From positions 1-64,000 of the forward strand of contig JAFXEB010000024.1 in NCBI GenBank assembly GCA_017521025.1: a stretch of 64,000 bases of DNA, read 5' to 3'. Numbering within the stretch: the stretch's first letter is position 1; each line of letters starts with the position of its first letter. Made by a program: the position numbers and the translations under genes. The stretch comes from Clostridia bacterium. GTDB taxonomy: Bacteria > Bacillota > Clostridia > Oscillospirales > CAG-382. The notes under the pieces were generated by a model, which was not told the origin of the DNA, ran no database searches, and saw only the letters and a program-made list of their open reading frames with translations. Shown in pieces: positions 1-64,000 of this stretch.

Positions 1-1
1 A

Positions 2-520
2 GAAATCCTTGAACTTAAACGCGTTGCGGAAAAAGCCTTTGATAATGTAGATAAGAATATGCGAAAATGGTTAGCAGATAAACCATCGGCAGAAAAAAGA
101 ATATTCAATTTACAAGAAAGATTAAAGCAGTTGGAACAAGACCAAGAACAAATATTGCTTGAGCGTATCCGTGACAGAAATCGTGCAGATGTTTATGACC
201 GTATGCTTGCCAACTGTGAAACTGAAATACAAAATATAAGAAAACAGTTATCCGAATATAAAGATGCCGAACGAACTATCAAGGAGAGGAAGAAAGAAAT
301 CAAAAAGAGCATCGAACTTATTGACAGTATCATCGCAGACGGCGCTATAAGTGATACACACTTAAGAATGCTCATTGAAGAAATAATAATAACCGAAACA
401 GAAGGGAAGTTGACCGTCAGATTTATGCTCAATGGCTCTCATCGAATTCACTTGGATTATTATGATGAAGAAGGCGAAATGGTCGGCAGAGATGCAGAGG
501 TGTGGTGCTTCCCAGTGTAA
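2..520 (+). CDS. Large serine recombinase, C-terminal part (5' truncated by window edge)
   Basis: The reading frame is open from the first bases, so this is the last 172 residues of a longer protein. It is a charged, coiled-coil-rich segment (repeated Glu/Lys/Arg heptads over roughly residues 10-110) followed by a beta-rich tail, as in the DUF4368-type C-terminus of large serine recombinases from Clostridia conjugative and mobilizable elements. The catalytic N-terminal resolvase domain lies outside the window. Such enzymes cut and join at attachment sites next to their own gene, and an imperfect inverted repeat starts 7 bases after the stop codon. It is richer in A+T than the chromosomal genes further right, which fits an acquired element. 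Assignment rests on the coiled-coil tail only, so the exact subfamily is open. Confidence 0.7.
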   Translation, partial: EILELKRVAEKAFDNVDKNMRKWLADKPSAEKRIFNLQERLKQLEQDQEQILLERIRDRNRADVYDRMLANCETEIQNIRKQLSEYKDAERTIKERKKEIKKSIELIDSIIADGAISDTHLRMLIEEIIITETEGKLTVRFMLNGSHRIHLDYYDEEGEMVGRDAEVWCFPV

Positions 521-527
521 TCAAAAA

Positions 528-573
528 GGCAGACGCGTAATATACGGTGATGCGTATTGGTTATGTGTCTGCC
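528..573. other. Candidate recombination (att) site: imperfect inverted repeat
   Basis: GGCAGAC (528-534) and GTCTGCC (567-573) are perfect inverted arms of a 46-base element, with a second inner pair ATACG/CGTAT at 542-557. The left arm continues as GGCAGACGCGTAA, identical to 13 bases of the tRNA-Leu gene at 628-714 but in the opposite orientation, and the right arm continues as GTCTGCCAATT, identical to 11 bases of the antisense tRNA. Serine integrase att sites are imperfect inverted repeats of about this size beside the integrase gene. The role is inferred. Confidence 0.45.
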
Positions 574-590
574 AATTATTTTGAAAAGAC

Positions 591-625
591 AAAAGCCTTG
601 AAAACATTAAGTTTTCAAGGCTTTT
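591..625 (-). terminator. Rho-independent terminator of tRNA-Leu
   Basis: A perfect 15-bp stem (591-605 with 611-625) with a 5-base loop is followed on the minus strand by a T-rich tail, TTTTGTCTTTT. It begins 3 bases past the CCA end of the tRNA. Confidence 0.85.
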
Positions 626-627
626 GG

Positions 628-714
628 TGGTGCGGGTAACAGGACTTGAACCTGCACATCCTTGCGAACATAAGAACCTGAATCTTACGCGTCTGCCAAT
701 TCCGCCATACCCGC
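628..714 (-). tRNA. tRNA-Leu (anticodon CAG)
   Basis: Acceptor arms GCGGGTA/TACCCGC pair fully, the D arm has the class II form, and the anticodon stem TAAGA/TCTTA encloses loop TTCAGGT, giving anticodon CAG. A long variable arm and the T loop TTCAAGT follow, and the CCA end is encoded. It is 87 nt long. Its anticodon stem (TAAGA) differs from the CTAGA found in the two truncated upstream copies, so the complete gene and the copies are not simple duplicates of each other. It reads codon CUG. Confidence 0.95.
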
Positions 715-859
715 CTATTTGATTTTCGCCTCTGATTTTTACACGGCGAGGCAACCGAGGTGGAGTTTACTTTTCGGATAAATCTTACTGTTCAATTTGT
801 TCCACGAATATAAAAACGCAAAAATGCGATTATATCAAACGTTTCAACGAGGTGGCGTT

Positions 860-898
860 ACCTGAATCTAGCGCGTCTGCCAATTCCGCCATACCCGC
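860..898 (-). pseudogene. tRNA-Leu 5' half, copy 1
   Basis: Thirty-nine bases matching the tRNA-Leu from its 5' end through the anticodon loop (CAGGT); the 3' half is absent and replaced by unrelated sequence beginning AACGCC. The half anticodon stem reads CTAGA rather than TAAGA. It cannot fold into a tRNA. Confidence 0.85.
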
Positions 899-1043
899 CT
901 ATTTGATTTTTGCCTCTGATTTTTACACGGTGAGGCAACCGAGGTGGAGTTTACTTTTCGGATAAATCTTACTGTTCAACTTATTCCACGAATATAAAAA
1001 CGCAAAAATGCGATTTTATCAAATGTTTCAACGAGGTGGCGTT

Positions 1044-1082
1044 ATCTGAATCTAGCGCGTCTGCCAATTCCGCCATACCCGC
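1044..1082 (-). pseudogene. tRNA-Leu 5' half, copy 2
   Basis: Same 39-nt 5' half as at 860-898 with one further change next to the anticodon (CAGAT instead of CAGGT). It is the first of the copies met by transcription from the promoter at 1186-1214. Confidence 0.85.
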
Positions 1083-1129
1083 AAATATTAAACTCGCCAC
1101 CTGCCCTTATCAGGAGGGGAAGAGTCGGT

Positions 1130-1147
1130 GTGGGAAAAAACTCCCAC
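1130..1147 (-). other. Leader hairpin upstream of the tRNA-Leu array
   Basis: GTGGGA/TCCCAC forms a 6-bp stem around a T-rich loop within about 95 bases that lie between the minus-strand promoter and the first tRNA half. Flanking pairs (CTTA with TAAG, GGGGA with TCCCC) suggest the whole leader folds as one long hairpin. I do not recognise it as a named RNA. Confidence 0.4.
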
Positions 1148-1185
1148 TACCCAGTCAAAGAAGAAATCCCCCTAAGACCTCGGTT

Positions 1186-1214
1186 ATTTTATCAAAATGC
1201 GCACGAATTGTCAA
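1186..1214 (-). promoter_or_regulatory. Sigma-A promoter of the tRNA-Leu region
   Basis: On the minus strand TTGACA (1209-1214) and TAAAAT (1186-1191) are separated by 17 bases. It reads toward both tRNA halves and the complete tRNA-Leu and is the only strong promoter in that direction. Confidence 0.8.
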
Positions 1215-1325
1215 GAGCTTTTTTGCTTTTTGATGGAAATATTTACGATTATTTTTTCCTTTGCCGACAAGGTGCGAATATTTTTTGACCTGATGCGTTT
1301 TTTTGAAGAAATTATTGGGTTTTGC

Positions 1326-1354
1326 TTTACAAAACTAAAGTTGTTTGCTACAAT
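1326..1354 (+). promoter_or_regulatory. Promoter of the small lipoprotein gene
   Basis: TTTACA (1326-1331) and TACAAT (1349-1354) with a 17-base spacer, about 50 bases before the start codon. Confidence 0.65.
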
Positions 1355-1402
1355 ACAAACAGGCTTAGGCTTGTATTCCCGACGAATTAACAGGAGGTAG
1401 TT

Positions 1403-1735
1403 ATGAAAAGGCTTATTGCGTTTTTGATAGTGACGGCGGCGGTTTTTTGTGTACTTTCGGCTTGCGGAGTCGAGCATCCATTTGTTGGTGAATGGCGTGA
1501 CGAACAGTCCCATAATATGGGCTTTGTGTTTAATGAAGACGGTACCTTTCATTATGTTTCCGAGGGCAGGGTCATGTACGAGCTTGGCACTCACGAGTGG
1601 GAAGCAAGAGAAGGCAAGCTTTATGTGGACGGCGCAGAGTATGCTGATTATCGTCTTGTAGAGGGTAAGCTTACCGTCTGGGAGCTTGCTGGCGGTGAAC
1701 GTGTAGGAGAAGGCGTTGTTTATCTTAAGAAATAA
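1403..1735 (+). CDS. Small lipoprotein (paralogue family A)
   Basis: A 110-residue secreted lipoprotein of unknown function. Residues 1-20 form a signal peptide ending in lipobox LSAC, with Cys21 the predicted lipid anchor. The mature part is a short beta-rich domain opening with FVGEWRDE and containing FNEDGTFHYV. The same layout (FxGxW near the N-terminus, then a strand ending in DGT) occurs in the lipoproteins at 7288 and 7706, so the three are probably paralogues with a lipocalin-like or similar small beta-barrel fold. That fold is inference. AGGAGG lies 7 bases before the ATG. It has its own promoter and a terminator, so it is monocistronic. Confidence 0.8.
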   Translation: MKRLIAFLIVTAAVFCVLSACGVEHPFVGEWRDEQSHNMGFVFNEDGTFHYVSEGRVMYELGTHEWEAREGKLYVDGAEYADYRLVEGKLTVWELAGGERVGEGVVYLKK

Positions 1736-1788
1736 AAGTGTCTTATATGTCCACCTTATCGGCGTGTAAAATGCAACAAAGTATAGCA

Positions 1789-1820
1789 AAAAGTGTGCGG
1801 TTTAAGAGCCGCACACTTTT
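1789..1820. terminator. Bidirectional terminator
   Basis: A 12-bp perfect stem (1789-1800 with 1809-1820) between convergent genes. T-rich sequence follows it on both strands, serving the lipoprotein on the plus strand and the Nudix operon on the minus strand. Confidence 0.8.
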
Positions 1821-1825
1821 GAATT

Positions 1826-2329
1826 TTATGCTATCTCGTCGAAAAAATAACCGAGAGTAGGAACAAATTCTCCTCTGTCCCAAAGCTCCCTTATCTCCTC
1901 AACCGTTGCCCACCTGACATCAGCGACTTCATAGGTAGTAGCTTTTTTCAGGTCAGCAATGCCGTTGTATTCAAAGAGCCAGACATCCATAATATCGCCG
2001 TAGCGCTTTCCGTTTATTACATCTCTCGCTCTGCTGAAAACTATCCTGCCGTGACTTGGTTCAAGGCTTACGCCTATCTCCTCCTCGCATTCTCTCAGCG
2101 CACCTGTAAGGCTGTCCTCTCCACGCACGACAGAGCCTCCTACACACTCCCACAAAAGCGGAAAGTTGTGTCTGTCGGCACTCCGTTGAGATACAAGGTA
2201 TTTGCCCTCGCTGTTTTTGATCCAAACGTGCACTACCAGATGGTAACGCCCTTCGGGCACCTTATCTCCCCGAACAAGGGTTTCGCCCGTCTTGTTGCCC
2301 TGAATGTCATACAAATCCCAAATCTCCAT
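1826..2329 (-). CDS. Nudix hydrolase
   Basis: A 167-residue Nudix family protein expected to hydrolyse a nucleoside-diphosphate-linked substrate in the cytoplasm. The Nudix box is complete at residues 65-87: Gly65, Glu71, Arg79-Glu80, Glu83-Glu84 and Gly86 all fall at the consensus spacings. The N-terminus (MEIWDLYD) and overall layout resemble the Nudix group related to isopentenyl-diphosphate isomerase that is common in Clostridia, whose substrates are not settled. It is the last gene of a three-gene minus-strand operon, 19 bases after rdgB. The neighbours clean up abnormal nucleotides and pyrophosphate, which fits a sanitation role. Confidence 0.85.
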   Translation of the reverse strand: MEIWDLYDIQGNKTGETLVRGDKVPEGRYHLVVHVWIKNSEGKYLVSQRSADRHNFPLLWECVGGSVVRGEDSLTGALRECEEEIGVSLEPSHGRIVFSRARDVINGKRYGDIMDVWLFEYNGIADLKKATTYEVADVRWATVEEIRELWDRGEFVPTLGYFFDEIA

Positions 2330-2348
2330 TGTTTAGCCTCTTTGCAAA

Positions 2349-2993
2349 TTATTTTACACAAAGGCCCAGTGCCTTTTTAAGAAACGCCACAACCCGTTTT
2401 CTGTACTCTCCGAGCACTATCTGCTCCTCAACATTGTCGTACATATTGTTGCCTGCATCCACAAAATAGGTAAGCGTATTCTTGTTAACGGACAAAGAAT
2501 CCAAGGACCACCCGAGGTGTCGCTTATCCGATGGCTTGTCTACCATAAAAAATGCACTCACCTTTGTAGCCTCGCTGTTTTCCATAAAAGAATACACCTT
2601 GCCGCCCTTGCAGACCGCTATCCCGTCAAGGTAGTATGCACGCACCTTGCCGCCAAGCTCGCCGATAAGCCTTGAGTAGTATTCTATCATTTCCTCATCA
2701 TCAAGCCGTCTGCCTCCCAAGGGCGTACGTATATTAAGGCCGGGCTGCCTCGGGTCGTCAAGAGGAATCCCTTCAAAGTAAAGCCCTGAATCGTTGCAAA
2801 TTACCGTATCAAAATACCTGCTGTAAAACTTTGCCTTTAACACGGCGTTTTCTTCGGGAGTGCTTCCGCACTCCTCGGGCTCGGCCTTTATCCCGAGGTC
2901 GTTGAGTGTAACAAACTCAACGTCACATCCTTCTAAAAAGCCCTCAAAGCGTTTGACTTTGGATGGATTTGTGGTTCCTATAAGCACTTTCAT
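2349..2993 (-). CDS. RdgB/HAM1-like non-canonical purine NTP pyrophosphatase
   Basis: A 214-residue protein resembling the HAM1 family, which converts ITP, dITP and XTP to the monophosphate and pyrophosphate. It begins with TTNPSKVKRFEGFL, matching the family's N-terminal substrate-binding S/T-x-N-x-x-K motif. It continues with ENAVLKAK and NDSGLYFEGIP, equivalent to the DDSGL motif with its catalytic aspartate. The middle and C-terminal parts are more divergent than in typical RdgB, so substrate range is uncertain. The start codon overlaps the stop of the pyrophosphatase gene as ATGA, so the two are translationally coupled. The pairing is functional sense: this enzyme releases pyrophosphate and its partner hydrolyses it. 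Confidence 0.75.
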   Translation of the reverse strand: MKVLIGTTNPSKVKRFEGFLEGCDVEFVTLNDLGIKAEPEECGSTPEENAVLKAKFYSRYFDTVICNDSGLYFEGIPLDDPRQPGLNIRTPLGGRRLDDEEMIEYYSRLIGELGGKVRAYYLDGIAVCKGGKVYSFMENSEATKVSAFFMVDKPSDKRHLGWSLDSLSVNKNTLTYFVDAGNNMYDNVEEQIVLGEYRKRVVAFLKKALGLCVK

Positions 2994-3367
2994 TCAATAT
3001 CCTCCAAGGTCTCAACGTAGGTCTTATAGTACTGCTCCTGAAAATGTATGGCTTTTACCATTTCGTCCTTGGTAAAGCTACGCCCGACAGGTGCGGCGAT
3101 AAGCTTATCCTCTATATCGTTTTCACGGTTTGCTATGCCGATTATTCTGCAGGTGTATTCTTCTACGGGCACGTCAACCCCAAGAAGGTATACGTCCAGC
3201 TCTTCGCCGTCGCCGCCGAAAACCTCCGGAATGTATCCGTAGTTTATGGGATAGTTTAAGGTGTAGTCGCTCTTTTTGTGAACATAGCCTATGGGTCTGT
3301 CGATTTTGATATCTACCGTTTGCCCTAAGAATGCTCTTACTTGCGCCTTTCTCTCTTCGTAGGTCAT
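2990..3367 (-). CDS. Inorganic pyrophosphatase, family I (short form)
   Basis: A 125-residue protein that should hydrolyse pyrophosphate to two phosphates in the cytoplasm. Residues 22-58 carry the family I hallmarks: IDRPIG, a lysine pair, LNYPINYGYIPEVF and the metal-binding DGEELDV. A second acidic group, ENDIEDKLIAAP, at about 82-93 matches the later metal site. It is shorter than the roughly 175-residue E. coli enzyme, as in a group of Clostridia homologues. The ATG at 3367 is chosen because GGAGGT sits 7 bases upstream; an earlier in-frame ATG has no such site. It is first in the operon with rdgB and the Nudix gene. Confidence 0.75.
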   Translation of the reverse strand: MTYEERKAQVRAFLGQTVDIKIDRPIGYVHKKSDYTLNYPINYGYIPEVFGGDGEELDVYLLGVDVPVEEYTCRIIGIANRENDIEDKLIAAPVGRSFTKDEMVKAIHFQEQYYKTYVETLEDIE

Positions 3368-3398
3368 AAATAACACCTCCGTTTCAAAATCGCAGTAC

Positions 3399-3427
3399 AT
3401 TTTATCACATTCTTAAAAAGAATTCAA
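3399..3427 (-). promoter_or_regulatory. Promoter of the pyrophosphatase-rdgB-Nudix operon
   Basis: Minus-strand TTGAAT (3422-3427) and TAAAAT (3399-3404) with a 17-base spacer, just upstream of the pyrophosphatase ribosome binding site. Confidence 0.75.
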
Positions 3428-3525
3428 TACGTGTCCACGGGTGTTTATCGGATTTTGTGAACAAAAAAGCATTTAATTTATTTAAATTTTCATTTTTTAG
3501 ATACAAAAGTTATTAAAAAATATCA

Positions 3526-3554
3526 TTGAATTTTGCTAACTGATGTGCTATTCT
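3526..3554 (+). promoter_or_regulatory. Promoter of the FliB-like gene
   Basis: TTGAAT (3526-3531), 17 bases, TATTCT (3549-3554); followed by a TGGGGAG ribosome binding site at 3588-3594. Confidence 0.65.
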
Positions 3555-3599
3555 CCAAAACAGAAAAAACAGAGATAAAAAAGGCTTTGGGGAGCTTTT

Positions 3600-4763
3600 A
3601 TGAAAGAAGAACACGAGTATTTACTGCCTGCACCGCTTAAGAATTTCGTCTGTAAAATGGGTGCTTGCAGACACGCCTGCTGTGAGGGTTGGCCCATAAC
3701 CTTTTCGGTGGACGATTATTTCAGGCTTATGGGTAGCGAGCATAGCGCCGAGCTTGGCGAAAGGCTTGACAGGGGAATAAAGCTGAATCTGTCACCCACG
3801 CCTGACCGCTACGCTATAATATATCCTAAATATGACGGCAACTGCCCTATGAGGCTACCCGATGGGCGTTGCTCCATCCAGGCGGAGCTTGGGGAAGGTG
3901 TTCTGGCGGCTGTCTGCAGGCTTTATCCAAGGGGTCTGCACTTTGACCCTGTTTACGAATGTTCCTTTTCAAATAGCTGTGAGGGCGTTCTTGAGGTGCT
4001 TTTTGAAAGTGATGCACCCATCTCCTTTGTAAAAAAGCCTATGGCGTTTGATATCAATGCACGGAGAAAGCGCAGTTATGTCTTCGATACTATGGGGCGT
4101 GAGGAGGATATCCGCCTTTGGCTTATCAGCCTCGTGCAGGAGAGGGCGTACCCTTTGACGGTGCGCATTTTGCGCCTTGGCAAGGCACTCCTTGCCCTTG
4201 ACGATATAATGGAGCGCAAGGATAAAGCCGCTCTCGACACCTTGCTTGACGGTGGCTTCATCACCGATGTCCCTGATATCTGTGTTGATAAAGAGCATCT
4301 TGCCGACGGACTTCACATTATGGAGAGGCTTCTCGCTATTCTCGACGGGCGCAGTAACAGTGTATGCGATTACGGCGAGGAGGCTTTGAAATACTTTACG
4401 TCAGATAACTCCTTTGATGCATACCTGAACGCAAGACAGAGCTTTGAAACGACCTTTCCCAGGTGGGAAATATGGTTTGAGCATATGCTTGTAAACCATA
4501 TGTTTTTCGAGCAGTTTCCTTTTCAGGACAGACCCGAAAAGCCTTGGGACGAATTTGTATCTGTCTGTGCAGTTTATTCACTGCTGCGTTTTCTCAGTCT
4601 TGGCTGCTTTAGCGCAAGAGAGAGCTATGGCGCATACGTTGATATGTGTGCCGCTCTGTTCCGCTTGGTGGGGCACACAGCATTTTCAGCCTATGCGGGC
4701 AGGATGCTTGCCTCCGTCGGCTGTCATATGCCGGACAAGGTATTCGAGCTGATATCACTATAA
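3600..4763 (+). CDS. FliB-like lysine-N-methylase family protein (Cys-cluster)
   Basis: A 387-residue protein with the cysteine pattern of the flagellin lysine-N-methylase (FliB) family: Cys18, Cys23, Cys27-Cys28, then Cys82, Cys91 and Cys106 in the order C-x4-C-x3-CC ... CPx(7)C ... CRLYPR. This resembles the YkgJ-type metal or iron-sulfur binding cluster. In Salmonella FliB methylates flagellin lysines, but no flagellar gene is visible here, and Clostridia without flagella also carry homologues, so the substrate may be different. The remaining 270 residues are helical and uninformative. It has its own promoter and terminator and is monocistronic. Family placement is firm; function is not. 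Confidence 0.75.
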   Translation: MKEEHEYLLPAPLKNFVCKMGACRHACCEGWPITFSVDDYFRLMGSEHSAELGERLDRGIKLNLSPTPDRYAIIYPKYDGNCPMRLPDGRCSIQAELGEGVLAAVCRLYPRGLHFDPVYECSFSNSCEGVLEVLFESDAPISFVKKPMAFDINARRKRSYVFDTMGREEDIRLWLISLVQERAYPLTVRILRLGKALLALDDIMERKDKAALDTLLDGGFITDVPDICVDKEHLADGLHIMERLLAILDGRSNSVCDYGEEALKYFTSDNSFDAYLNARQSFETTFPRWEIWFEHMLVNHMFFEQFPFQDRPEKPWDEFVSVCAVYSLLRFLSLGCFSARESYGAYVDMCAALFRLVGHTAFSAYAGRMLASVGCHMPDKVFELISL

Positions 4764-4778
4764 TAAATTATGAATGAG

Positions 4779-4814
4779 GCAGTAGAACCCCCGTGCTTTA
4801 CTGCTTCTTTTTTT
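4779..4814 (+). terminator. Terminator of the FliB-like gene
   Basis: GCAGTA (4779-4784) pairs with TACTGC (4799-4804), followed directly by TTCTTTTTTT. Confidence 0.7.
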
Positions 4815-4817
4815 CTA

Positions 4818-4847
4818 TTGCAATATAAAGCACTTGTGTGCTATAAT
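4818..4847 (+). promoter_or_regulatory. Promoter of the GH3 beta-glucosidase gene
   Basis: TTGCAA (4818-4823) and a consensus TATAAT (4842-4847) with an 18-base spacer. Confidence 0.65.
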
Positions 4848-4892
4848 CTATATATATTCATAAAGCATTTGTGCGGTGAACGGAGGGTTACT

Positions 4893-7217
4893 ATGGAAAA
4901 ATGGCAACGCTTTAAATATCTGCCCGTCATCCCTAAGGGGGCGGACGGTGCTCTCGTAACAAGCTCAAGAGCACATATCGACCTGTCCCGCAGGGCGGCG
5001 GCAGACGGTATGGTTTTGCTTAAGAATACAGATAACATATTGCCTATAAAGAAGGGTGCGAGGGTCGCCCTTTTCGGCAAGGCATCCGCTGACTATGTAA
5101 AAGGCGGCGGTGGTAGCGGTGACGTTGTGGTTAAGTACGTCCTTAACCTCTGTGATGCTATGGAGCGCAAGGAGGCAGAGGGCAAGCTTGAGGCTTATGC
5201 TCCTCTTATCGAATTTTACAGAGCTAACGTTGCCGCCCAGCGTGCCGAGGGCAAAAAACCCGGCTATACGGTAGAGCCTGCTGTTCCTGCAGAGCTTCTG
5301 GAGCGTGCAGCAAGTGAATGCGACCTTGCCATTATCAGCATCTGCCGCTTTTCTACCGAGGGGCGTGACCGTAAAGGAACCGTTGATGACGGCGACTTTT
5401 ATCTGTCTGTGCAGGAAAAAGCAATGGTAAAAGCGGTATGCACTGCTTTCTCCGATGTAGTTGTGGTATTCAACGTTGGCGGTATGGTGGACACTGCATG
5501 GTGCGAGAGGGAGCCTGCCGTAAAAGCGGTGCTTATGGCTTGGCAGGGCGGTATGGAGGGTGCTCTGGCAGAGGCAGATATACTCTGCGGAGATGTAAAT
5601 CCTTCAGGCAAGCTGGCTGATACCTTTGCCGCCTCCTTTGACGATTACCCCTCCTCCGAGGGCTTTTCCGACTCCCTCGACTATGTATATTATACGGAGG
5701 ATATATTTGTTGGCTATCGCTATTTTGAAACGGTAAAGGGCGCCGCCGAAAGGGTGAATTATCCCTTTGGCTTTGGTCTGTCCTATACCACCTTTGATAT
5801 AAAGTCCCTCGGCGTATCCGAGGCTGACGGTGTTATCTCCCTTCGCATATCGGTCACAAATACGGGTGACGTGGCAGGCAGGGAAGTGGTACAGCTTTAC
5901 AGCGGTGCTCCGGAGGGCGGCATCGACACGCCCCGATATGAGCTGCGTAGCTTTGCCAAGACAAAACTCCTCGGGTCCGGCGAGAGTCAGGAGCTTCATC
6001 TGAGCTTGCACTGTGACGGGCTCGCAAGCTATGATGAGTCACTTGCGGCGTACGTGCTCAAAAAGGGGACCTACACAATATATATCGGTAGCTCAGTCCG
6101 TAGCCTAAGCGCTGTTTACAGCTTCGATACTGACGCATGCGTTGTAAAGCAGCTTGCAAATCGCTGTGCCCCCTCAAAGCTGCCACGCCGTTTGAAGTCC
6201 GACGGTAGCTATGAGACGCTGACCGTTTCAGAGTACCCACCCAAGGCAGACCGCTCTCACCTGCCTCCCGACCCAAAGGAGGATGTGGAGCACGTTGTAC
6301 CCAACCACTTTGGCGTCCGTGTGAGCCGTGACAGGGTAAGCCTTGAAAGCGTGGCAAGAGGGGAGCATACCATTGACGAGTTTATAGAGGGGCTTTCCGA
6401 TGGAGAGCTTGTGACTCTTGCGGGGGGATGTCCCAACCGTGGACCTGCCGACACCCGTGGCTTTGGCGGTCTTGACTCAGTGGGTGTTCCACCCGTGATG
6501 ACGGCTGACGGCCCTGCGGGTCTGCGCTTCTTTGCCAACCGTGGCGTGAAGACCACAGCTTGGCCGGTTGCCTGCCTGCTTGCCTGTACCTGGGATGAGG
6601 AGCTTGTGGAAAGTGTCGGCGCAGCGGCGGCGTCAGAGGTAGAGGAAAATAATATCGGTATGTGGCTGACCCCCGCCATCAATATCCACCGCAGTCCGCT
6701 CTGCGGCAGAAATTTTGAGTACTATTCCGAGGACCCGCTTCTCGCAGGCAAGCTTGCCGCCGCTATGGTCAGAGGCATACAGTCAAACAACGTAGCCGCC
6801 TGCGCAAAGCATTTTTGCTGTAATAACAAGGAGGACGGCAGACTCTGGGGCGACTCTATAGTGAGCGAAAGGGCACTCAGAGAGATATATCTCAAGGCGT
6901 TTGAAATCGTTGTAAGAGAAGGCGGCGTTATGGCTATAATGACCGCATACAATAAGCTAAACGGCACCTATACCTCTGAGAAAAAGGAGCTTATTACCGA
7001 CATTCTCAAGGGTGAATGGGGCTACAAGGGGCTTGTGCTTACTGATTGGGGTAACTATGCCGACCATTGCGACGAGGTGCTTGCAGGAAACGATCTGCGT
7101 ATGCCTCACGGCAGTCCCGCAAGGTTGCTTGCGGCTATGGCGGAGGGTACACTGAGCAGAGCAGACGTAGTGCCCTGCGTGCGCCGTGTGCTTGAGCTTA
7201 TTTTAAAGCTTAAATAG
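4893..7217 (+). CDS. Glycoside hydrolase family 3, domain-permuted beta-glucosidase type
   Basis: A 774-residue enzyme expected to release terminal beta-linked glucose or a similar sugar from oligosaccharides. The usual GH3 order is reversed. The C-terminal alpha/beta domain comes first (about residues 20-260, with RRAAADGMVLLKN), then a fibronectin III-like domain (about 310-390, VTNTGDVAGREVVQLY), then the catalytic barrel (about 505-774). Barrel motifs include MTADGPAGLRF near 536, Lys639-His640, and GLVLTDWG with the nucleophile Asp718. The same inverted layout is known for Ruminococcus and Butyrivibrio beta-glucosidases. There is no signal peptide, so it is probably cytoplasmic and acts on imported sugars. 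The ATG at 4893 is taken because CGGAGGG precedes it; upstream sequence is promoter and terminator. Confidence 0.9.
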   Translation: MEKWQRFKYLPVIPKGADGALVTSSRAHIDLSRRAAADGMVLLKNTDNILPIKKGARVALFGKASADYVKGGGGSGDVVVKYVLNLCDAMERKEAEGKLEAYAPLIEFYRANVAAQRAEGKKPGYTVEPAVPAELLERAASECDLAIISICRFSTEGRDRKGTVDDGDFYLSVQEKAMVKAVCTAFSDVVVVFNVGGMVDTAWCEREPAVKAVLMAWQGGMEGALAEADILCGDVNPSGKLADTFAASFDDYPSSEGFSDSLDYVYYTEDIFVGYRYFETVKGAAERVNYPFGFGLSYTTFDIKSLGVSEADGVISLRISVTNTGDVAGREVVQLYSGAPEGGIDTPRYELRSFAKTKLLGSGESQELHLSLHCDGLASYDESLAAYVLKKGTYTIYIGSSVRSLSAVYSFDTDACVVKQLANRCAPSKLPRRLKSDGSYETLTVSEYPPKADRSHLPPDPKEDVEHVVPNHFGVRVSRDRVSLESVARGEHTIDEFIEGLSDGELVTLAGGCPNRGPADTRGFGGLDSVGVPPVMTADGPAGLRFFANRGVKTTAWPVACLLACTWDEELVESVGAAAASEVEENNIGMWLTPAINIHRSPLCGRNFEYYSEDPLLAGKLAAAMVRGIQSNNVAACAKHFCCNNKEDGRLWGDSIVSERALREIYLKAFEIVVREGGVMAIMTAYNKLNGTYTSEKKELITDILKGEWGYKGLVLTDWGNYADHCDEVLAGNDLRMPHGSPARLLAAMAEGTLSRADVVPCVRRVLELILKLK

Positions 7218-7219
7218 TG

Positions 7220-7248
7220 TTGCATTTATTGCTTTGTTGCTTTATAAT
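7220..7248 (+). promoter_or_regulatory. Promoter of the lipoprotein pair
   Basis: TTGCAT (7220-7225), 17 bases, TATAAT (7243-7248), just after the GH3 stop codon. Confidence 0.65.
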
Positions 7249-7287
7249 ATACTTGTGTCAGCACAAATATCGTAGAGAGGTAGATAT

Positions 7288-7701
7288 ATGAGAAAAGCTT
7301 TATTGATACTATTGTCCTTGATTTTCATTTTTTCGTTTACTGCTTGTAAAGAGAACGGTTCCGATGTGAGCGGTATAGATTGGGAAAACTCTGTAATCGT
7401 GGTTGACCCCAACGACCCCTTTACGGGTATCTGGGTCGATGAGATGGAGGGCGTTATGGCGACCTTCTACACTATGCACGGCGACGGTACGGGTTACGTT
7501 GATATCACCGATATACGCTTCTTTATAGAATATGAATATACCGATACCGAGCTTACCATAATAAGCTATCCCGATACCTTGGACGAGCCCCATCCCAGAA
7601 CCTATACCTATAAGTTCAATGATGACGGTACCTTGACACTAAATAACGATGAAACGGGCGAGCTTAACTGGTATCTGAATGACGGCCCTCTTCCTTGGTG
7701 A
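7288..7701 (+). CDS. Small lipoprotein (paralogue family A)
   Basis: A 137-residue lipoprotein of unknown function. The signal peptide ends at FTAC with Cys20 as lipid anchor. The mature part contains FTGIWVDEMEGVMATF and then a strand with HGDGTGYV, the layout shared with the lipoproteins at 1403 and 7706, and it is rich in aspartate, tyrosine and threonine. AGAGAGG precedes the ATG at a normal distance. It is followed 4 bases later by its paralogue, so the two appear co-transcribed and may have arisen by tandem duplication. No catalytic residues are recognisable. Confidence 0.8.
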   Translation: MRKALLILLSLIFIFSFTACKENGSDVSGIDWENSVIVVDPNDPFTGIWVDEMEGVMATFYTMHGDGTGYVDITDIRFFIEYEYTDTELTIISYPDTLDEPHPRTYTYKFNDDGTLTLNNDETGELNWYLNDGPLPW

Positions 7702-7705
7702 TGTG

Positions 7706-8107
7706 ATGAGAGGTAGATTATTGGCTCTTACCCTTGCGATATTGCTATGCCTTTCCCTTTGCTCCTGCGCCGGTAACGAGACTGACGGCTCTTCCCACTT
7801 CGTCGGAGCGGAGGCAGAGGATTTTATAGGCTGTTGGATAAGCAGCTATGACGGCGACAGTATGGAGCTTCTGTTTCGTGCAGACGGTACGGGTCACGCC
7901 GTGCTCACACCCTCGTCGGCGCTTACAAAAGTGGATATAAAATACAGCTGCGCCGATGGCGTTCTCACGGTCATATCCTACCCGGTGGGCGACAGCGTGA
8001 ACTTTATAGACCGTGCTGATTATGACGTATATTTTGACGGCGGCTATATGTATATACGCCCCGCAGGCTCAGATATGGCTTATCATAGGTTCTCGCCCAA
8101 GGAGTAG
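7706..8107 (+). CDS. Small lipoprotein (paralogue family A)
   Basis: A 133-residue lipoprotein. The signal peptide ends at SLCSC, anchor Cys21, and the mature part has FIGCWISSYDGDSMELLF then RADGTGHAV, matching the neighbour at 7288 in order and spacing. The second half of both proteins contains a strand with the pattern LT(V/I)ISYP, which strengthens the paralogy. The start is inferred: an ATG at 7706, preceded by an in-frame GTG at 7703, with only a weak ribosome binding site inside the end of the previous gene, suggesting translational coupling. Function unknown. Confidence 0.75.
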   Translation: MRGRLLALTLAILLCLSLCSCAGNETDGSSHFVGAEAEDFIGCWISSYDGDSMELLFRADGTGHAVLTPSSALTKVDIKYSCADGVLTVISYPVGDSVNFIDRADYDVYFDGGYMYIRPAGSDMAYHRFSPKE

Positions 8108-8144
8108 CTTTATATCCTCATAACAACAGTAGCAAAAAAACAAT

Positions 8145-8178
8145 GCCCCTGTCACATATTGCGTGACAGGGGCGTTTT
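8145..8178. terminator. Bidirectional terminator
   Basis: An 11-bp perfect GC-rich stem (8145-8155 with 8163-8173) lies between convergent genes. It is followed by GTTTTG on the plus strand and by a T-rich stretch on the minus strand. Confidence 0.85.
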
Positions 8179-8192
8179 GTATCCATTAGAAA

Positions 8193-8426
8193 TTACTCGT
8201 GCTCAGCTATCCAAGCCTCAACCTTGTTTTTAGCGATTCTCTTGATATCCTCTACAGGATAGGGGCTCTCCTCACCGCCGTTTACATAGATGAAGTAAGA
8301 GCCGCTGGGAGTCTGATAAAGAGTCTCCTCATAGCCCTGAGCGTCGCCGTAGCAACCAACGCAAACCTTCTTAACTACGGTAGCGGTCTCGGTGTCATAT
8401 TCACATCTGCATATAGTCTTTTTCAT
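8193..8426 (-). CDS. Small cysteine-containing protein, unknown
   Basis: A 77-residue soluble protein with no recognised family. It has two cysteine pairs near the N-terminus (CRC at 6-8 and CVGC at 22-25), a possible small metal site, then a strand-rich centre (SGSYFIYVNGG) and a C-terminal helix rich in Lys, Glu and Ile. A good ribosome binding site (AAGGAG) and a consensus promoter show it is a real gene. It is monocistronic and shares a terminator with the convergent lipoprotein pair. A metal-binding role is a guess from the cysteines alone. Confidence 0.75.
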   Translation of the reverse strand: MKKTICRCEYDTETATVVKKVCVGCYGDAQGYEETLYQTPSGSYFIYVNGGEESPYPVEDIKRIAKNKVEAWIAEHE

Positions 8427-8461
8427 TCATATACTCCTTAAATATTTGTTTTAACACACTT

Positions 8462-8490
8462 ATTATAGTGTTTTTTTGTTTTACAGTCAA
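8462..8490 (-). promoter_or_regulatory. Promoter of the 77-residue protein gene
   Basis: Minus-strand TTGACT (8485-8490), 17 bases, TATAAT (8462-8467). Confidence 0.8.
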
Positions 8491-8691
8491 CATACATTTA
8501 GTAAGAAAAATCCTTTTATTTTTCTTTTGTCTTGCACTAATTTATACAAAAATAGCATAGAGTATGTGTGAATTGAGATACTTACTCACGCTGAAAGGCT
8601 TTTCTATGACAGTTGCACCGTCAGTTTTATACAAAACTCGTATAGTAAACACAAAAGCTTCCCACCACAAATGTTTAAAAACGCAAAAACA
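8491..8691. other. Intergenic stretch without recognised gene
   Basis: AT-rich sequence between the promoter above and the terminator of the solute-binding protein gene. The only structure I see is a near-palindrome, AGTTTTATACAAAACT, at about 8623-8638. No ORF with a ribosome binding site and no known RNA fold is visible. Confidence 0.5.
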
Positions 8692-8717
8692 AAGGCGGCG
8701 CAAAACTGCGCCGCCTT
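8692..8717 (-). terminator. Terminator of the solute-binding protein gene
   Basis: An 11-bp stem (8692-8702 with 8707-8717) with a 4-base loop. On the minus strand it is followed by TTTGTTTTTG. Confidence 0.9.
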
Positions 8718-8753
8718 CTTAGCATAAATCAAACTGCCAAAGCAAATATTTGA

Positions 8754-10301
8754 TTATTCGCCTGCAAGTCTCTCCTTGATGGTGGATACTGCACGAGCCA
8801 TCTTGAGCTCAACAGAATCCTTCTTGGACTCAACTCTGGAAGCGATGTTCTTATCAAGAACTTCAACGGTCTCGGTGATGCTCCAAGGAGAACCGAATAC
8901 CTGACCAAGGTCAAATACACGAGAACCGAAAACGATGTCGAGCATGTCAGCACTGTCGGAATCCTGAGCGTCGCCTCTCTTAAGCTGCTTCTCATAGTAC
9001 TCGGGAGTAAGGATGTCCTTGCTGTATGCGCCGAGAGCGTCGATGATCATACCGAGCTGCTCGCCTGCCTCGCCCTCAACGTTAGCGGGGCTGTTGGGAA
9101 CAAACAGAACGCTGGAAGTGTGAGCGCCCATGTTGTGATAGTATCTGTCATCAGATGCGTTGTACTTAGGGATGGGAAGGAAGCCGAACTCGTCTTCCAT
9201 ATCTCTGAAGTAGGGGAGGTGGATAAGGCTGGTCATGTAGAACAGACCTCTGCCTTCCTTGAATGCGTTGGTAACGGTCTTTTCGTAAACGTCTTCGCCT
9301 TCGTACTTAACGACGTACTTCTCAAGGTTAGCAACGAGAACGTCGTTATCGTTGAGGTAAAGATCTACAGCGTCAGTAAGAGCGGGGTAGCCGTCACCGG
9401 TAGCAAGAGAAAGCTCAGGCTCGTCATTAGCATTCTTCTCAACGGTCTTGTTGCCGCTAGCGAGGAAGTGGTTGTAAAGGTTGGAGGTCTCGGTGAGGAG
9501 GCCGTAAATGTCGAATTCGTCTCTTACGCCGTCAGCGTTAGCATCCTTACCAAAGCCGGTAACGATATTCTTGAATTCTTCAAAGGTCCAATCGCCGTCT
9601 GCAGCCATCTTATAAAGCTCAGCGGGATCGCCGCCGTTTTCCTTATAGAGAGCCTTGTTGAACAGAAGAACGAAGGTACCGTCGTTGTCATAAGTATTGA
9701 TGTCGCCGAGTGCATAGTAGAGCTGATCGCAGATGGACATATCTTCAACTGCGTTCTGGTCCCACCAAGCCTGGTCGAAATCGATACCAAGGTCATGAAG
9801 GTTTACAAGCATACCATCAAGTGCGAACTGATAGTAGTAGTAATAGGTCTCAAAGCAGAAGTCATACTCAGCGGTACCGCCAACGATATCTTCCTGAATA
9901 GCGGTACGAACCTCAGCAGCACTGCTGGTGTCAACGATCTCACCGGTGATGGTGCAGTTGTACTTCTTCTGAACTTCTTCAACAACGTCATACTTAGCCT
10001 TGTTGATGTTGGTAAGCTCGCCGTCCTCGGTCTCTTCCCAAATTACTTCGCCCTGGAAGTCAATGGTAACCTTACCGGAACCGAACTTACGCTGATAAAC
10101 GTAGAATTCACGGCCGCCCATGTCCTCAGCAGCGGGGAGCTTATCAGCATAGGTGATCTTCTCGCCGGTGCTTTCGGTGCCGCTTTCATACTCGCCTATA
10201 ACATCGCTCTGAGAAGAGTTGCCATCTTCATTGCCGCCGCATGCTGCGAAGCAAGCAGTAACCATGATGAGAGCAAGAAGTGCGCATAGAACTTTTTTCA
10301 T
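8754..10301 (-). CDS. ABC-type extracellular solute-binding lipoprotein
   Basis: A 515-residue lipoprotein expected to sit on the outer face of the membrane and capture a solute, probably an oligosaccharide, for an ABC importer. The signal peptide ends ACFAAC with Cys21 as anchor, followed by a Ser/Asn/Glu-rich linker. The remainder has the length and feel of family 1 sugar-binding proteins, including GRGLFYMTSLIHLPYFRDM and a proline-rich FGFLPIPKY segment typical of these proteins. AAAGGAG precedes the start. No permease or ATPase gene lies on either side, and a strong promoter and terminator make it a single-gene unit. The ligand cannot be read from sequence. Confidence 0.85.
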   Translation of the reverse strand: MKKVLCALLALIMVTACFAACGGNEDGNSSQSDVIGEYESGTESTGEKITYADKLPAAEDMGGREFYVYQRKFGSGKVTIDFQGEVIWEETEDGELTNINKAKYDVVEEVQKKYNCTITGEIVDTSSAAEVRTAIQEDIVGGTAEYDFCFETYYYYYQFALDGMLVNLHDLGIDFDQAWWDQNAVEDMSICDQLYYALGDINTYDNDGTFVLLFNKALYKENGGDPAELYKMAADGDWTFEEFKNIVTGFGKDANADGVRDEFDIYGLLTETSNLYNHFLASGNKTVEKNANDEPELSLATGDGYPALTDAVDLYLNDNDVLVANLEKYVVKYEGEDVYEKTVTNAFKEGRGLFYMTSLIHLPYFRDMEDEFGFLPIPKYNASDDRYYHNMGAHTSSVLFVPNSPANVEGEAGEQLGMIIDALGAYSKDILTPEYYEKQLKRGDAQDSDSADMLDIVFGSRVFDLGQVFGSPWSITETVEVLDKNIASRVESKKDSVELKMARAVSTIKERLAGE

Positions 10302-10333
10302 GTTTTTTCTCCTTTGCAGAATTTGTTGTCTAA

Positions 10334-10362
10334 ATTATATCATATATTTATAGGCAAGTCAA
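10334..10362 (-). promoter_or_regulatory. Promoter of the solute-binding protein gene
   Basis: Minus-strand TTGACT (10357-10362), 17 bases, perfect TATAAT (10334-10339). Confidence 0.85.
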
Positions 10363-10417
10363 GTGCATTTTTACGAATGTGCCATAAAAACAACGGCTTT
10401 TATGCTGTGTTTACCTC

Positions 10418-10446
10418 TTGACAGATGGCTGTTAAAATTATATCAT
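10418..10446 (+). promoter_or_regulatory. Promoter of the tsaC operon
   Basis: TTGACA (10418-10423), 17 bases, TATCAT (10441-10446). Confidence 0.7.
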
Positions 10447-10477
10447 AATATATATTGGATATACGGAGGTGACGGCT

Positions 10478-11113
10478 ATGGCTGCCCAAATATTTACTGT
10501 TTACGGCTCAGTGCCCGGTCCTGAGAGCGAGCGTGCTGTCATGTACTGTGCGGACATAATAGCAGGGGGCGGCATTGCTGCGTTTCCTACCGAAACGGTT
10601 TACGGTATAGGCTGTAACGGTCTTGATGTAGCGGCTGTGGAAAAGCTTTACAGTGCAAAAATGCGTCCTCCCGTAAAGCCTTTGAGCCTTTGCGTGGCAA
10701 GCCTTGCCGCCGCTGAGGAGATCGCTTTCTTTGACGAGAGAGCAAGGCGTGTATTCAAGGCGTTCCTTCCGGGACCGCTGACTCTTGTGCTGAAAAGGCG
10801 TGAGTGTGTTCCCTCTGTGGTCACAGCAGGCGGCGACACTGTCGGCATACGTGTACCCGCACACCCTATTGCCCTCGGGATAGCTGAGGCCTGCGGCGTG
10901 CCTATAGCCTTGCCTTCTGCAAATATATCGGGGATGGGTGCTCCTACCGATGGCAAAAGGGTGATAGAGACGCTGGCTGACAGAGTAGACGCTATTATAG
11001 ATGCAGGTGAAACAGCGGTAGGGGTTGAGTCTACCATTCTCTCCCTTGTAGCCGAGCCCCGCATTATACGACAAGGCGCCTTGCCCTTGTCCAAGCTTGA
11101 AGAATGCTTTTGA
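10478..11113 (+). CDS. tsaC: L-threonylcarbamoyladenylate synthase (TsaC/Sua5 family)
   Basis: A 211-residue enzyme that makes threonylcarbamoyl-AMP from threonine, bicarbonate and ATP, the first step of t6A formation at position 37 of ANN-decoding tRNAs. Family motifs present are FPTETVYGIGC near the N-terminus, KMRPPVKPLSLCV (the K-x-R nucleotide-binding group), FLPGPLTLVL, VGIRVPAHP, LPSANISG and a late STI. It lacks the extra C-terminal Sua5 domain. The ATG at 10478 follows GGAGGT by 7 bases; an in-frame GTG at 10469 lies inside that site and is rejected. It heads a four-gene operon. MtaB, which modifies t6A further, is encoded at 38307. Confidence 0.92.
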   Translation: MAAQIFTVYGSVPGPESERAVMYCADIIAGGGIAAFPTETVYGIGCNGLDVAAVEKLYSAKMRPPVKPLSLCVASLAAAEEIAFFDERARRVFKAFLPGPLTLVLKRRECVPSVVTAGGDTVGIRVPAHPIALGIAEACGVPIALPSANISGMGAPTDGKRVIETLADRVDAIIDAGETAVGVESTILSLVAEPRIIRQGALPLSKLEECF

Positions 11114-11131
11114 TAAAAAGGAGGCATTGGT

Positions 11132-11779
11132 ATGTATATTATAGGCATCTGCGGCAGGAGCGGCAGTGGCAAAAGCACTGTTGCGGGATTCCTTCGCAGT
11201 ATCGGCGCCGCACATATAGACGCCGACAGGGTCTGCCATGAGGTATATGACACCAATGTTCACTGCATAAACGAGCTGAGATGCCGTTTTGGCGACGCCG
11301 TAGTGAGGGATGGCAGGATACACCGCCCGACCCTTGCCGCAAGGGCATACAGCGAAAAGGATGGCATTAAAGAGCTGAACCGTATCGCCCACAAGTATAT
11401 CGTCGAGGATATCGAGGCTTTGGTGAAAAGCTATGGCGACAGAGGTAAAAGGGTAGTTTTGCTTGACGCCCCATTGCTGTTTGAGTCGGGACTTGACAGC
11501 CGCTGTGATAAGATAATAGCAGTTGTTGCCCCCTGCTCGGCACAGCTTAAAAGGCTTGCCGACCGTGACGGAAAGACGGCAGAGGAGATAAAAAAACGTC
11601 TTTCGGCGCAGATATCTGTAAAAGAGCTTGTAGCACGCTCGGATGCCGTAGTAGTCAACGATTGCAGCCTTGGCAACCTGAGAAAACGCAGTATAAGATG
11701 TATGCTTGGTCTGCTTTTGGCGCTGGGCGGGATCGTGGCAGAGGAGAGGAGGCGTTTGTATGCTTATAAAACACGCTAA
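11132..11779 (+). CDS. coaE: Dephospho-CoA kinase
   Basis: A 215-residue kinase that phosphorylates dephospho-CoA to coenzyme A, the last step of CoA synthesis. The P-loop GRSGSGKST lies at residues 8-16, an AAHIDADRVCHEVY segment at about 26-39 matches the family's substrate-binding aspartates, and DAPLLFESG near 112 is a CoaE signature. AAAAAGGAGG lies upstream of the ATG. It follows tsaC by 18 bases and overlaps the next gene by 20 bases, so the three are read as one operon. Confidence 0.93.
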   Translation: MYIIGICGRSGSGKSTVAGFLRSIGAAHIDADRVCHEVYDTNVHCINELRCRFGDAVVRDGRIHRPTLAARAYSEKDGIKELNRIAHKYIVEDIEALVKSYGDRGKRVVLLDAPLLFESGLDSRCDKIIAVVAPCSAQLKRLADRDGKTAEEIKKRLSAQISVKELVARSDAVVVNDCSLGNLRKRSIRCMLGLLLALGGIVAEERRRLYAYKTR

Positions 11780-12335
11780 GCCTGTTCTGACTGTGCTGCT
11801 TGTGCTGGCACTTCTGCTTACTGCCACCTCTTGCACTGCCGTGGAAAAACGGCTTTATCCCTTGGAGCATAAGGAGCTTATAGAGAAATACGCCGAAAAG
11901 CACGGGATGCCGCCTGAGCTTCTCGCCGCAGTTATAAAGACCGAAAGCGGCTTTGATGAAAACGCAAGGTCCCGTGTGGGTGCGATAGGGCTTATGCAGC
12001 TAATGCCCTCAACTGCCGAGGAAATAGCGTGGCGCATGGGCGTTGAATATGACGCGTCTGCTCTCACCGACCCTGAGACCAATATATCCTACGGCACCTA
12101 CTATCTGAAGCATCTTTATGACCTTCTCGGTGCTGATTGGGACAATGCCTGCGCCGCCTATAACGCAGGTATCGGCAGGGTGACCGGCTGGCTGAAAAAT
12201 GAAGAATACTGTAAGGATGGCAAAACTCTCAGTTACATACCCATAGAGGAAACACGTAATTATGTAAACAAAATCAACAACTATAAAGAAAAATATAAAA
12301 AGCTGTATTTTGACAGCGAAGGAGACGAGCAATGA
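11760..12335 (+). CDS. Lytic transglycosylase, SLT domain lipoprotein
   Basis: A 191-residue peptidoglycan-cleaving enzyme anchored outside the membrane. The signal peptide ends TATSC with Cys25 as lipid anchor. The SLT fold follows with the catalytic Glu62 in KTESGF, then GAIGLMQLMPSTA (about 75-87) and CAAYNAGIGRV, all standard for soluble-lytic-transglycosylase type enzymes. The ATG at 11760 is chosen over earlier in-frame codons because AGGAGG lies 7 bases upstream and only this start gives a signal peptide. It overlaps coaE by 20 bases and the M18 peptidase gene by 4 (ATGA). Confidence 0.9.
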   Translation: MLIKHAKPVLTVLLVLALLLTATSCTAVEKRLYPLEHKELIEKYAEKHGMPPELLAAVIKTESGFDENARSRVGAIGLMQLMPSTAEEIAWRMGVEYDASALTDPETNISYGTYYLKHLYDLLGADWDNACAAYNAGIGRVTGWLKNEEYCKDGKTLSYIPIEETRNYVNKINNYKEKYKKLYFDSEGDEQ

Positions 12336-13702
12336 CAGACGAAATGAGAAACACGCTTATTTATACCCCTAAGTCCTCCATACAGCCGGAAAACAAGGCT
12401 AATGTAGAGGCTTTTTGCGAAAAATACAAGGCGTTTATGAATGCGTCAAAGACTGAACGTGAGGCTACCGCCTATGCCAAAGCCGCCGCAGAAGAGGCAG
12501 GCTTCAGGCCCTTTGACAGGAAACAGGCTCTTAAGACGGGCGACAAGGTGTATTATGTAAACCGTGATAAGAGCATAGTGCTTGCGGTCATAGGTAAAAG
12601 CGCCATAGAGAACGGTGCTAACATCGTAGTAGCTCACGTTGATTCTCCTCGCCTTGATATAAAGCAAAGACCTCTTTACGAGGATGGCGGTCTTGCTTAC
12701 TTCAAGACCCATTATTACGGCGGCATAAAGAAATATCAGTGGCCCGCAATGCCTCTTGCGCTCCACGGGGTGGTTGTCAAAAAGAACGGCGAAAAGGTTA
12801 CGGTTTCTCTCGGTGAGGAGCTGGACGAGCCTGCATTTTATATCAGTGACCTTATGCCGCACATAGCTAAGGACCAAGTAGATAAGCCCTTGGCAACCGC
12901 TATCAGCGGCGAGGGTCTTAATGTTATAGTTGGCTCCGAGCCCTGCGATGATGAAAAGGATGCTCTAAGGCTTGGCGTGCTCTCCGCACTCTACGAGAAG
13001 TACGGTATCACCGAGGGCGATTTGCTTACGGCTGAGCTTTCTGTGGTTCCGGCAGGCAAGGCAAGGGACGTGGGCTTTGACCGTGGTATGATATCCGCAT
13101 ACGGTCACGATGACAGAATATGTGCTTATCCCTCTATGGTAGCGTTGTTTGAGGAGACAGCTCCCGAGCGTACCTGCATTTGCATCTTTGCCGATAAGGA
13201 AGAGGTAGGCAGCTACGGCGTTACCGGTATGTCCTCTGCCGCCTATAGAAACTTCCTCTCCGACCTTTGCGAGCTGGGCGGTGCAAGCTTCAGCGCTTTC
13301 TGCGAAAACAGTATATGCCTTTCTGCGGATGTTGGCGGTGCATACGATCCCTGCTATTGCGATGCTTATGACCCCAAAAACTCCTGCTATGTCAACAAGG
13401 GCGTGGTTGTTACCAAGTACACCGGTGCGAGGGGCAAGTCAGGCACCTCCGATGCCTCTGCCGAGCTGCTCCATAAGCTGTGCGCTGTCCTCGACAGAGA
13501 GGGTGCTGTGTGGCAGACGGGCGAGTACGGCAAGGTGGACCAGGGTGGTGCAGGCACCGTTGCTACAGAAATAGCTCTGCTTAATATCGACGTGGTGGAT
13601 GTTGGTGTTCCTATGCTGTCCATGCACGCTCCCTACGAGCTTGCCTCCAAATGGGATATATACCAGATGTACAAAACGGCAAAAGCGTTCTTTACAATGT
13701 AG
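12332..13702 (+). CDS. M18 family zinc aminopeptidase
   Basis: A 456-residue cytoplasmic aminopeptidase of the M18 (aspartyl aminopeptidase-like) family, which removes N-terminal residues, usually acidic ones, from peptides. Zinc-binding His102 lies in VVAHVDSPRLD. Later metal and catalytic residues are in DKEEVGSYG, GHDDRICAYPSM and the C-terminal MHAPYELASKWDIY, which carries the last zinc ligand histidine. Length is normal for the family. It is the last gene of the tsaC operon and overlaps the transglycosylase stop as ATGA. Confidence 0.92.
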   Translation: MTDEMRNTLIYTPKSSIQPENKANVEAFCEKYKAFMNASKTEREATAYAKAAAEEAGFRPFDRKQALKTGDKVYYVNRDKSIVLAVIGKSAIENGANIVVAHVDSPRLDIKQRPLYEDGGLAYFKTHYYGGIKKYQWPAMPLALHGVVVKKNGEKVTVSLGEELDEPAFYISDLMPHIAKDQVDKPLATAISGEGLNVIVGSEPCDDEKDALRLGVLSALYEKYGITEGDLLTAELSVVPAGKARDVGFDRGMISAYGHDDRICAYPSMVALFEETAPERTCICIFADKEEVGSYGVTGMSSAAYRNFLSDLCELGGASFSAFCENSICLSADVGGAYDPCYCDAYDPKNSCYVNKGVVVTKYTGARGKSGTSDASAELLHKLCAVLDREGAVWQTGEYGKVDQGGAGTVATEIALLNIDVVDVGVPMLSMHAPYELASKWDIYQMYKTAKAFFTM

Positions 13703-13720
13703 TTAGCTTATAAAAAATAG

Positions 13721-13756
13721 AAATGCGCTATGCAATGAAAAAAGCATAGCGCATTT
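13721..13756. terminator. Bidirectional terminator
   Basis: A 13-bp perfect stem (13721-13733 with 13744-13756) between convergent genes. The minus-strand side is followed by a strong T tract (TATTTTTT); the plus side has a weaker one. Confidence 0.8.
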
Positions 13757-13791
13757 TATGTTACTGTGATATTGAATCTGTTTTGCGTGGA

Positions 13792-14091
13792 CTATTCTGT
13801 GTAGCCCTTAACAAAATTACCGTCAGCCTCAATTGCTTTTAGTGGGTCGATACCCACCTCTGCACCGTCGACGATAGCAAGCACCTCGGAGGCAGAGCCC
13901 GTCAATGCAACACCAAGGCTTTCACCCTTGCGGTAGGGAACGATGTACAAAACGCTACCATCCTGCTCGGCACCGAGCGCTTCTGTCTGCTCGTCATCCC
14001 CCTCGATAAGCACAAGCATATCGGGCAAACAGCTCTCGGCAGTAGCCTGTATCCAAAGGTTGAGCTTTTCGTTTTTTGTTATGTTGGTCAT
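13792..14091 (-). CDS. Small protein, unknown, weakly like the PEPCK N-terminus
   Basis: A 99-residue soluble protein. Its first 30 residues (NEKLNLWIQATAES, then PDMLVLIEGDDEQTEAL) recall the N-terminal segment of GTP-type phosphoenolpyruvate carboxykinase, but the protein stops long before any PEPCK catalytic motif, and the resemblance is by eye only. The rest is beta-rich with several Gly-Val stretches. The start codon overlaps the ksgA stop as ATGA, so it is the last gene of the queG-regulator-ksgA run. No function is proposed. Confidence 0.65.
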   Translation of the reverse strand: MTNITKNEKLNLWIQATAESCLPDMLVLIEGDDEQTEALGAEQDGSVLYIVPYRKGESLGVALTGSASEVLAIVDGAEVGIDPLKAIEADGNFVKGYTE

Positions 14092-14927
14092 TGGGATACC
14101 TCCTGTCCTATATGCCCGTGTATCCTGTCGGCAATTGCGGCAAGCTCCGCTACGCTAAGCTCCTCTCCTCTGACTGTAGGGCTGTGCAGAGAGGAAACAA
14201 TATCCGCAATAGTCTCCTTGGAAAGTCTGCTTGCAAAAGCGCCCGACAGGGAGTTTACAAGAGTCTTTCGCCTCGTGGCGAATGCCGCCCTTACTACCTC
14301 GAAAAAGGTCTTTTCGCAAATCGGCTTTACCGGCTTATCCTCATAGGGGATAATGCTTATCACTGCGGAATCCACCTTTGGCTTTGGTGAAAAGTTTGCC
14401 GCACCTACCTTAAAGCGCTTGATCACCCTTGCGTAGTAGCTCACAGATGCTGTTATGGCGCCGTAGCCATCACTGCCGGGGGTGGAGGCAAGCCTGTCTG
14501 CCACCTCCTTCTGTACCATTACGGTTATGGACTTAAAGGCGTGACCGCCCTCAAGCAGCGTCATTATTATGGGGGTGGTTATATAATACGGCAGATTAGC
14601 GCAAACTATGCAATCAAGCCCCTCAAACTCCGTCCTTATTATCTCCGAAAGATCGCATTTCAGCACGTCACGGTTGATAAGCCTGAACTTTTCGTTATCG
14701 CCGAAGCGTTCGTTAAGAAAAGGTACAAGCTCCTCGTCTATCTCGATAGCCACGACCTTTGCCGCCCTTGCAAGAAGCTGTCTTGTCAGTATACCCATGC
14801 CCGGACCTATTTCGATAACGCCCGTATGCTCGTCAGCGCCGCACACCTCGGCTATACGGATAGGGATGCTGTCGGTGGTCAGAAAGTTCTGCCCATAGGC
14901 TTTCTTTTTGGTAAAACCCTTTTCCAT
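14088..14927 (-). CDS. ksgA: 16S rRNA (adenine1518-N6/adenine1519-N6)-dimethyltransferase
   Basis: A 279-residue methyltransferase that dimethylates two adjacent adenines in the 3' terminal hairpin of 16S rRNA using S-adenosylmethionine, during 30S maturation. It has the N-terminal YGQNFL signature (11-16), the SAM-binding GPGMG (41-45), the acidic VVAIEIDEEL, and the catalytic NLPYYITTPI (111-120). The C-terminal helical domain includes the AFATRRKTLVNSL segment typical of KsgA. It overlaps the upstream regulator gene by one base (TGATG) and the downstream small gene by four. Confidence 0.95.
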   Translation of the reverse strand: MEKGFTKKKAYGQNFLTTDSIPIRIAEVCGADEHTGVIEIGPGMGILTRQLLARAAKVVAIEIDEELVPFLNERFGDNEKFRLINRDVLKCDLSEIIRTEFEGLDCIVCANLPYYITTPIIMTLLEGGHAFKSITVMVQKEVADRLASTPGSDGYGAITASVSYYARVIKRFKVGAANFSPKPKVDSAVISIIPYEDKPVKPICEKTFFEVVRAAFATRRKTLVNSLSGAFASRLSKETIADIVSSLHSPTVRGEELSVAELAAIADRIHGHIGQEVSQ

Positions 14928-15493
14928 CAGTTCTCAGCGTCAATAACTGTAAGGAATTTTGCGGTGCCGCCTATAGCAAACTGACCGTGGGGAATATTGG
15001 GGTCAAAGTAAATGCAGTCGCCCGTATTAAGCTCCACAGTCTTTTTGCCGAGAATAACGCCTATCTTGCCCTCCAGCACGTAGTTGAATTCCTGCCCTCC
15101 GTGAGAAACAAGCTCAGGCGCTTTTTCGGACAGCTCTATGGTAACAAGCATAGGCTCCTTATTCTTGTTGATAAAATTGTGAGCAAGAGCCTCAAAATAA
15201 TAGCCTGCATAACGGTCTATGCCGATGCCCTTACCGTTTCTGGTAACGGTGTAATCAAGCATCTTGGGTGCCTCACCCGTAAGTATCTCAGCGGCATCTA
15301 CACCCAATATATCTGCAACGCCGTACATCATACTGATAGGTATATCCTTTTCGCCGTTTTCGTATTCGATATATAGAGAAACGGGTATTCCAAGCTTATC
15401 GGCAACTTCGGTCTGCGAAAGGTCCAAAATATCACGGAGATAGCGTATGCGCTCCGTTACTTGCTTTAGCTTATCCTGATGGTCATTATACAT
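14927..15493 (-). CDS. XRE-type transcriptional regulator with C-terminal cupin
   Basis: A 188-residue regulator. Residues about 10-65 form an XRE helix-turn-helix (LSQTEVADKLGIPVSLYIEYENGEKDIP), and about 115-185 form a cupin beta-barrel with VSHGGQEFNYVLEGKIGVILG and the later DCIYFDPNIPHGQF, which keep the histidines and glutamate expected of a small-molecule-binding cupin. Proteins of this layout sense metabolites such as amino acids or polyamines; the ligand here is unknown. AGGAGG lies upstream of the ATG. It sits between a QueG-like gene and ksgA, all on the minus strand with short or no gaps. Confidence 0.88.
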   Translation of the reverse strand: MYNDHQDKLKQVTERIRYLRDILDLSQTEVADKLGIPVSLYIEYENGEKDIPISMMYGVADILGVDAAEILTGEAPKMLDYTVTRNGKGIGIDRYAGYYFEALAHNFINKNKEPMLVTIELSEKAPELVSHGGQEFNYVLEGKIGVILGKKTVELNTGDCIYFDPNIPHGQFAIGGTAKFLTVIDAEN

Positions 15494-15524
15494 AAAATAC
15501 CTCCTGAAGCCATACTGGAACTAT

Positions 15525-16361
15525 TTATTGCATTTTATCATATTTGCCCTCTGCCGTCAAGCAGTTTTCAAGTATAACTTTTCGCTTCCTGTAAGAGAAG
15601 GCGTGACTGCGGTATTCGCCGTCATCCATCCCGTCTATTATTTCCGCAGAAATACGGGGTAAAAATCCCTCGGCAAAGCAGTCAAGCCCGCCCCACATGG
15701 CGTTTTTGTTGTAAGGGCAGGCGTTTTGGCAGATGTCACAGCCCCACACGGTTTTTGTAAGGCGCAGCAGCTCTCTATCCCCGTCCTCCTTGCGGCTCTT
15801 TTGGGATATATAGGACAGACAGCGCTCTATATCTACCCCTTGACTAATGGCATCGGTAGGGCAGGCGTCTATACAGCGGTGACAGTCTCCACATCCGCCA
15901 CGTCGCTCGCCGAGCCTCTCGTCCAGCCTTTCCGTAAAGAAAAAACAGCCTATAAATACAAAGCTGCCGTACCTCGGGTTTATAAGCAAACTGTTTCGCC
16001 CTATAAAGCCCAAGCCGCATTTTTGCGCTGCGTCCTTTTCGGCGATGGGGGAATGGTCCGCCGCATAAAACACCGTGCCGCCTACAGTCGCTTCAAGCTC
16101 TGGCAAAAGCGCTTCGGCTATTTGATAAAAACAGCCGTGATAGTCCCTTATCCGGGCAAAAAGCCCTGCATTAAGACCGTCTGTACATACAAACTCTTCT
16201 CTTCGGTAGGGTAGTAAAGCCACAAGCACCGATTTTACCGTCTCGCCCCTCAAAAGCTTGGGATTGATAACACACAGCTTTTCAAAATCTATAATACCGT
16301 ATTCGCTTATGCCCTGAGTCAAAAGGAGTTTTTCTATAATATTGGATACCTTGTCTGCCAT
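15525..16361 (-). CDS. Epoxyqueuosine reductase (QueG)-like iron-sulfur protein
   Basis: A 278-residue protein resembling QueG, the cobalamin-dependent enzyme that reduces epoxyqueuosine to queuosine in tRNA. It has the DUF1730-like domain with ADHSPIAEKDAAQK and GLGFIGRNSLLINPRYGSF (about 101-134), then two [4Fe-4S] clusters: Cys157, Cys160, Cys163, Cys167 and Cys208, Cys211, Cys215, with Cys181 nearby. It is shorter than the roughly 380-residue E. coli enzyme because it lacks the C-terminal HEAT-like extension, as other Clostridia forms do. No other queuosine gene is in the window. It follows the rpsR terminator and precedes the cupin regulator by 31 bases. Confidence 0.8.
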   Translation of the reverse strand: MADKVSNIIEKLLLTQGISEYGIIDFEKLCVINPKLLRGETVKSVLVALLPYRREEFVCTDGLNAGLFARIRDYHGCFYQIAEALLPELEATVGGTVFYAADHSPIAEKDAAQKCGLGFIGRNSLLINPRYGSFVFIGCFFFTERLDERLGERRGGCGDCHRCIDACPTDAISQGVDIERCLSYISQKSRKEDGDRELLRLTKTVWGCDICQNACPYNKNAMWGGLDCFAEGFLPRISAEIIDGMDDGEYRSHAFSYRKRKVILENCLTAEGKYDKMQ

Positions 16362-16382
16362 AATACCACCTGTTGCTTACAA

Positions 16383-16409
16383 AAAAGTCGCCCTGTAAGG
16401 ACGGCTTTT
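16383..16409 (-). terminator. Terminator of the rpsF-ssb-rpsR operon
   Basis: An 11-pair stem (16383-16393 with 16399-16409, one mismatch and one wobble) followed on the minus strand by TTTTTT. Confidence 0.7.
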
Positions 16410-16421
16410 GTTTTTGGGTAA

Positions 16422-16682
16422 TTAGTCGGATACGTAGGGGATAAGTGCTACGTGTCTTGCACGCTTAACAGCGGTAGTAAGCTGTCTCTGATGCTTAGCA
16501 CAAGTACCGGTAACACGTCTGGGAAGGATCTTGGATCTCTCGGAGAGACACTTTCTGATCCTGAGGGTATCCTTATAATCGATATGCTCTATCTTGTCAG
16601 CGCAGAAAGCACAAACCTTCTTCCTCTTCTTAGGACGGAAAGGCTTCTGAACCTCGGTTCTTACCTCTTTGTTGTTATCCAA
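16422..16682 (-). CDS. rpsR: 30S ribosomal protein S18
   Basis: An 86-residue basic ribosomal protein that binds S6 and the platform of the 30S subunit. The core [20 protein letters not shown] and [19 protein letters not shown] is typical. The start is taken as TTG at 16682: GGAGG lies 8 bases upstream of it, while the earlier in-frame TTG at 16703 would place that ribosome binding site inside the coding region. The N-terminal CAFCADK and the later CAKH keep the zinc-ribbon style cysteines seen in some S18 proteins. It is last in the rpsF-ssb-rpsR operon. Confidence 0.95.
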
Positions 16683-16720
16683 AGCAATAACCTCCTTTTT
16701 CAATAATCTGTTTTAAAAAA

Positions 16721-17158
16721 TTAGAAAGGCAGTTCGTCGTCAGCAGAAAGCTCCTCAAAAGAACCGTCGGTCTTGGGAGAGCTGTAGCTGGGCATCTCTG
16801 CCATAGGTGCGCCACCGCTTACGGGAGCGTCGCCCTTCTTGTCCACAAAGGAGCATTCATCGGCTACTATCTCGTAAGAAATGCGCTTGTTGCCGTTAGC
16901 ATCCGTCCAGGAACGGGTCTGCAGGGAGCCGCATACGAGTATGGGTCTGCCCTTAGTGAAGAAGCGAGTTACAAATTCAGCCGTCTGACGCCATGCAACA
17001 ATGTCAAAAAAGTCGGACTGGGGCTGCTCACCGCTCTTGGTAGCACGTCTGGAGACGCCTATCCTGAACGAGGTAACAGCGATACCGCTTTGAGTTTGTC
17101 TGAGCTCGGGGTCAGCTACGAGGTGACCCATCAGTATAACCTTGTTGAAACTTGCCAT
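16721..17158 (-). CDS. ssb: Single-stranded DNA-binding protein
   Basis: A 145-residue SSB with an N-terminal OB fold (about 1-107; NKVILMGHLVADPELR, then VSRRATK and SDFFDIVAWRQTAEF) and a short disordered linker ending in the acidic tip DDELPF. That tip recruits replication and repair partners. It coats single-stranded DNA during replication, recombination and the SOS response. The position between rpsF and rpsR is conserved across bacteria. Confidence 0.96.
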   Translation of the reverse strand: MASFNKVILMGHLVADPELRQTQSGIAVTSFRIGVSRRATKSGEQPQSDFFDIVAWRQTAEFVTRFFTKGRPILVCGSLQTRSWTDANGNKRISYEIVADECSFVDKKGDAPVSGGAPMAEMPSYSSPKTDGSFEELSADDELPF

Positions 17159-17186
17159 AACTCCTCCTGTAGTCCTTTGCGGATAC

Positions 17187-17486
17187 TTATGCCTCTACTC
17201 TTGTGATGAGAGAACGAAGCAAGCCGTCGGTAATGTTAAAGATTCTGTCAAGCTCCTTGGGAAAATCGGGAGCAGACTCGAACTTAACAAGTACGTAATA
17301 GCCCTCATTCATGTCGTTAATGGGGTAGGCAAGTCTTCTGTTGCCCCACTCATTGACGTTCATAGAATCGGCAGTAGCGTTAGCCTCGATCAAGCTGGTG
17401 AACTTCTCAACAATAGCCTTGATGCCTTCTTCGCCGAGAGTGCTGTCAACTATAAACAGGCTTTCGTACATTGCTTTCTTTTCCAT
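17187..17486 (-). CDS. rpsF: 30S ribosomal protein S6
   Basis: A 99-residue ribosomal protein with the S6 ferredoxin-like fold: MYESLFIVDSTLGEEGIKA, then the characteristic WGNRRLAYPINDMNEGYYVLVKFE. S6 pairs with S18 on the 30S platform. The ATG at 17486 is preceded by GGAGGTG; the frame runs further upstream but only into the leader RNA. It is the first gene of the operon with ssb and rpsR. Confidence 0.96.
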   Translation of the reverse strand: MEKKAMYESLFIVDSTLGEEGIKAIVEKFTSLIEANATADSMNVNEWGNRRLAYPINDMNEGYYVLVKFESAPDFPKELDRIFNITDGLLRSLITRVEA

Positions 17487-17508
17487 CAAATTACACCTCC
17501 TTTTGGTC

Positions 17509-17536
17509 TGTGGCCCTGCCCACAGGTGGCAGAGCA
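17509..17536 (-). promoter_or_regulatory. rpsF leader hairpin, candidate S6:S18 autoregulatory site
   Basis: On the minus strand CTGCC (17528-17532) pairs with GGCAG (17516-17520) around the loop ACCTGTG, directly before the rpsF ribosome binding site. rpsF leaders in many bacteria carry a hairpin that the S6:S18 complex binds to repress its own operon. The position and size fit, but I cannot confirm the consensus bulge. Confidence 0.4.
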
Positions 17537-17573
17537 AGGAGAAAACAGATTAATGTTTTCTTACTTACTGCCA

Positions 17574-17602
17574 ATAATACCAAATTCAGCACCGTTTGTC
17601 AA
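17574..17602 (-). promoter_or_regulatory. Promoter of the rpsF operon
   Basis: Minus-strand TTGACA (17597-17602), 17 bases, TATTAT (17574-17579). About 80 bases of leader follow. Confidence 0.85.
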
Positions 17603-17689
17603 GTGCTTTTTTTACATAAACACACTTTCTGTATCTTTCACAAAAAGGAGTATGCTCCCACTCTTAAAGGTGTGAAAAATGATACAAAA

Positions 17690-17719
17690 CGGGGAGGCAG
17701 CAAACGGTGCGCCTCCCCG
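17690..17719 (-). terminator. Terminator of prs
   Basis: A 9-bp stem CGGGGAGGC (17690-17698 with 17711-17719), followed on the minus strand by TTTTGTATC and ATTTTTC. Confidence 0.85.
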
Positions 17720-17733
17720 CAGGTCAAATGCAA

Positions 17734-18852
17734 CTATTCGGATTTCTTGGCCTTGTTTTCAAGAAACTCACGTATCTTGTGCTTAGCGTCGAGGAGAGGA
17801 GATATGCTCTCGTCATGGCTGAGGGTGTTTATAACCTTGCCGATGAACTTGGAAAGGTCTACCTCGACAAACCAAGGCTTCTTCTTGATCTCCTCGGGTA
17901 TGTAGGAGAGGTTGGTGGAGTAAAGCTTGGTAAGCTTACCCTCCTTGTAAAGTCTGTCAAACTTTGCTACACCCTCGGTGAAGAATGCAAAGGTGGTAGC
18001 AACGTAGGTGCGGTCTATCTTGTAGTGGGATATCTTCTTGATAATGTCTATAACAGACTCGCCGGAGGCGATCATGTCGTCAACTATAAGCACGCTCTTG
18101 TTCTTGAGAGAAGAGCCGATGTACTTATGCTCAACTATAGGGTTCTTGCCGTTGACTATCTTGGAGTGGTCACGGCGCTTGTAGAACATACCTACGTCAA
18201 CGCCGATAACGTTAGCGTAGAATATAGCACGCTCCATAGCGCCCGTGTCGGGGCTGATAACGGTAAGGTTGTTGCTGTCAAACAGACCCTCGTCATTGAT
18301 AAAACGCTTGAGTGTAGAGTAGGTAGCCATGCAATTTTCGAAAGAAGTGAAGGGAATTGCGTTGTGGATGGTAGGATCGTGAGCATCGAAGGTGATGATG
18401 GTGCTAACACCCATATTCTCCAGCTCCTTGAGCGCCATAGCGCAGTCCATAGACTCTCTGCCCTTGCGCTTGTGCTGACGGGAAGCGTAAAGCAAAGGCA
18501 TAATAACGGTAATGCGGTTTGCCTTGCCGCCTATTGCGCTGAGTACTCTCTTGATGTCCATAAAATGCTCGTCGGGACCCATTCTGTTGTCCTTACCGAA
18601 CATCTTGTAGGTAACGCCGTAATTACCAACGTCGGAAATGATGTAGATATCACGCCCTCTGACAGAATCGGGAAGCTTTGCCTTGCCCTCGCCGTTACTG
18701 AAGCGGATCTCATCAACAGGGATGATGTAGCTCTTGCCCGTATCCTCTTCACCACGCATTGCAAGTATGTGCTTTTCAATCATACTGCCAAGCTTTGCGC
18801 AGTTGTTCATAACGATAATACCGAGCTTGCCGTGGTTTACACTCTCGTTCAT
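17734..18852 (-). CDS. prs: Ribose-phosphate pyrophosphokinase, long Clostridia form
   Basis: A 372-residue enzyme that makes PRPP from ribose 5-phosphate and ATP for nucleotide, histidine and tryptophan synthesis. The phosphoribosyl pyrophosphate signature SVLIVDDMIASGES is present in the C-terminal domain, along with MPLLYASRQHKRKGRESMDCA and VISPDTGAMERA. It is longer than the roughly 315-residue canonical enzyme, with extra sequence near both ends, as in other Clostridia. The ATG at 18852 follows AAAGGGG; the longer frame has no such site. It is divergent from recA and monocistronic. Confidence 0.9.
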   Translation of the reverse strand: MNESVNHGKLGIIVMNNCAKLGSMIEKHILAMRGEEDTGKSYIIPVDEIRFSNGEGKAKLPDSVRGRDIYIISDVGNYGVTYKMFGKDNRMGPDEHFMDIKRVLSAIGGKANRITVIMPLLYASRQHKRKGRESMDCAMALKELENMGVSTIITFDAHDPTIHNAIPFTSFENCMATYSTLKRFINDEGLFDSNNLTVISPDTGAMERAIFYANVIGVDVGMFYKRRDHSKIVNGKNPIVEHKYIGSSLKNKSVLIVDDMIASGESVIDIIKKISHYKIDRTYVATTFAFFTEGVAKFDRLYKEGKLTKLYSTNLSYIPEEIKKKPWFVEVDLSKFIGKVINTLSHDESISPLLDAKHKIREFLENKAKKSE

Positions 18853-19045
18853 TTTGAAAATACCCCTTTCAAACTGTAAGTCCGTTTTACCCGTAAGCGG
18901 GCTCAAGCATATTTTAACTTAAAAAATGACAAAAGTATATAGGTGAAATACACAAAAGCCAAATAAATTTATTAAACCTTTAAGTGAAAAATACAATACA
19001 GTGCCGAAAACATAAACAAAAAGGGGAAAAACTTTGATTTTCCCG

Positions 19046-19074
19046 TTGACAACAAAAGCGTAATGTGTTAGAAT
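19046..19074 (+). promoter_or_regulatory. recA promoter
   Basis: TTGACA (19046-19051), 17 bases, TAGAAT (19069-19074). The LexA box begins 5 bases after the -10 element, covering the likely transcription start. The 303-base stretch between prs and recA holds only this promoter, the box and the recA leader. Confidence 0.85.
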
Positions 19075-19078
19075 TAAC

Positions 19079-19092
19079 CGAACATTAGTTTG
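19079..19092 (+). promoter_or_regulatory. LexA (SOS) box
   Basis: CGAACATTAGTTTG matches the Firmicutes LexA/DinR consensus CGAAC-N4-GTTYG exactly at the conserved arms. Binding here would block transcription start at the recA promoter. Confidence 0.85.
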
Positions 19093-19155
19093 ATGCAAAA
19101 GTTGGCTTCGAAATATATGGAGAGAGGGGTGCGCCTTACGGCGCCGTTAGTGAAA

Positions 19156-20214
19156 ATGGCTGAAAAGAACGATAAGATCATTGATAAAAAGAAAGAGGCG
19201 CTGCAGATAGCAATAGCGCAGGTTGAGAAGAAATACGGCAAGGGCTCCGTAATGCGCCTTGGTGAAAATGCCCGTATGGAGGTTTCCAGCGTTTCCACAG
19301 GCTCTCTGTCCCTTGACCTTGCCTTGGGTATAGGCGGCCTGCCCCGTGGCAGAATAATCGAGATATACGGGCCTGAGTCCTCGGGTAAAACTACCGTTGC
19401 GCTCCACGCCGTTGCCGAGGTGCAGAAGAATGGCGGCGAGGCTGTGTTTATAGATGCCGAGCATGCGCTTGACCCTGTGTACGCTAAGGCGCTGGGCGTT
19501 AATATAGACGACCTCATAGTATCTCAGCCCGATGACGGCGAGCAGGCACTTGAGGTTGCCGAGGCGCTTATACGCTCTGCCGCTGTTGAGATAGTGGTTA
19601 TAGACTCTGTTGCCGCCCTTGTTCCCAAGAGCGAGATAGATAATGAAATGGGTTCTGCCAACGTGGGCGTTCAGGCACGCCTTATGTCTCAGGCATTGCG
19701 CAAGCTGTCGGGGGCCGTTGCAAAGTCCAACTGTATAGTTATCTTTATCAACCAGCTTCGTCAGAAGATAGGCGTGTTCTACGGCAATCCCGAGACCACT
19801 ACGGGTGGTACGGCGCTTAAGTTCTATGCCTCTGTTCGTATAGATATCCGCAGGGCAGAGCAGCTTAAGTCAGGCAGTGAGATAATAGGCAACCATACCA
19901 AGTGTAAGGTTGTAAAGAATAAGGTTGCGCCTCCCTTCAAGACTGCGGAGTTTGATATACTCTACGGTAAGGGCATCTCCAAGGAGAGCGAGATAATTGA
20001 GCTTGGCATACAGCTTGGCGTTATCGACAAGAGCGGCTCGTGGCTTTCTTATAACGGCGAGCGCCTCGGTCAGGGCAAGGACAAGGTGAGAGACCTGATA
20101 ACCGAGGACAAGGCACTTGCCGCAGAGCTTGAGGCTAAGATCAGAGAAAAGTGCTCTGCGGGCGGCGAGCTCCCCGAGGGCGACGATGAAGATTTCTTTG
20201 GTGAAGACGAATAA
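19156..20214 (+). CDS. recA: Recombinase RecA
   Basis: A 352-residue RecA that forms filaments on single-stranded DNA, drives strand exchange and activates LexA self-cleavage. Walker A GPESSGKT is at 72-79, followed by [18 protein letters not shown], the L1 loop region with [10 protein letters not shown] and the L2 loop [16 protein letters not shown]; the tail is acidic ([10 protein letters not shown]). The start is uncertain. The ATG at 19156 gives the family's usual N-terminus but has no ribosome binding site close by; GAGAGGGG lies some 27 bases upstream, with a GCGCC hairpin between, and an in-frame GTG at 19150 is possible. The stop overlaps recX (TAATG). Confidence 0.96.
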
Positions 20215-20828
20215 TGAACGGCTTTTTCAGCGTAACCGTTTTTGAAAAAGAGGGCGAGGCGGTGGTTGAGGCGTGCGGAGAGAAGTATAGGCTTACTCTT
20301 GCAGACCTTGAGCGCATCGGTGTCGCTGACGGCGCAGAGGCTGACAGCGACAGTCTCAATTTGCTTGCCGCTGCCCACGAAAAGCTGCTGTGCATAAAAA
20401 AAGCACTTGTGTACCTCTCGTATAAGGGCTATGCTACCCGTGCCTTGGGTCAGAAGCTGAGGCGTGGGGGCTTTCCTGCCGATACCGTGGATGAGGTGCT
20501 TGAGCTTCTTGTCAGAAAGGGATATCTGGACGATGAGGCGCTTTGCAAGGAGTACGCCACCGCATTGCAAAGAAGCAAGGGGTACGGTCCTCTGCGTATA
20601 AAGAAAGAGCTTTATGCCAAGGGCTTTGAAAGAGAGCAGATAGAGACGGCGGTGGAGGAGCTTGAGGAGACGCCTGTGGAGGTAATAACGGCTATCCTTG
20701 TGAAAAAGTTTCCAAGCCTGCACCCCGATGACAGACAGGCACGGGCAAAGGCTGTGGCATACCTTTCCTCCAGGGGGTATGACTACGATGATATAAACAA
20801 TGCGATTTCCGCTTTGGAAAGGGAGTAA
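20214..20828 (+). CDS. recX: Regulatory protein RecX
   Basis: A 204-residue helical protein that binds RecA filaments and limits their activity. Three tandem three-helix repeats follow an approximately 60-residue N-terminal segment. Typical motifs are ALVYLSYKGYATRALGQKL, LVRKGYLDDEALCKEY, GYGPLRIKKELYAKGF and a last repeat with AVAYLSSRGYDYDDI. It starts on the last base of the recA stop codon and ends 8 bases before rimO, so it is co-transcribed under the same LexA-controlled promoter. Confidence 0.92.
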   Translation: MNGFFSVTVFEKEGEAVVEACGEKYRLTLADLERIGVADGAEADSDSLNLLAAAHEKLLCIKKALVYLSYKGYATRALGQKLRRGGFPADTVDEVLELLVRKGYLDDEALCKEYATALQRSKGYGPLRIKKELYAKGFEREQIETAVEELEETPVEVITAILVKKFPSLHPDDRQARAKAVAYLSSRGYDYDDINNAISALERE

Positions 20829-20836
20829 TAACAGAT

Positions 20837-22168
20837 ATGGCTATAAAAGTAGGCTTTGTTTCACTGGGCTGCCCGAAAAATCTTTTGGACACCGAAAATA
20901 TGCTGTATATGCTTGCGGATAAGGGCTACGAGATAGTGCCTGAGGACGTGGATGCAGACGTAATAATAATAAATACCTGCGCATTTATAGAGAGTGCAAA
21001 GCAGGAGGCTATAGATAACATCCTTGACGTGGCTTGGCTTAAAGAGAACCACACCCTTAAGGGCATTGTTGTAACGGGCTGTCTTGCCGAGCGTTACAGG
21101 GACGAGGTTATAGAGCGTATGCCTGAGGTGGACTGTGTTGTAGGCACAGGCTCCATCGGTCATATTGCCGAGGCTGTGGAGGCGGCGTATAAGGGTGAGC
21201 GCTACACTCGCTTCGACAGCGTTGACGAAAGCCCCTTTTACAGCGAGCGTGTTATTACCACGCCCGAGTATTTTGCATATTTGAAGATAGCCGAGGGCTG
21301 TGACAACAGATGCGCATACTGCGTTATACCCGATATAAGGGGCAAATTCCGCAGCCGCAGCATAGAGGATATAGTGGCAGAGGCTAAGGACCTTGCCGCT
21401 CTCGGTGCCAAGGAGATATGCCTTGTGGCACAGGATACCACCAGATACGGCGAGGATATATACGGCACCTATTGCCTCGACAGCCTCTTGCAAGCGCTTT
21501 CTGAGGTGGAGGGCATACAGTGGATAAGGCTTATGTACTGCTATGCGGACAGGCTTACCGATGCGGTTATAGACGAGATGGCGAACAACCCCAAGGTGGT
21601 AAAGTACATAGATATGCCCCTACAGCATATTTCCGACCCCGTGCTTGAGCGTATGAACAGGCGTGACAGGGAGGAGAGCATAAGAGCTACCATAGCAAAG
21701 CTGAGAGAGCGTATGCCCGACATAACCCTTCGCACCACCTTTATTACAGGCTTCCCCGGCGAGACTGAGGAGGATTTTGAAAAGCTTAAGGCTTTCATTA
21801 AGGAGATGCGTTTTGAAAGGCTTGGCGTGTTTGAGTATTCCAGAGAGGAGAACACCCCCGCCTATGATATGCCCGACCAGATACCCGAAAAGCTTAAGAG
21901 AAAGCGCTACGATATACTGATGCGTGAGCAGCGCCGGATCCATAAGGAAAACAATGATAAGGCTGTCGGTAAGGTCATGACCGTCCTTTGCGAGGGTTAT
22001 GATAAAGCCGCAGAGATATATTTCGGCAGGTCTGCCGCTGACGCACCCGATATTGACGGTAAGGTGTACTTCTCGTCTCCACGCAGACTGAGGGATGGCG
22101 AGATGGTGGAGGTAGAGATAACAGAGGTTATCGACTACGATCTTTGCGGCAGGGCACTTAATAAATAA
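20837..22168 (+). CDS. rimO: Ribosomal protein S12 methylthiotransferase
   Basis: A 443-residue radical SAM enzyme that adds a methylthio group to an aspartate of ribosomal protein S12. The N-terminal methylthiotransferase domain carries Cys12, Cys48 and Cys82 for one [4Fe-4S] cluster. The radical SAM motif C-x3-C-x2-C is Cys155, Cys159 and Cys162. A C-terminal TRAM domain follows. The RimO-type opening VGFVSLGCPKNLLDTE separates it from MiaB and from the MtaB at 38307. It lies in the recA run, 8 bases after recX, an order shared by several Firmicutes. Confidence 0.95.
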   Translation: MAIKVGFVSLGCPKNLLDTENMLYMLADKGYEIVPEDVDADVIIINTCAFIESAKQEAIDNILDVAWLKENHTLKGIVVTGCLAERYRDEVIERMPEVDCVVGTGSIGHIAEAVEAAYKGERYTRFDSVDESPFYSERVITTPEYFAYLKIAEGCDNRCAYCVIPDIRGKFRSRSIEDIVAEAKDLAALGAKEICLVAQDTTRYGEDIYGTYCLDSLLQALSEVEGIQWIRLMYCYADRLTDAVIDEMANNPKVVKYIDMPLQHISDPVLERMNRRDREESIRATIAKLRERMPDITLRTTFITGFPGETEEDFEKLKAFIKEMRFERLGVFEYSREENTPAYDMPDQIPEKLKRKRYDILMREQRRIHKENNDKAVGKVMTVLCEGYDKAAEIYFGRSAADAPDIDGKVYFSSPRRLRDGEMVEVEITEVIDYDLCGRALNK

Positions 22169-22188
22169 AGCTGTTCGGAGAATATTAT

Positions 22189-22839
22189 ATGAAATTTGAA
22201 AAACCTGCAAAATTCACATTGGTCAGGCTCATACTTATCCCTGTGTTTATGGCGTGTATGGTCTACAGCTTCGGGCTTTCCAATGACGCAAAGTATACCT
22301 GGCCCAGGATAATAGCGGCATCCTTTTTCATTCTTGCCGCCGTTGCTTATTACATAGATAAAAAGCTTATGGCAAGCCGCCCTGCAGACACAGGCTATTG
22401 GCATTTTCTTGACGTGGTTGCAGATAAGCTTGTTATATTCGGCGCACTTATTTCCATATGCTTTTCCGATTACATCCTGCCCGGTGGCTTTTACAGGCAT
22501 TTCTTCTTTTGGGCGGTAGCGGCACTGCTTCTCCGTGAGCTTGCGCTGATGGGGATAGGACTTACCGACCCCGAGATGGATACAAAAAGGCTTTTTGGCG
22601 AAAGCAAGATAAAGGGCGCACTTTTCAGGTTTTCCAACCTTGCGCTGATACTGCTGATAGTGATTGTCGTGCTTGAGCCTGTGCTTATTAACCATGCTTT
22701 GTTTTATGAGTTCAGACTGCTCAGCCTTATATTTACGGTGCTTGCGGCAGCACTCAGCATATATTCGGGCCTTTACTGCATAATGCTTTATAAACAGCAT
22801 CTGGACAGCGCAGGCAGCGATGACGGAGCGAACAACTAA
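22189..22839 (+). CDS. PgsA-like CDP-alcohol phosphatidyltransferase with degenerate active site
   Basis: A 216-residue integral membrane protein in the position normally held by pgsA, which makes phosphatidylglycerol phosphate. It has about five or six membrane segments. The family's signature is D-x2-D-G-x2-A-R-x8-G-x3-D-x3-D. Here the region reads YYIDKKLMASR then WHFLDVVADK. The last two aspartates are intact, but the first aspartate is Tyr, the following Gly is Lys, and the spacing to the arginine is two residues longer. It may be a divergent active enzyme or a non-catalytic member. It sits between rimO and cysS, with gaps of 20 and 32 bases. Confidence 0.75.
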   Translation: MKFEKPAKFTLVRLILIPVFMACMVYSFGLSNDAKYTWPRIIAASFFILAAVAYYIDKKLMASRPADTGYWHFLDVVADKLVIFGALISICFSDYILPGGFYRHFFFWAVAALLLRELALMGIGLTDPEMDTKRLFGESKIKGALFRFSNLALILLIVIVVLEPVLINHALFYEFRLLSLIFTVLAAALSIYSGLYCIMLYKQHLDSAGSDDGANN

Positions 22840-22871
22840 GACTAATAATTCATTGGAGAAATATATACGTT

Positions 22872-24272
22872 ATGAAACTTTACAACACACTTACAAGACA
22901 AAAGGACGAGCTGCAGGTCAAGGACAATACAGTGCGTATGTACGTATGCGGACCTACGGTGTACAACTATTTCCATATCGGTAACGCCCGTGTATTCGTG
23001 GTGTTTGATATGCTTCGCCGCTATCTTGAGTATAGGGGCTATAAGGTGGTTTTTGTTCAGAATTTTACTGACGTTGATGACAAGCTTATAAAGCGTGCCG
23101 CAGAGGAGGGCACCACTGTTTCTCAGGTTGCAGAGAAATATATAGGCGAGTATTTTAAGGATGCCAAGGGTCTTGGCATAAAACCCGCTACCTTCCATCC
23201 CAGAGCTACCGAGACCGTGCCCGAGATCATCGCTATGGTAGAAAAGCTTGTAGAGAACGGTCACGCATACGTTTCGGGCGGTGACGTGTATTTTGATACC
23301 GAAAGCTTTGCCCGGTACGGCAAGCTGTCCCACAGGGATATGGAGCAGCAGGAGGCAGGTGCAAGGATAGAGATAAACGAGGATAAGAAGAACAGCTATG
23401 ACTTCGCTTTGTGGAAGGCTCGTAAGGAGGATACTGAGATAGCGTGGGAATCCCCTTGGGGTATGGGCAGACCCGGTTGGCACATAGAATGCTCTGCCAT
23501 GGTCTTCAAGTTCCTTGGTACCGAGATAGATATTCATGGCGGCGGTCAGGATCTGGCTTTCCCGCATCACGAGAACGAGGTAGCTCAGACCGAGTGCGCA
23601 ACCGGCAAGTGCCTTGCTAAGATATGGATGCACAACGGCTACATAAACGTGGATAACAAGAAGATGTCCAAGTCTCTCGGCAACTTTTTTACCGTGCGTG
23701 ACGTGGCTGAGAAGTATGATTATCAGGTCATACGTTATTTTCTGCTCTCTCCCCATTACCGTAGTCCCGTAAACTATTCAGCAGAGATACTTGAGCAGGC
23801 AAAGGGCGCTCTTGAAAGACTTCAGAACTGCGAGGAGAACCTTGCCTTCCGTTTGAAGAACGCTGCCGGCGGCGATATCAGCCCAGCAGAGGCGGCATGT
23901 CTTTCCGCTATAGATGCAAAGACCGAAGAAATGAACGCCGCTATGGATGACGATTTCAATACGGCAGACGCAATAAGCTGCGTTTTTGAAATAGCAAAGC
24001 TTATAAATACCGCCCTTGGCGACAGCAATGCCAGCGCCGCCTTCCTTGGCAGTGCCTATGAAAAATATCACGCACTTCTTGTGCTTTTCGGCCTCGAGGT
24101 AAAGTCAGAGGCGCAGGGAGATGAGGCGGAGATAGAGGCGCTTGTTGCCGAGCGTACCGCCGCTAAAAAGGAAAAAAACTACAAGCGTGCTGACGAAATA
24201 AGGGCTATGCTTTCCGAGCGTGGCATAATTATAGAGGATACTCCTCAGGGTCCCAAATGGAAAAGAGCGTAG
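22872..24272 (+). CDS. cysS: Cysteinyl-tRNA synthetase
   Basis: A 466-residue class I synthetase that charges tRNA-Cys. The catalytic zinc site begins with Cys26 in MYVCGPTVYNYFHIGNAR, where HIGN is at 35-38. KMSKS is at 264-268 in NKKMSKSLGNFFTVRD. WHIECSAM and the HGGGQDLAFPHHENE stretch hold further zinc and active-site residues. A DALR-type helical domain and a charged tail follow. The ribosome binding site TTGGAG lies before the ATG. The 3' end overlaps mrnC by 16 bases. No T-box leader is present; the gene is read within the recA run. Confidence 0.96.
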   Translation: MKLYNTLTRQKDELQVKDNTVRMYVCGPTVYNYFHIGNARVFVVFDMLRRYLEYRGYKVVFVQNFTDVDDKLIKRAAEEGTTVSQVAEKYIGEYFKDAKGLGIKPATFHPRATETVPEIIAMVEKLVENGHAYVSGGDVYFDTESFARYGKLSHRDMEQQEAGARIEINEDKKNSYDFALWKARKEDTEIAWESPWGMGRPGWHIECSAMVFKFLGTEIDIHGGGQDLAFPHHENEVAQTECATGKCLAKIWMHNGYINVDNKKMSKSLGNFFTVRDVAEKYDYQVIRYFLLSPHYRSPVNYSAEILEQAKGALERLQNCEENLAFRLKNAAGGDISPAEAACLSAIDAKTEEMNAAMDDDFNTADAISCVFEIAKLINTALGDSNASAAFLGSAYEKYHALLVLFGLEVKSEAQGDEAEIEALVAERTAAKKEKNYKRADEIRAMLSERGIIIEDTPQGPKWKRA

Positions 24273-24646
24273 ATTTTACCAAGTGCAACGCACTGATACA
24301 GGCATATATGGGCGATGCGGTTATAGAGCTGCTTGCCCGTCGCAGAATAATAGGTGACGGTGACCATAAGGTGAGCGAGCTTAATGTTGAGGCTAAGAGC
24401 TACGTCACCGCTGTGAGTCAGAGCGCCGCTGTGGAGCGGTTGCTGCCCCACCTTACCGAGAGGGAAGAGGCGATATTCAAGTATGGCAGAAACGCCAAGG
24501 GCGTCAATGTACCTAAAAGTGCCTCGGCTATCGACTACAGACGTGCTACGGGGCTTGAGTGCCTTTTTGGCAGGCTGTATCTTGAGGGCAATATGGCAAG
24601 GGCGGAGGAGCTTTTTGACCTTGCATACGGGAGGGAGACAGAGTAA
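24257..24646 (+). CDS. mrnC: Mini-ribonuclease III
   Basis: A 129-residue enzyme consisting of an RNase III catalytic domain without the double-strand RNA-binding domain. In Bacillus it matures 23S rRNA. The hallmark is LIQAYMGDAVIELLARR near the N-terminus, with the metal-binding aspartate in GDA. The C-terminal YRRATGLECLFGRLYLEGN carries the second acidic residue. Its position directly after cysS, overlapping by 16 bases, is the usual one in Firmicutes. The stop shares one base with the lexA start codon. Confidence 0.93.
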   Translation: MEKSVDFTKCNALIQAYMGDAVIELLARRRIIGDGDHKVSELNVEAKSYVTAVSQSAAVERLLPHLTEREEAIFKYGRNAKGVNVPKSASAIDYRRATGLECLFGRLYLEGNMARAEELFDLAYGRETE

Positions 24647-25263
24647 TGGCAGATAACGGCTACAAGCTGACCGATAAGGAAAAGGCTGTCCTTAAATTTA
24701 TTAAAAGCACAATCAAAAATAATGGCTTTGCTCCCTCTGTCCGTGATATTTGCATTGCCGTAGGTATAAAATCTACCTCTACCGTGCATAGCTATATAAA
24801 GCGCCTTGAGGAAAAGGGATATATATCAAGAGTTGACGGAAAGAGCAGGGCAATAACCGTAAGCGGCGGCGATAATGACGATAGCCCCCGTACGGTAAGA
24901 GTGCCTCTGCTCGGGCAGGTCAGAGCGGGCTTGCCCATTCTTGCGGTGGAGAATTACGAGGGCTACGTTGATTATCCTGCGTCTATGTCAGGCTCTTCTC
25001 AGCTCTTTGCCCTCCGTGTAGTAGGCGACAGTATGATAGAGGCGGGCATACTTAACGGAGATATCGTTATTGTAGAGAGCCGCCGCTATGCAGAGGACGG
25101 CGAGATAGTTCTCGCATTGATCGAGGACAGCGCTACCGTAAAGTATTTTTACAGAGAAGAGGGCAGGGTGAGATTACAGCCTGCCAACAGTACTATGCAG
25201 CCTATTTACACCGATAATCTTGTTATTCTGGGCAAGGTTATAGCAAACTTCAGGTTTTATTGA
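24646..25263 (+). CDS. lexA: SOS repressor LexA
   Basis: A 205-residue repressor. Residues 1-70 form the winged helix DNA-binding domain (TDKEKAVLKFIKSTI, PSVRDICIAVGIKSTSTVHSYIKRLEEKGYI). The C-terminal protease domain has the self-cleavage bond Ala94-Gly95 in QVRAGLP, nucleophile Ser129 in GDSMIEAGI and general base Lys166 in SATVKYF. All key residues are intact, so it should respond to RecA filaments. It is the last gene of the recA run, with GGGAGGG upstream of its start and a one-base overlap with mrnC. I see no LexA box directly before it; its feedback would act through the recA promoter. Confidence 0.95.
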   Translation: MADNGYKLTDKEKAVLKFIKSTIKNNGFAPSVRDICIAVGIKSTSTVHSYIKRLEEKGYISRVDGKSRAITVSGGDNDDSPRTVRVPLLGQVRAGLPILAVENYEGYVDYPASMSGSSQLFALRVVGDSMIEAGILNGDIVIVESRRYAEDGEIVLALIEDSATVKYFYREEGRVRLQPANSTMQPIYTDNLVILGKVIANFRFY

Positions 25264-25300
25264 TTTTTACAAAAAAACGGACACGCCTTAAAAAAAGGTA

Positions 25301-25329
25301 TTGACAAAAGCGTTTTTATGTGGTACTAT
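25301..25329 (+). promoter_or_regulatory. Promoter of tRNA-Lys
   Basis: TTGACA (25301-25306), 17 bases, TACTAT (25324-25329), 31 bases before the tRNA. Confidence 0.8.
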
Positions 25330-25360
25330 TTCTTGGCGGCTTTGTAAGACCGCAGGAAAC

Positions 25361-25436
25361 GATCCATTAGCTCAGCCGGTAGAGCACATGACTTTTAATC
25401 ATGGTGTCCGGAGTTCGATTCTCCGATGGATCACCA
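25361..25436 (+). tRNA. tRNA-Lys (anticodon TTT)
   Basis: A 76-nt tRNA including encoded CCA. Acceptor GATCCAT/ATGGATC, D arm GCTC/GAGC, anticodon stem CATGA/TCATG with loop CTTTTAA, and T arm CGGAG/CTCCG with loop TTCGATT. Reads AAA and AAG. Confidence 0.97.
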
Positions 25437-25440
25437 GGTT

Positions 25441-25474
25441 AAGCCCTCAACATCAGTTGGGGGCTTTGCTTTTT
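25441..25474 (+). terminator. Terminator of tRNA-Lys
   Basis: An 11-pair stem (25441-25451 with 25456-25466, one wobble), loop ATCA, then TGCTTTTT. Confidence 0.85.
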
Positions 25475-25503
25475 CATCTTTTGTTTGGGAGGGGCTTGCG
25501 GAT

Positions 25504-25980
25504 ATGGAGATAAGAAGGGCAGAATTTAAGGATATAAAAGGGATAATGTCGCTTCTCTATCAAGTGGCAGAGGTGCATCACAAGGGCAGACCCGATATCT
25601 TTATGGGCGGCGCCTCCAAGTACAGCGAGTCAGAGCTTGCAGATATAATCGCCGATAACAGTACGCCGATTTTCGTAGCAGAGAGCGACGGCGACATCTT
25701 GGGTCACGCATTCTGCGTGCTTAAGGAGACGGGCGAGAACGGTGTTCTCGTAAACCATAAAAGTCTTTACATAGATGATATATGTGTGGACGAGAACGCA
25801 AGGGGAAGGCACGTAGGCACAGCCCTTTGTAAGCACGTGCTGGCTTTCGCAAAGGAGCAGTCCTGCTATAACGTGACTCTTAACGTGTGGACACTTAATG
25901 ACGGTGCTATGGCTTTTTACAGGGCGATGGGGTTTAAAGAACAAAAAATAACCATGGAGACGATAATAGACGGCAAATAG
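25504..25980 (+). CDS. GNAT family N-acetyltransferase
   Basis: A 158-residue acetyl-CoA-dependent acyltransferase of unknown substrate. The GNAT core is clear: MEIRRAEFKDIKGIMSLL at the N-terminus, LYIDDICVDENARGRHVGTALCKHVLAFA with the acetyl-CoA-binding R-x-x-G-x-G/A loop (RGRHVGTAL), and NVWTLNDGAMAFYRAMGF at the C-terminus. The ATG at 25504 follows GGAGGGG by 9 bases; the open frame upstream runs into the tRNA-Lys and is discarded. No promoter of its own is evident between the tRNA terminator and the start, so it may rely on read-through. Confidence 0.88.
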   Translation: MEIRRAEFKDIKGIMSLLYQVAEVHHKGRPDIFMGGASKYSESELADIIADNSTPIFVAESDGDILGHAFCVLKETGENGVLVNHKSLYIDDICVDENARGRHVGTALCKHVLAFAKEQSCYNVTLNVWTLNDGAMAFYRAMGFKEQKITMETIIDGK

Positions 25981-25992
25981 ACGTCTTTCGTA

Positions 25993-26021
25993 TTGACTTT
26001 TTGCGCTTTGCGTGGTAAAAT
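25993..26021 (+). promoter_or_regulatory. Promoter of the NagZ-like gene
   Basis: TTGACT (25993-25998), 17 bases, TAAAAT (26016-26021). Confidence 0.8.
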
Positions 26022-26063
26022 TTTGGTGTATGCACTAACATTTAATGTTTCGGAGGATATGTG

Positions 26064-27872
26064 ATGGAAAAGATTCTTGCAAAGCTCAGCCTGAGAGAGA
26101 AAATAGGTCAGATGCTTATGTTCGACTTCAGAAAGTGGCAGAACAGTGATGAGGATAAGCAGTCCAATTACTACGTTATGTCTGAAGAAGTCAGAGCTAT
26201 GATAAGAAAGCATAAGCTCGGCAACGTTATTCTGTTTGCTGAAAACTTTGAGAACGTTGAGCAGATAACCCGTCTTAATGCGGAGTTTCAGGCTTCTGTT
26301 GAGAACGGTATACCTATGCTTATCGGTGTGGATCAGGAGGGCGGAAGAGTCGTCCGTATGAGCCACGGCTGTTCTCTCCCCGGCAATATGGCACTCGCTG
26401 CTGCAGGTAATGCGGAGAACGCTTACACCGCAGGTCTTATCACGGGCAAAGAGCTTGCCGCTGTTGGTATCAATGTGGACTTTGCTCCCTCTGTGGATAT
26501 AAACAATAACCCCAACAACCCCGTTATCAACGTGCGCTCCTTCTCCTCCGACCAGTATGTGACCGCCCGTTGCGGCACCGCTATGGCGAAGGGTTTGCAG
26601 GCGGCAGGCGTTGCGGCTACGGCGAAGCATTTCCCCGGCCACGGCAACACCAATGTTGACTCACATACGGGTCTGCCGGCTATATATTCTACCTATGAGG
26701 AGCTTATGGGCTTCGAGGTCGTTCCCTTTGCGGATGCAATAAAGAACGGCTGTATGATGATAATGAGCGGTCATATCCAGTTCCCCAATATAGAGAAGGC
26801 ATCTGTTGTCTCAAAGCAGGATAAGAAGGAGATGACACTTCCCGCAACGCTTTCCAAGGTCTTCCTCACCGATATACTCCGTAAGGAGCTTGGCTTTGAG
26901 GGCGTACTTATCACCGACTCTATGCAGATGCAGGCTATCTCCAGCCACGTTGGCTCTGAGCTCGCTAATATACTTGCCATCAACGCAGGCGTTGATATAC
27001 TTCTTATGTGCACAGCACTTCGTTCTGTAAAGGATGATGCCAAGCTTGGCGCACTCATTGACAATATCGTAAACGCCGTTGAAGACGGCAGGATACCTAT
27101 GTCCCGTATCGACGAATCCGTTATGCGTATACTTAAGGTTAAAAAGGCTCTCGGCCTCTTTGACGCTCCCGTAACCTCTACCGAGGAGAAGGTTGCCGCT
27201 GCCCTTAAGGAGGTCGGCTGCGAGGCTAACCGTGCCGCTGAGAGGCTGCTTGCGACCGAGGGCGTTACCGTTCTCAATAACAACGGCGTGCTTCCCATAA
27301 GCACCGAGGGTAAAAGGACTGCATACTTTGCTGCATACGCAAATAAGGTTAACGCCTTTGAGCTTGCTCTTAACAGGCTTTATGCGGATAACAAGATAGC
27401 AACGGTCGATTATACCCCCTACATATACTCAAACAAGACCGCCATAGATGATGCTGCAAAGGCTCTTGTTGACAGTGCAGACAATATAATAGTTCAGGTG
27501 GAGACCGAAACCAATATGGCTCACTCCAACTGGTACGTCAGCTTCCCCCGAGCGCTTTGTGACTACGCTAAGTCCGTTGGTAAGAAGGTTGTTGTAATCA
27601 GCTCCTTTATGCCCTACGATGCAGGCGTTTACAGAGATGCAGACGGTCTCGTGCTTTGCTATTGCGCCAAGGGTGTTCCCGGTGCAGTCGCCAAGGATAT
27701 CAACAGCACTCTCGCTTACGGTGCCAACATTCCCGCCGCTGTCGAGGTGGTTCTGGGCAAGGCAGCCGCAAGGGGCAGGCTCACTATCGATATTCCCGAG
27801 ATGTTCGCTGACGGTAAGTTTGATACATCAAAGATCGTTTACCCTATGGGTAGCGGTATGGATCTTAACTAA
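26064..27872 (+). CDS. GH3 family beta-N-acetylhexosaminidase (NagZ-like)
   Basis: A 602-residue GH3 enzyme of the NagZ type, expected to remove N-acetylglucosamine or a related sugar from muropeptides or glycans. The barrel carries GVDQEGGRVVRM, then KHFPGHGNTNVDSHTGLP (from Lys188), whose Asp199-x-His201 pair is the acid/base dyad special to NagZ-type enzymes. The nucleophile is Asp285 in LITDSMQM. Residues about 370-602 form a second alpha/beta domain, as in Gram-positive two-domain NagZ proteins. There is no signal peptide, so it is probably cytoplasmic and used in wall recycling. ATG at 26064 is preceded by GGAGGA; a GTG just upstream is too close to that site. Confidence 0.9.
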   Translation: MEKILAKLSLREKIGQMLMFDFRKWQNSDEDKQSNYYVMSEEVRAMIRKHKLGNVILFAENFENVEQITRLNAEFQASVENGIPMLIGVDQEGGRVVRMSHGCSLPGNMALAAAGNAENAYTAGLITGKELAAVGINVDFAPSVDINNNPNNPVINVRSFSSDQYVTARCGTAMAKGLQAAGVAATAKHFPGHGNTNVDSHTGLPAIYSTYEELMGFEVVPFADAIKNGCMMIMSGHIQFPNIEKASVVSKQDKKEMTLPATLSKVFLTDILRKELGFEGVLITDSMQMQAISSHVGSELANILAINAGVDILLMCTALRSVKDDAKLGALIDNIVNAVEDGRIPMSRIDESVMRILKVKKALGLFDAPVTSTEEKVAAALKEVGCEANRAAERLLATEGVTVLNNNGVLPISTEGKRTAYFAAYANKVNAFELALNRLYADNKIATVDYTPYIYSNKTAIDDAAKALVDSADNIIVQVETETNMAHSNWYVSFPRALCDYAKSVGKKVVVISSFMPYDAGVYRDADGLVLCYCAKGVPGAVAKDINSTLAYGANIPAAVEVVLGKAAARGRLTIDIPEMFADGKFDTSKIVYPMGSGMDLN

Positions 27873-27900
27873 ATAATAATAAAATCGCAAAAATATGGGT

Positions 27901-27926
27901 TACGGCGCTCCTTTTGGGGCGCCGTA
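27901..27926 (+). terminator. Terminator of the NagZ-like gene
   Basis: An 11-pair stem (27901-27911 with 27916-27926) with a TTTT loop, followed by GCTGCTTTTAAAACTTTTTT. Confidence 0.7.
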
Positions 27927-27968
27927 GCTGCTTTTAAAACTTTTTTATAACAAAAGTCAAATTTACTC

Positions 27969-27997
27969 TTGACAAAGAGAAATAAAAGTGATATACT
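27969..27997 (+). promoter_or_regulatory. Promoter of tRNA-Pro
   Basis: TTGACA (27969-27974), 17 bases, TATACT (27992-27997). Confidence 0.85.
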
Positions 27998-28025
27998 AAC
28001 TCCCGCAGTCGACAGACTGCTGTAT

Positions 28026-28102
28026 CTGGGTGTGGCGCAGTTTGGTAGCGCGCTACCTTGGGGTGGTAGAGGCCGCTGGTTCAAGTCCAGTCACTCAGAC
28101 CA
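28026..28102 (+). tRNA. tRNA-Pro (anticodon GGG)
   Basis: A 77-nt tRNA with encoded CCA. Acceptor CTGGGTG/CACTCAG (one G-T pair) begins with the C1-G72 pair typical of bacterial tRNA-Pro. The anticodon stem CTACC/GGTAG encloses TTGGGGT, giving GGG, and the T arm CTGG/CCAG holds TTCAAGT. Reads CCC and CCU. Confidence 0.96.
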
Positions 28103-28103
28103 G

Positions 28104-28135
28104 AAAAAAGCACTTGCTTTTGCAAGTGCTTTTTT
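28104..28135 (+). terminator. Terminator of tRNA-Pro
   Basis: A perfect 14-bp stem (28104-28117 with 28122-28135), A-rich at its base and T-rich at the 3' side. Confidence 0.9.
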
Positions 28136-28178
28136 CAATTTTTCACCTGAATAATTATAGGATAGAGAGGCTTGATTT

Positions 28179-28880
28179 GTGATAATAAACTGTTTTTGGG
28201 AGCATAACGGTAACGATACCTTGCTATATGCTACGAACTTTGCCGGTGCTTACGCCCGTGGTGAAAGCATTGACGAGGCGGTAGCTAAAATGCCTGCAGA
28301 GGTAGCGTCTTATGCGAGATGGTGCGGCTGTAAAGCCCCTGATGAAATTAAAATTGTAATCGCAGAGGAAAAAGCGTCCGAGCTTAATATAAGCGACGCA
28401 GATTCTGATGCGATCTTCGATTGCGAGCTTGCTCCTCTTACAAAAGAGCGCTACGAAAGCTTAAAGATTCTTGCCCTGAAATCGGCAGAGGATTTTTTTG
28501 CGCTTTATGACTCTATCCCGAACAAAGGCGTTCCGTTCGCTCCCGAAAGAAAGACCTTTTACGGCACGGCACCCCGCACTGCAGAGGAAATGTATACACA
28601 TACCAAAAACGTAAACGCCTACTATTTTTCCGAGATAGGCGTTGATGCTGACAACGATGGTGATATTTATCGATGCCGCAAGAGAGGGTTTGAATTGCTT
28701 GAGGCTAAAGAGGGCTTTTTGCAAAACCTTGCCGTGGATGGCAGCTACGGCGAGCAATGGTCTGTTGCCAAGATGCTGCGCCGCTTTATATGGCACGACC
28801 GTATACACGGAAGAGCAATGTACAGAATGGCTGTCAAGCACTTCGGCAGAGAAAATATCAAAAACCCCTTTTTCTTTTAA
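28179..28880 (+). CDS. DinB-like four-helix protein with an N-terminal HicB-like segment
   Basis: A 233-residue protein. Residues about 80-230 look like a DinB/DfsB four-helix bundle: a long first helix (KERYESLKILALKSAEDFF), a histidine in EEMYTHTKNVNAYYF, and paired histidines in FIWHDRIHGRAMYRM that would complete a metal site. Residues 1-55 (ATNFAGAYARGESIDEAVAKMP) recall the small HicB-like or DUF1902 domain. Some DinB-fold proteins are thiol transferases, but nothing here shows which. The GTG at 28179 is used, preceded by AGAGAGG at 8 bases. It follows the tRNA-Pro terminator. Fold assignment is moderate, function unknown. Confidence 0.7.
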   Translation: MIINCFWEHNGNDTLLYATNFAGAYARGESIDEAVAKMPAEVASYARWCGCKAPDEIKIVIAEEKASELNISDADSDAIFDCELAPLTKERYESLKILALKSAEDFFALYDSIPNKGVPFAPERKTFYGTAPRTAEEMYTHTKNVNAYYFSEIGVDADNDGDIYRCRKRGFELLEAKEGFLQNLAVDGSYGEQWSVAKMLRRFIWHDRIHGRAMYRMAVKHFGRENIKNPFFF

Positions 28881-28901
28881 CTCTGCCGCCGTTAACGTAT
28901 A

Positions 28902-28930
28902 TTGACAATTCTTCTGTGTAATGATATAAT
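28902..28930 (+). promoter_or_regulatory. Promoter of the SPFH protein gene
   Basis: Consensus TTGACA (28902-28907), 17 bases, TATAAT (28925-28930). Confidence 0.9.
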
Positions 28931-28981
28931 AAATTACAAACAATACACTCGCCTTCGGGCAGAGAAACAGGAGGTATTTTT

Positions 28982-29932
28982 ATGGGTATTGAAATAGGCA
29001 TCGGCATAGCTGTTTTGGTGCTTTTGCTACTTGTTATTTGCGTAAAGATAGTATCGCAGGGCAACGAGTATGTTATTGAACGCCTCGGTAAATTTAAAAA
29101 GACTTGGAACGCAGGACTGCATTTCAAGGTGCCCCTTATCGACCGCATCGCCAATAAGGTGACCCTTAAGGAGCAGGTGCTGGATTCTCCCCCTCAGCCC
29201 GTTATCACCAAGGATAACGTAACCATGCAGATAGATACCGTTGTGTACTTCAAGGTTTTTGATGCAAAGCTGTTCACCTACGGTGCAGTAAGACCTATCA
29301 GCGCACTCAGCAATCTGACAGCCACTACTCTCCGTAACATCGTAGGCGAACTTGAGCTTGATGATACGCTCACGTCCAGAGACACCATAAACAGCCGTAT
29401 GACCGAGATACTTGACAGTGCTACGGACCAGTGGGGCATCAAGGTAAACCGTGTGGAGCTTAAGAATATCATCCCTCCCGCCGAGATCCAGAACGCTATG
29501 GAAAAGCAGATGAAGGCAGAGCGTGACAGACGTGAGACCCTGCTTGAGGCAGAGGGACACAAGGTTGCTGTTATCACAAGGGCAGAGGGTGACAAGCAGG
29601 CTATGATCCTCGCCGCCGAGGGTGAAAGAGATGCCCGTATAGCGAGAGCGGAGGGTGAGGCAAGAGCCATATACCTTGCGAAGAAGGCAGAGGCTGACGG
29701 TCTTGCCGCACTTAAAGAGGCAGGCGCTGACGGCGCAGTGCTTGAGCTTAAAAAGTTTGAGGCGCTTGTGGCGCTTTCCAAGGGCACTGCCTCTAAGATA
29801 ATCATTCCTACCGATGCGGTCAATATGACCAAATCAAACGTTCTCTTCTCGGAGACTACGGGCATAGGGGATACCACGGCAGAGGCACCCCAGCCTAAAA
29901 AGCCTGCTAAAAAAGACGTATGCTGTGACTGA
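28982..29932 (+). CDS. SPFH/Band 7 membrane protein (paraslipin/QmcA type)
   Basis: A 316-residue stomatin-like scaffold protein. A single N-terminal membrane segment (about 5-24) is followed by the SPFH domain (GNEYVIERLGKFKKTWNAGLHFKVPLIDRI, then VTMQIDTVVYFKVFDAK). Next comes a long coiled coil rich in Ala-Glu-Gly repeats (about 190-260), and a C-terminal segment ending in a Pro/Lys stretch and two cysteines. Such proteins form large rings in the membrane and often help quality-control proteases or organise membrane domains. No NfeD partner gene is adjacent. It has a consensus promoter, AGGAGG and its own terminator. Confidence 0.92.
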   Translation: MGIEIGIGIAVLVLLLLVICVKIVSQGNEYVIERLGKFKKTWNAGLHFKVPLIDRIANKVTLKEQVLDSPPQPVITKDNVTMQIDTVVYFKVFDAKLFTYGAVRPISALSNLTATTLRNIVGELELDDTLTSRDTINSRMTEILDSATDQWGIKVNRVELKNIIPPAEIQNAMEKQMKAERDRRETLLEAEGHKVAVITRAEGDKQAMILAAEGERDARIARAEGEARAIYLAKKAEADGLAALKEAGADGAVLELKKFEALVALSKGTASKIIIPTDAVNMTKSNVLFSETTGIGDTTAEAPQPKKPAKKDVCCD

Positions 29933-29960
29933 TATTAATAAACGGTAAACAGGACTGACC

Positions 29961-29996
29961 AAAAATGTGTACGGTATTATGCTGTGCACATTTTTT
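29961..29996 (+). terminator. Terminator of the SPFH protein gene
   Basis: AAAAATGTG (29961-29969) pairs with CACATTTTT at the 3' side, followed by a T run. Confidence 0.75.
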
Positions 29997-30022
29997 GTTT
30001 ATAAGGGGGCGGGTTAAAGCTA

Positions 30023-30051
30023 TTGACAAAATTCCTTTACGGTTGTATATT
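30023..30051 (+). promoter_or_regulatory. Promoter of the pfkB-murI run
   Basis: TTGACA (30023-30028), 17 bases, TATATT (30046-30051). Confidence 0.8.
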
Positions 30052-30119
30052 ATATAGTGTATACGAATCTGCAAATTTATATGATGTATAAATAGGCCCC
30101 GTGCCCGGAGGTGTCTTTA

Positions 30120-31040
30120 ATGAAAAGGAATATGCTTGTAATCGGCTGTGCTAATATGGACGTTTTGCTTAACGTACCCTTTGCTCCAAACGAGGGGCGT
30201 GTTGCCGTATCCCGTGAGAAATATTCCTTCACTCCCGGCGGCAACGGCGCTTATACTGCGGTAGCTGCGGCACGCTCCGAGGCAGAGGTCGTCTTGTGTG
30301 CCCGTGTGGGTGACGATGAGCAGGGCGCAAGGCTGCTTCGTTATTTGAAGGACGAGAACGTTAACACGGGTTATATCGCCATTGACCCCGTTAACCAGAC
30401 AGGGCTTGAGGTCTATTTGCTTGAGCAGTACGGTCTTGGCGGCAAGGTCATCTATAAGGGCGCCTCCTCCAAGCTCAACTGTGCAAATCTCGAGGCTGCT
30501 CTCGGTTGCGCTCCCGACCTTATAGTAACCGACCTTAATACCGATCCCGAGGTGCTTTCTGCCGCAGCCTCTGCCTGCAGGGCAAGAGAGATACCCTTTG
30601 TGCTGGACGCAACGGGTGCTTATGAAAACGTGCGTCTTTCCGGTCTTCGTGGCGATAATATAATGATAGTCGGCGATAAGGAGTTTGAGATACTGACGGG
30701 AGTAAAAGCAGATTCCACTGAAAATTATCTGCGTGGCTGTATTGCACTTTGTGACAGGATGCCCCTGCGCTTTGTGGTACTTAAGCTTGGCAGAAAGGGT
30801 GCATATATTTATGACGGCAAGTACTGCGAGTTGCTTATGGCGCCCTCGCTTCAGACCGTTGATATAACAGCAGAGCATCAGACCTTTGTGGGTGCCTTCT
30901 GCGCTGATTTTTTGCGCAATTATGATGTGCGCAGTGCTGCCGAATATGCTCTTTCGGCATCGGTGATCTCTGCATCCAGGGTAGGCGGTTTTGCTTCTAT
31001 CCCTAATTCCGCTGAGATCGGTGACCTTCTTGATACTTGA
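30120..31040 (+). CDS. PfkB/ribokinase-like protein lacking the catalytic motif
   Basis: A 306-residue protein with the ribokinase fold. The N-terminal sugar-site motifs are present (GCANMDVLL and PGGNGAYTAVAAAR), and VLKLGRKGAYIY marks the ATP-binding half. The second PfkB signature, normally DTTGAGDTF or DTTAAGDTF with an anion hole and the catalytic aspartate, reads D248-I-T-A-E-H-Q-T-F here: Gly is His253 and the catalytic Asp is Gln254. Phosphoryl transfer by the standard mechanism is therefore unlikely. The ATG at 30120 follows GGAGGT by 7 bases. It heads a run with murI 14 bases downstream. It may be a ligand-binding pseudokinase. Confidence 0.85.
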   Translation: MKRNMLVIGCANMDVLLNVPFAPNEGRVAVSREKYSFTPGGNGAYTAVAAARSEAEVVLCARVGDDEQGARLLRYLKDENVNTGYIAIDPVNQTGLEVYLLEQYGLGGKVIYKGASSKLNCANLEAALGCAPDLIVTDLNTDPEVLSAAASACRAREIPFVLDATGAYENVRLSGLRGDNIMIVGDKEFEILTGVKADSTENYLRGCIALCDRMPLRFVVLKLGRKGAYIYDGKYCELLMAPSLQTVDITAEHQTFVGAFCADFLRNYDVRSAAEYALSASVISASRVGGFASIPNSAEIGDLLDT

Positions 31041-31054
31041 TTTGGAGTGCTTTG

Positions 31055-31849
31055 ATGAATAAAACGGTTGGCATTTTTGATTCCGGGCTTGGCGGTCTGA
31101 CTGCGGCGGCGGAGTTTGAAAAGCTTTTTTGCGGAAAAAGATATATATATTTCGGCGACACCGCAAGAGTTCCATACGGTACGAAATCTGCAGACACCAT
31201 ATGCAGATACGCCTTTCAGGACACAAGATTTTTGGTAGATAAGGGTGCCTCTCTTATCATTGTGGCTTGCGGCACGGTCAGCGCCAACGCCATAGACGAG
31301 CTTAAGCGTCATTTTGCCCTTCCCATAATCGGAGTTGTGGACCCCGCTGCAAAGCGTGCGGCTGAAGTAGCCCTTGCGGGCAAGGGGCGTGTTACCGTTC
31401 TTGGCACCTCTGCCACGGTCAAAAGCGGCGCATACGAGCGTGCAATACATAAAATAGACAAGAGTATAGAGGTGCGTTCCGTGGCGTGTCCTATGTTTGT
31501 GCCTCTTGTGGAGAACGGGTATACCAAGGGCGAGGCGGCTATGCTTTTTGCAAAGGAATACCTTGAGCCTACTCTGGATTTTTCTGCAGATGCGGTAATA
31601 CTCGGTTGTACTCACTATCCCCACCTTTCCGGTGTTATAGGCACCGTTCTTGAGGGTAGCATCCTTGTCAATTCGGGCAAGGAGGCGGCACTTGCCGCAG
31701 CGGAGTATATTACCGTTGACGAAACGGAGAAGGGAGAGCCTGATTTCTACGTCAGCGACGCACCTGAAAGCTTTACCAGACTTGCTAAAGTGTTTCTTGG
31801 CAGGGATGGGGTAGAGAGAGCAAAATGCGTTGATATAGAGAGCTATTGA
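31055..31849 (+). CDS. murI: Glutamate racemase
   Basis: A 264-residue racemase that makes D-glutamate for peptidoglycan. It opens with VGIFDSGLGGLTAA, has GDTARVPYG, the first catalytic cysteine Cys72 in VACGTVSAN and the second, Cys185, in GCTHYP. The usual ACNT around the first cysteine reads ACGT here, with the cysteine itself kept. The ATG at 31055 is preceded by TTGGAG and gives the family's standard N-terminus. It lies between a PfkB-like gene and a DUF1934-like gene, separated by 14 and 3 bases. Confidence 0.92.
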   Translation: MNKTVGIFDSGLGGLTAAAEFEKLFCGKRYIYFGDTARVPYGTKSADTICRYAFQDTRFLVDKGASLIIVACGTVSANAIDELKRHFALPIIGVVDPAAKRAAEVALAGKGRVTVLGTSATVKSGAYERAIHKIDKSIEVRSVACPMFVPLVENGYTKGEAAMLFAKEYLEPTLDFSADAVILGCTHYPHLSGVIGTVLEGSILVNSGKEAALAAAEYITVDETEKGEPDFYVSDAPESFTRLAKVFLGRDGVERAKCVDIESY

Positions 31850-31852
31850 GAT

Positions 31853-32311
31853 ATGAGATTTCCTGTAGAGATTATGATAACCAACAAAAAGCTCAGCTAC
31901 AGAGATATGATAACGCCCGGGGATATCCCCGAGCCTCACGAGAGTGTAGAGAGCTTTGAGGGATATATGAATGTCAAGGGCAAGCGTCTTACCATTGATT
32001 ACAAAGAATATTTTGATGATGGCGAGATAGCTGACACCTCTGTTATGCTTGAGGATGACCTTGCGCTTATCAGTCGCAGAAGCGATGAAATGATTACAAA
32101 TCTTGTGTTCCGTCAGGGCGCAGTTTATGATTGCGTGTGCTATAACGGATACCGTAATATGAACCTGCGTGTCAGCACCAGGCGGATGAAAAGCGATATG
32201 AGCGCCATTGGCGGTAAGCTGAACATAGACTATACTATAGAGATTTTGGGTAACGTGGCTGAAACTAACAGCATTTGCGTGTCGGTTTGCCCTACAGATA
32301 GCGTGAGCTGA
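31853..32311 (+). CDS. DUF1934-like (YwiB-type) beta-barrel protein
   Basis: A 152-residue protein that looks like the DUF1934 family, small calycin-like beta-barrels found across Firmicutes with no known activity. The strand order is consistent: SFEGYMNVKGKRLTIDYKEY, then DLALISRRSDEMITNLVFRQG, and GGKLNIDYTIEI near the end, which in the family is the GG-x-L-x-L-x-Y strand. No signal peptide, so cytoplasmic. It starts 3 bases after murI and is surely co-transcribed. Assignment is by pattern, so moderate. Confidence 0.65.
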   Translation: MRFPVEIMITNKKLSYRDMITPGDIPEPHESVESFEGYMNVKGKRLTIDYKEYFDDGEIADTSVMLEDDLALISRRSDEMITNLVFRQGAVYDCVCYNGYRNMNLRVSTRRMKSDMSAIGGKLNIDYTIEILGNVAETNSICVSVCPTDSVS

Positions 32312-32365
32312 GCAGGCGTAGGTGTGTTTTAACAAACGATAAAGCTATAAGGATGTAGTGAATTC

Positions 32366-33364
32366 ATGAAGACTAAAAAAGTGTTGCGCCTTTCTGCACC
32401 TGTCGGCGAGTGCTTTATTATGGCACGTCTGGGCATAGAAAGGCTCAGGGCCTTCACGGAGGCAGAGCTGAAGGTGCTTATTTATATAGCCGAGGAGGGT
32501 ACGGTGGACCCTGCCAGACTGGGTGTAAAATTAGGTATGGACCAGATCGTTGCAGAGTCTGCCGTGGCGAGTCTTACCGAGGAGGGGCTCATAGATCTTG
32601 GAGAGACAAAGGTTAAGAGGACCTCTAAGAATATGTCGTCACAATACGACAGTGAAGATCTTGCCGATGCGGTTGACGAGGATGACGGCTTCAAGGCGGT
32701 GGCGATATATGTGGGTGAGATACTGCAAAAACAGCTTAACCGCAATGACCTTAACACTCTGTATGCTCTGTATGATTACCACGGTATGGGTGCCGAGATG
32801 ATTTGCGGTATAGTCGAATACTGCGTTTCCCTTGGCAAGCGCAACCTTTCATACGTTTTCAACACGGCAGTGGGTATGCAGGCTGACGGCATAAGCTCTT
32901 TTGATGAGCTTGAGGGTTATCTCAAGGCTAAGCGCACTGCGGACAGCAAGGCGGCTCGTTTCCGCAGGCTGTGCGGCATAGGTAACCGTGAGCTTACCGC
33001 AAAAGAACGAAGCTACACAGACCGTTGGTTTGGTGAAATGAGGCTCAGCTTTGATCTTGTGAAGAAAGCCTATGAGATCACTATTGACAGGATAGGCGAG
33101 CTTAAGCTGCCCTATATGTCCAAAATAATAGAGCAGTGGTTTGCCAAGGGCGTGCGCACTGTTGAGGATGCTGAAAAGCTGCAGGCAAAGCATGCCGAGG
33201 ATAAGGCTGCTGAGAGGGCAGAGGAAAACAGCGAATATGATATTGAGAAATTCTTTACTGCGGCGGCTAAAAAAGGCTTCATTAAGGACGCAGGCGGCAA
33301 TGCCGATTCAGAGCCTGCGGATACCGCCGAGGGCGAGGATGGGGATATGAGCGGCGAGCAATAG
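32366..33364 (+). CDS. DnaD domain protein (replication initiation)
   Basis: A 332-residue DnaD-like protein that in Firmicutes helps load the replicative helicase. The first 80 residues form a winged helix (TEAELKVLIYIAEEG, LGVKLGMDQIVAESAVASLTEEGLI). Two DnaD_2-type helical domains follow (about 110-190 and 205-275); the second contains the family pattern YTDRWF ... AYEITIDRIGELKLPYMSKIIEQWFAKGV. The tail is acidic and disordered. The next gene is a DnaI/DnaC-type loader, as in Bacillus-like and Clostridia replication restart clusters. Confidence 0.88.
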   Translation: MKTKKVLRLSAPVGECFIMARLGIERLRAFTEAELKVLIYIAEEGTVDPARLGVKLGMDQIVAESAVASLTEEGLIDLGETKVKRTSKNMSSQYDSEDLADAVDEDDGFKAVAIYVGEILQKQLNRNDLNTLYALYDYHGMGAEMICGIVEYCVSLGKRNLSYVFNTAVGMQADGISSFDELEGYLKAKRTADSKAARFRRLCGIGNRELTAKERSYTDRWFGEMRLSFDLVKKAYEITIDRIGELKLPYMSKIIEQWFAKGVRTVEDAEKLQAKHAEDKAAERAEENSEYDIEKFFTAAAKKGFIKDAGGNADSEPADTAEGEDGDMSGEQ

Positions 33365-33384
33365 GCTTGCTTTGAGGTGTGTAA

Positions 33385-34356
33385 ATGTCATACGATGATA
33401 AAATGTCCGCATTTGCGGAGCTTAATGCAAAAAGAGAAAAGGCAAGGGCAGAGGCGGAGCTTAGAGTAAAAGAGACCGAGGTGCGCATTCCTGAGATAGC
33501 TGATATAAACAGAAGGCTTGCGGCTGTAGGGCCACGTCTTATGCAGCTCGGTATAGAGGGCGGCGATGATTTCGAGGAGAAGGCAAACGCCCTTCACGAG
33601 GAGCACGAGGCTCTTATTTGCCGTAAGCACGCACTGCTTGAAGAGCACGGCTATCCAAGGGATTACGACCTGCCTGTATATAGCTGTAAGCTGTGCAATG
33701 ATTCGGGCTATGTAGATTCAAGACTGTGCTCCTGCGTAAGGGAGGCAATAGTTAAAAGGGCATATTATAGCTCGGGACTGGGTAAAGCACTGGAGGGGCA
33801 GACCTTCGAGACCATAGATATGCGCTATTACACGGGCAATACCGAAAGCGGTGCCTCTGTTAAGGAGCAGATGCGTTATGTTGTTGGCCATTGCAAAGCG
33901 TTTGCCACAGAGTTTTCCCCGGGCAAGGAGAGCCTGCTTATGATTGGCGGCTCCGGCAGGGGTAAGACACATCTCGCCTCAGCTATAGGCAGAGAGGTAA
34001 TAAAAAAAGGCTATTCCGTTGTATACGAGAGCGCCTCTAACATAGTAAACAACTTTGAGGCAGAGCGCTTTGGCAGAGCATACTCCAATGACAACCAAAG
34101 GTATTTTGAGTGCGATCTGTTGATAATAGACGATCTCGGTACCGAATTCAATACGCAGTTTACGCTTTCCGTGCTTTTCAATCTGTTCAACAGCAGGATC
34201 ATTAACGGTGTTTCTACCGTTGTTACCACTAATCTTAGCCTTAAGGAGATAGAAAGCCTGTATAAAGAGCGCATCTTTTCCCGTCTCAGCGGTGACTTTA
34301 CCGTACTGCCCTTCTGTGGCAAGGATATCAGAAGGCAGAGAAAGGGCACGCAATGA
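33385..34356 (+). CDS. DnaI/DnaC-type helicase loader ATPase
   Basis: A 323-residue AAA+ protein expected to load the replicative helicase. The N-terminal half is a charged coiled coil (1-90). A zinc-binding cluster follows with Cys101, Cys104, Cys115 and Cys117. The ATPase domain has Walker A GGSGRGKT (188-195) and Walker B LLIIDD (245-250), with sensor residues in [13 protein letters not shown] and an arginine-rich end (ERIFSRLSG). It directly follows the dnaD-like gene and overlaps rnhA by 4 bases. Phage and transposon IstB/DnaC relatives exist, but the zinc cluster and the dnaD neighbour favour the chromosomal loader. Confidence 0.9.
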
Positions 34357-34832
34357 AGCAGGTAAACATATATACCGACGGTGCTTGCCGTGGCAATCCC
34401 GGTAAGGGCGGCTATGGGGTCGTGCTTGAGTATAACGGTGTAGAAAAGGAGCTTTCGGCAGGCTATCGGCTTACAACCAACAACAGGATGGAGCTTATGG
34501 CGGCTATAACGGGGCTTTCAGCGTTGAAGGAGCCTTGCGAGGTAACCTTGTACAGCGATTCAAAGTACGTGGTGGATGCGGTTTGCAAGGGCTGGGCAGA
34601 GGGCTGGCGTAAGCGTGGCTGGCGCAGGGCAGACAAGCAGCCCGCCTTGAATCCCGATCTGTGGGAGCGGCTTCTTGAGCTGCTTTCGGTGCACAAGGTC
34701 ACGCTTGTGTGGGTAAAGGGTCATGCAGGCCACCGATATAACGAGCGCTGTGATGCGCTTGCTACCTCTGCGGCGGATGGCGACGTACTGCTTACCGATA
34801 GCATATTTGAAAACAGCGAGGGGGCGGTATAA
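34353..34832 (+). CDS. rnhA: Ribonuclease HI
   Basis: A 159-residue type 1 RNase H that cleaves the RNA strand of RNA-DNA hybrids. The four catalytic acids are in place: Asp9 in [12 protein letters not shown], Glu47 in [10 protein letters not shown], Asp69 in [10 protein letters not shown] and Asp134 in NERCDALA. The basic handle loop ([14 protein letters not shown]) is present, as in E. coli. It overlaps the helicase loader gene as ATGA and the following small gene as TAATG. Confidence 0.96.
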
Positions 34833-35029
34833 TGAAATGTCTTGTGGGCGAAACGCCGATGGAGCCGGGGCAGAGGGTGCAGATAACCTTCTCTGACGGC
34901 AAAAAAGTCATAGCTGTTTACAAGGACACCTATGGCTATAACCATAGCTTTGATATAGAGGGCGGTGGCAGTGTTACCCTTAGCAACCATTTTATGCGGC
35001 TTAAGGGTATATCTGTAAAAGCCGTTTGA
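34832..35029 (+). CDS. Small protein, unknown
   Basis: A 65-residue protein with no recognised family. It is mainly beta: GQRVQITFSDGKKVIAVYKDTYGYNHSFDI suggests a small SH3-like or KOW-like barrel (guess). It starts on the last base of the rnhA stop and has no ribosome binding site apart from GGGGGC in rnhA, so it depends on coupling to rnhA. Its overlap with rnhA and lack of a frame problem support it being expressed. Confidence 0.65.
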   Translation: MKCLVGETPMEPGQRVQITFSDGKKVIAVYKDTYGYNHSFDIEGGGSVTLSNHFMRLKGISVKAV

Positions 35030-35074
35030 TTACAAAATATACACAAATATGCAAATGAGAGGAAATTTAATGTT

Positions 35075-37309
35075 ATGAAAAGGACACTTGCAATTGTTTT
35101 GGCATTAATGCTCGCTTTATCCTTCGTTATATCGGCAAGCGCAGTTCCTATGATCACCGGCGAGGATGACGGCTTTACCAAAGAGATATATGACGGCGTT
35201 AATCACACCTACGTTTCTCTTGCCAAGGGAAGCACCTATGATCTGCAGAAGGTCAATATAGTTGAGTTTGATCTTAAGGATACGAGCCTTGATCTTCAGA
35301 TTCTTAAAAAGGATCGCATATCCTTCAAAAACACAATTCCTACTTATGTTACACGCTATAACGCAGACCATGAGGACAGTCAGGTGCTTGCGGCTGTAAA
35401 TGGCGATTTCTGGATGACGGGCGTACACAGCAACACCAATGTTACCAAGAGCATTCTTACCATTCCCCGTGGCGTACTCATCTCTGACGGAGTAATTTAC
35501 TGCTCGTCTCAGATTGTAAACGAGACCACTTATACTACAAACGGCGAGGGGCACGGCTATTTCTGGGGCTTTGGCATAACCTATGATTACGTTCCCATGA
35601 TAGGCCAGCCCGTTGTTACCGTAAACGTAAACAACACCACCAAGGGGCTCAACACCAGCACTGAGGCGCTTAACCGTCTCCCTGCTCACGATTCTCTTGT
35701 AGTATATACAGGTGACTGTGGCCCCACCAACTATGCTCTTGACGATGCATACGAGATAGTGCTTTCCGATATCAGCGGCAGCTTTAAGTGCGGCGAGACC
35801 GTAAAGGGCACCGTGTCTGCTATTTATGACGAGAGCAACAGCGAAAACCCTGAGCTTACAATGGATACCATCGTCCTGACCGCAAGGGGAACAGCGATAG
35901 ACAGCGTAAAGGATTATGCTATCGGCGATAGCGTAGAGTTTACAGTCAGCATAAGAGACGTGTCAGGCAGAGACAATGACTGGTCCAAGGCAAAGCTTTG
36001 TATCGGCGGTGCTATGTGTGCCGTTCTTGACGGCGTTTCCACTAATTCCAGCGACAACACCTACTATCCTGCTACGATTATCGGCTATAAGAATGACGGC
36101 TCAATGTTTATGCTGCAGAATGACGGCAGAAATCCTGAGTGGAGCAAAGGCTTCCTCGTTAGCCAACAGGACGATTTCCTTATATCCATGGGTGTTAACA
36201 GCTGTATCAGTCTTGACGGCGGCGGCTCCTCTACTATGGTCGTTGGGGAAGAGCTTGTAAACAGACCCAGCGATGGTAGCACAAGACCCGTTATCAACGG
36301 TATTGCGCTGGTCACTACCAAGAAGGATAGGGCAGAGCAGGGCGAGCTTGATCTCAAGGTTCCCCATAGATTCGATGCAAGCTATCTTGCTTTTGACAGC
36401 GAAGGCGCAGTCGGTGTAATGAACGCTTCTTACAAGAATGCCGCTACCGTAAGCAACAACAACGGCACTGTAAGGCTTACTGCAGATACAACTAATGACC
36501 CCTATGTTGATTACAGCATCGGCGGCTCCTACAAAAAGCTCAGCGCCAACGAGTACAAATACATTGTTATGAAGTACAAAACAAGCGAGAATGTGACCAC
36601 TCCTCAGACCGAGCTGTTTTTGTGCGCAGGTCAGATCCCCAGCGCCACAGGCGGAAAGTCTATCAGGTTTGACCACGGCAAGGCAGGTGAGTGGCATACC
36701 CAGATAGTTGACCTTACAGAGATCGATTATTGGAAGGATACCATTTACGGCTTTCGCATAGACTTTTTCGCAGGCAACGCCAACGCAGGCGAGTATATGG
36801 ATATAGAGTATATCGCCTTTGCCAAGACCGCCGAGGAGGCAGAAGCATACGCAAATGGCACCGCTGAGATCCCCACCGTTCCCGAAGAAGCGGCTGAGAT
36901 CACCGTTAAGGCAAACAGCGGGATATCCGAGCTGGGAGATAGGCTTATTGTCCCCTGCGGCTTTACCGCCTACGAGCTGTTCGACGGTCTTAAGGGTGAT
37001 AAGCTTGAAGTGCTTGATGATAAGGGCATCTCTGTAAGAAACGAAAAGCTTTCTGCAGGCGATACCGTTGTATCTCACCTTACCGATATGAGCATAGGCG
37101 CCAAGTATTCTATCGCTGTAAAGGGCGACGTGGATTCTGACAAGCGCATCGGTTGTCTTGATGCCGCAAGGCTTTTGTATCAGGCGGCAGACCTTGTTGA
37201 GTTTGACGAGCTTGCACTGGCACTTGGCGACGTAAACGGCGACGGCGCAGTTGATGGCCTTGATGCAGAGTACGTGCTCAAGGTAGATGCAGGACTTATC
37301 AACCCGTAA
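35075..37309 (+). CDS. Secreted NAGPA-like phosphodiester glycosidase with C-terminal dockerin
   Basis: A 744-residue secreted protein. A signal peptide (about 1-23, ending SASA) is followed by a phosphodiester glycosidase domain related to mammalian NAGPA (DUF2233; about 50-415). This has VLAAVNGDFWM and the family motif SLDGGGSST (from Ser379, with Asp381). A beta-sandwich that may bind carbohydrate spans about 430-590. The last 61 residues (from about 684) form a dockerin type I module with two EF-hand-like repeats, GDVDSDKRIGCLDAARLL and GDVNGDGAVDGLDAEYVL. In bacteria this family acts on sugar-phosphodiesters of surface polymers. The dockerin implies docking to a cohesin elsewhere. ApbE overlaps its stop (TAATG). 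Confidence 0.85.
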   Translation: MKRTLAIVLALMLALSFVISASAVPMITGEDDGFTKEIYDGVNHTYVSLAKGSTYDLQKVNIVEFDLKDTSLDLQILKKDRISFKNTIPTYVTRYNADHEDSQVLAAVNGDFWMTGVHSNTNVTKSILTIPRGVLISDGVIYCSSQIVNETTYTTNGEGHGYFWGFGITYDYVPMIGQPVVTVNVNNTTKGLNTSTEALNRLPAHDSLVVYTGDCGPTNYALDDAYEIVLSDISGSFKCGETVKGTVSAIYDESNSENPELTMDTIVLTARGTAIDSVKDYAIGDSVEFTVSIRDVSGRDNDWSKAKLCIGGAMCAVLDGVSTNSSDNTYYPATIIGYKNDGSMFMLQNDGRNPEWSKGFLVSQQDDFLISMGVNSCISLDGGGSSTMVVGEELVNRPSDGSTRPVINGIALVTTKKDRAEQGELDLKVPHRFDASYLAFDSEGAVGVMNASYKNAATVSNNNGTVRLTADTTNDPYVDYSIGGSYKKLSANEYKYIVMKYKTSENVTTPQTELFLCAGQIPSATGGKSIRFDHGKAGEWHTQIVDLTEIDYWKDTIYGFRIDFFAGNANAGEYMDIEYIAFAKTAEEAEAYANGTAEIPTVPEEAAEITVKANSGISELGDRLIVPCGFTAYELFDGLKGDKLEVLDDKGISVRNEKLSAGDTVVSHLTDMSIGAKYSIAVKGDVDSDKRIGCLDAARLLYQAADLVEFDELALALGDVNGDGAVDGLDAEYVLKVDAGLINP

Positions 37310-38310
37310 TGAAACGAAGCTTTGTATTGATCCTTGCTCTTTTGATAATAATCGCCTTGCCCTCCTGCGCTGAGGGCAAGGCCGATGTTTATTCTGCCTA
37401 CTGTATGGCTATGGATACAAGCTGTGAGGTGCGTGTGTACAGTAGTGAGCACGCATCGGCAGCAGACGGATGCAAAGAGCTGTTATGGGAGATAGAAAAA
37501 GAACTGTCCGTTACCCTTAAGGACAGCAAAACCTATACTTTGAACGAAAAGGGCAGTGTAAGCTCAGGTGTCCATATCAATAAGGTAGCCTCTGCGGCAA
37601 CTCATATAAAGGGGCTTACGGGCGGTGCCTATGACCCTTGCATTTATCCCCTTGTGGCCCTGTGGGGCTTTACTACCGACAGCTTTCGTGTTCCCTCGGA
37701 GGAGGAGATAGCAGAAGCGGTGGGTACGGTATCCTCCTCCGTCCTCGGATGCACGGAGGAGAGCGTAAGCTTGTCCTGCGGTAAAGCTGACTTTGGCGGC
37801 ATCGCCAAGGGCTACGCCGCTGACGCTGTTGCCGAGGCTCTTTTGGAGAGGGGAGTGGAGAGCGCCTTTATCAATTTGGGCGGCAATGTCCGCACGGTAG
37901 GCGTTAAGCCCGACGGCTCTTTGTGGAATATAGGGATAAATGACCCCAAGGGCGGCATAGCAGGTGTCCTTTCCGTGGCAGAATGTGCGGTAGTCACCAG
38001 CGGCTCCTATATACGTAATTTTAGCGAAAACGGCAGGACCTATCACCACATAATAGATCCCAAAACCGGTTTTCCCGCAGACAACGGACTTGTGTCCGTG
38101 ACGGTGGTTTGTGACAGCGCCACTCTTGCAGACGGACTGTCCACTGCCTTTTTTGTAATGGGACTTGAGTCTGCCTCCGCTATTGCTGACAGCTTGGGCG
38201 TGGAGACGGTGTTTATCACCGACGACAGCATTTATGTCAGCGCAGGACTTAAAGAAAAATTCACCCCCGACGCTTCCGCCGAGGGTGGTTACAGTATAGT
38301 ATATAATTAA
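37309..38310 (+). CDS. apbE: FAD:protein FMN transferase lipoprotein (ApbE)
   Basis: A 333-residue lipoprotein that attaches FMN to threonine of secreted or membrane flavoproteins. Signal peptide ends ALPSC, anchor Cys20. ApbE signatures are MDTSCEVRVYS, GAYDPCIYPLVALWGF, DFGGIAKGYAAD, FINLGGNVRTVG, and the metal-binding HHIIDPKTGFPA with DSATLADGLSTAFFVMG. No RnfG/NqrC-type target is encoded nearby. It is the last gene of the plus-strand run, and its stop codon overlaps that of the convergent mtaB gene. Confidence 0.93.
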   Translation: MKRSFVLILALLIIIALPSCAEGKADVYSAYCMAMDTSCEVRVYSSEHASAADGCKELLWEIEKELSVTLKDSKTYTLNEKGSVSSGVHINKVASAATHIKGLTGGAYDPCIYPLVALWGFTTDSFRVPSEEEIAEAVGTVSSSVLGCTEESVSLSCGKADFGGIAKGYAADAVAEALLERGVESAFINLGGNVRTVGVKPDGSLWNIGINDPKGGIAGVLSVAECAVVTSGSYIRNFSENGRTYHHIIDPKTGFPADNGLVSVTVVCDSATLADGLSTAFFVMGLESASAIADSLGVETVFITDDSIYVSAGLKEKFTPDASAEGGYSIVYN

Positions 38311-39554
38311 ACAGCCTCACAGCAAAGCTTTCCGTCCTTTACAGACAGGACCGTGCATTTCACGGTATCTCTCTGCTTTAAAGGACGGTTTGTTTTTATA
38401 AACGCCTCGCAAAAATCCGCTGTGTGACCTACAGCACCGTCCTTTACCGTCTTCTCTACAAGCACTTCGGCGGTATTGCCCACCTTTCCCTCAAGCCTCG
38501 TGAGCGCCATAGCCTCGCACTCCTCAAGGAAATAGCGCATACGCACCTTCTTTTCCTCTTCGGGTATCTGCCCTTCCATAGCGGCGGCAGGGGTATCGGG
38601 ACGCTTGGAGTAGGAAAAAGCGTGAATGTGCAAAAAGCCTATCTCCTTCAGATATTCAGCAGTTTCCTTTAGCTCCTCGGCTGTTTCGGTGGGGAAAGAG
38701 CAAATGATATCCGCAGACAGCTCTATCTCCGCCCTTGCCGCCTTAAGAGAAAGCAACTTTTCTTTTGCATCCTCCGCCGTGTATGCACGGCCCATAAGGC
38801 GTAAAATACGGCTGCAGCCCGACTGTAAAGAAATATGAAAGTGTGGCATCAGCTTTTTCGTTTCTTTTACCGTGCGTATAAAATCGGGCGTCAGCACGTT
38901 AGGGTCAAGGGAGCCAAGTCTCAGCCGCTCCACACCCTCTACCTCAGCTACACGCCTTATCAGCTCCCATAAAGGCATATAGTTATAGGCGGCAGTCTCG
39001 ATGCCGGTCAGTATTATCTCCTTGTATCCGCTGTCAGCAAGTCTTTTTACCTCTGATATTATCTCCTCGGGCGGTCTTGAGCGTACCCCTCCTCTGAGTC
39101 TCGGAATAATGCAATAGGTACAGCGCCCGTTACAGCCATCCTGTATCTTTACGTAAGCACGGCTACCCGAAAAGCCGCAAAGCTTTTCCGCCCCCACGTG
39201 CCCTATCTGCAACAGCTCGTAGCCCTTTTCAGTGCAGTCTATCTTTAAAAAATCCTGCATCTCACCCTTGCTGCCGCATCCGCTAAGCCTGCTTATACCC
39301 TCAAACTCACCACTCCGTTGAGCAAAGCATCCGCATACCCTTACGTCCTCACAAAGCTTCATGGCACGTCTTATCATCTGGGCGCTTTTTCTTTCGCTTT
39401 CCTCAGTAACGGCACAGGTATTTACTATGCATACATCAACATGCTCGCCAAAGGGCAATACCTCATAGCCGTTTCTTACAAACAGCTCAGCTAAGGCTCT
39501 GGATTCATATTGATTTACCCTACACCCAAGGGTGCAAAACGACACGGTTTTCAT
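38307..39554 (-). CDS. mtaB: tRNA t6A37 methylthiotransferase
   Basis: A 415-residue radical SAM enzyme that turns t6A at position 37 into ms2t6A. It has Cys11 and Cys47 of the N-terminal methylthiotransferase cluster in FCTLGCRVNQYES and VNTCAVTEES. The radical SAM cysteines Cys141, Cys145 and Cys148 are in DGCNGRCTYCIIPRLRGG, and a C-terminal TRAM domain follows. The sequence VNQYES after the first cysteine is MtaB-type, distinct from RimO at 20837. It depends on the t6A made through tsaC (10478). It ends the alaS run and overlaps the RNase M5 stop (ATGA). Confidence 0.93.
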   Translation of the reverse strand: MKTVSFCTLGCRVNQYESRALAELFVRNGYEVLPFGEHVDVCIVNTCAVTEESERKSAQMIRRAMKLCEDVRVCGCFAQRSGEFEGISRLSGCGSKGEMQDFLKIDCTEKGYELLQIGHVGAEKLCGFSGSRAYVKIQDGCNGRCTYCIIPRLRGGVRSRPPEEIISEVKRLADSGYKEIILTGIETAAYNYMPLWELIRRVAEVEGVERLRLGSLDPNVLTPDFIRTVKETKKLMPHFHISLQSGCSRILRLMGRAYTAEDAKEKLLSLKAARAEIELSADIICSFPTETAEELKETAEYLKEIGFLHIHAFSYSKRPDTPAAAMEGQIPEEEKKVRMRYFLEECEAMALTRLEGKVGNTAEVLVEKTVKDGAVGHTADFCEAFIKTNRPLKQRDTVKCTVLSVKDGKLCCEAV

Positions 39555-40138
39555 TTCAACAGCTCCAATATTTCAAAAAAGAACTTTTTGCCGCCAAGCA
39601 AATTAATAGCCTCCTTCAAGGCTTTGGGACTCAGGTTTAGCGGCAGACCTGCCTTTGAGCAAAAATCCTTGCGCATAAGGGCGCTGTCGCCACAGCCACT
39701 CAGACCTGCTCCGTAAAGGTCAGCGGTGCTCACCGGCTCGTTTTCGGCGCTCTGAGCCGAATCCACCGCATAGGGTAGCAACAGCTTCCTCAACAGCTCG
39801 TCGCCCATGGCCTCTACCCCCAATAGCCCTGCCTTGGAGGGGACAGCCTTTCTTTTTTCCTTGCCCTTTATCTGTGGAATATACAGGTTAATAAGGTTTT
39901 CGGCTTTTAGCACGCCTTTCAGCTTGTTGCGTATAAGCCTGCCGGCGTCGTCGCTGTCTGTAAGCATAATAAGCTTGCCGTCCTCGGTGATACGCTTTAA
40001 CAGAGCAAGCGTCTCCCTTGCGTTGAAAACTCCGAATCCGCCGCCAACTATTATCATTGTATCTGCCACAGCCGCTACACGGCTTTTGTCATAGCTGCCC
40101 TCCACAAATATTGGGTACCTTAGCTTAAGCTTGTTCAT
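39551..40138 (-). CDS. rnmV: Ribonuclease M5 (5S rRNA maturation)
   Basis: A 195-residue TOPRIM-domain nuclease that matures 5S rRNA. The first TOPRIM acidic residue is in FVEGSYDKSRVAAV and the DxD in MLTDSDDAGRLIRNKL. The following IPQIKGKEKRKAVPS segment and C-terminal helices match RNase M5. The opening is more divergent than the Bacillus protein, whose motif is VVEGKDD. In Firmicutes this gene often lies with ksgA, but here it is between holA and mtaB, overlapping holA by 14 bases. Confidence 0.82.
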   Translation of the reverse strand: MNKLKLRYPIFVEGSYDKSRVAAVADTMIIVGGGFGVFNARETLALLKRITEDGKLIMLTDSDDAGRLIRNKLKGVLKAENLINLYIPQIKGKEKRKAVPSKAGLLGVEAMGDELLRKLLLPYAVDSAQSAENEPVSTADLYGAGLSGCGDSALMRKDFCSKAGLPLNLSPKALKEAINLLGGKKFFFEILELLK

Positions 40139-41165
40139 AGGATGCTAACCTCAAAAGGAAAAATTCCACAGTAATTGCGGGATCGTTTCTGTAGCTTTTA
40201 AGCGCCACCGCACATTCGTTGCACTTGTCAGCGGCGTAATCAAGATATGCATAGCTCACCTTTCTTGCGTAGGGTACGTAATTCTTTACTGCCCACTCAA
40301 AGGTCTTAAGGCTTTTAGCGATATCTCCAACGGTTTTCCCGTCCTCCAGCCCCGCCTTGGTCACCGTTATGTCGGTGATACAGGACGAAAGCGTGCTTAT
40401 AAGCATGTGGGGAGATATACCGTCTCTTATCAGAAAATTATATATATCATGTACCTTCTGGGTGTTACCGGAGGTCAGCGCCTTGGTAAGGTCAAAAACT
40501 CTGTAGCTTTTGTTTGAGCAGCACACGTTGATAACGTCTGCCTTGCTTACGCTCCTGCCCTTGCAATATGCGATAAGCTTTGCCGTTTCGCCCTTCAGGG
40601 TGTACATATCCTCACCGCATACGTTTATCATAAGCTCAGGCACAGCCTCGTCCACTGCCGTGCCTGCGGCCTCAAAGTGGCGAAGCACCCATTTCCTCAG
40701 CTTTGCGCCCGTCTCCTTTTCAAAATTGACCAGCAGCCCCTTTTTCTCAGCAAAGCTCAGCAGTGCCGATACGGGCGCTTTTTCTTTTTTTGCGATAAGC
40801 TTTTGGGATAGCTCGCCGCCACGGGCAATAAACAGTACGTTAGCGTATTCGGGCATATTGTCAAGTATCTCAACCGTTTCGTTAACAACCGCCTCGCTAA
40901 GCTTTGCATAATCCAGCTCCTCTATAACTATAAGCTTATAATCGGACATATAGGGGAACTCCTCAAGACAGCTTCCGAGGGAATAGGGCGTAAACTCCTT
41001 GCCGTTGAAGTGCAGCAGATTGAATTCAGGCAACGGTCCTGCGTTGACACGCTTGATAAACTGGTTTACGTAGTGGTCCTTCGTATATTCCTCCTCGCCG
41101 CAAAGGATATAGCAAAGTCCCGTTTTTGCGCTTTTTATATGTGATTTCAAAAGGTCTTCGTTCAT
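40125..41165 (-). CDS. holA: DNA polymerase III delta subunit
   Basis: A 346-residue clamp-loader subunit that opens the sliding clamp. It has the N-terminal AAA+-like domain (YILCGEEEYTKDHYVNQF, then FNLLHFNGKEF), a middle helical domain (about 150-215) and the C-terminal collar domain ending with AITVEFFLLRLASYEQ. There is no Walker motif, as normal for delta. The ATG at 41165 shares one base with the comEC stop codon (TGATG) and GGAGG lies 8 bases upstream inside comEC. It is co-transcribed with comEC and rnmV. Confidence 0.88.
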   Translation of the reverse strand: MNEDLLKSHIKSAKTGLCYILCGEEEYTKDHYVNQFIKRVNAGPLPEFNLLHFNGKEFTPYSLGSCLEEFPYMSDYKLIVIEELDYAKLSEAVVNETVEILDNMPEYANVLFIARGGELSQKLIAKKEKAPVSALLSFAEKKGLLVNFEKETGAKLRKWVLRHFEAAGTAVDEAVPELMINVCGEDMYTLKGETAKLIAYCKGRSVSKADVINVCCSNKSYRVFDLTKALTSGNTQKVHDIYNFLIRDGISPHMLISTLSSCITDITVTKAGLEDGKTVGDIAKSLKTFEWAVKNYVPYARKVSYAYLDYAADKCNECAVALKSYRNDPAITVEFFLLRLASYEQA

Positions 41166-43312
41166 CAATTAACCTCCAGTATGCCATTCTCGCCATAGCG
41201 CAGAGTAAGACCGTCCTCGTATCCAAAGCGGTACTCCGCTCTCTCTGCCAGACTGTCTGTGTAATAAGAGCGGTGGTCGCCGTATACATATAGCCTGTCA
41301 AAGCCCTCGGGCAACATCATTTCGGGCATATTGCGTTCTACAAACGCTTCCGTAAGAATAAGTCCGTCCACATCGTCAAGGTGCCAATCTTTATAGTCTG
41401 CTCTTGCACCGACCGCTTCGATAGATGTTCCTCCGTGCTCTGCCACGAGGATAAAGGCGCTTACTGCGCCCTTCCTTTCGGGGACGTAAAGCTTCACCTG
41501 CGAAAACTCAAGCAGTCCTCTGTCATAATAAACCACTTGCCGCACCTTGTCAAGAAAGTCAAGCTCAAAAAATGCGCCATCTTCCGCCTTCGGCAAATAG
41601 ACCGTATCTATGTTGATATAGTAAAGCGTTCTCTCAAGTCGCTCCATAGCGGTAGAATCAGCACTTGTAACAACGTACTTGTCGATAGCGGTAAAACCGC
41701 TTTTAAGCACACCGTCGCTGCATCCGTCCTTGCCTGACATATCCACTACAAGGCGGTCGCTTCCGTCTGCGCACAGTATATAGCCGCCCTCCTCGTTTAC
41801 ACACAGCATTGCGTTCCGCCTAAGGGACAAATTATATGCACCTGCACAGCACGCTACAATCAACACCGTCGCCAATACCGAGCCAAGCACCGAACGCAAT
41901 GCAATACGCCAATCTGCCACAAGAGTAGCCGCTACAAGCCATAAGGTGGGTACAAGCATCAGCTTTACGTAAGGTAAATGAGAGGATACAGTGGAATAGG
42001 GAAGCGATACCGAAAACTCGGCTATCCATACTATGGCGCTGTAAATGTATTCGGGTATAAGAGTAAACAGCGTTATCTGCGGTAAAACATCTGCAAAAGC
42101 GGCGCAAGCGATACCCGCTATCAAAGCGGGGGAAGCGAGATAGTTCACGGCAAGATTTGCAAAGGGCGAAACTGCTGATATATAGTCAAAGGAAGTCAGC
42201 AGTACAGGCAAGCAGAAAAAGCTTGCCGCAACGGTAGTAATGACAGGGGCAACTATAAGCTCCTTTATTTTGCCGAAAAAGTCTTGCTCTCTGTCAGGCG
42301 CACGCAGCTCAAACACGGTGAGTATGCCCGCCGTAGCCAAAAATGAAAGCTGTAACCCCATCGAAGCTATAGAGTATGGCGATATCATAACGATAGCTGC
42401 CAAGGCTATACACAGCACCGTAAAGCTGTCTGTCTGTGATACTGACATCCACGAAAGAAAGACCGCACAGCACATTATGCACGCTCTTACCACAGAGGGT
42501 GACGCACCTACAAGAACCGTATACGCAATGGCGATTACTATGCAAAGTCCACAGCAAAACTTTTTCCTGCGCATAGTCAACAGTAGCAGAGTGTAAAGAC
42601 TCATCACAATAACAGAAAAATGCTGACCCGATATTGCGATGATGTGGGACAGACCCGAGCGTGAAAAAAGCGCATCCGCCTCCTCGCTCATGCCTTGTCT
42701 TACACCCGTTATAAGCGCACCGTAAAATCCTGCGGCATCGTCGTCCAGTGCGTCGTGTATCCGTGCATTTATACCGTGCCTCAGCTTTGCCGCCGTATAA
42801 AATATTCCCTTGGCATACACGCCGTCCTGCTTTACGGCGCTGCCGTAGGCGTTATATTCTATTCCAATACCTCTGATAGACGGGGCGGTGGCTCTCATGG
42901 TGGCGTTTACCTGAATTATGTCGCCTACAGACAGCCTCTCGCCAAGATACATATATGCGCTGTATCCGTCATATTCCGAGCAGTCATCGTCTACGTCGAC
43001 GGTTGCACGGTAACGTCCGTTGACCTCTTGAATATCCTTGATGCTTGCAGTAAAGGCTGCCGTTTCGCCCTTTGGCGTTTCGGGCAAGGTGCTGAAAAAA
43101 GAGTACAACAGACCCCACACGGACCCTATTCCGAAAACCACAATGGCAACAGTCAAAGCAAAACGCATCTTTCTTGCGGGTCTGACAAGCATCAAAACTC
43201 CCCAACACAGAGCAATTATGAACAAAACAAGGGCAAAATGCAAAAACAGGCCTGCCGCAAGCCCTGCCGTGAGGGCAAGGCACAATACAGCAACAGACCT
43301 GTTTCTTAACAT
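41165..43312 (-). CDS. comEC: ComEC/Rec2-like DNA uptake channel protein
   Basis: A 715-residue membrane protein of the natural competence channel. Hydrophobic segments at about 5-80, a soluble DUF4131-like domain (about 85-180) and the competence domain (about 200-480) with TGVRQGMSEEADALFSRSGLSHIIAISGQHFSV are clear. The C-terminal domain (about 500-715), usually a metallo-beta-lactamase-like DNase, has the fold's length, but the HxHxDH motif is absent: the equivalent stretch reads VVTSADSTAMERLE. Transport may be kept without that nuclease site. It lies between HIT and holA. Confidence 0.88.
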   Translation of the reverse strand: MLRNRSVAVLCLALTAGLAAGLFLHFALVLFIIALCWGVLMLVRPARKMRFALTVAIVVFGIGSVWGLLYSFFSTLPETPKGETAAFTASIKDIQEVNGRYRATVDVDDDCSEYDGYSAYMYLGERLSVGDIIQVNATMRATAPSIRGIGIEYNAYGSAVKQDGVYAKGIFYTAAKLRHGINARIHDALDDDAAGFYGALITGVRQGMSEEADALFSRSGLSHIIAISGQHFSVIVMSLYTLLLLTMRRKKFCCGLCIVIAIAYTVLVGASPSVVRACIMCCAVFLSWMSVSQTDSFTVLCIALAAIVMISPYSIASMGLQLSFLATAGILTVFELRAPDREQDFFGKIKELIVAPVITTVAASFFCLPVLLTSFDYISAVSPFANLAVNYLASPALIAGIACAAFADVLPQITLFTLIPEYIYSAIVWIAEFSVSLPYSTVSSHLPYVKLMLVPTLWLVAATLVADWRIALRSVLGSVLATVLIVACCAGAYNLSLRRNAMLCVNEEGGYILCADGSDRLVVDMSGKDGCSDGVLKSGFTAIDKYVVTSADSTAMERLERTLYYINIDTVYLPKAEDGAFFELDFLDKVRQVVYYDRGLLEFSQVKLYVPERKGAVSAFILVAEHGGTSIEAVGARADYKDWHLDDVDGLILTEAFVERNMPEMMLPEGFDRLYVYGDHRSYYTDSLAERAEYRFGYEDGLTLRYGENGILEVN

Positions 43313-43327
43313 AGCGTAATAACCAAC

Positions 43328-43666
43328 CTATGCCATAGCCTCAGCAAGCTTTTTGCCGCCGAGTATATGGAAATGCAAATGCTTGACAGATTGGCAGGCG
43401 TCGTCGCCGCAATTGGAGATAAGCCTATAGCCGCCGCCAAGACCTAAGGATGCCGCAATTTCGGGCACCTTAGCGAATATGTGGTTTACATAATCTATGT
43501 TGGTGCTATCTATACCGTCAAGAGAGGCTATGTGCTTCTTGGGTATAACAAGCACGTGTACGGGTGCCTGAGGATTAATGTCCTTAAAGGCAAGTATCTT
43601 GTCATCCTCATACACCTTTGCGGAAGGGATCACGCCCTCTATTATCTTGCAAAACAAGCAGTCCAT
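43328..43666 (-). CDS. HIT family nucleotide hydrolase (HinT-like)
   Basis: A 112-residue histidine triad protein that hydrolyses nucleoside phosphoramidates or AMP-linked substrates. It has the N-terminal CLFCKIIEGVIPSAKVYEDD zinc-linked pair, PQAPVHVLVIPKKHI, and the catalytic triad HLHFHIL near residue 100. The ATG at 43666 is used because GGAGTG lies at the right distance; an in-frame GTG at 43675 sits within that site. It follows alaS by 20 bases and precedes comEC by 15. Confidence 0.93.
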   Translation of the reverse strand: MDCLFCKIIEGVIPSAKVYEDDKILAFKDINPQAPVHVLVIPKKHIASLDGIDSTNIDYVNHIFAKVPEIAASLGLGGGYRLISNCGDDACQSVKHLHFHILGGKKLAEAMA

Positions 43667-43686
43667 TTTCTGCACTCCTTAAAAAA

Positions 43687-46326
43687 TTACTTTATCTGTC
43701 CTTCAAGAACAGCGTTCACTGCCCCCAAAGCATCAGCGGTCTTGGAAGAATCCTTGCCGCCGCTTGCTGCATTGTCGGGTCTGCCGCCGCCGCCACCGCC
43801 AACGATGGGGGATATGTTCTTGAGTATCATACCGGCGTGAGCACCCTTAGCAACTGCCTCCTTGCCGCAGCCTGCAACAAATGCAACCTTGTCGCCGTCA
43901 ATAGAAGCGAATACGCAAACAGCCAAAGGCTCCTTGTCCTTAACGGCGTCGATTGCGGTTCTGAGTGCATCGGTAGGAACTCTCTCAAAGCTTGCCTTTA
44001 CAAGCTTAACACCCTTTACTTCCTCAGCGTTTGCTGCTGCATCCTTAACGCTGGCAAGAGCGGCCTTCTGATTGATGCTGTCAAGCTCCTTCCTAAGTGC
44101 CTTAGCCTCGTTCATAACGCTTTCAGCCTTGTGGATGATCTCGCCCTTGTTTGCGGCCTTGAGAGTAGCGCCTATCTTGCTTACAAGCGACTCCTCCTCC
44201 TTCATCTGGAAGATAACGTTAAGACCTGTGATACCCTCTATACGGCGAACACCTGCCGCAACAGAGCTTTCGGAAACTATCCTGAAAAGACCTGCCTTTG
44301 CAGTGTTGTCAAGGTGAGTACCGCCGCAAAGCTCGGTGGAGAAATCGCCCATCTTTACGACTCTGACCACATCACCGTACTTTTCACCAAACAGTGCCAT
44401 AGCGCCCATGGCCTTTGCCTCTTCAATAGGCATCTCTGTGCAGGTGATGGCAGAGCCCGCAAGTATCTCGTTGTTTACAAGTGCCTCTACCTTGCCTATC
44501 TCCTCCTCAGTAAGGGCGGAGAAGTGGGTAAAGTCAAATCTTACACGGCTTGCATCTACGTAAGAGCCTGCCTGCTCTATGTGGTTGCCCAAAACCTTTC
44601 TGAGCGCTGCCTGAAGCAGGTGAGCCGCAGAGTGGTTACGGGCGATGAAGTTGCGCTTTATCTTATCTACAGTGGCAGTAGCCTTGCCAAGAGCAACGGT
44701 GCCGCTCTTAAGCTCGCCGAAATGCAGATACTGACCGTCTGCGGTCTTCTTTGTGTCGGTTACGGTAAATACGCCGTCAGCAGTGGTGATAACACCCGTA
44801 TCGCCGATCTGACCGCCGGACTCAGCATAAAATGCAGTCTTATCAAGTACGAGTATTGCGTTGCCGCCGCTTATCTCGGAAACAGTCTCACCGTCCTTGA
44901 TGATGTACTTGATCTCAGCCTCGTTCTCGGTTGCGCCGTAGCCTACAAACTCGGTCTTGTCATTCTTGTCGATAAGCTCACCGAAATCAACGCCGCCGCC
45001 CATATAGTCGGTAGCAAAGCTCCTTGCCGCACGGGCACGCTCCTTTTGCGCCTTCATAAGAGCGGTGAAGCCGTCTATATCAACGGTGACTCCGTGCTCT
45101 GCACTGATCTCTCTTGTAAGATCGAGAGGGAAGCCGAAGGTGTCGTTAAGCTTGAATGCATCGTCGCCGGATATCTGCTTGATGTCGGAAACAACTGCCT
45201 TGTCGATAAGCCCCATAAGCATACCGAGACCTGCGTCTATGGTCTGTGCAAAACGCTCCTCCTCAATATGGATAGCCTTCTTTATATATTCACGCTTCTC
45301 CTCAAGCTCGGGGTAGCCTGCCTTGCTCTCGTTAATAACGGTGTCAGCCAGCTCAGAAAGGAAAAGACCCTTGATGTTAAGCAGTCTGCCGTGTCTTGCG
45401 GCTCTTCTGAGCAGACGGCGAAGAACGTAGCCTCTGCCCTCGTTGGAGGGGATAACGCCGTCGCTGATAAGGAAGACGGTGCTTCTGATATGGTCGGTAA
45501 TTACACGGAGAGAGATATCCTTGTCAGAGCCGCTGGCGTCATATTTAACGCCTGCCATATCGCAAACCTTAAGCATAACATTGCGTATGGTGTCTACCTC
45601 AAACAGGTTGTTTACGTCCTGCATAACGCACGCAAGTCTCTCAAGACCCATGCCCGTATCTATGTTGGGGTGCTCAAGTCTTTCATAGTTGCCGTTGCCG
45701 TCACCCTCAAACTGGGTAAATACAATATTCCATATCTCAATAAAGCGGTCACAGTCACAGCCGGGCTTACAGTCGGGACTGCCGCAGCCATACTTAAGAC
45801 CTCTGTCAAAATATATCTCAGAGCAGGGACCGCAAGGACCTGCACCTATTTCCCAGAAATTATCCTCCTTGCCCATCTTATAAATACGCTCAGCGGGAAC
45901 GCCTGTCTTTATCCAGATATCCCTTGCCTCGTCATCGTCAAGATATACAGAGACAGAAAGCAGCTCCTCGGGTATCTCCAGCACCTTGGTAAGGAACTCC
46001 CACGCCCACGGAATAGCCTCCTCCTTAAAATAATCGCCAAAGGAGAAGTTGCCAAGCATCTCAAAGAAGGTGCCGTGTCTTGCAGTAATACCGACACGCT
46101 CTATATCGGGGGTGCGTATACACTTCTGACAGGTGGTAACTCTCTTACGGGGAGGGACCTGCGCACCGGTAAAGTAAGGCTTAAGAGGTGCCATGCCGGC
46201 GTTTATAAGCAAAAGAGATTTGTCGTTCTGGGGTACCAAGGGGAAGGACCCAAGCTTAAGGTGTCCCTTGCTTTCGTAAAACGACAGGAATTTTTCTCTC
46301 AAAACGTTAAGGGATTCGTTCTTCAT
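43687..46326 (-). CDS. alaS: Alanyl-tRNA synthetase
   Basis: An 879-residue class II synthetase that charges and edits tRNA-Ala. The catalytic domain contains FFEMLGNFSFGDYFK and NIVFTQFEG. The editing domain has the zinc-binding NHSAAHLLQAAL and CGGTHLDNTA. A C-terminal coiled coil and DHHA1 domain follow. Length and motifs are standard. It is the first gene of the run alaS-HIT-comEC-holA-rnmV-mtaB and has a sigma-A promoter with a short leader and no T-box. Confidence 0.97.
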   Translation of the reverse strand: MKNESLNVLREKFLSFYESKGHLKLGSFPLVPQNDKSLLLINAGMAPLKPYFTGAQVPPRKRVTTCQKCIRTPDIERVGITARHGTFFEMLGNFSFGDYFKEEAIPWAWEFLTKVLEIPEELLSVSVYLDDDEARDIWIKTGVPAERIYKMGKEDNFWEIGAGPCGPCSEIYFDRGLKYGCGSPDCKPGCDCDRFIEIWNIVFTQFEGDGNGNYERLEHPNIDTGMGLERLACVMQDVNNLFEVDTIRNVMLKVCDMAGVKYDASGSDKDISLRVITDHIRSTVFLISDGVIPSNEGRGYVLRRLLRRAARHGRLLNIKGLFLSELADTVINESKAGYPELEEKREYIKKAIHIEEERFAQTIDAGLGMLMGLIDKAVVSDIKQISGDDAFKLNDTFGFPLDLTREISAEHGVTVDIDGFTALMKAQKERARAARSFATDYMGGGVDFGELIDKNDKTEFVGYGATENEAEIKYIIKDGETVSEISGGNAILVLDKTAFYAESGGQIGDTGVITTADGVFTVTDTKKTADGQYLHFGELKSGTVALGKATATVDKIKRNFIARNHSAAHLLQAALRKVLGNHIEQAGSYVDASRVRFDFTHFSALTEEEIGKVEALVNNEILAGSAITCTEMPIEEAKAMGAMALFGEKYGDVVRVVKMGDFSTELCGGTHLDNTAKAGLFRIVSESSVAAGVRRIEGITGLNVIFQMKEEESLVSKIGATLKAANKGEIIHKAESVMNEAKALRKELDSINQKAALASVKDAAANAEEVKGVKLVKASFERVPTDALRTAIDAVKDKEPLAVCVFASIDGDKVAFVAGCGKEAVAKGAHAGMILKNISPIVGGGGGGRPDNAASGGKDSSKTADALGAVNAVLEGQIK

Positions 46327-46365
46327 TACAGTAAACCTCTCATAAATATAAATCTACATTCAGGT

Positions 46366-46395
46366 ATTTTACTCCAAGCAAAACCATTTGTCAAC
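46366..46395 (-). promoter_or_regulatory. alaS promoter
   Basis: Minus-strand TTGACA (46390-46395) and TAAAAT (46366-46371) with an 18-base spacer. The leader is only about 35 bases, too short for a T-box. Confidence 0.8.
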
Positions 46396-46486
46396 ACAAA
46401 CGGCAAAAAAGCGATACAAAAAGAATATATTGTTTGTGTTTTCTGCTCAAAATCAAAAAAAAGACTGTGTTTTGGCAAAAATGCTA

Positions 46487-46515
46487 TTGACATTTTGCGC
46501 CGTTGATGGTATTAT
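46487..46515 (+). promoter_or_regulatory. Promoter of the GHL10 protein gene
   Basis: TTGACA (46487-46492), 17 bases, TATTAT (46510-46515), about 85 bases before the start codon. Confidence 0.8.
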
Positions 46516-46605
46516 TAACATAAGTAAAATTATGTATCAATATGTGTATTTGTAGTTTTACCTATCTTCAACTTTAATCACACCTTACATTGGGAGGGAC
46601 AGAGG

Positions 46606-49600
46606 ATGAGAAGACTGTTTTCCTTTATGCTGGCGCTTTTGATGTGCTGGTCCTTAGTGTATGCGATCTTCCCCGTGGCAGAAGCTTCTGCCGTGGTTAC
46701 GGGCACCGCCGCTCTTGACGGTGAGCGCTATACAGTAGATTGGACGATACCTGACATCGGTACTGATTCTATGGTAAGCGGCAACGCACCTGTTTATACA
46801 GAGGCAAAGATTGACGGGCTTACCTATGAGATACTTGGCTATGTAAGTCCCAAGTATCCCGACAGTCACGCTACCGATAAGGATGAGGTCGACGGCGGCT
46901 TTGAGCTGCTGGACGGTACTGTTGCGTCCAACCATTTCCTCAACGACCCATGGGTGGGGATCTACGGTAACGAGACCAACGGTATACTCATAGACCTTGG
47001 TGCGTCTTACAGTAACCTTTGCTCCGTCGGTCTTCATATGCTTTCTGACCCTGAGCTTGGTATCTTCCTTCCCAGTAAGATCACCATTGCCAGCTCTATG
47101 GACGGTGTCACTTACAACAAGGTAGGCGAGATGAATTACCTTAAGGGTAATATAGAGTCCGGCTACTACGTTCCTACCGAGTACGGCAGTGTTACTTATG
47201 ACGTTCACCATACCGCCGCAAATCTTTTCAAGGGGCAGTATATACTCTTGACCTTTGAGCATGAGCAGGGCAGTGACGGCTTTGACAGATGCTGGACCTT
47301 TATTTCCGAGCTTGCCGTTACCACCAGTGGCGATGCGGTAATGAATGACTTTACCGGCGTTGGCGATATGGAGACATATCCCAAGCCTACGGGTGACGTA
47401 TATAACGTAAACGTAGCTCTCAACAGCGACTATCAGATAATCGGTTCTGTGAGCTCGGGCATTTGGGGCGACACTAACAGAGCAGAGCTTACTGACGGTG
47501 TAGACAAGGGCGGCGACATTAACCTTGATACGGATTATGTAGTTATCAAGCCTACAAACGGCGTTCTTAACATACAGCTTGACCTCGGCGCAGTTACCGA
47601 GAATATAACAGACATTGCCGTTTCCGGCTACGGCGGCGGCTCGGGCGCATATTCTATGCCCACGTCTGTAGAGCTTTACGGCTCTCTCGACGGTAAGACC
47701 TATTATAAGGTCGGTATGACTGCAAGCTCGCCCGCTGTTTCCGGCAACGTTTATGAGTTAGGCTACAGCGTAAACAGCTCTAAGGCGTTTACCGCCCGTT
47801 ATCTCACCCTTGTTGTCAATTCCGCAAGCGATACCGCTGTTGACGAGGTTATCGTTACCACCACCAACGCCTCTGTGGAGAGACTCAATATCGCTACCGA
47901 GGGTACGTACAAATATCTTCTCAACACCGCCAGCTCTCTGTTTAACGATGATAAATGGGCGGGTGACACCGTTTCATCGATCCCTGCGCTCAACACCTAT
48001 GCCAAGGGCGACCTTAATGACGGCATCTCTGCAACGGGTACATTTATAGACCCTGCTTGGGTAGGCTACAGCTATGCCGCAACGGCAGAGAATTCGCCCT
48101 ATGTTGATATCGTATTCGACCTCGGCACAGAGAAAAAGAGCATCAATACCGTAAGCTTCAAGCTTTTGGAGTACACAAACAGCTCTACAACGTCATTCAG
48201 CTCTGTTCCCGACAGCTTTACCGTATTTTATGCTAACGAGGCTGAGCTGTTCGGCACAGGCGCATCCTCTATAGGCGGCAAGGCAGATACCCTTGTGGTA
48301 AACTCCAGCACATCCAACCGTCAGCTTTATCATAGCTATTCCGCTACTCTCAACAGCGTCACCGCACGATATATTATGGTGCGTATCCCTAAGGCTAAGA
48401 GAGAGCTGCTTATCGACGAGATACAGATAATCACGGGTAACCTTGATCCCGTTGTTGCGGATAAAGCGCCTCATACCCCCATAAATTACGATACTATGAG
48501 CGGTGTATGGCTTGACTGCTTCAATATCTCCGACCTTTATCTTGTTCAGGGCGCATATCAGGCTGACGAGCAGACCTACAGAACAAGGCTTAGCAACTAT
48601 CTTACCGCTCTCAATGATTCGGGCATCAACACAGTTATGCTTCACGCCCGTTCTCACGGCGACGCTCTCTATGGCGACTACACCTTTGATTCCGTGTCTC
48701 CCACGTCTTGGAGATACACGGGTTCGCTTACAGCGGTCTCAACCTATGACGCCTTTGAGATATTTATTGAAGAGGCGCATAAGATAGGCATCTCCGTTCA
48801 CGCATGGGTCAACCCCCTCCGTATCGGCTACGCTACCGACCTTAATACATATGACGATTCCTATGCGGTAAAGCAGCTTTATAACGGCAATTATGGCGGC
48901 GTTGAGCATAGCGACTACGTAGGCATGTCCAACGACAACCTTTATTGGCTCAACATCGGTTATGAATCTGTAAGGTTCCATATCATCGACACGGTTATGG
49001 AGATAGTCAACAACTATGATGTTGACGGTATAGTGATGGATGACTATTTCTATCCCGTAGGCGCTACAACCGCCTTTGATTCCGAGTGTTTCTCCGAGTA
49101 CACGGGTACCCTCGGTCTCGGCGCATGGCGCAGAGAGAACACTGACCACCTTGTAAGGGGCCTTTACAAGAGGATCAAGCAGGCAAAGCCGGACGTGCTC
49201 TTCGGCATCTCTCCTGACGAGGATATTACTAACTACGAAACCAGCTACAACTATTCCGTTATGTATGCTGATGTTAAGAAGTGGTGTACCCAGACTTGGT
49301 CTGACGGTGATAATACATATCTCTATGCAGACTATATGTCTCCTCAGTTCTACGGCGCTACCGAGGCTGAGTTTATGGGCGTTAGCAGAAGAACCTATTA
49401 TAACTACGAGATAAGCGGTATGCTTTCCGAGTGGTTAAAGCTTTCCGTCCCCGAGGGCGGCACCAAGATAATCGCTTCTCTCGGCCTTTATAAGAACTTC
49501 AGCGATAACGTTGCAAGTGAATATGAGGTAAATAACGTTATCCTTGACCAGCTTCAGCTTATGAGGAGATACGTTCTTGATTCCGAGTACAGAGAGAAGA

Positions 49601-49797
49601 ACCCTGTTGATGAAGACGGCTATGGCGTGAATCTTGTGTACGGCGCTATTATGTACAGCTCCCACAGCCTATATAACGATTTCAGCACCCCCGAGGGGTG
49701 GGCTACCAACTCTGTTCTCAACAGCTCCCGCCATGCAGCTATCAGAAACGAGTTGAAGCAATATTGGCAGGGCACCCTCACACCCGTAACTGAATAA
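46606..49797 (+). CDS. Secreted GHL10 glycoside hydrolase-like protein with discoidin-like modules
   Basis: A 1063-residue secreted protein. A signal peptide (about 1-28) is followed by three F5/8 type C (discoidin)-like beta-sandwiches (about 80-215, 265-420 and 430-610), recognised by repeated strands of the type VDIVFDLGTEKKSINTV. The C-terminal part (about 622-1055) is a GHL10 barrel: SGVWLDCFNISDLY, INTVMLHARSHGDALY, GISVHAWVNPLRIG and NNYDVDGIVMDDYFYP with paired aspartates. E. coli DigH of this group cleaves peptidoglycan glycan strands lacking stem peptides. The discoidin modules probably hold the protein to polysaccharide. It has its own promoter, and GGGAGGG precedes the start. Confidence 0.85.
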   Translation: MRRLFSFMLALLMCWSLVYAIFPVAEASAVVTGTAALDGERYTVDWTIPDIGTDSMVSGNAPVYTEAKIDGLTYEILGYVSPKYPDSHATDKDEVDGGFELLDGTVASNHFLNDPWVGIYGNETNGILIDLGASYSNLCSVGLHMLSDPELGIFLPSKITIASSMDGVTYNKVGEMNYLKGNIESGYYVPTEYGSVTYDVHHTAANLFKGQYILLTFEHEQGSDGFDRCWTFISELAVTTSGDAVMNDFTGVGDMETYPKPTGDVYNVNVALNSDYQIIGSVSSGIWGDTNRAELTDGVDKGGDINLDTDYVVIKPTNGVLNIQLDLGAVTENITDIAVSGYGGGSGAYSMPTSVELYGSLDGKTYYKVGMTASSPAVSGNVYELGYSVNSSKAFTARYLTLVVNSASDTAVDEVIVTTTNASVERLNIATEGTYKYLLNTASSLFNDDKWAGDTVSSIPALNTYAKGDLNDGISATGTFIDPAWVGYSYAATAENSPYVDIVFDLGTEKKSINTVSFKLLEYTNSSTTSFSSVPDSFTVFYANEAELFGTGASSIGGKADTLVVNSSTSNRQLYHSYSATLNSVTARYIMVRIPKAKRELLIDEIQIITGNLDPVVADKAPHTPINYDTMSGVWLDCFNISDLYLVQGAYQADEQTYRTRLSNYLTALNDSGINTVMLHARSHGDALYGDYTFDSVSPTSWRYTGSLTAVSTYDAFEIFIEEAHKIGISVHAWVNPLRIGYATDLNTYDDSYAVKQLYNGNYGGVEHSDYVGMSNDNLYWLNIGYESVRFHIIDTVMEIVNNYDVDGIVMDDYFYPVGATTAFDSECFSEYTGTLGLGAWRRENTDHLVRGLYKRIKQAKPDVLFGISPDEDITNYETSYNYSVMYADVKKWCTQTWSDGDNTYLYADYMSPQFYGATEAEFMGVSRRTYYNYEISGMLSEWLKLSVPEGGTKIIASLGLYKNFSDNVASEYEVNNVILDQLQLMRRYVLDSEYREKNPVDEDGYGVNLVYGAIMYSSHSLYNDFSTPEGWATNSVLNSSRHAAIRNELKQYWQGTLTPVTE

Positions 49798-49815
49798 ACA
49801 AAGCTAAACATATAT

Positions 49816-49840
49816 TGCCCCCAATGTTAAATTGGGGGCA
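49816..49840 (+). terminator. Hairpin after the GHL10 gene
   Basis: A perfect 10-bp stem (49816-49825 with 49831-49840), loop GTTAA, then TAGCTTTATG. The T tract is weak, so it may only reduce transcription into the PIG-L gene 29 bases away. Confidence 0.55.
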
Positions 49841-49869
49841 TAGCTTTATGATTATATTGGAGGTAAATT

Positions 49870-50562
49870 ATGTCTAAAACAATAATGGCAATAGGCGGTC
49901 ACATAGGGGATATGGAGCTTACTGCAGGCGGTGTGCTTGCTACAGCAGCTCTTGAGGGCGCAAAAATCGTCACCGTTGCACTTACTGCAGGGGAGAGGGG
50001 CAATCCCCCGCATCTCACCGTCGCCGAATACCGCAAGCAAAAGGAGGCGGAGGCAAAGGCGTTCGCCGAGATGCTCGGCGGTGAAGCAGTGGTATTTCCG
50101 TACTGCGACGGCGAGCTGCCCGTTAATGACGAGGTCGCCTTTATGCTTTGCGATGTTATTAGGAAGTATAAGCCGAACATCCTTATTACTCATTGGAAAA
50201 ACAGCATGCATAAGGATCATATAGCCTGCCACGAGATAGTGAAAAAAGCTCAGTTTTATGCGGGGCTTAAATCTATCGAGCGTGAGATGCCCGGTCACTA
50301 CGCCGACGGTCCCTATTATGCTGAGAACTGGGAGGATGCCGCCGACTTCGTCCCTTATGTATACGCAGAGGTCAGCCCCGAGGGCTTCGAGCTTTGGGAT
50401 AAGGCTATAAACACCCAATGGTTTGCTCTTAACAGCACCTCCTTTAAATACAAGGAGTATTATGCCAACCTTATGCAAACCCGTGGCATCTTTGCGAGAA
50501 AACAGTACGCTGAAGCGTTCCAGATAGATGACTATAAAAAATATTTGGTAAAGAAATTCTGA
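49870..50562 (+). CDS. PIG-L family protein with altered catalytic motif
   Basis: A 230-residue protein of the PIG-L/LmbE family, zinc enzymes that remove acetyl or related groups from GlcNAc-type sugars. The N-terminal motif is normally A-H-P-D-D-E with two aspartates. Here it reads H11-I-G-D14-M-E, so the zinc ligands His11 and Asp14 are kept but the catalytic base is Gly13. The C-terminal zinc ligand is in MHKDHIAC (His114/His117). No signal peptide. TTGGAGG precedes the ATG. It sits between the secreted GHL10 gene and a terminator. A changed reaction or a substitute base is possible. Confidence 0.82.
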   Translation: MSKTIMAIGGHIGDMELTAGGVLATAALEGAKIVTVALTAGERGNPPHLTVAEYRKQKEAEAKAFAEMLGGEAVVFPYCDGELPVNDEVAFMLCDVIRKYKPNILITHWKNSMHKDHIACHEIVKKAQFYAGLKSIEREMPGHYADGPYYAENWEDAADFVPYVYAEVSPEGFELWDKAINTQWFALNSTSFKYKEYYANLMQTRGIFARKQYAEAFQIDDYKKYLVKKF

Positions 50563-50580
50563 TAATCTGATGAGTAATAA

Positions 50581-50625
50581 AAAACCGTGGAGTGTTCTGC
50601 GAAAATTGCAGACGCCCACGGTTTT
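50581..50625 (+). terminator. Terminator of the PIG-L gene
   Basis: AAAACCGTGG (50581-50590) pairs with CCACGGTTTT (50616-50625); an inner TCTGC/GCAGA stem extends it. Confidence 0.8.
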
Positions 50626-50691
50626 ATATTATGACTAAACAATCCTTACCCGTTTCTGATAATACAAATCCCAAAACACATCAAAAAGCAG

Positions 50692-50721
50692 TTGACAAGA
50701 GGGTGTTTTGTGTGTTATTAT
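50692..50721 (+). promoter_or_regulatory. Promoter of the 68-residue protein gene
   Basis: TTGACA (50692-50697) and TATTAT (50716-50721), spacer 18. Confidence 0.75.
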
Positions 50722-50753
50722 ACAGATAATAAATTTAGCTTATTTTGACATGA

Positions 50754-50802
50754 ACAGAATTCCTTGGGGGGATTCTGTCCATACGCAGGATAGGCTTTTT
50801 TT
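50754..50802 (+). promoter_or_regulatory. Structured leader with possible attenuator
   Basis: A 10-pair stem (50754-50763 with 50769-50778) lies about 27 bases after the predicted start. TGTCC within its 3' arm can instead pair with GGATA at 50788-50792, and GGC plus a run of seven T follows (50796-50802), ending before the ribosome binding site. The two alternatives would give an attenuator-like switch. I do not match it to a known riboswitch. Confidence 0.45.
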
Positions 50803-50841
50803 GTTGCCTTCCTGACAGCTATTTGTTTAGGAGGAATAATT

Positions 50842-51048
50842 ATGAGTTATCATTCCGACCCCACAGCAGCTATGGCACTTGGTAAAATCAACCGTGAGTT
50901 TGAAAAACAAGTGAAAAAAGCAAAACGCCTTATAGAGCGCTATGAGAATGGCGATATCTCCCGTGATACCTTCGAAAACGCTGCCACGCAGTTTAAGGGG
51001 AGCTTTCGTCACGTTCTTGAGAAGGTTCAAAGCGGCGAGCTGAAATAG
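50842..51048 (+). CDS. Small charged helical protein, unknown
   Basis: A 68-residue soluble protein that is almost all helix: GKINREFEKQVKKAKRLIERYENG, then DTFENAATQFKGSFRHVLEKV. It is Lys and Glu rich with no recognised family. AGGAGG lies 8 bases before the ATG, and a dedicated promoter with a 120-base structured leader precedes it, which is unusual for so small a gene and suggests regulated expression. Confidence 0.75.
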   Translation: MSYHSDPTAAMALGKINREFEKQVKKAKRLIERYENGDISRDTFENAATQFKGSFRHVLEKVQSGELK

Positions 51049-51072
51049 CAAAACGGTTCCGCCAAAAAATGT

Positions 51073-51098
51073 ACCGCAAAAGCCTTTGCTTTTGCGGT
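51073..51098. terminator. Hairpin after the 68-residue gene
   Basis: A perfect 11-bp stem (51073-51083 with 51088-51098) around CTTT. It lacks a clear T tract, so termination is uncertain. Nothing else is seen in 51099-51232. Confidence 0.4.
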
Positions 51099-51232
51099 GC
51101 ATTCCTTCATATTGTAGTATTTTTAAAAAATGTGGGATAGCAAAAAAGCAGTCCCACCAAATCAATGATGAGAATGCGCCAAACTGTACTTTGTTGACTG
51201 ACAAAAGAGAGGGAATTTTAAAGTACCTACTT

Positions 51233-51598
51233 TTATGGATTGTTACAATATACATTGAAAATTTCTTCTAACTCTTCAGGTAGGTTAAAACTGTTATTAA
51301 CGCAGATTTTCTCAATTCTATCCCAATCGCTTTGCAAACAAATGCCATCAACAGACTTCTCTATATACAACTCTTCAAGATTTTTATAAAATACTTCCCC
51401 GGAGCACACAAAATCGGCATCTAAATTATATTTCCTAATCGTTTCGATAAGATTTCCACAACGCTGAAACGAAATGCTATCTTCATACTTAATGAGCATA
51501 TATGTTTTTTTAGTGTTAGAAAAAATAAATTCAATCTCTGAATGAAATGGTAGAATATTAAATATCTTAACAAATTCTTGATACGAAATAGTAGCCAC
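51233..51598 (-). CDS. AT-rich orphan gene, unknown protein
   Basis: A 121-residue protein of no recognised family. Its composition is Ile, Asn, Lys and Phe rich with A/T-ending codons, unlike the neighbours, which favour G/C-ending codons, so it may be acquired recently. Predicted structure is mixed alpha/beta (FIFSNTKKTYMLIKYEDSISF, then NLEELYIEKSVDGICLQSDWDRIEKI). Size and lack of signals resemble orphan immunity or phage-accessory proteins, but no toxin gene is next to it. The GTG at 51598 has GGAGGG 8 bases upstream. Confidence 0.7.
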   Translation of the reverse strand: MATISYQEFVKIFNILPFHSEIEFIFSNTKKTYMLIKYEDSISFQRCGNLIETIRKYNLDADFVCSGEVFYKNLEELYIEKSVDGICLQSDWDRIEKICVNNSFNLPEELEEIFNVYCNNP

Positions 51599-51693
51599 TG
51601 TTTTTGCCCTCCAAAAAGCAACTTAAAAGATGATTCTTCAATGTTCACAGTATAGCATACATTGTGTCCAAATAAAAGACATTACAAAGAAAA

Positions 51694-51719
51694 ATCCGCC
51701 CGAAGAAATACGGGCGGAT
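51694..51719 (-). terminator. Terminator of ppdK
   Basis: A perfect 9-bp stem ATCCGCCCG/CGGGCGGAT (51694-51702 with 51711-51719), followed on the minus strand by TTTTTCTTTG. Confidence 0.9.
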
Positions 51720-51743
51720 GGCTTTGTTTTATAAAGTAAGCGA

Positions 51744-54374
51744 TTACTTGCTTTCTTTAATAGCAGCCTGTGCGGCTGCGAGTCTGGCTACGGGTACTCT
51801 GAAGGGAGAGCAGGAAACGTAGTCAAGACCGATCTTGTGGCAGAACTCAACGGAAACGGGGTCACCGCCGTGCTCGCCGCAGATGCCTACGTGGAGCTTG
51901 CTATTTACGGGCTTACCGAGAGCAATGGTGGTCTCCATAAGCTTACCAACACCGCTTACATCAAGCTTTGCGAAAGGATCGTTCTCGAATATCTTAGCGT
52001 TGTAGTAATAGTCAAGGAACTTGCCTGCGTCATCACGGGAGAAGCCGTAGGTCATCTGAGTAAGGTCGTTGGTGCCGAAGCAGAAGAAGTCAGCCTCAGC
52101 AGCGATCTTATCAGCGGTGAGAGCCGCTCTGGGTATCTCGATCATAGTGCCAACCTCGTACTCAAGAGCAACGCCGGCTGCAGCTATTTCAGCATCAGCG
52201 GTCTCAACGACGATGGCCTTTACAAACTTAAACTCGTTTACGTCACCAACAAGGGGTATCATTATCTCGGGTCTTACGTTCCACTGAGGGTTAGCCTTCT
52301 GAACGTTTATAGCGGCACGGATAACGGCTCTGGTCTGCATTTTTGCAATCTCGGGATAGGTAACGGAAAGGCGGCAGCCTCTGTGACCCATCATAGGATT
52401 GAACTCGTGCAGGGAAGCGATGATGTTCTTGATATCCTCAACGGACTTACCCTGTGCCTCGGCAAGCTTCTTTATATCCTCTTCCTCGGTAGGAACGAAC
52501 TCGTGGAGAGGAGGATCGAGGAAACGTATAGTAACGGGTGTGCCCTCGAGCGCTGTGTAAAGAGCCTCAAAGTCCTTCTGCTGAATGGGAAGGATCTTGT
52601 CAAGAGCTGCCTCTCTCTCTGCTACGGTGTCAGCGCAGATCATCTCACGGAAAGCGGCGATACGGTCAGCCTCAAAGAACATATGCTCAGTTCTGCAAAG
52701 ACCGATACCCTCAGCGCCGAGCTCACGAGCTTTCTTTGCGTCAGCAGGAGTGTCGGCGTTTGTGCGTACCTTCATAGTACGATACTTGTCTGCCCAATTC
52801 ATTATTCTCTCAAACTCGCCTGCAATAGTAGCATCAACGGTGGGAATAATGCCGTCATAAATATAACCGGTAGAACCGTCAAGGGATATATAGTCGCCCT
52901 CAACATAGGTCTTGCCCTTAAGAACGAATTTCTTGTTCTCTTCGTCCATCTTTATGTCGCCGCAGCCGGATACACAGCAGGTACCCATGCCTCTTGCAAC
53001 AACTGCTGCGTGGGAGGTCATGCCGCCACGAACGGTGAGTATGCCCTGAGCGGCCATCATACCCTCGATATCCTCGGGAGAGGTCTCAAGACGTACAAGA
53101 ACTACCTTCTCACCCTTCTCAGCCATTGTCTTGGCGTCATCGGCAGTGAATACTATCTTACCGCAAGCCGCACCGGGGGATGCGCCGAGAGCCTTGCTTA
53201 CATACTTAGCCTCCTTCAGCGCCTTTGTGTCAAACTGAGGGTGAAGCAGAGTGTCAAGGTTACGGGGATCGATCATAGCAACAGCCTGCTTTTCGGTGAT
53301 CATACCCTCGTCAACAAGGTCGCAAGCGATCTTGAGAGCTGCCTGTGCGGTGCGCTTACCGTTTCTGGTCTGAAGCATATAAAGCTTCTTATCCTCAATG
53401 GTAAACTCCATATCCTGCATATCTCTGTAGTGGTCCTCGAGGATAGCGCAGATCTTAACAAACTGCTCATAAACCTCGGGCATAACCTCTTTAAGCTGGT
53501 CTATCTTCTGAGGGGTACGAACACCTGCAACAACGTCCTCGCCCTGAGCGTTCATAAGGAACTCGCCCATAAGCTTCTTCTCGCCTGTAGCAGGGTCACG
53601 GGTAAATGCAACGCCGGTACCGGAGGTGTTGCCCATATTACCAAATACCATTTCCTGAACATTAACGGCTGTGCCCCAGGAATAAGGGATGTCGTTCTGA
53701 CGGCGGTATACATTGGCTCTGTCGTTATTCCAAGAACGGAAAACAGCCTTTACAGCTTCCTTAAGCTGTACACGGGGGTCAGAGGGGAAATCCTCACCGA
53801 GCTTTGCCTTGTACTCAGCCTTGAACTGATTTGCAAGCTCACGCAGGTCTTCTGCGGTAAGGTCAACGTCCTGAGTGACGCCCTTCTCTTCCTTCATCTT
53901 GTCAATGAGCTCTTCAAAATACTTCTTGCCCACTTCCATAACGACGTCGGAAAACATCTGTATAAATCTTCTGTAGCAGTCCCAAGCCCAACGGGGGTTA
54001 CCGGATTTTATAGCACGTGCCTCTACTACCTCTTCATTAAGACCAAGGTTAAGGATGGTGTCCATCATGCCGGGCATAGATGCTCTTGCGCCGGAACGAA
54101 CCGATACGAGAAGTGGATTATCCTTATCACCAAACTTTTTGCCCGTAAGAGCCTCAAGCTTGCCTATATGCTCTTCGATCTCAGCGAGGATGTCTGCTGC
54201 GATAACCTCGCCGTCATCGTAGTAACGGGTGCAAGCCTCTGTGGAAACGGTAAAGCCCTGAGGTACGGGAAGACCGAGGTTGGTCATCTCAGCAAGGTTA
54301 GCCCCCTTGCCGCCCAGTATCTCACGCATTTTGCCGTTGCCTTCACTGAATTGATAAACATACTTTTTTGTCAT
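51744..54374 (-). CDS. ppdK: Pyruvate, phosphate dikinase
   Basis: An 876-residue enzyme that interconverts pyruvate, ATP and phosphate with phosphoenolpyruvate, AMP and pyrophosphate, used by anaerobes in glycolysis or gluconeogenesis. The nucleotide-binding domain comes first (GGKGANLAEMTNLGLPVPQGFT, then VSVRSGARASMPGMMDTILNLGLN). The phosphohistidine domain follows with catalytic His455 in GGMTSHAAVVARGMG, the same number as in the Clostridium symbiosum enzyme. The PEP/pyruvate barrel ends with GEHGGDPVSVEFCHKIGLDYVSCSPFRVPVARLAAAQA. AAGGAGG precedes the ATG. Monocistronic. Confidence 0.97.
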   Translation of the reverse strand: MTKKYVYQFSEGNGKMREILGGKGANLAEMTNLGLPVPQGFTVSTEACTRYYDDGEVIAADILAEIEEHIGKLEALTGKKFGDKDNPLLVSVRSGARASMPGMMDTILNLGLNEEVVEARAIKSGNPRWAWDCYRRFIQMFSDVVMEVGKKYFEELIDKMKEEKGVTQDVDLTAEDLRELANQFKAEYKAKLGEDFPSDPRVQLKEAVKAVFRSWNNDRANVYRRQNDIPYSWGTAVNVQEMVFGNMGNTSGTGVAFTRDPATGEKKLMGEFLMNAQGEDVVAGVRTPQKIDQLKEVMPEVYEQFVKICAILEDHYRDMQDMEFTIEDKKLYMLQTRNGKRTAQAALKIACDLVDEGMITEKQAVAMIDPRNLDTLLHPQFDTKALKEAKYVSKALGASPGAACGKIVFTADDAKTMAEKGEKVVLVRLETSPEDIEGMMAAQGILTVRGGMTSHAAVVARGMGTCCVSGCGDIKMDEENKKFVLKGKTYVEGDYISLDGSTGYIYDGIIPTVDATIAGEFERIMNWADKYRTMKVRTNADTPADAKKARELGAEGIGLCRTEHMFFEADRIAAFREMICADTVAEREAALDKILPIQQKDFEALYTALEGTPVTIRFLDPPLHEFVPTEEEDIKKLAEAQGKSVEDIKNIIASLHEFNPMMGHRGCRLSVTYPEIAKMQTRAVIRAAINVQKANPQWNVRPEIMIPLVGDVNEFKFVKAIVVETADAEIAAAGVALEYEVGTMIEIPRAALTADKIAAEADFFCFGTNDLTQMTYGFSRDDAGKFLDYYYNAKIFENDPFAKLDVSGVGKLMETTIALGKPVNSKLHVGICGEHGGDPVSVEFCHKIGLDYVSCSPFRVPVARLAAAQAAIKESK

Positions 54375-54538
54375 ACAATTCCTCCTTAATTTTTAATTTG
54401 TTACATAATCTTTCCTATTAACTTTGATATTATATCATATAATTTCCAAAAACGCCATAGCAAACAGCAAAAAAATATGTATAATTTTCACGCCCGCCTT
54501 TTGATGATTATTGCTAAAAATTAACCGTCTTTCAGAAC

Positions 54539-54567
54539 TTGACAAAAGGCGATAATAATATTATATT
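54539..54567 (+). promoter_or_regulatory. Promoter of pth-mfd
   Basis: TTGACA (54539-54544), 17 bases, TATATT (54562-54567). Confidence 0.8.
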
Positions 54568-54608
54568 ATTAAAATGTAGATTTATTATAATGGGAGTATG
54601 TGCACATT

Positions 54609-55217
54609 ATGAATGTTTTTGCCGCTTTTAAGAAGAGTAATATAGATTTTATGGTGGTGGGACTTGGTAATCCCGGCAAGCAATATGAAAAGACCCGTCA
54701 CAATGTGGGCTTTTGCGTGATAGATACCGTGGCAAACAAATGTTCTGTTGATATAAAAAAACTCAAGTTCTCCGCCCTTACCGAAAAATGCGTGCTTGGC
54801 GGAAAGAACGTGCTTATCGTAAAGCCTCAGACCTTTATGAACAACAGCGGTGAGGCGGTCGGCGCCGCCGCACGCTTTTACAAGCTTCCGCCCGAGCGTG
54901 TGATAGTTGTATGTGATGACATATCTCTGCCTTGCGGTGCAATAAGGCTGCGTATGAAGGGGAGTGCGGGCGGACACAATGGACTTAAGTCGATAAACAG
55001 CCATCTGGGCAGCGAGGCTTATCCCCGCATAAAGATAGGCGTCGGTGAAAAGCCTCATCCTGACTACGACCTTGCCGATTGGGTGCTTGGGGTGCCTTCG
55101 GCAGAGGATGCAAAGCTTATCGAGAGCAGATACGGCGACGTAGTAAAGACTATAGAGCTTCTGGTTGAAGGCGATGTAGACAAGGCGATGAATTATTGTA
55201 ACAGGTCGGTTAAATGA
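54609..55217 (+). CDS. pth: Peptidyl-tRNA hydrolase
   Basis: A 202-residue enzyme that frees tRNA from stalled peptidyl-tRNA. It has VVGLGNPGKQYEKTRHNVGF with the catalytic histidine in RHNVGF, LIVKPQTFMNNSGEAV, and VCDDISLPCGAIRLRMKGSAGGHNGLKSI. An extra 13-residue N-terminal segment, NVFAAFKKSNIDF, is common in this group of Clostridia. The ATG at 54609 is used; GGGAG lies 12 bases upstream and an in-frame GTG at 54600 is a less likely start. The stop overlaps mfd as ATGA. Confidence 0.93.
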   Translation: MNVFAAFKKSNIDFMVVGLGNPGKQYEKTRHNVGFCVIDTVANKCSVDIKKLKFSALTEKCVLGGKNVLIVKPQTFMNNSGEAVGAAARFYKLPPERVIVVCDDISLPCGAIRLRMKGSAGGHNGLKSINSHLGSEAYPRIKIGVGEKPHPDYDLADWVLGVPSAEDAKLIESRYGDVVKTIELLVEGDVDKAMNYCNRSVK

Positions 55218-58200
55218 GAATAGTACTTGATGCACTAAAAAAGGATAAGGATTTTTCGGCGCTTTTGCGTTTCGTTTCGGGCGGAGATACACCTGCCCTT
55301 GTTAACGGAGTTTGCGACAGTGCCTTTCCTGCATTTGCGGCGGCGCTTGCCGATGCCTGCTCAAAAAAGCTTATCCTGTTGGTTCCTGACGAAAAGCAGG
55401 CAACGACAATACAAAACGAGCTTAAGGCGTATATGGATAAAGTGCTGTTTTACCCATCACGCAGTATTATGTACGACACCGTAGAGACCTATTCGAGGGA
55501 GTGGGAGCAAAGTCGCATCTCCATACTTTACGATATGCTTTGCGGGGACTATGACGCCATAGTGACCGTGCCCGACGCCTTTATGCAGTACACCATAAGT
55601 CCCGATAGGCTGATAAGTGACTGCATACTTATTGAGCGAGGGGGAAGAGCCGACCTCCGTGAGCTTTGCGAAAAGCTTATGGCTATCGGCTACAGCAGAG
55701 CCGAGTTCGTTGAGGGTATAGGTCAGTTTTCTCTCCGTGGCGGCATACTTGACGTGTACACTCCGGGGGAGGATAAGCCTGTAAGAATAGACTTTTTCGA
55801 TGACGAGGTGGATCTGATCGGTCATTTCGATATACTTGATCAGCGCAGGATAGACAATATAAGCTCCGTTAGGATACTCCCCGTTTCTGAATACGTTTAC
55901 GGTAAAGAGGTGGCTGACCGTGTCCATGCCTATGTAATGAAGGCACTTGGATCACCAAAGCTTAGCCCTCAGGCGGCGGCTTCCGTAAACAAGGAGAGAG
56001 AGGCACTTGAGGCTAACGGCGAAGTGCTGTGTCCCGACAAATACAGAGGTATAATATACGGCGACAAGGCGACTCTTGCAGACTACGCCACTGACGATAT
56101 GATCATAGTCAAGGATAGCGCAAGGGTCTATGAACGTGCACGTGCGTATTATTGGGAGCATACGCAGACCCTTGAGCGTTTGACCGATAGCGGCGTTACA
56201 GACTTTGAAACGGCTCTTTGCGTGGCATCTGACAAGGAGCTTAAGCATTTAACGGGCAAACACAGCGTTACCTTCGATGCGTTTCTCGGCAGCGGCTCTA
56301 CGGGTGAATTCAAGAGCTATGCAAATATTTCAACCAAACACAACAGCACCTCGGGCGTGAACGTGGAATTGCTTGTGGAGGAGTTTTCGGCGCTGACAGA
56401 GGCGGGGCAGACCGTTCTGTATTTGGCACGTAATCCTCAAAGCCGTGAAAATGCCCTCTCCGTTCTTGCGGATAGGGGCGTTCCGGTATACGCTTTGGGG
56501 GATAAGCTGCTTAAGGGTAAGGTTGCCGTAGCGGAAAACAGCGGCTATACAACAAAGGGTTTCGAGTTGCCGGGCGCCGGCTTTGCGCTTATTGCCGAAG
56601 AAGCTCCGAGAAGGCGTGTGCCGCAGAAACGCACACCCTCCTCCGTCAAGGGTGAAAAGATATCCTCTTACGCTGACCTTTCGGTAGGGGACTACGTTGT
56701 GCACATAAACCACGGTATAGGGCGTTTTGAGGGCCTTTTCAATATGGTCAGCGACGGCGTGGCAAAGGATTTTATAAAGATATCCTACGCCGCAGGTGAC
56801 AATCTTTATGTACCCTGCAGTCAGCTCGATTCGGTAAGTAAGTTCATAGGCAATACCGAGACGGTAAAGATACACCGTCTGGGCGGCACCGAGTGGCACC
56901 GTGCCAAGACCCGTGCCAAGGCGGCGGCGAAAAACATAGCTAAAGAGCTTTTGCAGCTCTATAGCCGACGCAAGCAAAAAATTGCCTTCTGCTGCCCCCC
57001 CGATGATGAGTTTCAGGACGAGTTTGAGGCGATGTTTGAATATCCCGAGACAGACGGACAGCTTATAGCCGCAAAAGAGATCAAGGGCGATATGGAGCGT
57101 GAGGTTCCCATGGAGCGCCTTTTGTGCGGAGACGTAGGCTTCGGAAAAACAGAGGTGGCATTGCGTGCTGTATTTAAAGCCGTCAACTCGGGTAAGCAGG
57201 TAGCTATACTCGTGCCCACAACACTTCTGGCGTGGCAGCACTACCAGACGATAAAGCTCAGATTCAAGGGTTTCCCTGTGGACGTGGGGATGCTTTCGGG
57301 GATGAACGAAAAGCGCATAAACGATAACGTTATATCAGAGCTCAAGCGTGGTAAGATCGACGTGGTCGTAGGCACTCACAGACTGTTGCAGAAGGATATA
57401 GGCTTTAAAAGACTGGGGCTGTTGGTAATAGACGAGGAACAACGCTTTGGAGTTACCCATAAGGAACGTATAAAGAACCTTGCGGCGGATGTCCATACCT
57501 TGACCCTCTCCGCTACGCCCATTCCAAGGACATTGAATATGGCGCTCAGCGGTATTAGAGATATGTCCGTTCTTGAGGATGCACCTGCGGACCGTCTTCC
57601 CGTGCAAAGCTATGTTCTTGAGCATGATGACGAGATAGTGAACGAGGCGATAGCAAGGGAGCTCAGGCGTGGCGGACAGGTGTTTTATCTGATAAATAAC
57701 ACAGAGCTGCTCCACACAAAGGCGGCACAGCTCTCCGTGCGCTTTCCCGATAAGGTCATATCCGTAGGTCACGGACAGATGGATAAAGACAAGCTTGCCG
57801 AGGTGTGGGAGTCTATGGTGAAGGGCGAGACCGACGTATTGCTCTGTACTACCATAATAGAGACGGGTATCGACGTACCCAATGCCAACACCCTGATAAT
57901 AGAGGATGCAGACAGAATGGGACTTGCTCAGCTTCACCAGATAAGGGGTAGGGTAGGGCGCTCGTCAAGACGTGCCTACGCCTACTTTACCTACAGACCG
58001 GGTAAGCTGCTTACCGAGATTGCGCAAAAAAGGCTTCAGGCAATAAGAGAATACACCGAGTTCGGCAGTGGCTTCAAGATAGCTATGCGTGACCTTGAGA
58101 TAAGAGGCGCAGGCAATCTTCTGGGGGCGGAACAGCACGGCCATATAGAGAGCATAGGCTATGACTTGTATGTAAAGCTTCTTAAGGAAGCGGTGGACGA

Positions 58201-58678
58201 GGAAAAAGGCATCATAAACTCGCCGCAAAAGGATTGCAGTATAGATGTATCGGTCGATGCATATATTCCCGAGGATTATATCTCCTCCTCTGCTGTAAGA
58301 ATAGACGTGTACAGAAAGATAGCGTCCATTGCAACGGATGAGGACGCGGATGATCTGAGAGATGAGCTTTGTGATCGCTTTGGCGACATTCCCAACACCG
58401 TGGAGGGGCTTGTTTCCGTGGCGCTGTGCAGAAGAATGGCGGCAGGCTTTGGCTTTTCCTCTGTTGAGCAAAAGGGCGGTCTTTTGTCGCTGTATAACGG
58501 CGACCTCGATATACGTGTGTGCTCTGCGCTGAGTGCCGATCCCGCATTCCGTGGAAGGGTAATGATCTCTGCGGGCTCAAGACCCCATATTTCCTGCAGA
58601 CTGAAGGCGGGCGAGGGCGTTTTAAAGACCCTTTCGCAATTGCTTGTGTGCTACGGGAAATTGTATGAAAAGCTATAG
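55214..58678 (+). CDS. mfd: Transcription-repair coupling factor
   Basis: A 1154-residue translocase that removes RNA polymerase stalled at DNA damage and recruits UvrA. Domains in order: UvrB-like N-terminal part (about 1-340), the RNA polymerase interaction domain (about 480-560, DYVVHINHGIGRFEGL), the helicase domains with Walker A GDVGFGKTEVALRA near 640 and DEEQRFGV, the TRG-like region and the C-terminal TRCF domain (about 1010-1110). All helicase motifs look intact. It overlaps pth by 4 bases. Three foldase-like lipoproteins follow, a common mfd-prsA type neighbourhood in Firmicutes. Confidence 0.96.
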   Translation: MRIVLDALKKDKDFSALLRFVSGGDTPALVNGVCDSAFPAFAAALADACSKKLILLVPDEKQATTIQNELKAYMDKVLFYPSRSIMYDTVETYSREWEQSRISILYDMLCGDYDAIVTVPDAFMQYTISPDRLISDCILIERGGRADLRELCEKLMAIGYSRAEFVEGIGQFSLRGGILDVYTPGEDKPVRIDFFDDEVDLIGHFDILDQRRIDNISSVRILPVSEYVYGKEVADRVHAYVMKALGSPKLSPQAAASVNKEREALEANGEVLCPDKYRGIIYGDKATLADYATDDMIIVKDSARVYERARAYYWEHTQTLERLTDSGVTDFETALCVASDKELKHLTGKHSVTFDAFLGSGSTGEFKSYANISTKHNSTSGVNVELLVEEFSALTEAGQTVLYLARNPQSRENALSVLADRGVPVYALGDKLLKGKVAVAENSGYTTKGFELPGAGFALIAEEAPRRRVPQKRTPSSVKGEKISSYADLSVGDYVVHINHGIGRFEGLFNMVSDGVAKDFIKISYAAGDNLYVPCSQLDSVSKFIGNTETVKIHRLGGTEWHRAKTRAKAAAKNIAKELLQLYSRRKQKIAFCCPPDDEFQDEFEAMFEYPETDGQLIAAKEIKGDMEREVPMERLLCGDVGFGKTEVALRAVFKAVNSGKQVAILVPTTLLAWQHYQTIKLRFKGFPVDVGMLSGMNEKRINDNVISELKRGKIDVVVGTHRLLQKDIGFKRLGLLVIDEEQRFGVTHKERIKNLAADVHTLTLSATPIPRTLNMALSGIRDMSVLEDAPADRLPVQSYVLEHDDEIVNEAIARELRRGGQVFYLINNTELLHTKAAQLSVRFPDKVISVGHGQMDKDKLAEVWESMVKGETDVLLCTTIIETGIDVPNANTLIIEDADRMGLAQLHQIRGRVGRSSRRAYAYFTYRPGKLLTEIAQKRLQAIREYTEFGSGFKIAMRDLEIRGAGNLLGAEQHGHIESIGYDLYVKLLKEAVDEEKGIINSPQKDCSIDVSVDAYIPEDYISSSAVRIDVYRKIASIATDEDADDLRDELCDRFGDIPNTVEGLVSVALCRRMAAGFGFSSVEQKGGLLSLYNGDLDIRVCSALSADPAFRGRVMISAGSRPHISCRLKAGEGVLKTLSQLLVCYGKLYEKL

Positions 58679-58704
58679 ACAAACGGGGTTTTTTATAGTA
58701 TAAT
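58676..58704 (+). promoter_or_regulatory. Promoter of the SurA-like lipoprotein run
   Basis: TAGACA (58676-58681), 17 bases, consensus TATAAT (58699-58704), overlapping the mfd stop codon. Confidence 0.7.
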
Positions 58705-58726
58705 ACTCTTTAGGATGGTGAAATAT

Positions 58727-60280
58727 ATGCAAATGAAAATTATCAGTATTATGCTTGTGATAGCAAGCCTACTTTGCTTTACTGCTTCTTGCGGCGGCAC
58801 GGGTGAGAACGCTTATGACATCGCCCCCCTCGATTCTGAGTATGCGGGCACTGTTGATAACGCCTATACTTTTGACGAGGCAGGCATCAGCGAGGGGCTT
58901 TACAGCTATATCTATAACTACTACAAGCAGGACGATCTTGAGTACTATCAGCAGTTCGTCGATTATATGGGCAGTCTTTCCGCTACTGAGGCTGACAACG
59001 TAGCCGTAGAGGATACGGAAAAATTCTGGACTGCAGGTGTATCCAAGGAGATAAGAAACTATATCGTAAGCGAAGGCGACGATAAGGACTATACCTATGG
59101 GGATATACTCACCAAGCGTGTGGATACCAACTGCAAGACCTTCCTTGCTTATGAGGCTTTGGCTAACCAGTACGGCTACAATCCCGAGACGGATTTTGAG
59201 GGATACTCGGACAAGCTTTCCGCCGCTATGATAGAGGCGATAAAGGCTTCGGAGATATATGATAAGGGGATGGAGGTTGCAGATTCCAACGGCGTACTCT
59301 ACCAATGGGTAACCGACCGTTGGGAGGTATATCTGGCAAGCTACGGTATCACCTACGGCGAGTGGGTCAGATATTTCTTCAACTATACCGTGGTTATGAG
59401 CGATAACCTTATTCCTTGGCTTATCGATAACGGACACGTACTGCCCGACGAAAGGGAAAGTGCTATAGAGGATCTTAAGGATTATCTTAAGGACTATTTT
59501 GAGCAGATAAAGAGCACCTATGTCAAGTTTGAGTATATTCAGTACGGCTATGTTTCCGAGAAAGAGTTTAACGAGATAAAGGGCATAGAGAGCAAGGATG
59601 AGGCAGAGTCCTCCGATAGCTCCTCTGCTGACGAAAGCTCTGAAGAGAGTAAGGATGCCGCAGCCTCCGAGGACAACAGCGCAGAGGGGCGCACAGGCGA
59701 TGCAAGCGCTGAGCTGAGCGGTGAGGAAAGCAGCAGTGACGCAGTAGAAGAGGAGAGCAGTGAGGAAGCATCCTCCGATGATACCTCCTCTGACAGCGAT
59801 GCTGACGGCGATGAAAAAGAGGTAGACCCTCTCGTTATGCAGGCATCTACCTATGAGGAATATAAAAAGCTGCTTCAGGACAAGTGTAAGGCTATCTATG
59901 ACGGCGTAAAGGACGGCAGTCTTGACTTTAAGGAGCAGATTAAGGCGTGCCCCACGGGCGCCGACATCCTTGAGAAGAATCCTAACGGCGCATACGCAAG
60001 CCATGAGTATTATAAATCCTTCTTTGGCAAGGAGGCATCAGAGGTAAAGATCGGCGAGATAGAAATGTTCTTGCTTGACGGTGCTATATATATCCTCCAT
60101 TATCTCGATTTTGACGAAAAGGATATGAGCACAGAGCCTACCGATGAGGATATAGAGACATGGCTTGAATACACAGCCGAGGAAAACTGTATGGAAAAGG
60201 TAAGCGAGCTGGAGGCGATGGTAAAGGTCAACAGCGCACTTGTTGAGGGCTATTCCAAGCCTTGGGAGATAGAGGGCTGA
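58727..60280 (+). CDS. SurA/PrsA-like lipoprotein with acidic Ser/Glu insert
   Basis: A 517-residue lipoprotein, Cys22 anchor in FTASC. The N-terminal helical region (about 30-260) has the order seen in its two neighbours (DEAGISEGLYSYIYNYYK, TEKFWTAGVSKEIRN, an LTKRVDTNCKTFLAYEALANQYG helix). An insert of about 80 residues, almost all Ser, Glu and Asp (about 290-375), separates it from a C-terminal part that is a poor match to a parvulin domain. It probably acts as an extracytoplasmic chaperone or receptor; no isomerase activity can be claimed. The start at 58727 (or 58733) gives a proper signal peptide. Confidence 0.7.
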   Translation: MQMKIISIMLVIASLLCFTASCGGTGENAYDIAPLDSEYAGTVDNAYTFDEAGISEGLYSYIYNYYKQDDLEYYQQFVDYMGSLSATEADNVAVEDTEKFWTAGVSKEIRNYIVSEGDDKDYTYGDILTKRVDTNCKTFLAYEALANQYGYNPETDFEGYSDKLSAAMIEAIKASEIYDKGMEVADSNGVLYQWVTDRWEVYLASYGITYGEWVRYFFNYTVVMSDNLIPWLIDNGHVLPDERESAIEDLKDYLKDYFEQIKSTYVKFEYIQYGYVSEKEFNEIKGIESKDEAESSDSSSADESSEESKDAAASEDNSAEGRTGDASAELSGEESSSDAVEEESSEEASSDDTSSDSDADGDEKEVDPLVMQASTYEEYKKLLQDKCKAIYDGVKDGSLDFKEQIKACPTGADILEKNPNGAYASHEYYKSFFGKEASEVKIGEIEMFLLDGAIYILHYLDFDEKDMSTEPTDEDIETWLEYTAEENCMEKVSELEAMVKVNSALVEGYSKPWEIEG

Positions 60281-60291
60281 ACGGAGTTTTT

Positions 60292-61335
60292 ATGAAAAAA
60301 ATTACAGCATTGGCGCTTGCCATAATAACCCTGCTATTCACCGTGTCCTGCTCAGGCGATCCCGACGGTACGATAGAGCTTTCTGTGGGTGTCGTGGATA
60401 ATGCAGACGAGGCGGTAATGTCTTACGACGGCAAAGAACTGAGCTCCGGCATGTACGCATTTATTTTCTCTTACCTTAAAAGCTGGAACTTATACTATCT
60501 GCAGTATTACGGCAGTGCAGACTACGTTGACGATACCGAGCGTTTCTGGAATATCGACACCGGCAACGGCACCTATGGTGAGAATACGGTGAGAGATATA
60601 AATGACCATTGCAAGATGCTTCTGATTTGTGAGAAGCTGGCGGCAGATTACGGTGTGACTCTTGACAGCGAGGAGAAGGAGCTGGTCGAGGGTGAGCTTA
60701 ACGATTTTATTTCCGCATACGGTAGCGAGGGCAAGCTTTCCGAGTTCCTCGTCCGTTACGGCATAACGGTAGATGACCTTGAGGCTTATCTGGAAAAAAA
60801 GCATCTGGTAAACGCCGTACAGGACGAACTTTGTGCGGAGAGCGGTCTTTGCGAGGTCAAAAAGACCGAGGTCTATGATGCCATAGCCAAGGAGTACCGC
60901 AAGGTCACACATCTATATCTTCTTGATTCGGACTACAACGGTGACGCAACCGCAAAGGCTAAGGAGATAGCAGACGCAGTAAACGGCGGTAAGGCGCTTT
61001 CTGAGTACAAGGGGCTTTCCAAAGACAATATGTATACAGCATATCCCGACGGTGAGATAGTAGAGCTTGCAGGCTGTGTTGAGGAGTATGCAAAGCTTGC
61101 AGAGGGTCTTAAGGCAGGGGAGTGCGGATATTGCAAGGTTGGAGAGGGCGCTTATGTCATGCTTGGCTTTGATATGACCGACAGCGACAAGGATTCCAAG
61201 TACGAAACGGTATATGCAGGCATAGCAAACGAGCGTTTCCTTGCAGCTATGGCAGACCGTTACGGATTGGTGGAGCTTAACAGTACAGAGCTTGCCAAAT
61301 ACGATATAATCACCGCCGATACCATCGACTTTTAG
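60292..61335 (+). CDS. SurA/PrsA-like lipoprotein
   Basis: A 347-residue lipoprotein, Cys20 anchor in FTVSC. The helical N-terminal half resembles SurA/PrsA chaperones (GKELSSGMYAFIFSYLKSW, TERFWNIDTG, HCKMLLICEKLAADYG, FLVRYGITVDDLEAYLEKKHL) and the C-terminal half has KVTHLYLLDSDY followed by KAKEIADAVNGGKALSEY, the way a PpiC parvulin domain begins, though the core motif is weak. CGGAG precedes the ATG. It starts 11 bases after the previous gene. It is a paralogue of its two neighbours, so a surface foldase role is likely by context. Confidence 0.72.
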   Translation: MKKITALALAIITLLFTVSCSGDPDGTIELSVGVVDNADEAVMSYDGKELSSGMYAFIFSYLKSWNLYYLQYYGSADYVDDTERFWNIDTGNGTYGENTVRDINDHCKMLLICEKLAADYGVTLDSEEKELVEGELNDFISAYGSEGKLSEFLVRYGITVDDLEAYLEKKHLVNAVQDELCAESGLCEVKKTEVYDAIAKEYRKVTHLYLLDSDYNGDATAKAKEIADAVNGGKALSEYKGLSKDNMYTAYPDGEIVELAGCVEEYAKLAEGLKAGECGYCKVGEGAYVMLGFDMTDSDKDSKYETVYAGIANERFLAAMADRYGLVELNSTELAKYDIITADTIDF

Positions 61336-61356
61336 TTTGCCTTGGGAGGTGACGGT

Positions 61357-62553
61357 GTGAAACAAACAATTGCATTTGCGCTTGCGCTTCTTTGCGTGCT
61401 CTCCCTTGTCTCGTGCACTTCGGATTTTGAGGACATCGCCCGTTCCGAATATGAGCTTGACCGTGGCACGGCTGTGTCTGACTATGACTACAGCAAGGGA
61501 CTCGGGGCATTGTTCGACAGGATAAAAGGCGTGTATGAAGACAATGATGATCTGACCGAATATGGCCGTGATATCGTAGAGCCTTTGGTTGAGTTTGACG
61601 GCGCACTTATGTTTGAAGGCGACGAATACGATTTTCCCACCAGGCTGTTTTATTATATGATGGTGGAGGCAAAGAGCGGTGACGTAAACAATACGGATTA
61701 CGTTGACGCTACAGAGGCTGAGGCGGCTGTATATTGGAATTCCTTGCTTCAGGATAAGCTGAAGACCCATAAGGATTACGCCCTTGAATACGGACTTGAG
61801 ATATGTAGGCACGCCTTGGCGAGTATGTACGCTATGGATGATCTGGGCTTTACCGAGACTGAGAACTATATATCGTCGTACAACAACATCTTTTCGTTCT
61901 TCGGTAATGAGCAGGCGCTTAACGAGTACTATGCTGCTTACGGGCTTGACAGCGAGCTTCTTTTGCAGTTTTCGAGATATTTTACGGCTTACAATGAGCT
62001 CAGGGAATATCTCATAGGTACAGGCGGAAAGTACTATCCCGACGAGGAAGAGCTGTACTCCTTCTATGAAGAGGAATGCATCTATATGCAGCAGATCGTC
62101 TTCTCCTATGTGGACTATTATCCCGACGGACGCATAGTGTACAAAAGCGACGAGGAGATAGCCGCAAAGCGTGCCGAGGGCAAGGCTTTGTATGAGCAGA
62201 TAGTGAATAAGCCTGTACTGTTTACAAGAAATATGTACAGAACAGAGCATCCGGATTGGAAGGAGAACTCTGCAGGCTATCTGTATACCCCCGGTGAAAT
62301 ACTCCCCGAGCTCGAAACTGCGTACAGACAGCTTATACCCGGCGATATAACGGCAGTTGATACGCCTCTTGGCTACTACATTATTCAAGCCGTTGATAAG
62401 CACGAGGATATCTATACTTCAAACAAGGACAGAATATCAAGTGCCCTTTGTAACAGAATATACGAGGGCTTGATATCTCCTTATTACGATTGCTTTGTTT
62501 ATAACGAGGCAGAATATAATCGCTATAAATTTGAGGAAATATTAACATACTAA
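61357..62553 (+). CDS. SurA/PpiC-like lipoprotein with parvulin-like C-terminus
   Basis: A 398-residue lipoprotein, Cys20 anchor in SLVSC. The N-terminal half shares with the two previous genes the membrane-side helices (FYYMMVEAKSG, AAVYWNSLLQDKL, GLEICRHALASMYAM, YAAYGLDSELLLQF). The C-terminal half is the most parvulin-like of the three: YMQQIVFSY, AKRAEGKALYEQIVN, AGYLYTPGEILPELETAYRQLIPGDI and TPLGYYIIQAVDKHE follow PpiC order. GTG at 61357 follows GGGAGGT; the open frame starting at 61342 contains that site. It precedes tyrS by 20 bases. Confidence 0.75.
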   Translation: MKQTIAFALALLCVLSLVSCTSDFEDIARSEYELDRGTAVSDYDYSKGLGALFDRIKGVYEDNDDLTEYGRDIVEPLVEFDGALMFEGDEYDFPTRLFYYMMVEAKSGDVNNTDYVDATEAEAAVYWNSLLQDKLKTHKDYALEYGLEICRHALASMYAMDDLGFTETENYISSYNNIFSFFGNEQALNEYYAAYGLDSELLLQFSRYFTAYNELREYLIGTGGKYYPDEEELYSFYEEECIYMQQIVFSYVDYYPDGRIVYKSDEEIAAKRAEGKALYEQIVNKPVLFTRNMYRTEHPDWKENSAGYLYTPGEILPELETAYRQLIPGDITAVDTPLGYYIIQAVDKHEDIYTSNKDRISSALCNRIYEGLISPYYDCFVYNEAEYNRYKFEEILTY

Positions 62554-62573
62554 AAAAGGACAGGTAACTAAAA

Positions 62574-63743
62574 ATGACAGCAAGAGAAGTTTATGACAAT
62601 ATTATGAGAGATGCTATCTCGGTATATTCTGCCGAGGGACTTCTTGAAAAGCTCGAAAGCGGCAAGAAGCTTCGCATAAAGATGGGCGCTGACCCCAGCA
62701 GACCCGACCTCCATCTCGGTCACTCCGTTCCTCTCAGAAAGCTCAGGATGCTTCAGGATCTTGGCCACGAGATCGTATTCGTAATCGGTGACTTTACCGC
62801 TATGATCGGCGACCCCTCGGGCAAGAGCAAGACCCGTGTGCCCCTTACCTTTGAGCAGACCCGTGCCAACAGTAAATCCTACTATGAGCAGGTATGCAAG
62901 ATACTTGATAAGGAAAAGACCACTATTACCTATAACTCTGACTGGCTGGGTAAAATGACCTTTGAGGACGTGCTTTCTCTTGCAGGTAAGTATACTCTTG
63001 CCCGTATACTCGAAAGAGACGATTTTGCAAAGCGTTATGCAACCAACCAGCCCATCGGTATGCACGAGATGTTCTATCCTCTTATGCAGGGCTATGACTC
63101 TGTTGCTCTTAACGCAGACGTAGAGATCGGCGGCAATGACCAGACCTTTAACCTGCTTGTTGGCAGAGAGCTTCAGAAGGACTACGGTCAGACCCCTCAG
63201 GAGGTTATTACCTTCCCGCTTCTTCCCGGTCTTGACGGCGTTGAGAAGATGAGTAAGTCCCTCGACAACTATATCGGTATTGATGAAGCACCTGAGATAA
63301 TGTACGAAAAGTGTATGAAGGTACCTGACGCCCTTCTTCTCACCTATTTCCGCCTGACCTCCGATCTTTCCGAGGATCAGTACAAGGAGCTTGTGGAGAA
63401 CGATATCATGGCTGCTCACAGGCTCTATGCAGAGACCATAGTTCGTATGTATCACGGCGCCGAGGCTATAGCGGTAGCCGCAGAGAGATATAAGAGCATC
63501 GCCAGTGGCGGCGTTCCCGATGAGATGGATGAGTACACCTGCGAGGTAGGCACCCGTGTTGCGGCTATTCTCAGGGAGAGCGGTCTTGCACCCTCCGGTA
63601 GCGAGGCACGCAGACTTATGCAGGGTGGCGGCGTTAAGCTCGATGGCGTACAGATAAAGGACCCCAATGCAGGCTTTGATGCGGCAGGCGAATATGTTCT
63701 CAGCAAGGGCAAGAACAAGTTTGTCAAGGTCATCGTAAAATAA
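62574..63743 (+). CDS. tyrS: Tyrosyl-tRNA synthetase (TyrZ-like)
   Basis: A 389-residue class I synthetase. HLGH is at 47-50 in GADPSRPDLHLGHSV, KMSKS at 225-229 in GVEKMSKSLDNYIG, and a C-terminal S4-like RNA-binding domain is present (SEARRLMQGGGVKLDG). The motif spacing and the GADPSRPDLHLGH opening match the TyrZ subgroup, of which B. subtilis carries a second copy. It lies 20 bases after the last lipoprotein gene, with no T-box, so expression is tied to that run or to a promoter inside it. A terminator follows. Confidence 0.95.
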   Translation: MTAREVYDNIMRDAISVYSAEGLLEKLESGKKLRIKMGADPSRPDLHLGHSVPLRKLRMLQDLGHEIVFVIGDFTAMIGDPSGKSKTRVPLTFEQTRANSKSYYEQVCKILDKEKTTITYNSDWLGKMTFEDVLSLAGKYTLARILERDDFAKRYATNQPIGMHEMFYPLMQGYDSVALNADVEIGGNDQTFNLLVGRELQKDYGQTPQEVITFPLLPGLDGVEKMSKSLDNYIGIDEAPEIMYEKCMKVPDALLLTYFRLTSDLSEDQYKELVENDIMAAHRLYAETIVRMYHGAEAIAVAAERYKSIASGGVPDEMDEYTCEVGTRVAAILRESGLAPSGSEARRLMQGGGVKLDGVQIKDPNAGFDAAGEYVLSKGKNKFVKVIVK

Positions 63744-63762
63744 TAGATATAAGCAAAGAAAG

Positions 63763-63791
63763 AGGAGCGTATGCATCTGCATCGCTCCTCA
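63763..63791. terminator. Terminator after tyrS
   Basis: GAGGAGCG (63763-63770) pairs with CGCTCCTC (63784-63791), with an inner ATGC/GCAT stem, then ATTATTTTATATTTG. The gene at 63797 converges on it. Confidence 0.8.
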
Positions 63792-63796
63792 TTATT

Positions 63797-64000
63797 TTAT
63801 ATTTGTGCGTTTTTGTTATCGTCGCATACAGCCCTTGCTTTGGCGTTAAGCCGCTTTATGTAATCTCTGCCAAGAGCGGAAGCCTCTGCCTCAAACCAGA
63901 TATCCTCATAGCCTGTAAGCAACCTTTTGTGTAAAAACTTTGTCTTAAACCGTCTGTAGTGAAAGCGGGTAAAGGAGGGGATATTGACAACGAAAGGCAT
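63797..64000 (-). CDS. Protein of unknown function, probably 5' truncated by window edge
   Basis: Sixty-seven residues are visible, ending in a basic, Lys/Arg-rich tail (LGRDYIKRLNAKARA). An ATG falls exactly on the window edge, so the true start may lie further right. No family is recognised. Confidence 0.5.
   Translation of the reverse strand: MPFVVNIPSFTRFHYRRFKTKFLHKRLLTGYEDIWFEAEASALGRDYIKRLNAKARAVCDDNKNAQI

Follow-up and report, generated by a model that had tools for sequence, protein, structure and literature searches.

Half tRNA-Leu genes beside a large serine recombinase suggest successive integrations at an anticodon loop and adjoin a covarying leader RNA

The window, that is, the whole 64,000-nt stretch analyzed here, spans the initial 64 kb of contig C14 in the draft genome of a Clostridia bacterium (1.64 Mb, 36 contigs, 85.7% complete). 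Because it begins at base 1 of the contig, the left side of the array described below is cut off. ARAGORN identified a complete tRNA-Leu(CAG) at 628–714 on the minus strand, and a repeat finder delimited two units (676–859 and 860–1043, 96% identical, spacing 184) as well as a third repeat start of only 39 nt (1044–1082). These results bear out the original prediction of one complete tRNA-Leu and two 5′ halves spaced 184 nt apart; a 184-nt repeat at 96% identity is not due to chance. The predicted difference in the anticodon stem was also found, with CTAGA in both 5′ halves versus TAAGA/TCTTA in the complete gene. A search of the draft showed the array spacer to be absent from the rest of the genome. 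The locus contains the following features:

2–520, plus strand: C-terminal 172 residues of a large serine recombinase, truncated by the contig start (96% identity to residues 374–545 of protein P0001)
590–626, no strand assigned: perfect 16-bp hairpin behind the tRNA (inverted repeat I1), probable bidirectional terminator of tRNA and recombinase; same position in genomes G022 and G036
628–714, minus strand: complete tRNA-Leu(CAG), read as the element's replacement tRNA and next target; 87/87 identity to a chromosomal tRNA of genome G027
715–859, minus strand: inner spacer, read from the repeat comparison as attachment arm and leader RNA of a second element
724–805, minus strand: inner copy of the leader RNA, P1 and pseudoknot (model R2, E = 2e-14)
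860–898, minus strand: tRNA-Leu 5′ half, read as what the second integration left of the tRNA brought by the first element; crossover dinucleotide TC at 864–865
899–1043, minus strand: outer spacer, read as attachment arm and leader RNA of the first element; 2/145 differences to G022
908–989, minus strand: outer copy of the leader RNA, P1 and pseudoknot (model R2, E = 8e-16)
1044–1082, minus strand: 5′ half read as that of the host's own tRNA-Leu, based on an occupied/empty site pair in genus g5; crossover dinucleotide TC at 1048–1049
1186–1214, minus strand: host promoter-like site TTGACA-17-TAAAAT before the array

The only strong promoter of the array was that of the host, with none of comparable strength inside the leader spacers. 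This suggests that the precursor of the complete tRNA probably includes two upstream halves, and transcription of the whole array as a single precursor from the promoter at 1186–1214, as originally predicted, is plausible. A further hairpin behind the recombinase gene (528–577) resembled the tRNA-Leu D arm in two stretches, one of 17 nt at 88% identity and an inverted one of 16 nt at 94%; it was kept in G022 and G036. This likeness may be due to chance, to a relic or to regulation.

The truncated frame corresponded to P0001 of G022 (RGIG1645, goat cecum), in which Resolvase, Recombinase and zinc ribbon domains are combined in one protein. The gene adjoining the array thus encodes a large serine recombinase, of which the window keeps the C-terminal third, and not a tyrosine integrase. 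Genes behind the recombinase in G022 included those for a MobA/VirD2-like relaxase and an AAA_25 protein, the element being cut by the contig end there as in the window. G022 and G036, both from another genus of the window's family, shared the order recombinase, terminator hairpin, complete tRNA-Leu, spacer, one half and host genes, with the spacer unit in single copy in these two independent assemblies. Since this one-copy unit occurred in two independent assemblies of another genus, and two-half arrays were present in other genomes including isolates, the array is not an assembly artefact. In agreement with the expectation that related genomes would show an empty site, G010 and G030 (of the same genus as G022, g5) carried one intact tRNA-Leu at the homologous locus; they have the promoter and some 5 kb of upstream DNA in common with G022. 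Homology between G022 and these genomes stopped exactly where the half ends. The half therefore marks the insertion edge, while spacer, complete tRNA, terminator and recombinase are parts of the element. This corrects the original prediction in one respect: the repeated DNA, taken there for promoter-side host DNA, is an element end with a structured RNA leader. The prediction had also named arrays in relatives lacking any integrated element as a counterargument. One such candidate was found in G050 (half, spacer and tRNA, with no recombinase in the 13 kb read), although a decayed element would look alike.

The contig does not reach the far end of the window's element, which is missing from the assembly. 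No separate tRNA-Leu 3′ half was found in the window's genome (G000), G022 or G036, and the homologous 3′ flank in G022 showed no adjoining attR. A pattern search for CAG-type attR sites returned unrelated contexts only, without the far end of the window's element or that of any CAG-type relative. Synteny between the window's host side and congeneric tRNA loci was not detected, a recombinase scan of viral contigs gave no relative, and matches in plasmid and phage records were mostly to tRNA. The complete tRNA is, as far as the sequences tell, the element's own and not the host's. As the draft contained no other tRNA-Leu(CAG) 3′ end of such kind, the cell may depend on the element-borne tRNA-Leu.

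A genome scan revealed 29 relatives of the recombinase. About half of them showed a complete tRNA-Leu (CAG or UAG) beyond the recombinase 3′ end, accompanied by one to three or more 5′ halves. The arm after each half was similar among relatives (roughly tnnYGYCACCTyrGTGaa), and in several elements a P arm was fused to a tRNA-Leu 3′ half at the far end. Paired adjacent serine-recombinase genes occurred in Flavonifractor-type elements (L072/L077 in G143, L073/L078 in G261). The halves could be read as barcodes: at four loci, two of them in isolates, an orphan 5′ half paired perfectly with the far 3′ half (7/7 acceptor, 5/5 anticodon stem). At L087, the orphan half TTGGA paired with the 3′ half TCCAA 8.2 kb off, whereas the inner tRNA read GGGGA/TCCCC. 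In the isolate Flavonifractor AGMB03687 (L088/G789), the half GCGGGCA/CGAGA matched TCTCG/TGCCCGC about 26 kb away, and in the isolate An10 (L188 with L191) GCGCCTG/CGAGA matched TCTCG/CAGGCGC about 32 kb away. L059 (G052) combined GCGCCTG/CCAGA with TCTGG/CAGGCGC. At L102 the acceptor paired 7/7 (GCGGTTA/TAACCGC), and this layer was nested inside another half with GCGGATA. Pairing was also full at L094, but indistinguishable from that of the element's own tRNA, and the L097 and L100 pairs had one anticodon-stem mismatch each. The matching halves of L059 (7733–11790) enclose a 4-kb island with enolase-superfamily and AraC-type genes and no recombinase, probably a decayed element.

Joining of the L087 sequences reconstructed an attP, CACCAAGGTGACA-TTACCC-TT-AGGTGC-TGTCACCTTGGTG, whose 13-bp arms form a perfect inverted repeat around a central TT; in the corresponding attB, TT occupies Sprinzl positions 33–34 of the UAG tRNA. 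L102 had the same crossover centre, its half departing from the tRNA right behind it. CAG tRNAs read TC at this place, and the L172 halves diverged immediately after TTC. In L087 and L102, the central dinucleotide common to attP and attB is thus flanked by inverted arms; the attP of the window's own element is not visible. These departures in L102 and L172 place the true junction at nt 34–35 (Sprinzl 33–34). The predicted end of the halves 39 nt in consequently holds for the shared stretch and not for the junction; the last shared bases, AGGT, can derive from the element's attachment site. Serine integrases usually require that the central dinucleotides of their att sites match. If this rule holds here, the central dinucleotide with the wobble base would decide which isoacceptor is entered, so that the anticodon itself may select the target.

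We propose that the array arose by two successive integrations of elements whose large serine recombinase would specifically recognize the tRNA-Leu anticodon loop, and assign this reading a probability of roughly 0.87. Each element would bring a structured RNA leader beside its attachment site and, behind it, a complete tRNA-Leu with a terminator. Crossover at T33-N34, presumably by the window's own recombinase, would split the resident tRNA-Leu, leaving its 5′ half behind the host promoter and carrying its 3′ half to the element's far end, while the element's tRNA would take over the function of the split gene. Being an intact new target, this tRNA could be entered by a second element, leaving a second half and a second spacer. 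The order from the promoter would then be host half, element 1 spacer, half of the element 1 tRNA, element 2 spacer, complete tRNA, terminator and recombinase. Support for the originally predicted repeated integration at a tRNA-Leu target comes from the recombinase beside the array, the occupied and empty sites and the split-tRNA complementarity in relatives. The excision or unequal recombination invoked along with it is not needed. A single integration followed by local tandem duplication, through unequal crossing-over between tRNA 5′ ends, could likewise have given the second half and spacer: the units are in register and 96% identical, and short tandem repeats duplicate easily. We nevertheless consider this course unlikely. 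Only 2/145 sites separate the outer spacer from its G022 counterpart, compared with 6/145 from the inner one, and the complete tRNA is of a foreign type, being identical to that of G027, from another genus; on these admittedly small counts, two separate arrivals are favoured. The anticodon stems of the outer and inner tRNAs also differ, and the two layers of L102 carry different acceptor barcodes, one of them matched by its own far 3′ half.

Each spacer contained, just 5′ of the tRNA, a conserved predicted RNA consisting of a hairpin and an H-type pseudoknot. P1 is a short hairpin (GNGG...CCNC) with a bulge, P2 has the form CTCGG...CCGWG with an A-rich stretch behind, and P3 forms between the P2 loop and bases after GTAAAAAT, creating the pseudoknot. 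Compensatory changes exceeded the controls in all three helices. For P1/P2, alignment A2 gave 31 cells changed on both sides versus 7.2 in shuffles (0/500), and the signal vanished on sliding. The 35-row alignment A3 gave 16 versus 4.0 and a covariation score above all shuffles, although two coarser measures among the five pair measures stayed within the shuffles, unlike in A2. For P3, none of 20,000 permutations of 35 distinct loops reached the observed score (z = 10.6, kinship being only partly corrected for). P3 pairs ranged from GTCCTC/GAGGAC to TTTGGTTTC/GAAACCAAA and varied even among otherwise near-identical frames. Comparison of G-U with A-C wobbles did not distinguish the RNA strand, which was assigned from the tRNA. 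The leader reached the score of no Rfam family, and to our knowledge no such covarying leader preceding tRNA-Leu has been described.

With a first model, R1, hits were obtained in 33 of 394 genomes from the order and in 21 of 391 from the class. As the 8 nt of tRNA in R1 could bias the context, the search was redone with R2, which holds no tRNA letters and matched 44 of the 394 genomes of the order. The surroundings of 40 R2 hits were inspected. Of these hits, 33 lay 5′ of a tRNA-Leu (CAG or UAG) or a tRNA-Leu 5′ fragment, including all those with E of about 3e-6 or better; the other seven belong to the weakest hits, with E values of 1.7e-5 or worse, and appear to be fortuitous. The leader also preceded tRNA-Leu genes without any half, and many copies stood outside elements, directly behind a promoter (L140, L141, L152, L156, L159). 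In G004 it occupied a locus where the congeners G001 and G003 carry a plain short leader. We therefore conclude that the leader is a feature of tRNA-Leu genes in gut Clostridia and travels with the elements. Since the elements L087, L100 and L102 have none, it is dispensable for recombination as such. L087 and L100 instead contained a promoter-like TTGATT-17-TAAAAT in the spacer, which suggests two ways to express a replacement tRNA, via leader or via spacer promoter. Tandem pairs of leader modules preceded a single tRNA-Leu or half in L139, L153, L154 and L177/L185, reminiscent of some tandem riboswitches. Another kind of disruption was seen in L145, L149, L157 and L160: behind the leader comes a tRNA-Leu 5′ fragment interrupted within the D arm rather than the anticodon loop, and behind that a complete tRNA-Leu.

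It appears fairly probable that the spacer encodes a cis-acting structured RNA of a new class that serves only tRNA-Leu(CAG/UAG) genes of Clostridia. Its spread and multiplication would be due to serine-recombinase elements which, by taking over an essential tRNA, would render the cell dependent on them. As to its function, we tentatively rank insulation or processing of the tRNA precursor first: the leader would keep the downstream tRNA folded or processed when halves lie upstream. Thermodynamic folding decides nothing here. The tRNA 3′ end paired with the upstream half when half, leader and tRNA were folded together, but leader and tRNA alone also gave a poor acceptor stem, and the method cannot accommodate the pseudoknot. 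Ranked second, and somewhat less likely, is a riboswitch-like or tRNA-sensing regulator that sets tRNA-Leu(CAG/UAG) output. The compact conserved pseudoknot, the restriction to one gene target and the tandem copies in L139, L153, L154 and L177 would fit such a role, yet the stretch from pseudoknot to tRNA shows neither a terminator nor another obvious switch, and there is no ligand logic. RNase P already generates tRNA 5′ ends, and no Rfam ribozyme family was matched; a self-cleaving ribozyme freeing the tRNA is thus a doubtful third choice, even though the site just 5′ of the tRNA and the pseudoknot fold would suit one and cleavage would be useful where precursors carry upstream halves. Least probable is that the spacer is mere attachment-site DNA or a degenerate promoter whose fold has no RNA function. 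Such a reading would explain why the leader adjoins the attachment arm in all copies and why some elements (L087, L100, L102) do without it, but it conflicts with the covariation in P1/P2 and P3, with leaders before half-free tRNA-Leu genes directly behind promoters, and with the absence of a strong promoter from the spacer.

These findings would extend tRNA targeting by serine recombinases, with crossover on the wobble base, to a whole clade in Clostridia. Because the element carries a full replacement gene, the target never runs out and half-tRNA arrays can grow, while an essential tRNA would be made dependent on a mobile element; the leader raises the question of control or processing for a single tRNA species. 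Serine recombinases targeting tRNA genes have been called unknown (PMC4383910) or rare, with a Mycobacterium tRNA-Leu case (PMC3218068), whereas serine-recombinase islands with accretion are known at tmRNA (PMC3146451). As a variant, the element falls within the tRNA-targeting integrative elements, but we found no description of whole-gene replacement with half-tRNA accretion in the open-access journal papers compared, and within that scope the leader RNA appears new. It shares the H-type pseudoknot core of SAM-V and similar riboswitches (PMC6061858), but differs in sequence, precedes tRNA genes only and matches no Rfam family. With the Islander-class islands of tyrosine integrases (PMC4383910), the element has in common the split tRNA, the gene restored by the island, the displaced fragment at the far end, tandem arrays and anticodon-centred sites; here, however, a serine recombinase is involved, the element delivers a complete gene with its leader where those islands supply only the lost portion, and displaced 5′ halves remain next to the promoter, where their number grows. 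The Mycobacterium AICEs (PMC3218068) likewise use a serine recombinase and target tRNA-Leu, but are actinobacterial, and complete tRNA replacement, leader RNA and half arrays are unreported there. The Dehalococcoides ssrA islands with the serine recombinase DsiB (PMC3146451) also target an essential RNA gene and accrete as many tandem islands, though in the T loop of tmRNA and marked by 20-bp 3′ repeats rather than half genes with a leader. Finally, integrative mobilizable elements (PMC5704250) share the combination of serine recombinase and MobA/VirD2-like relaxase found in G022; the listed serine-recombinase members disrupt dispensable protein genes, whereas here an essential tRNA is replaced.
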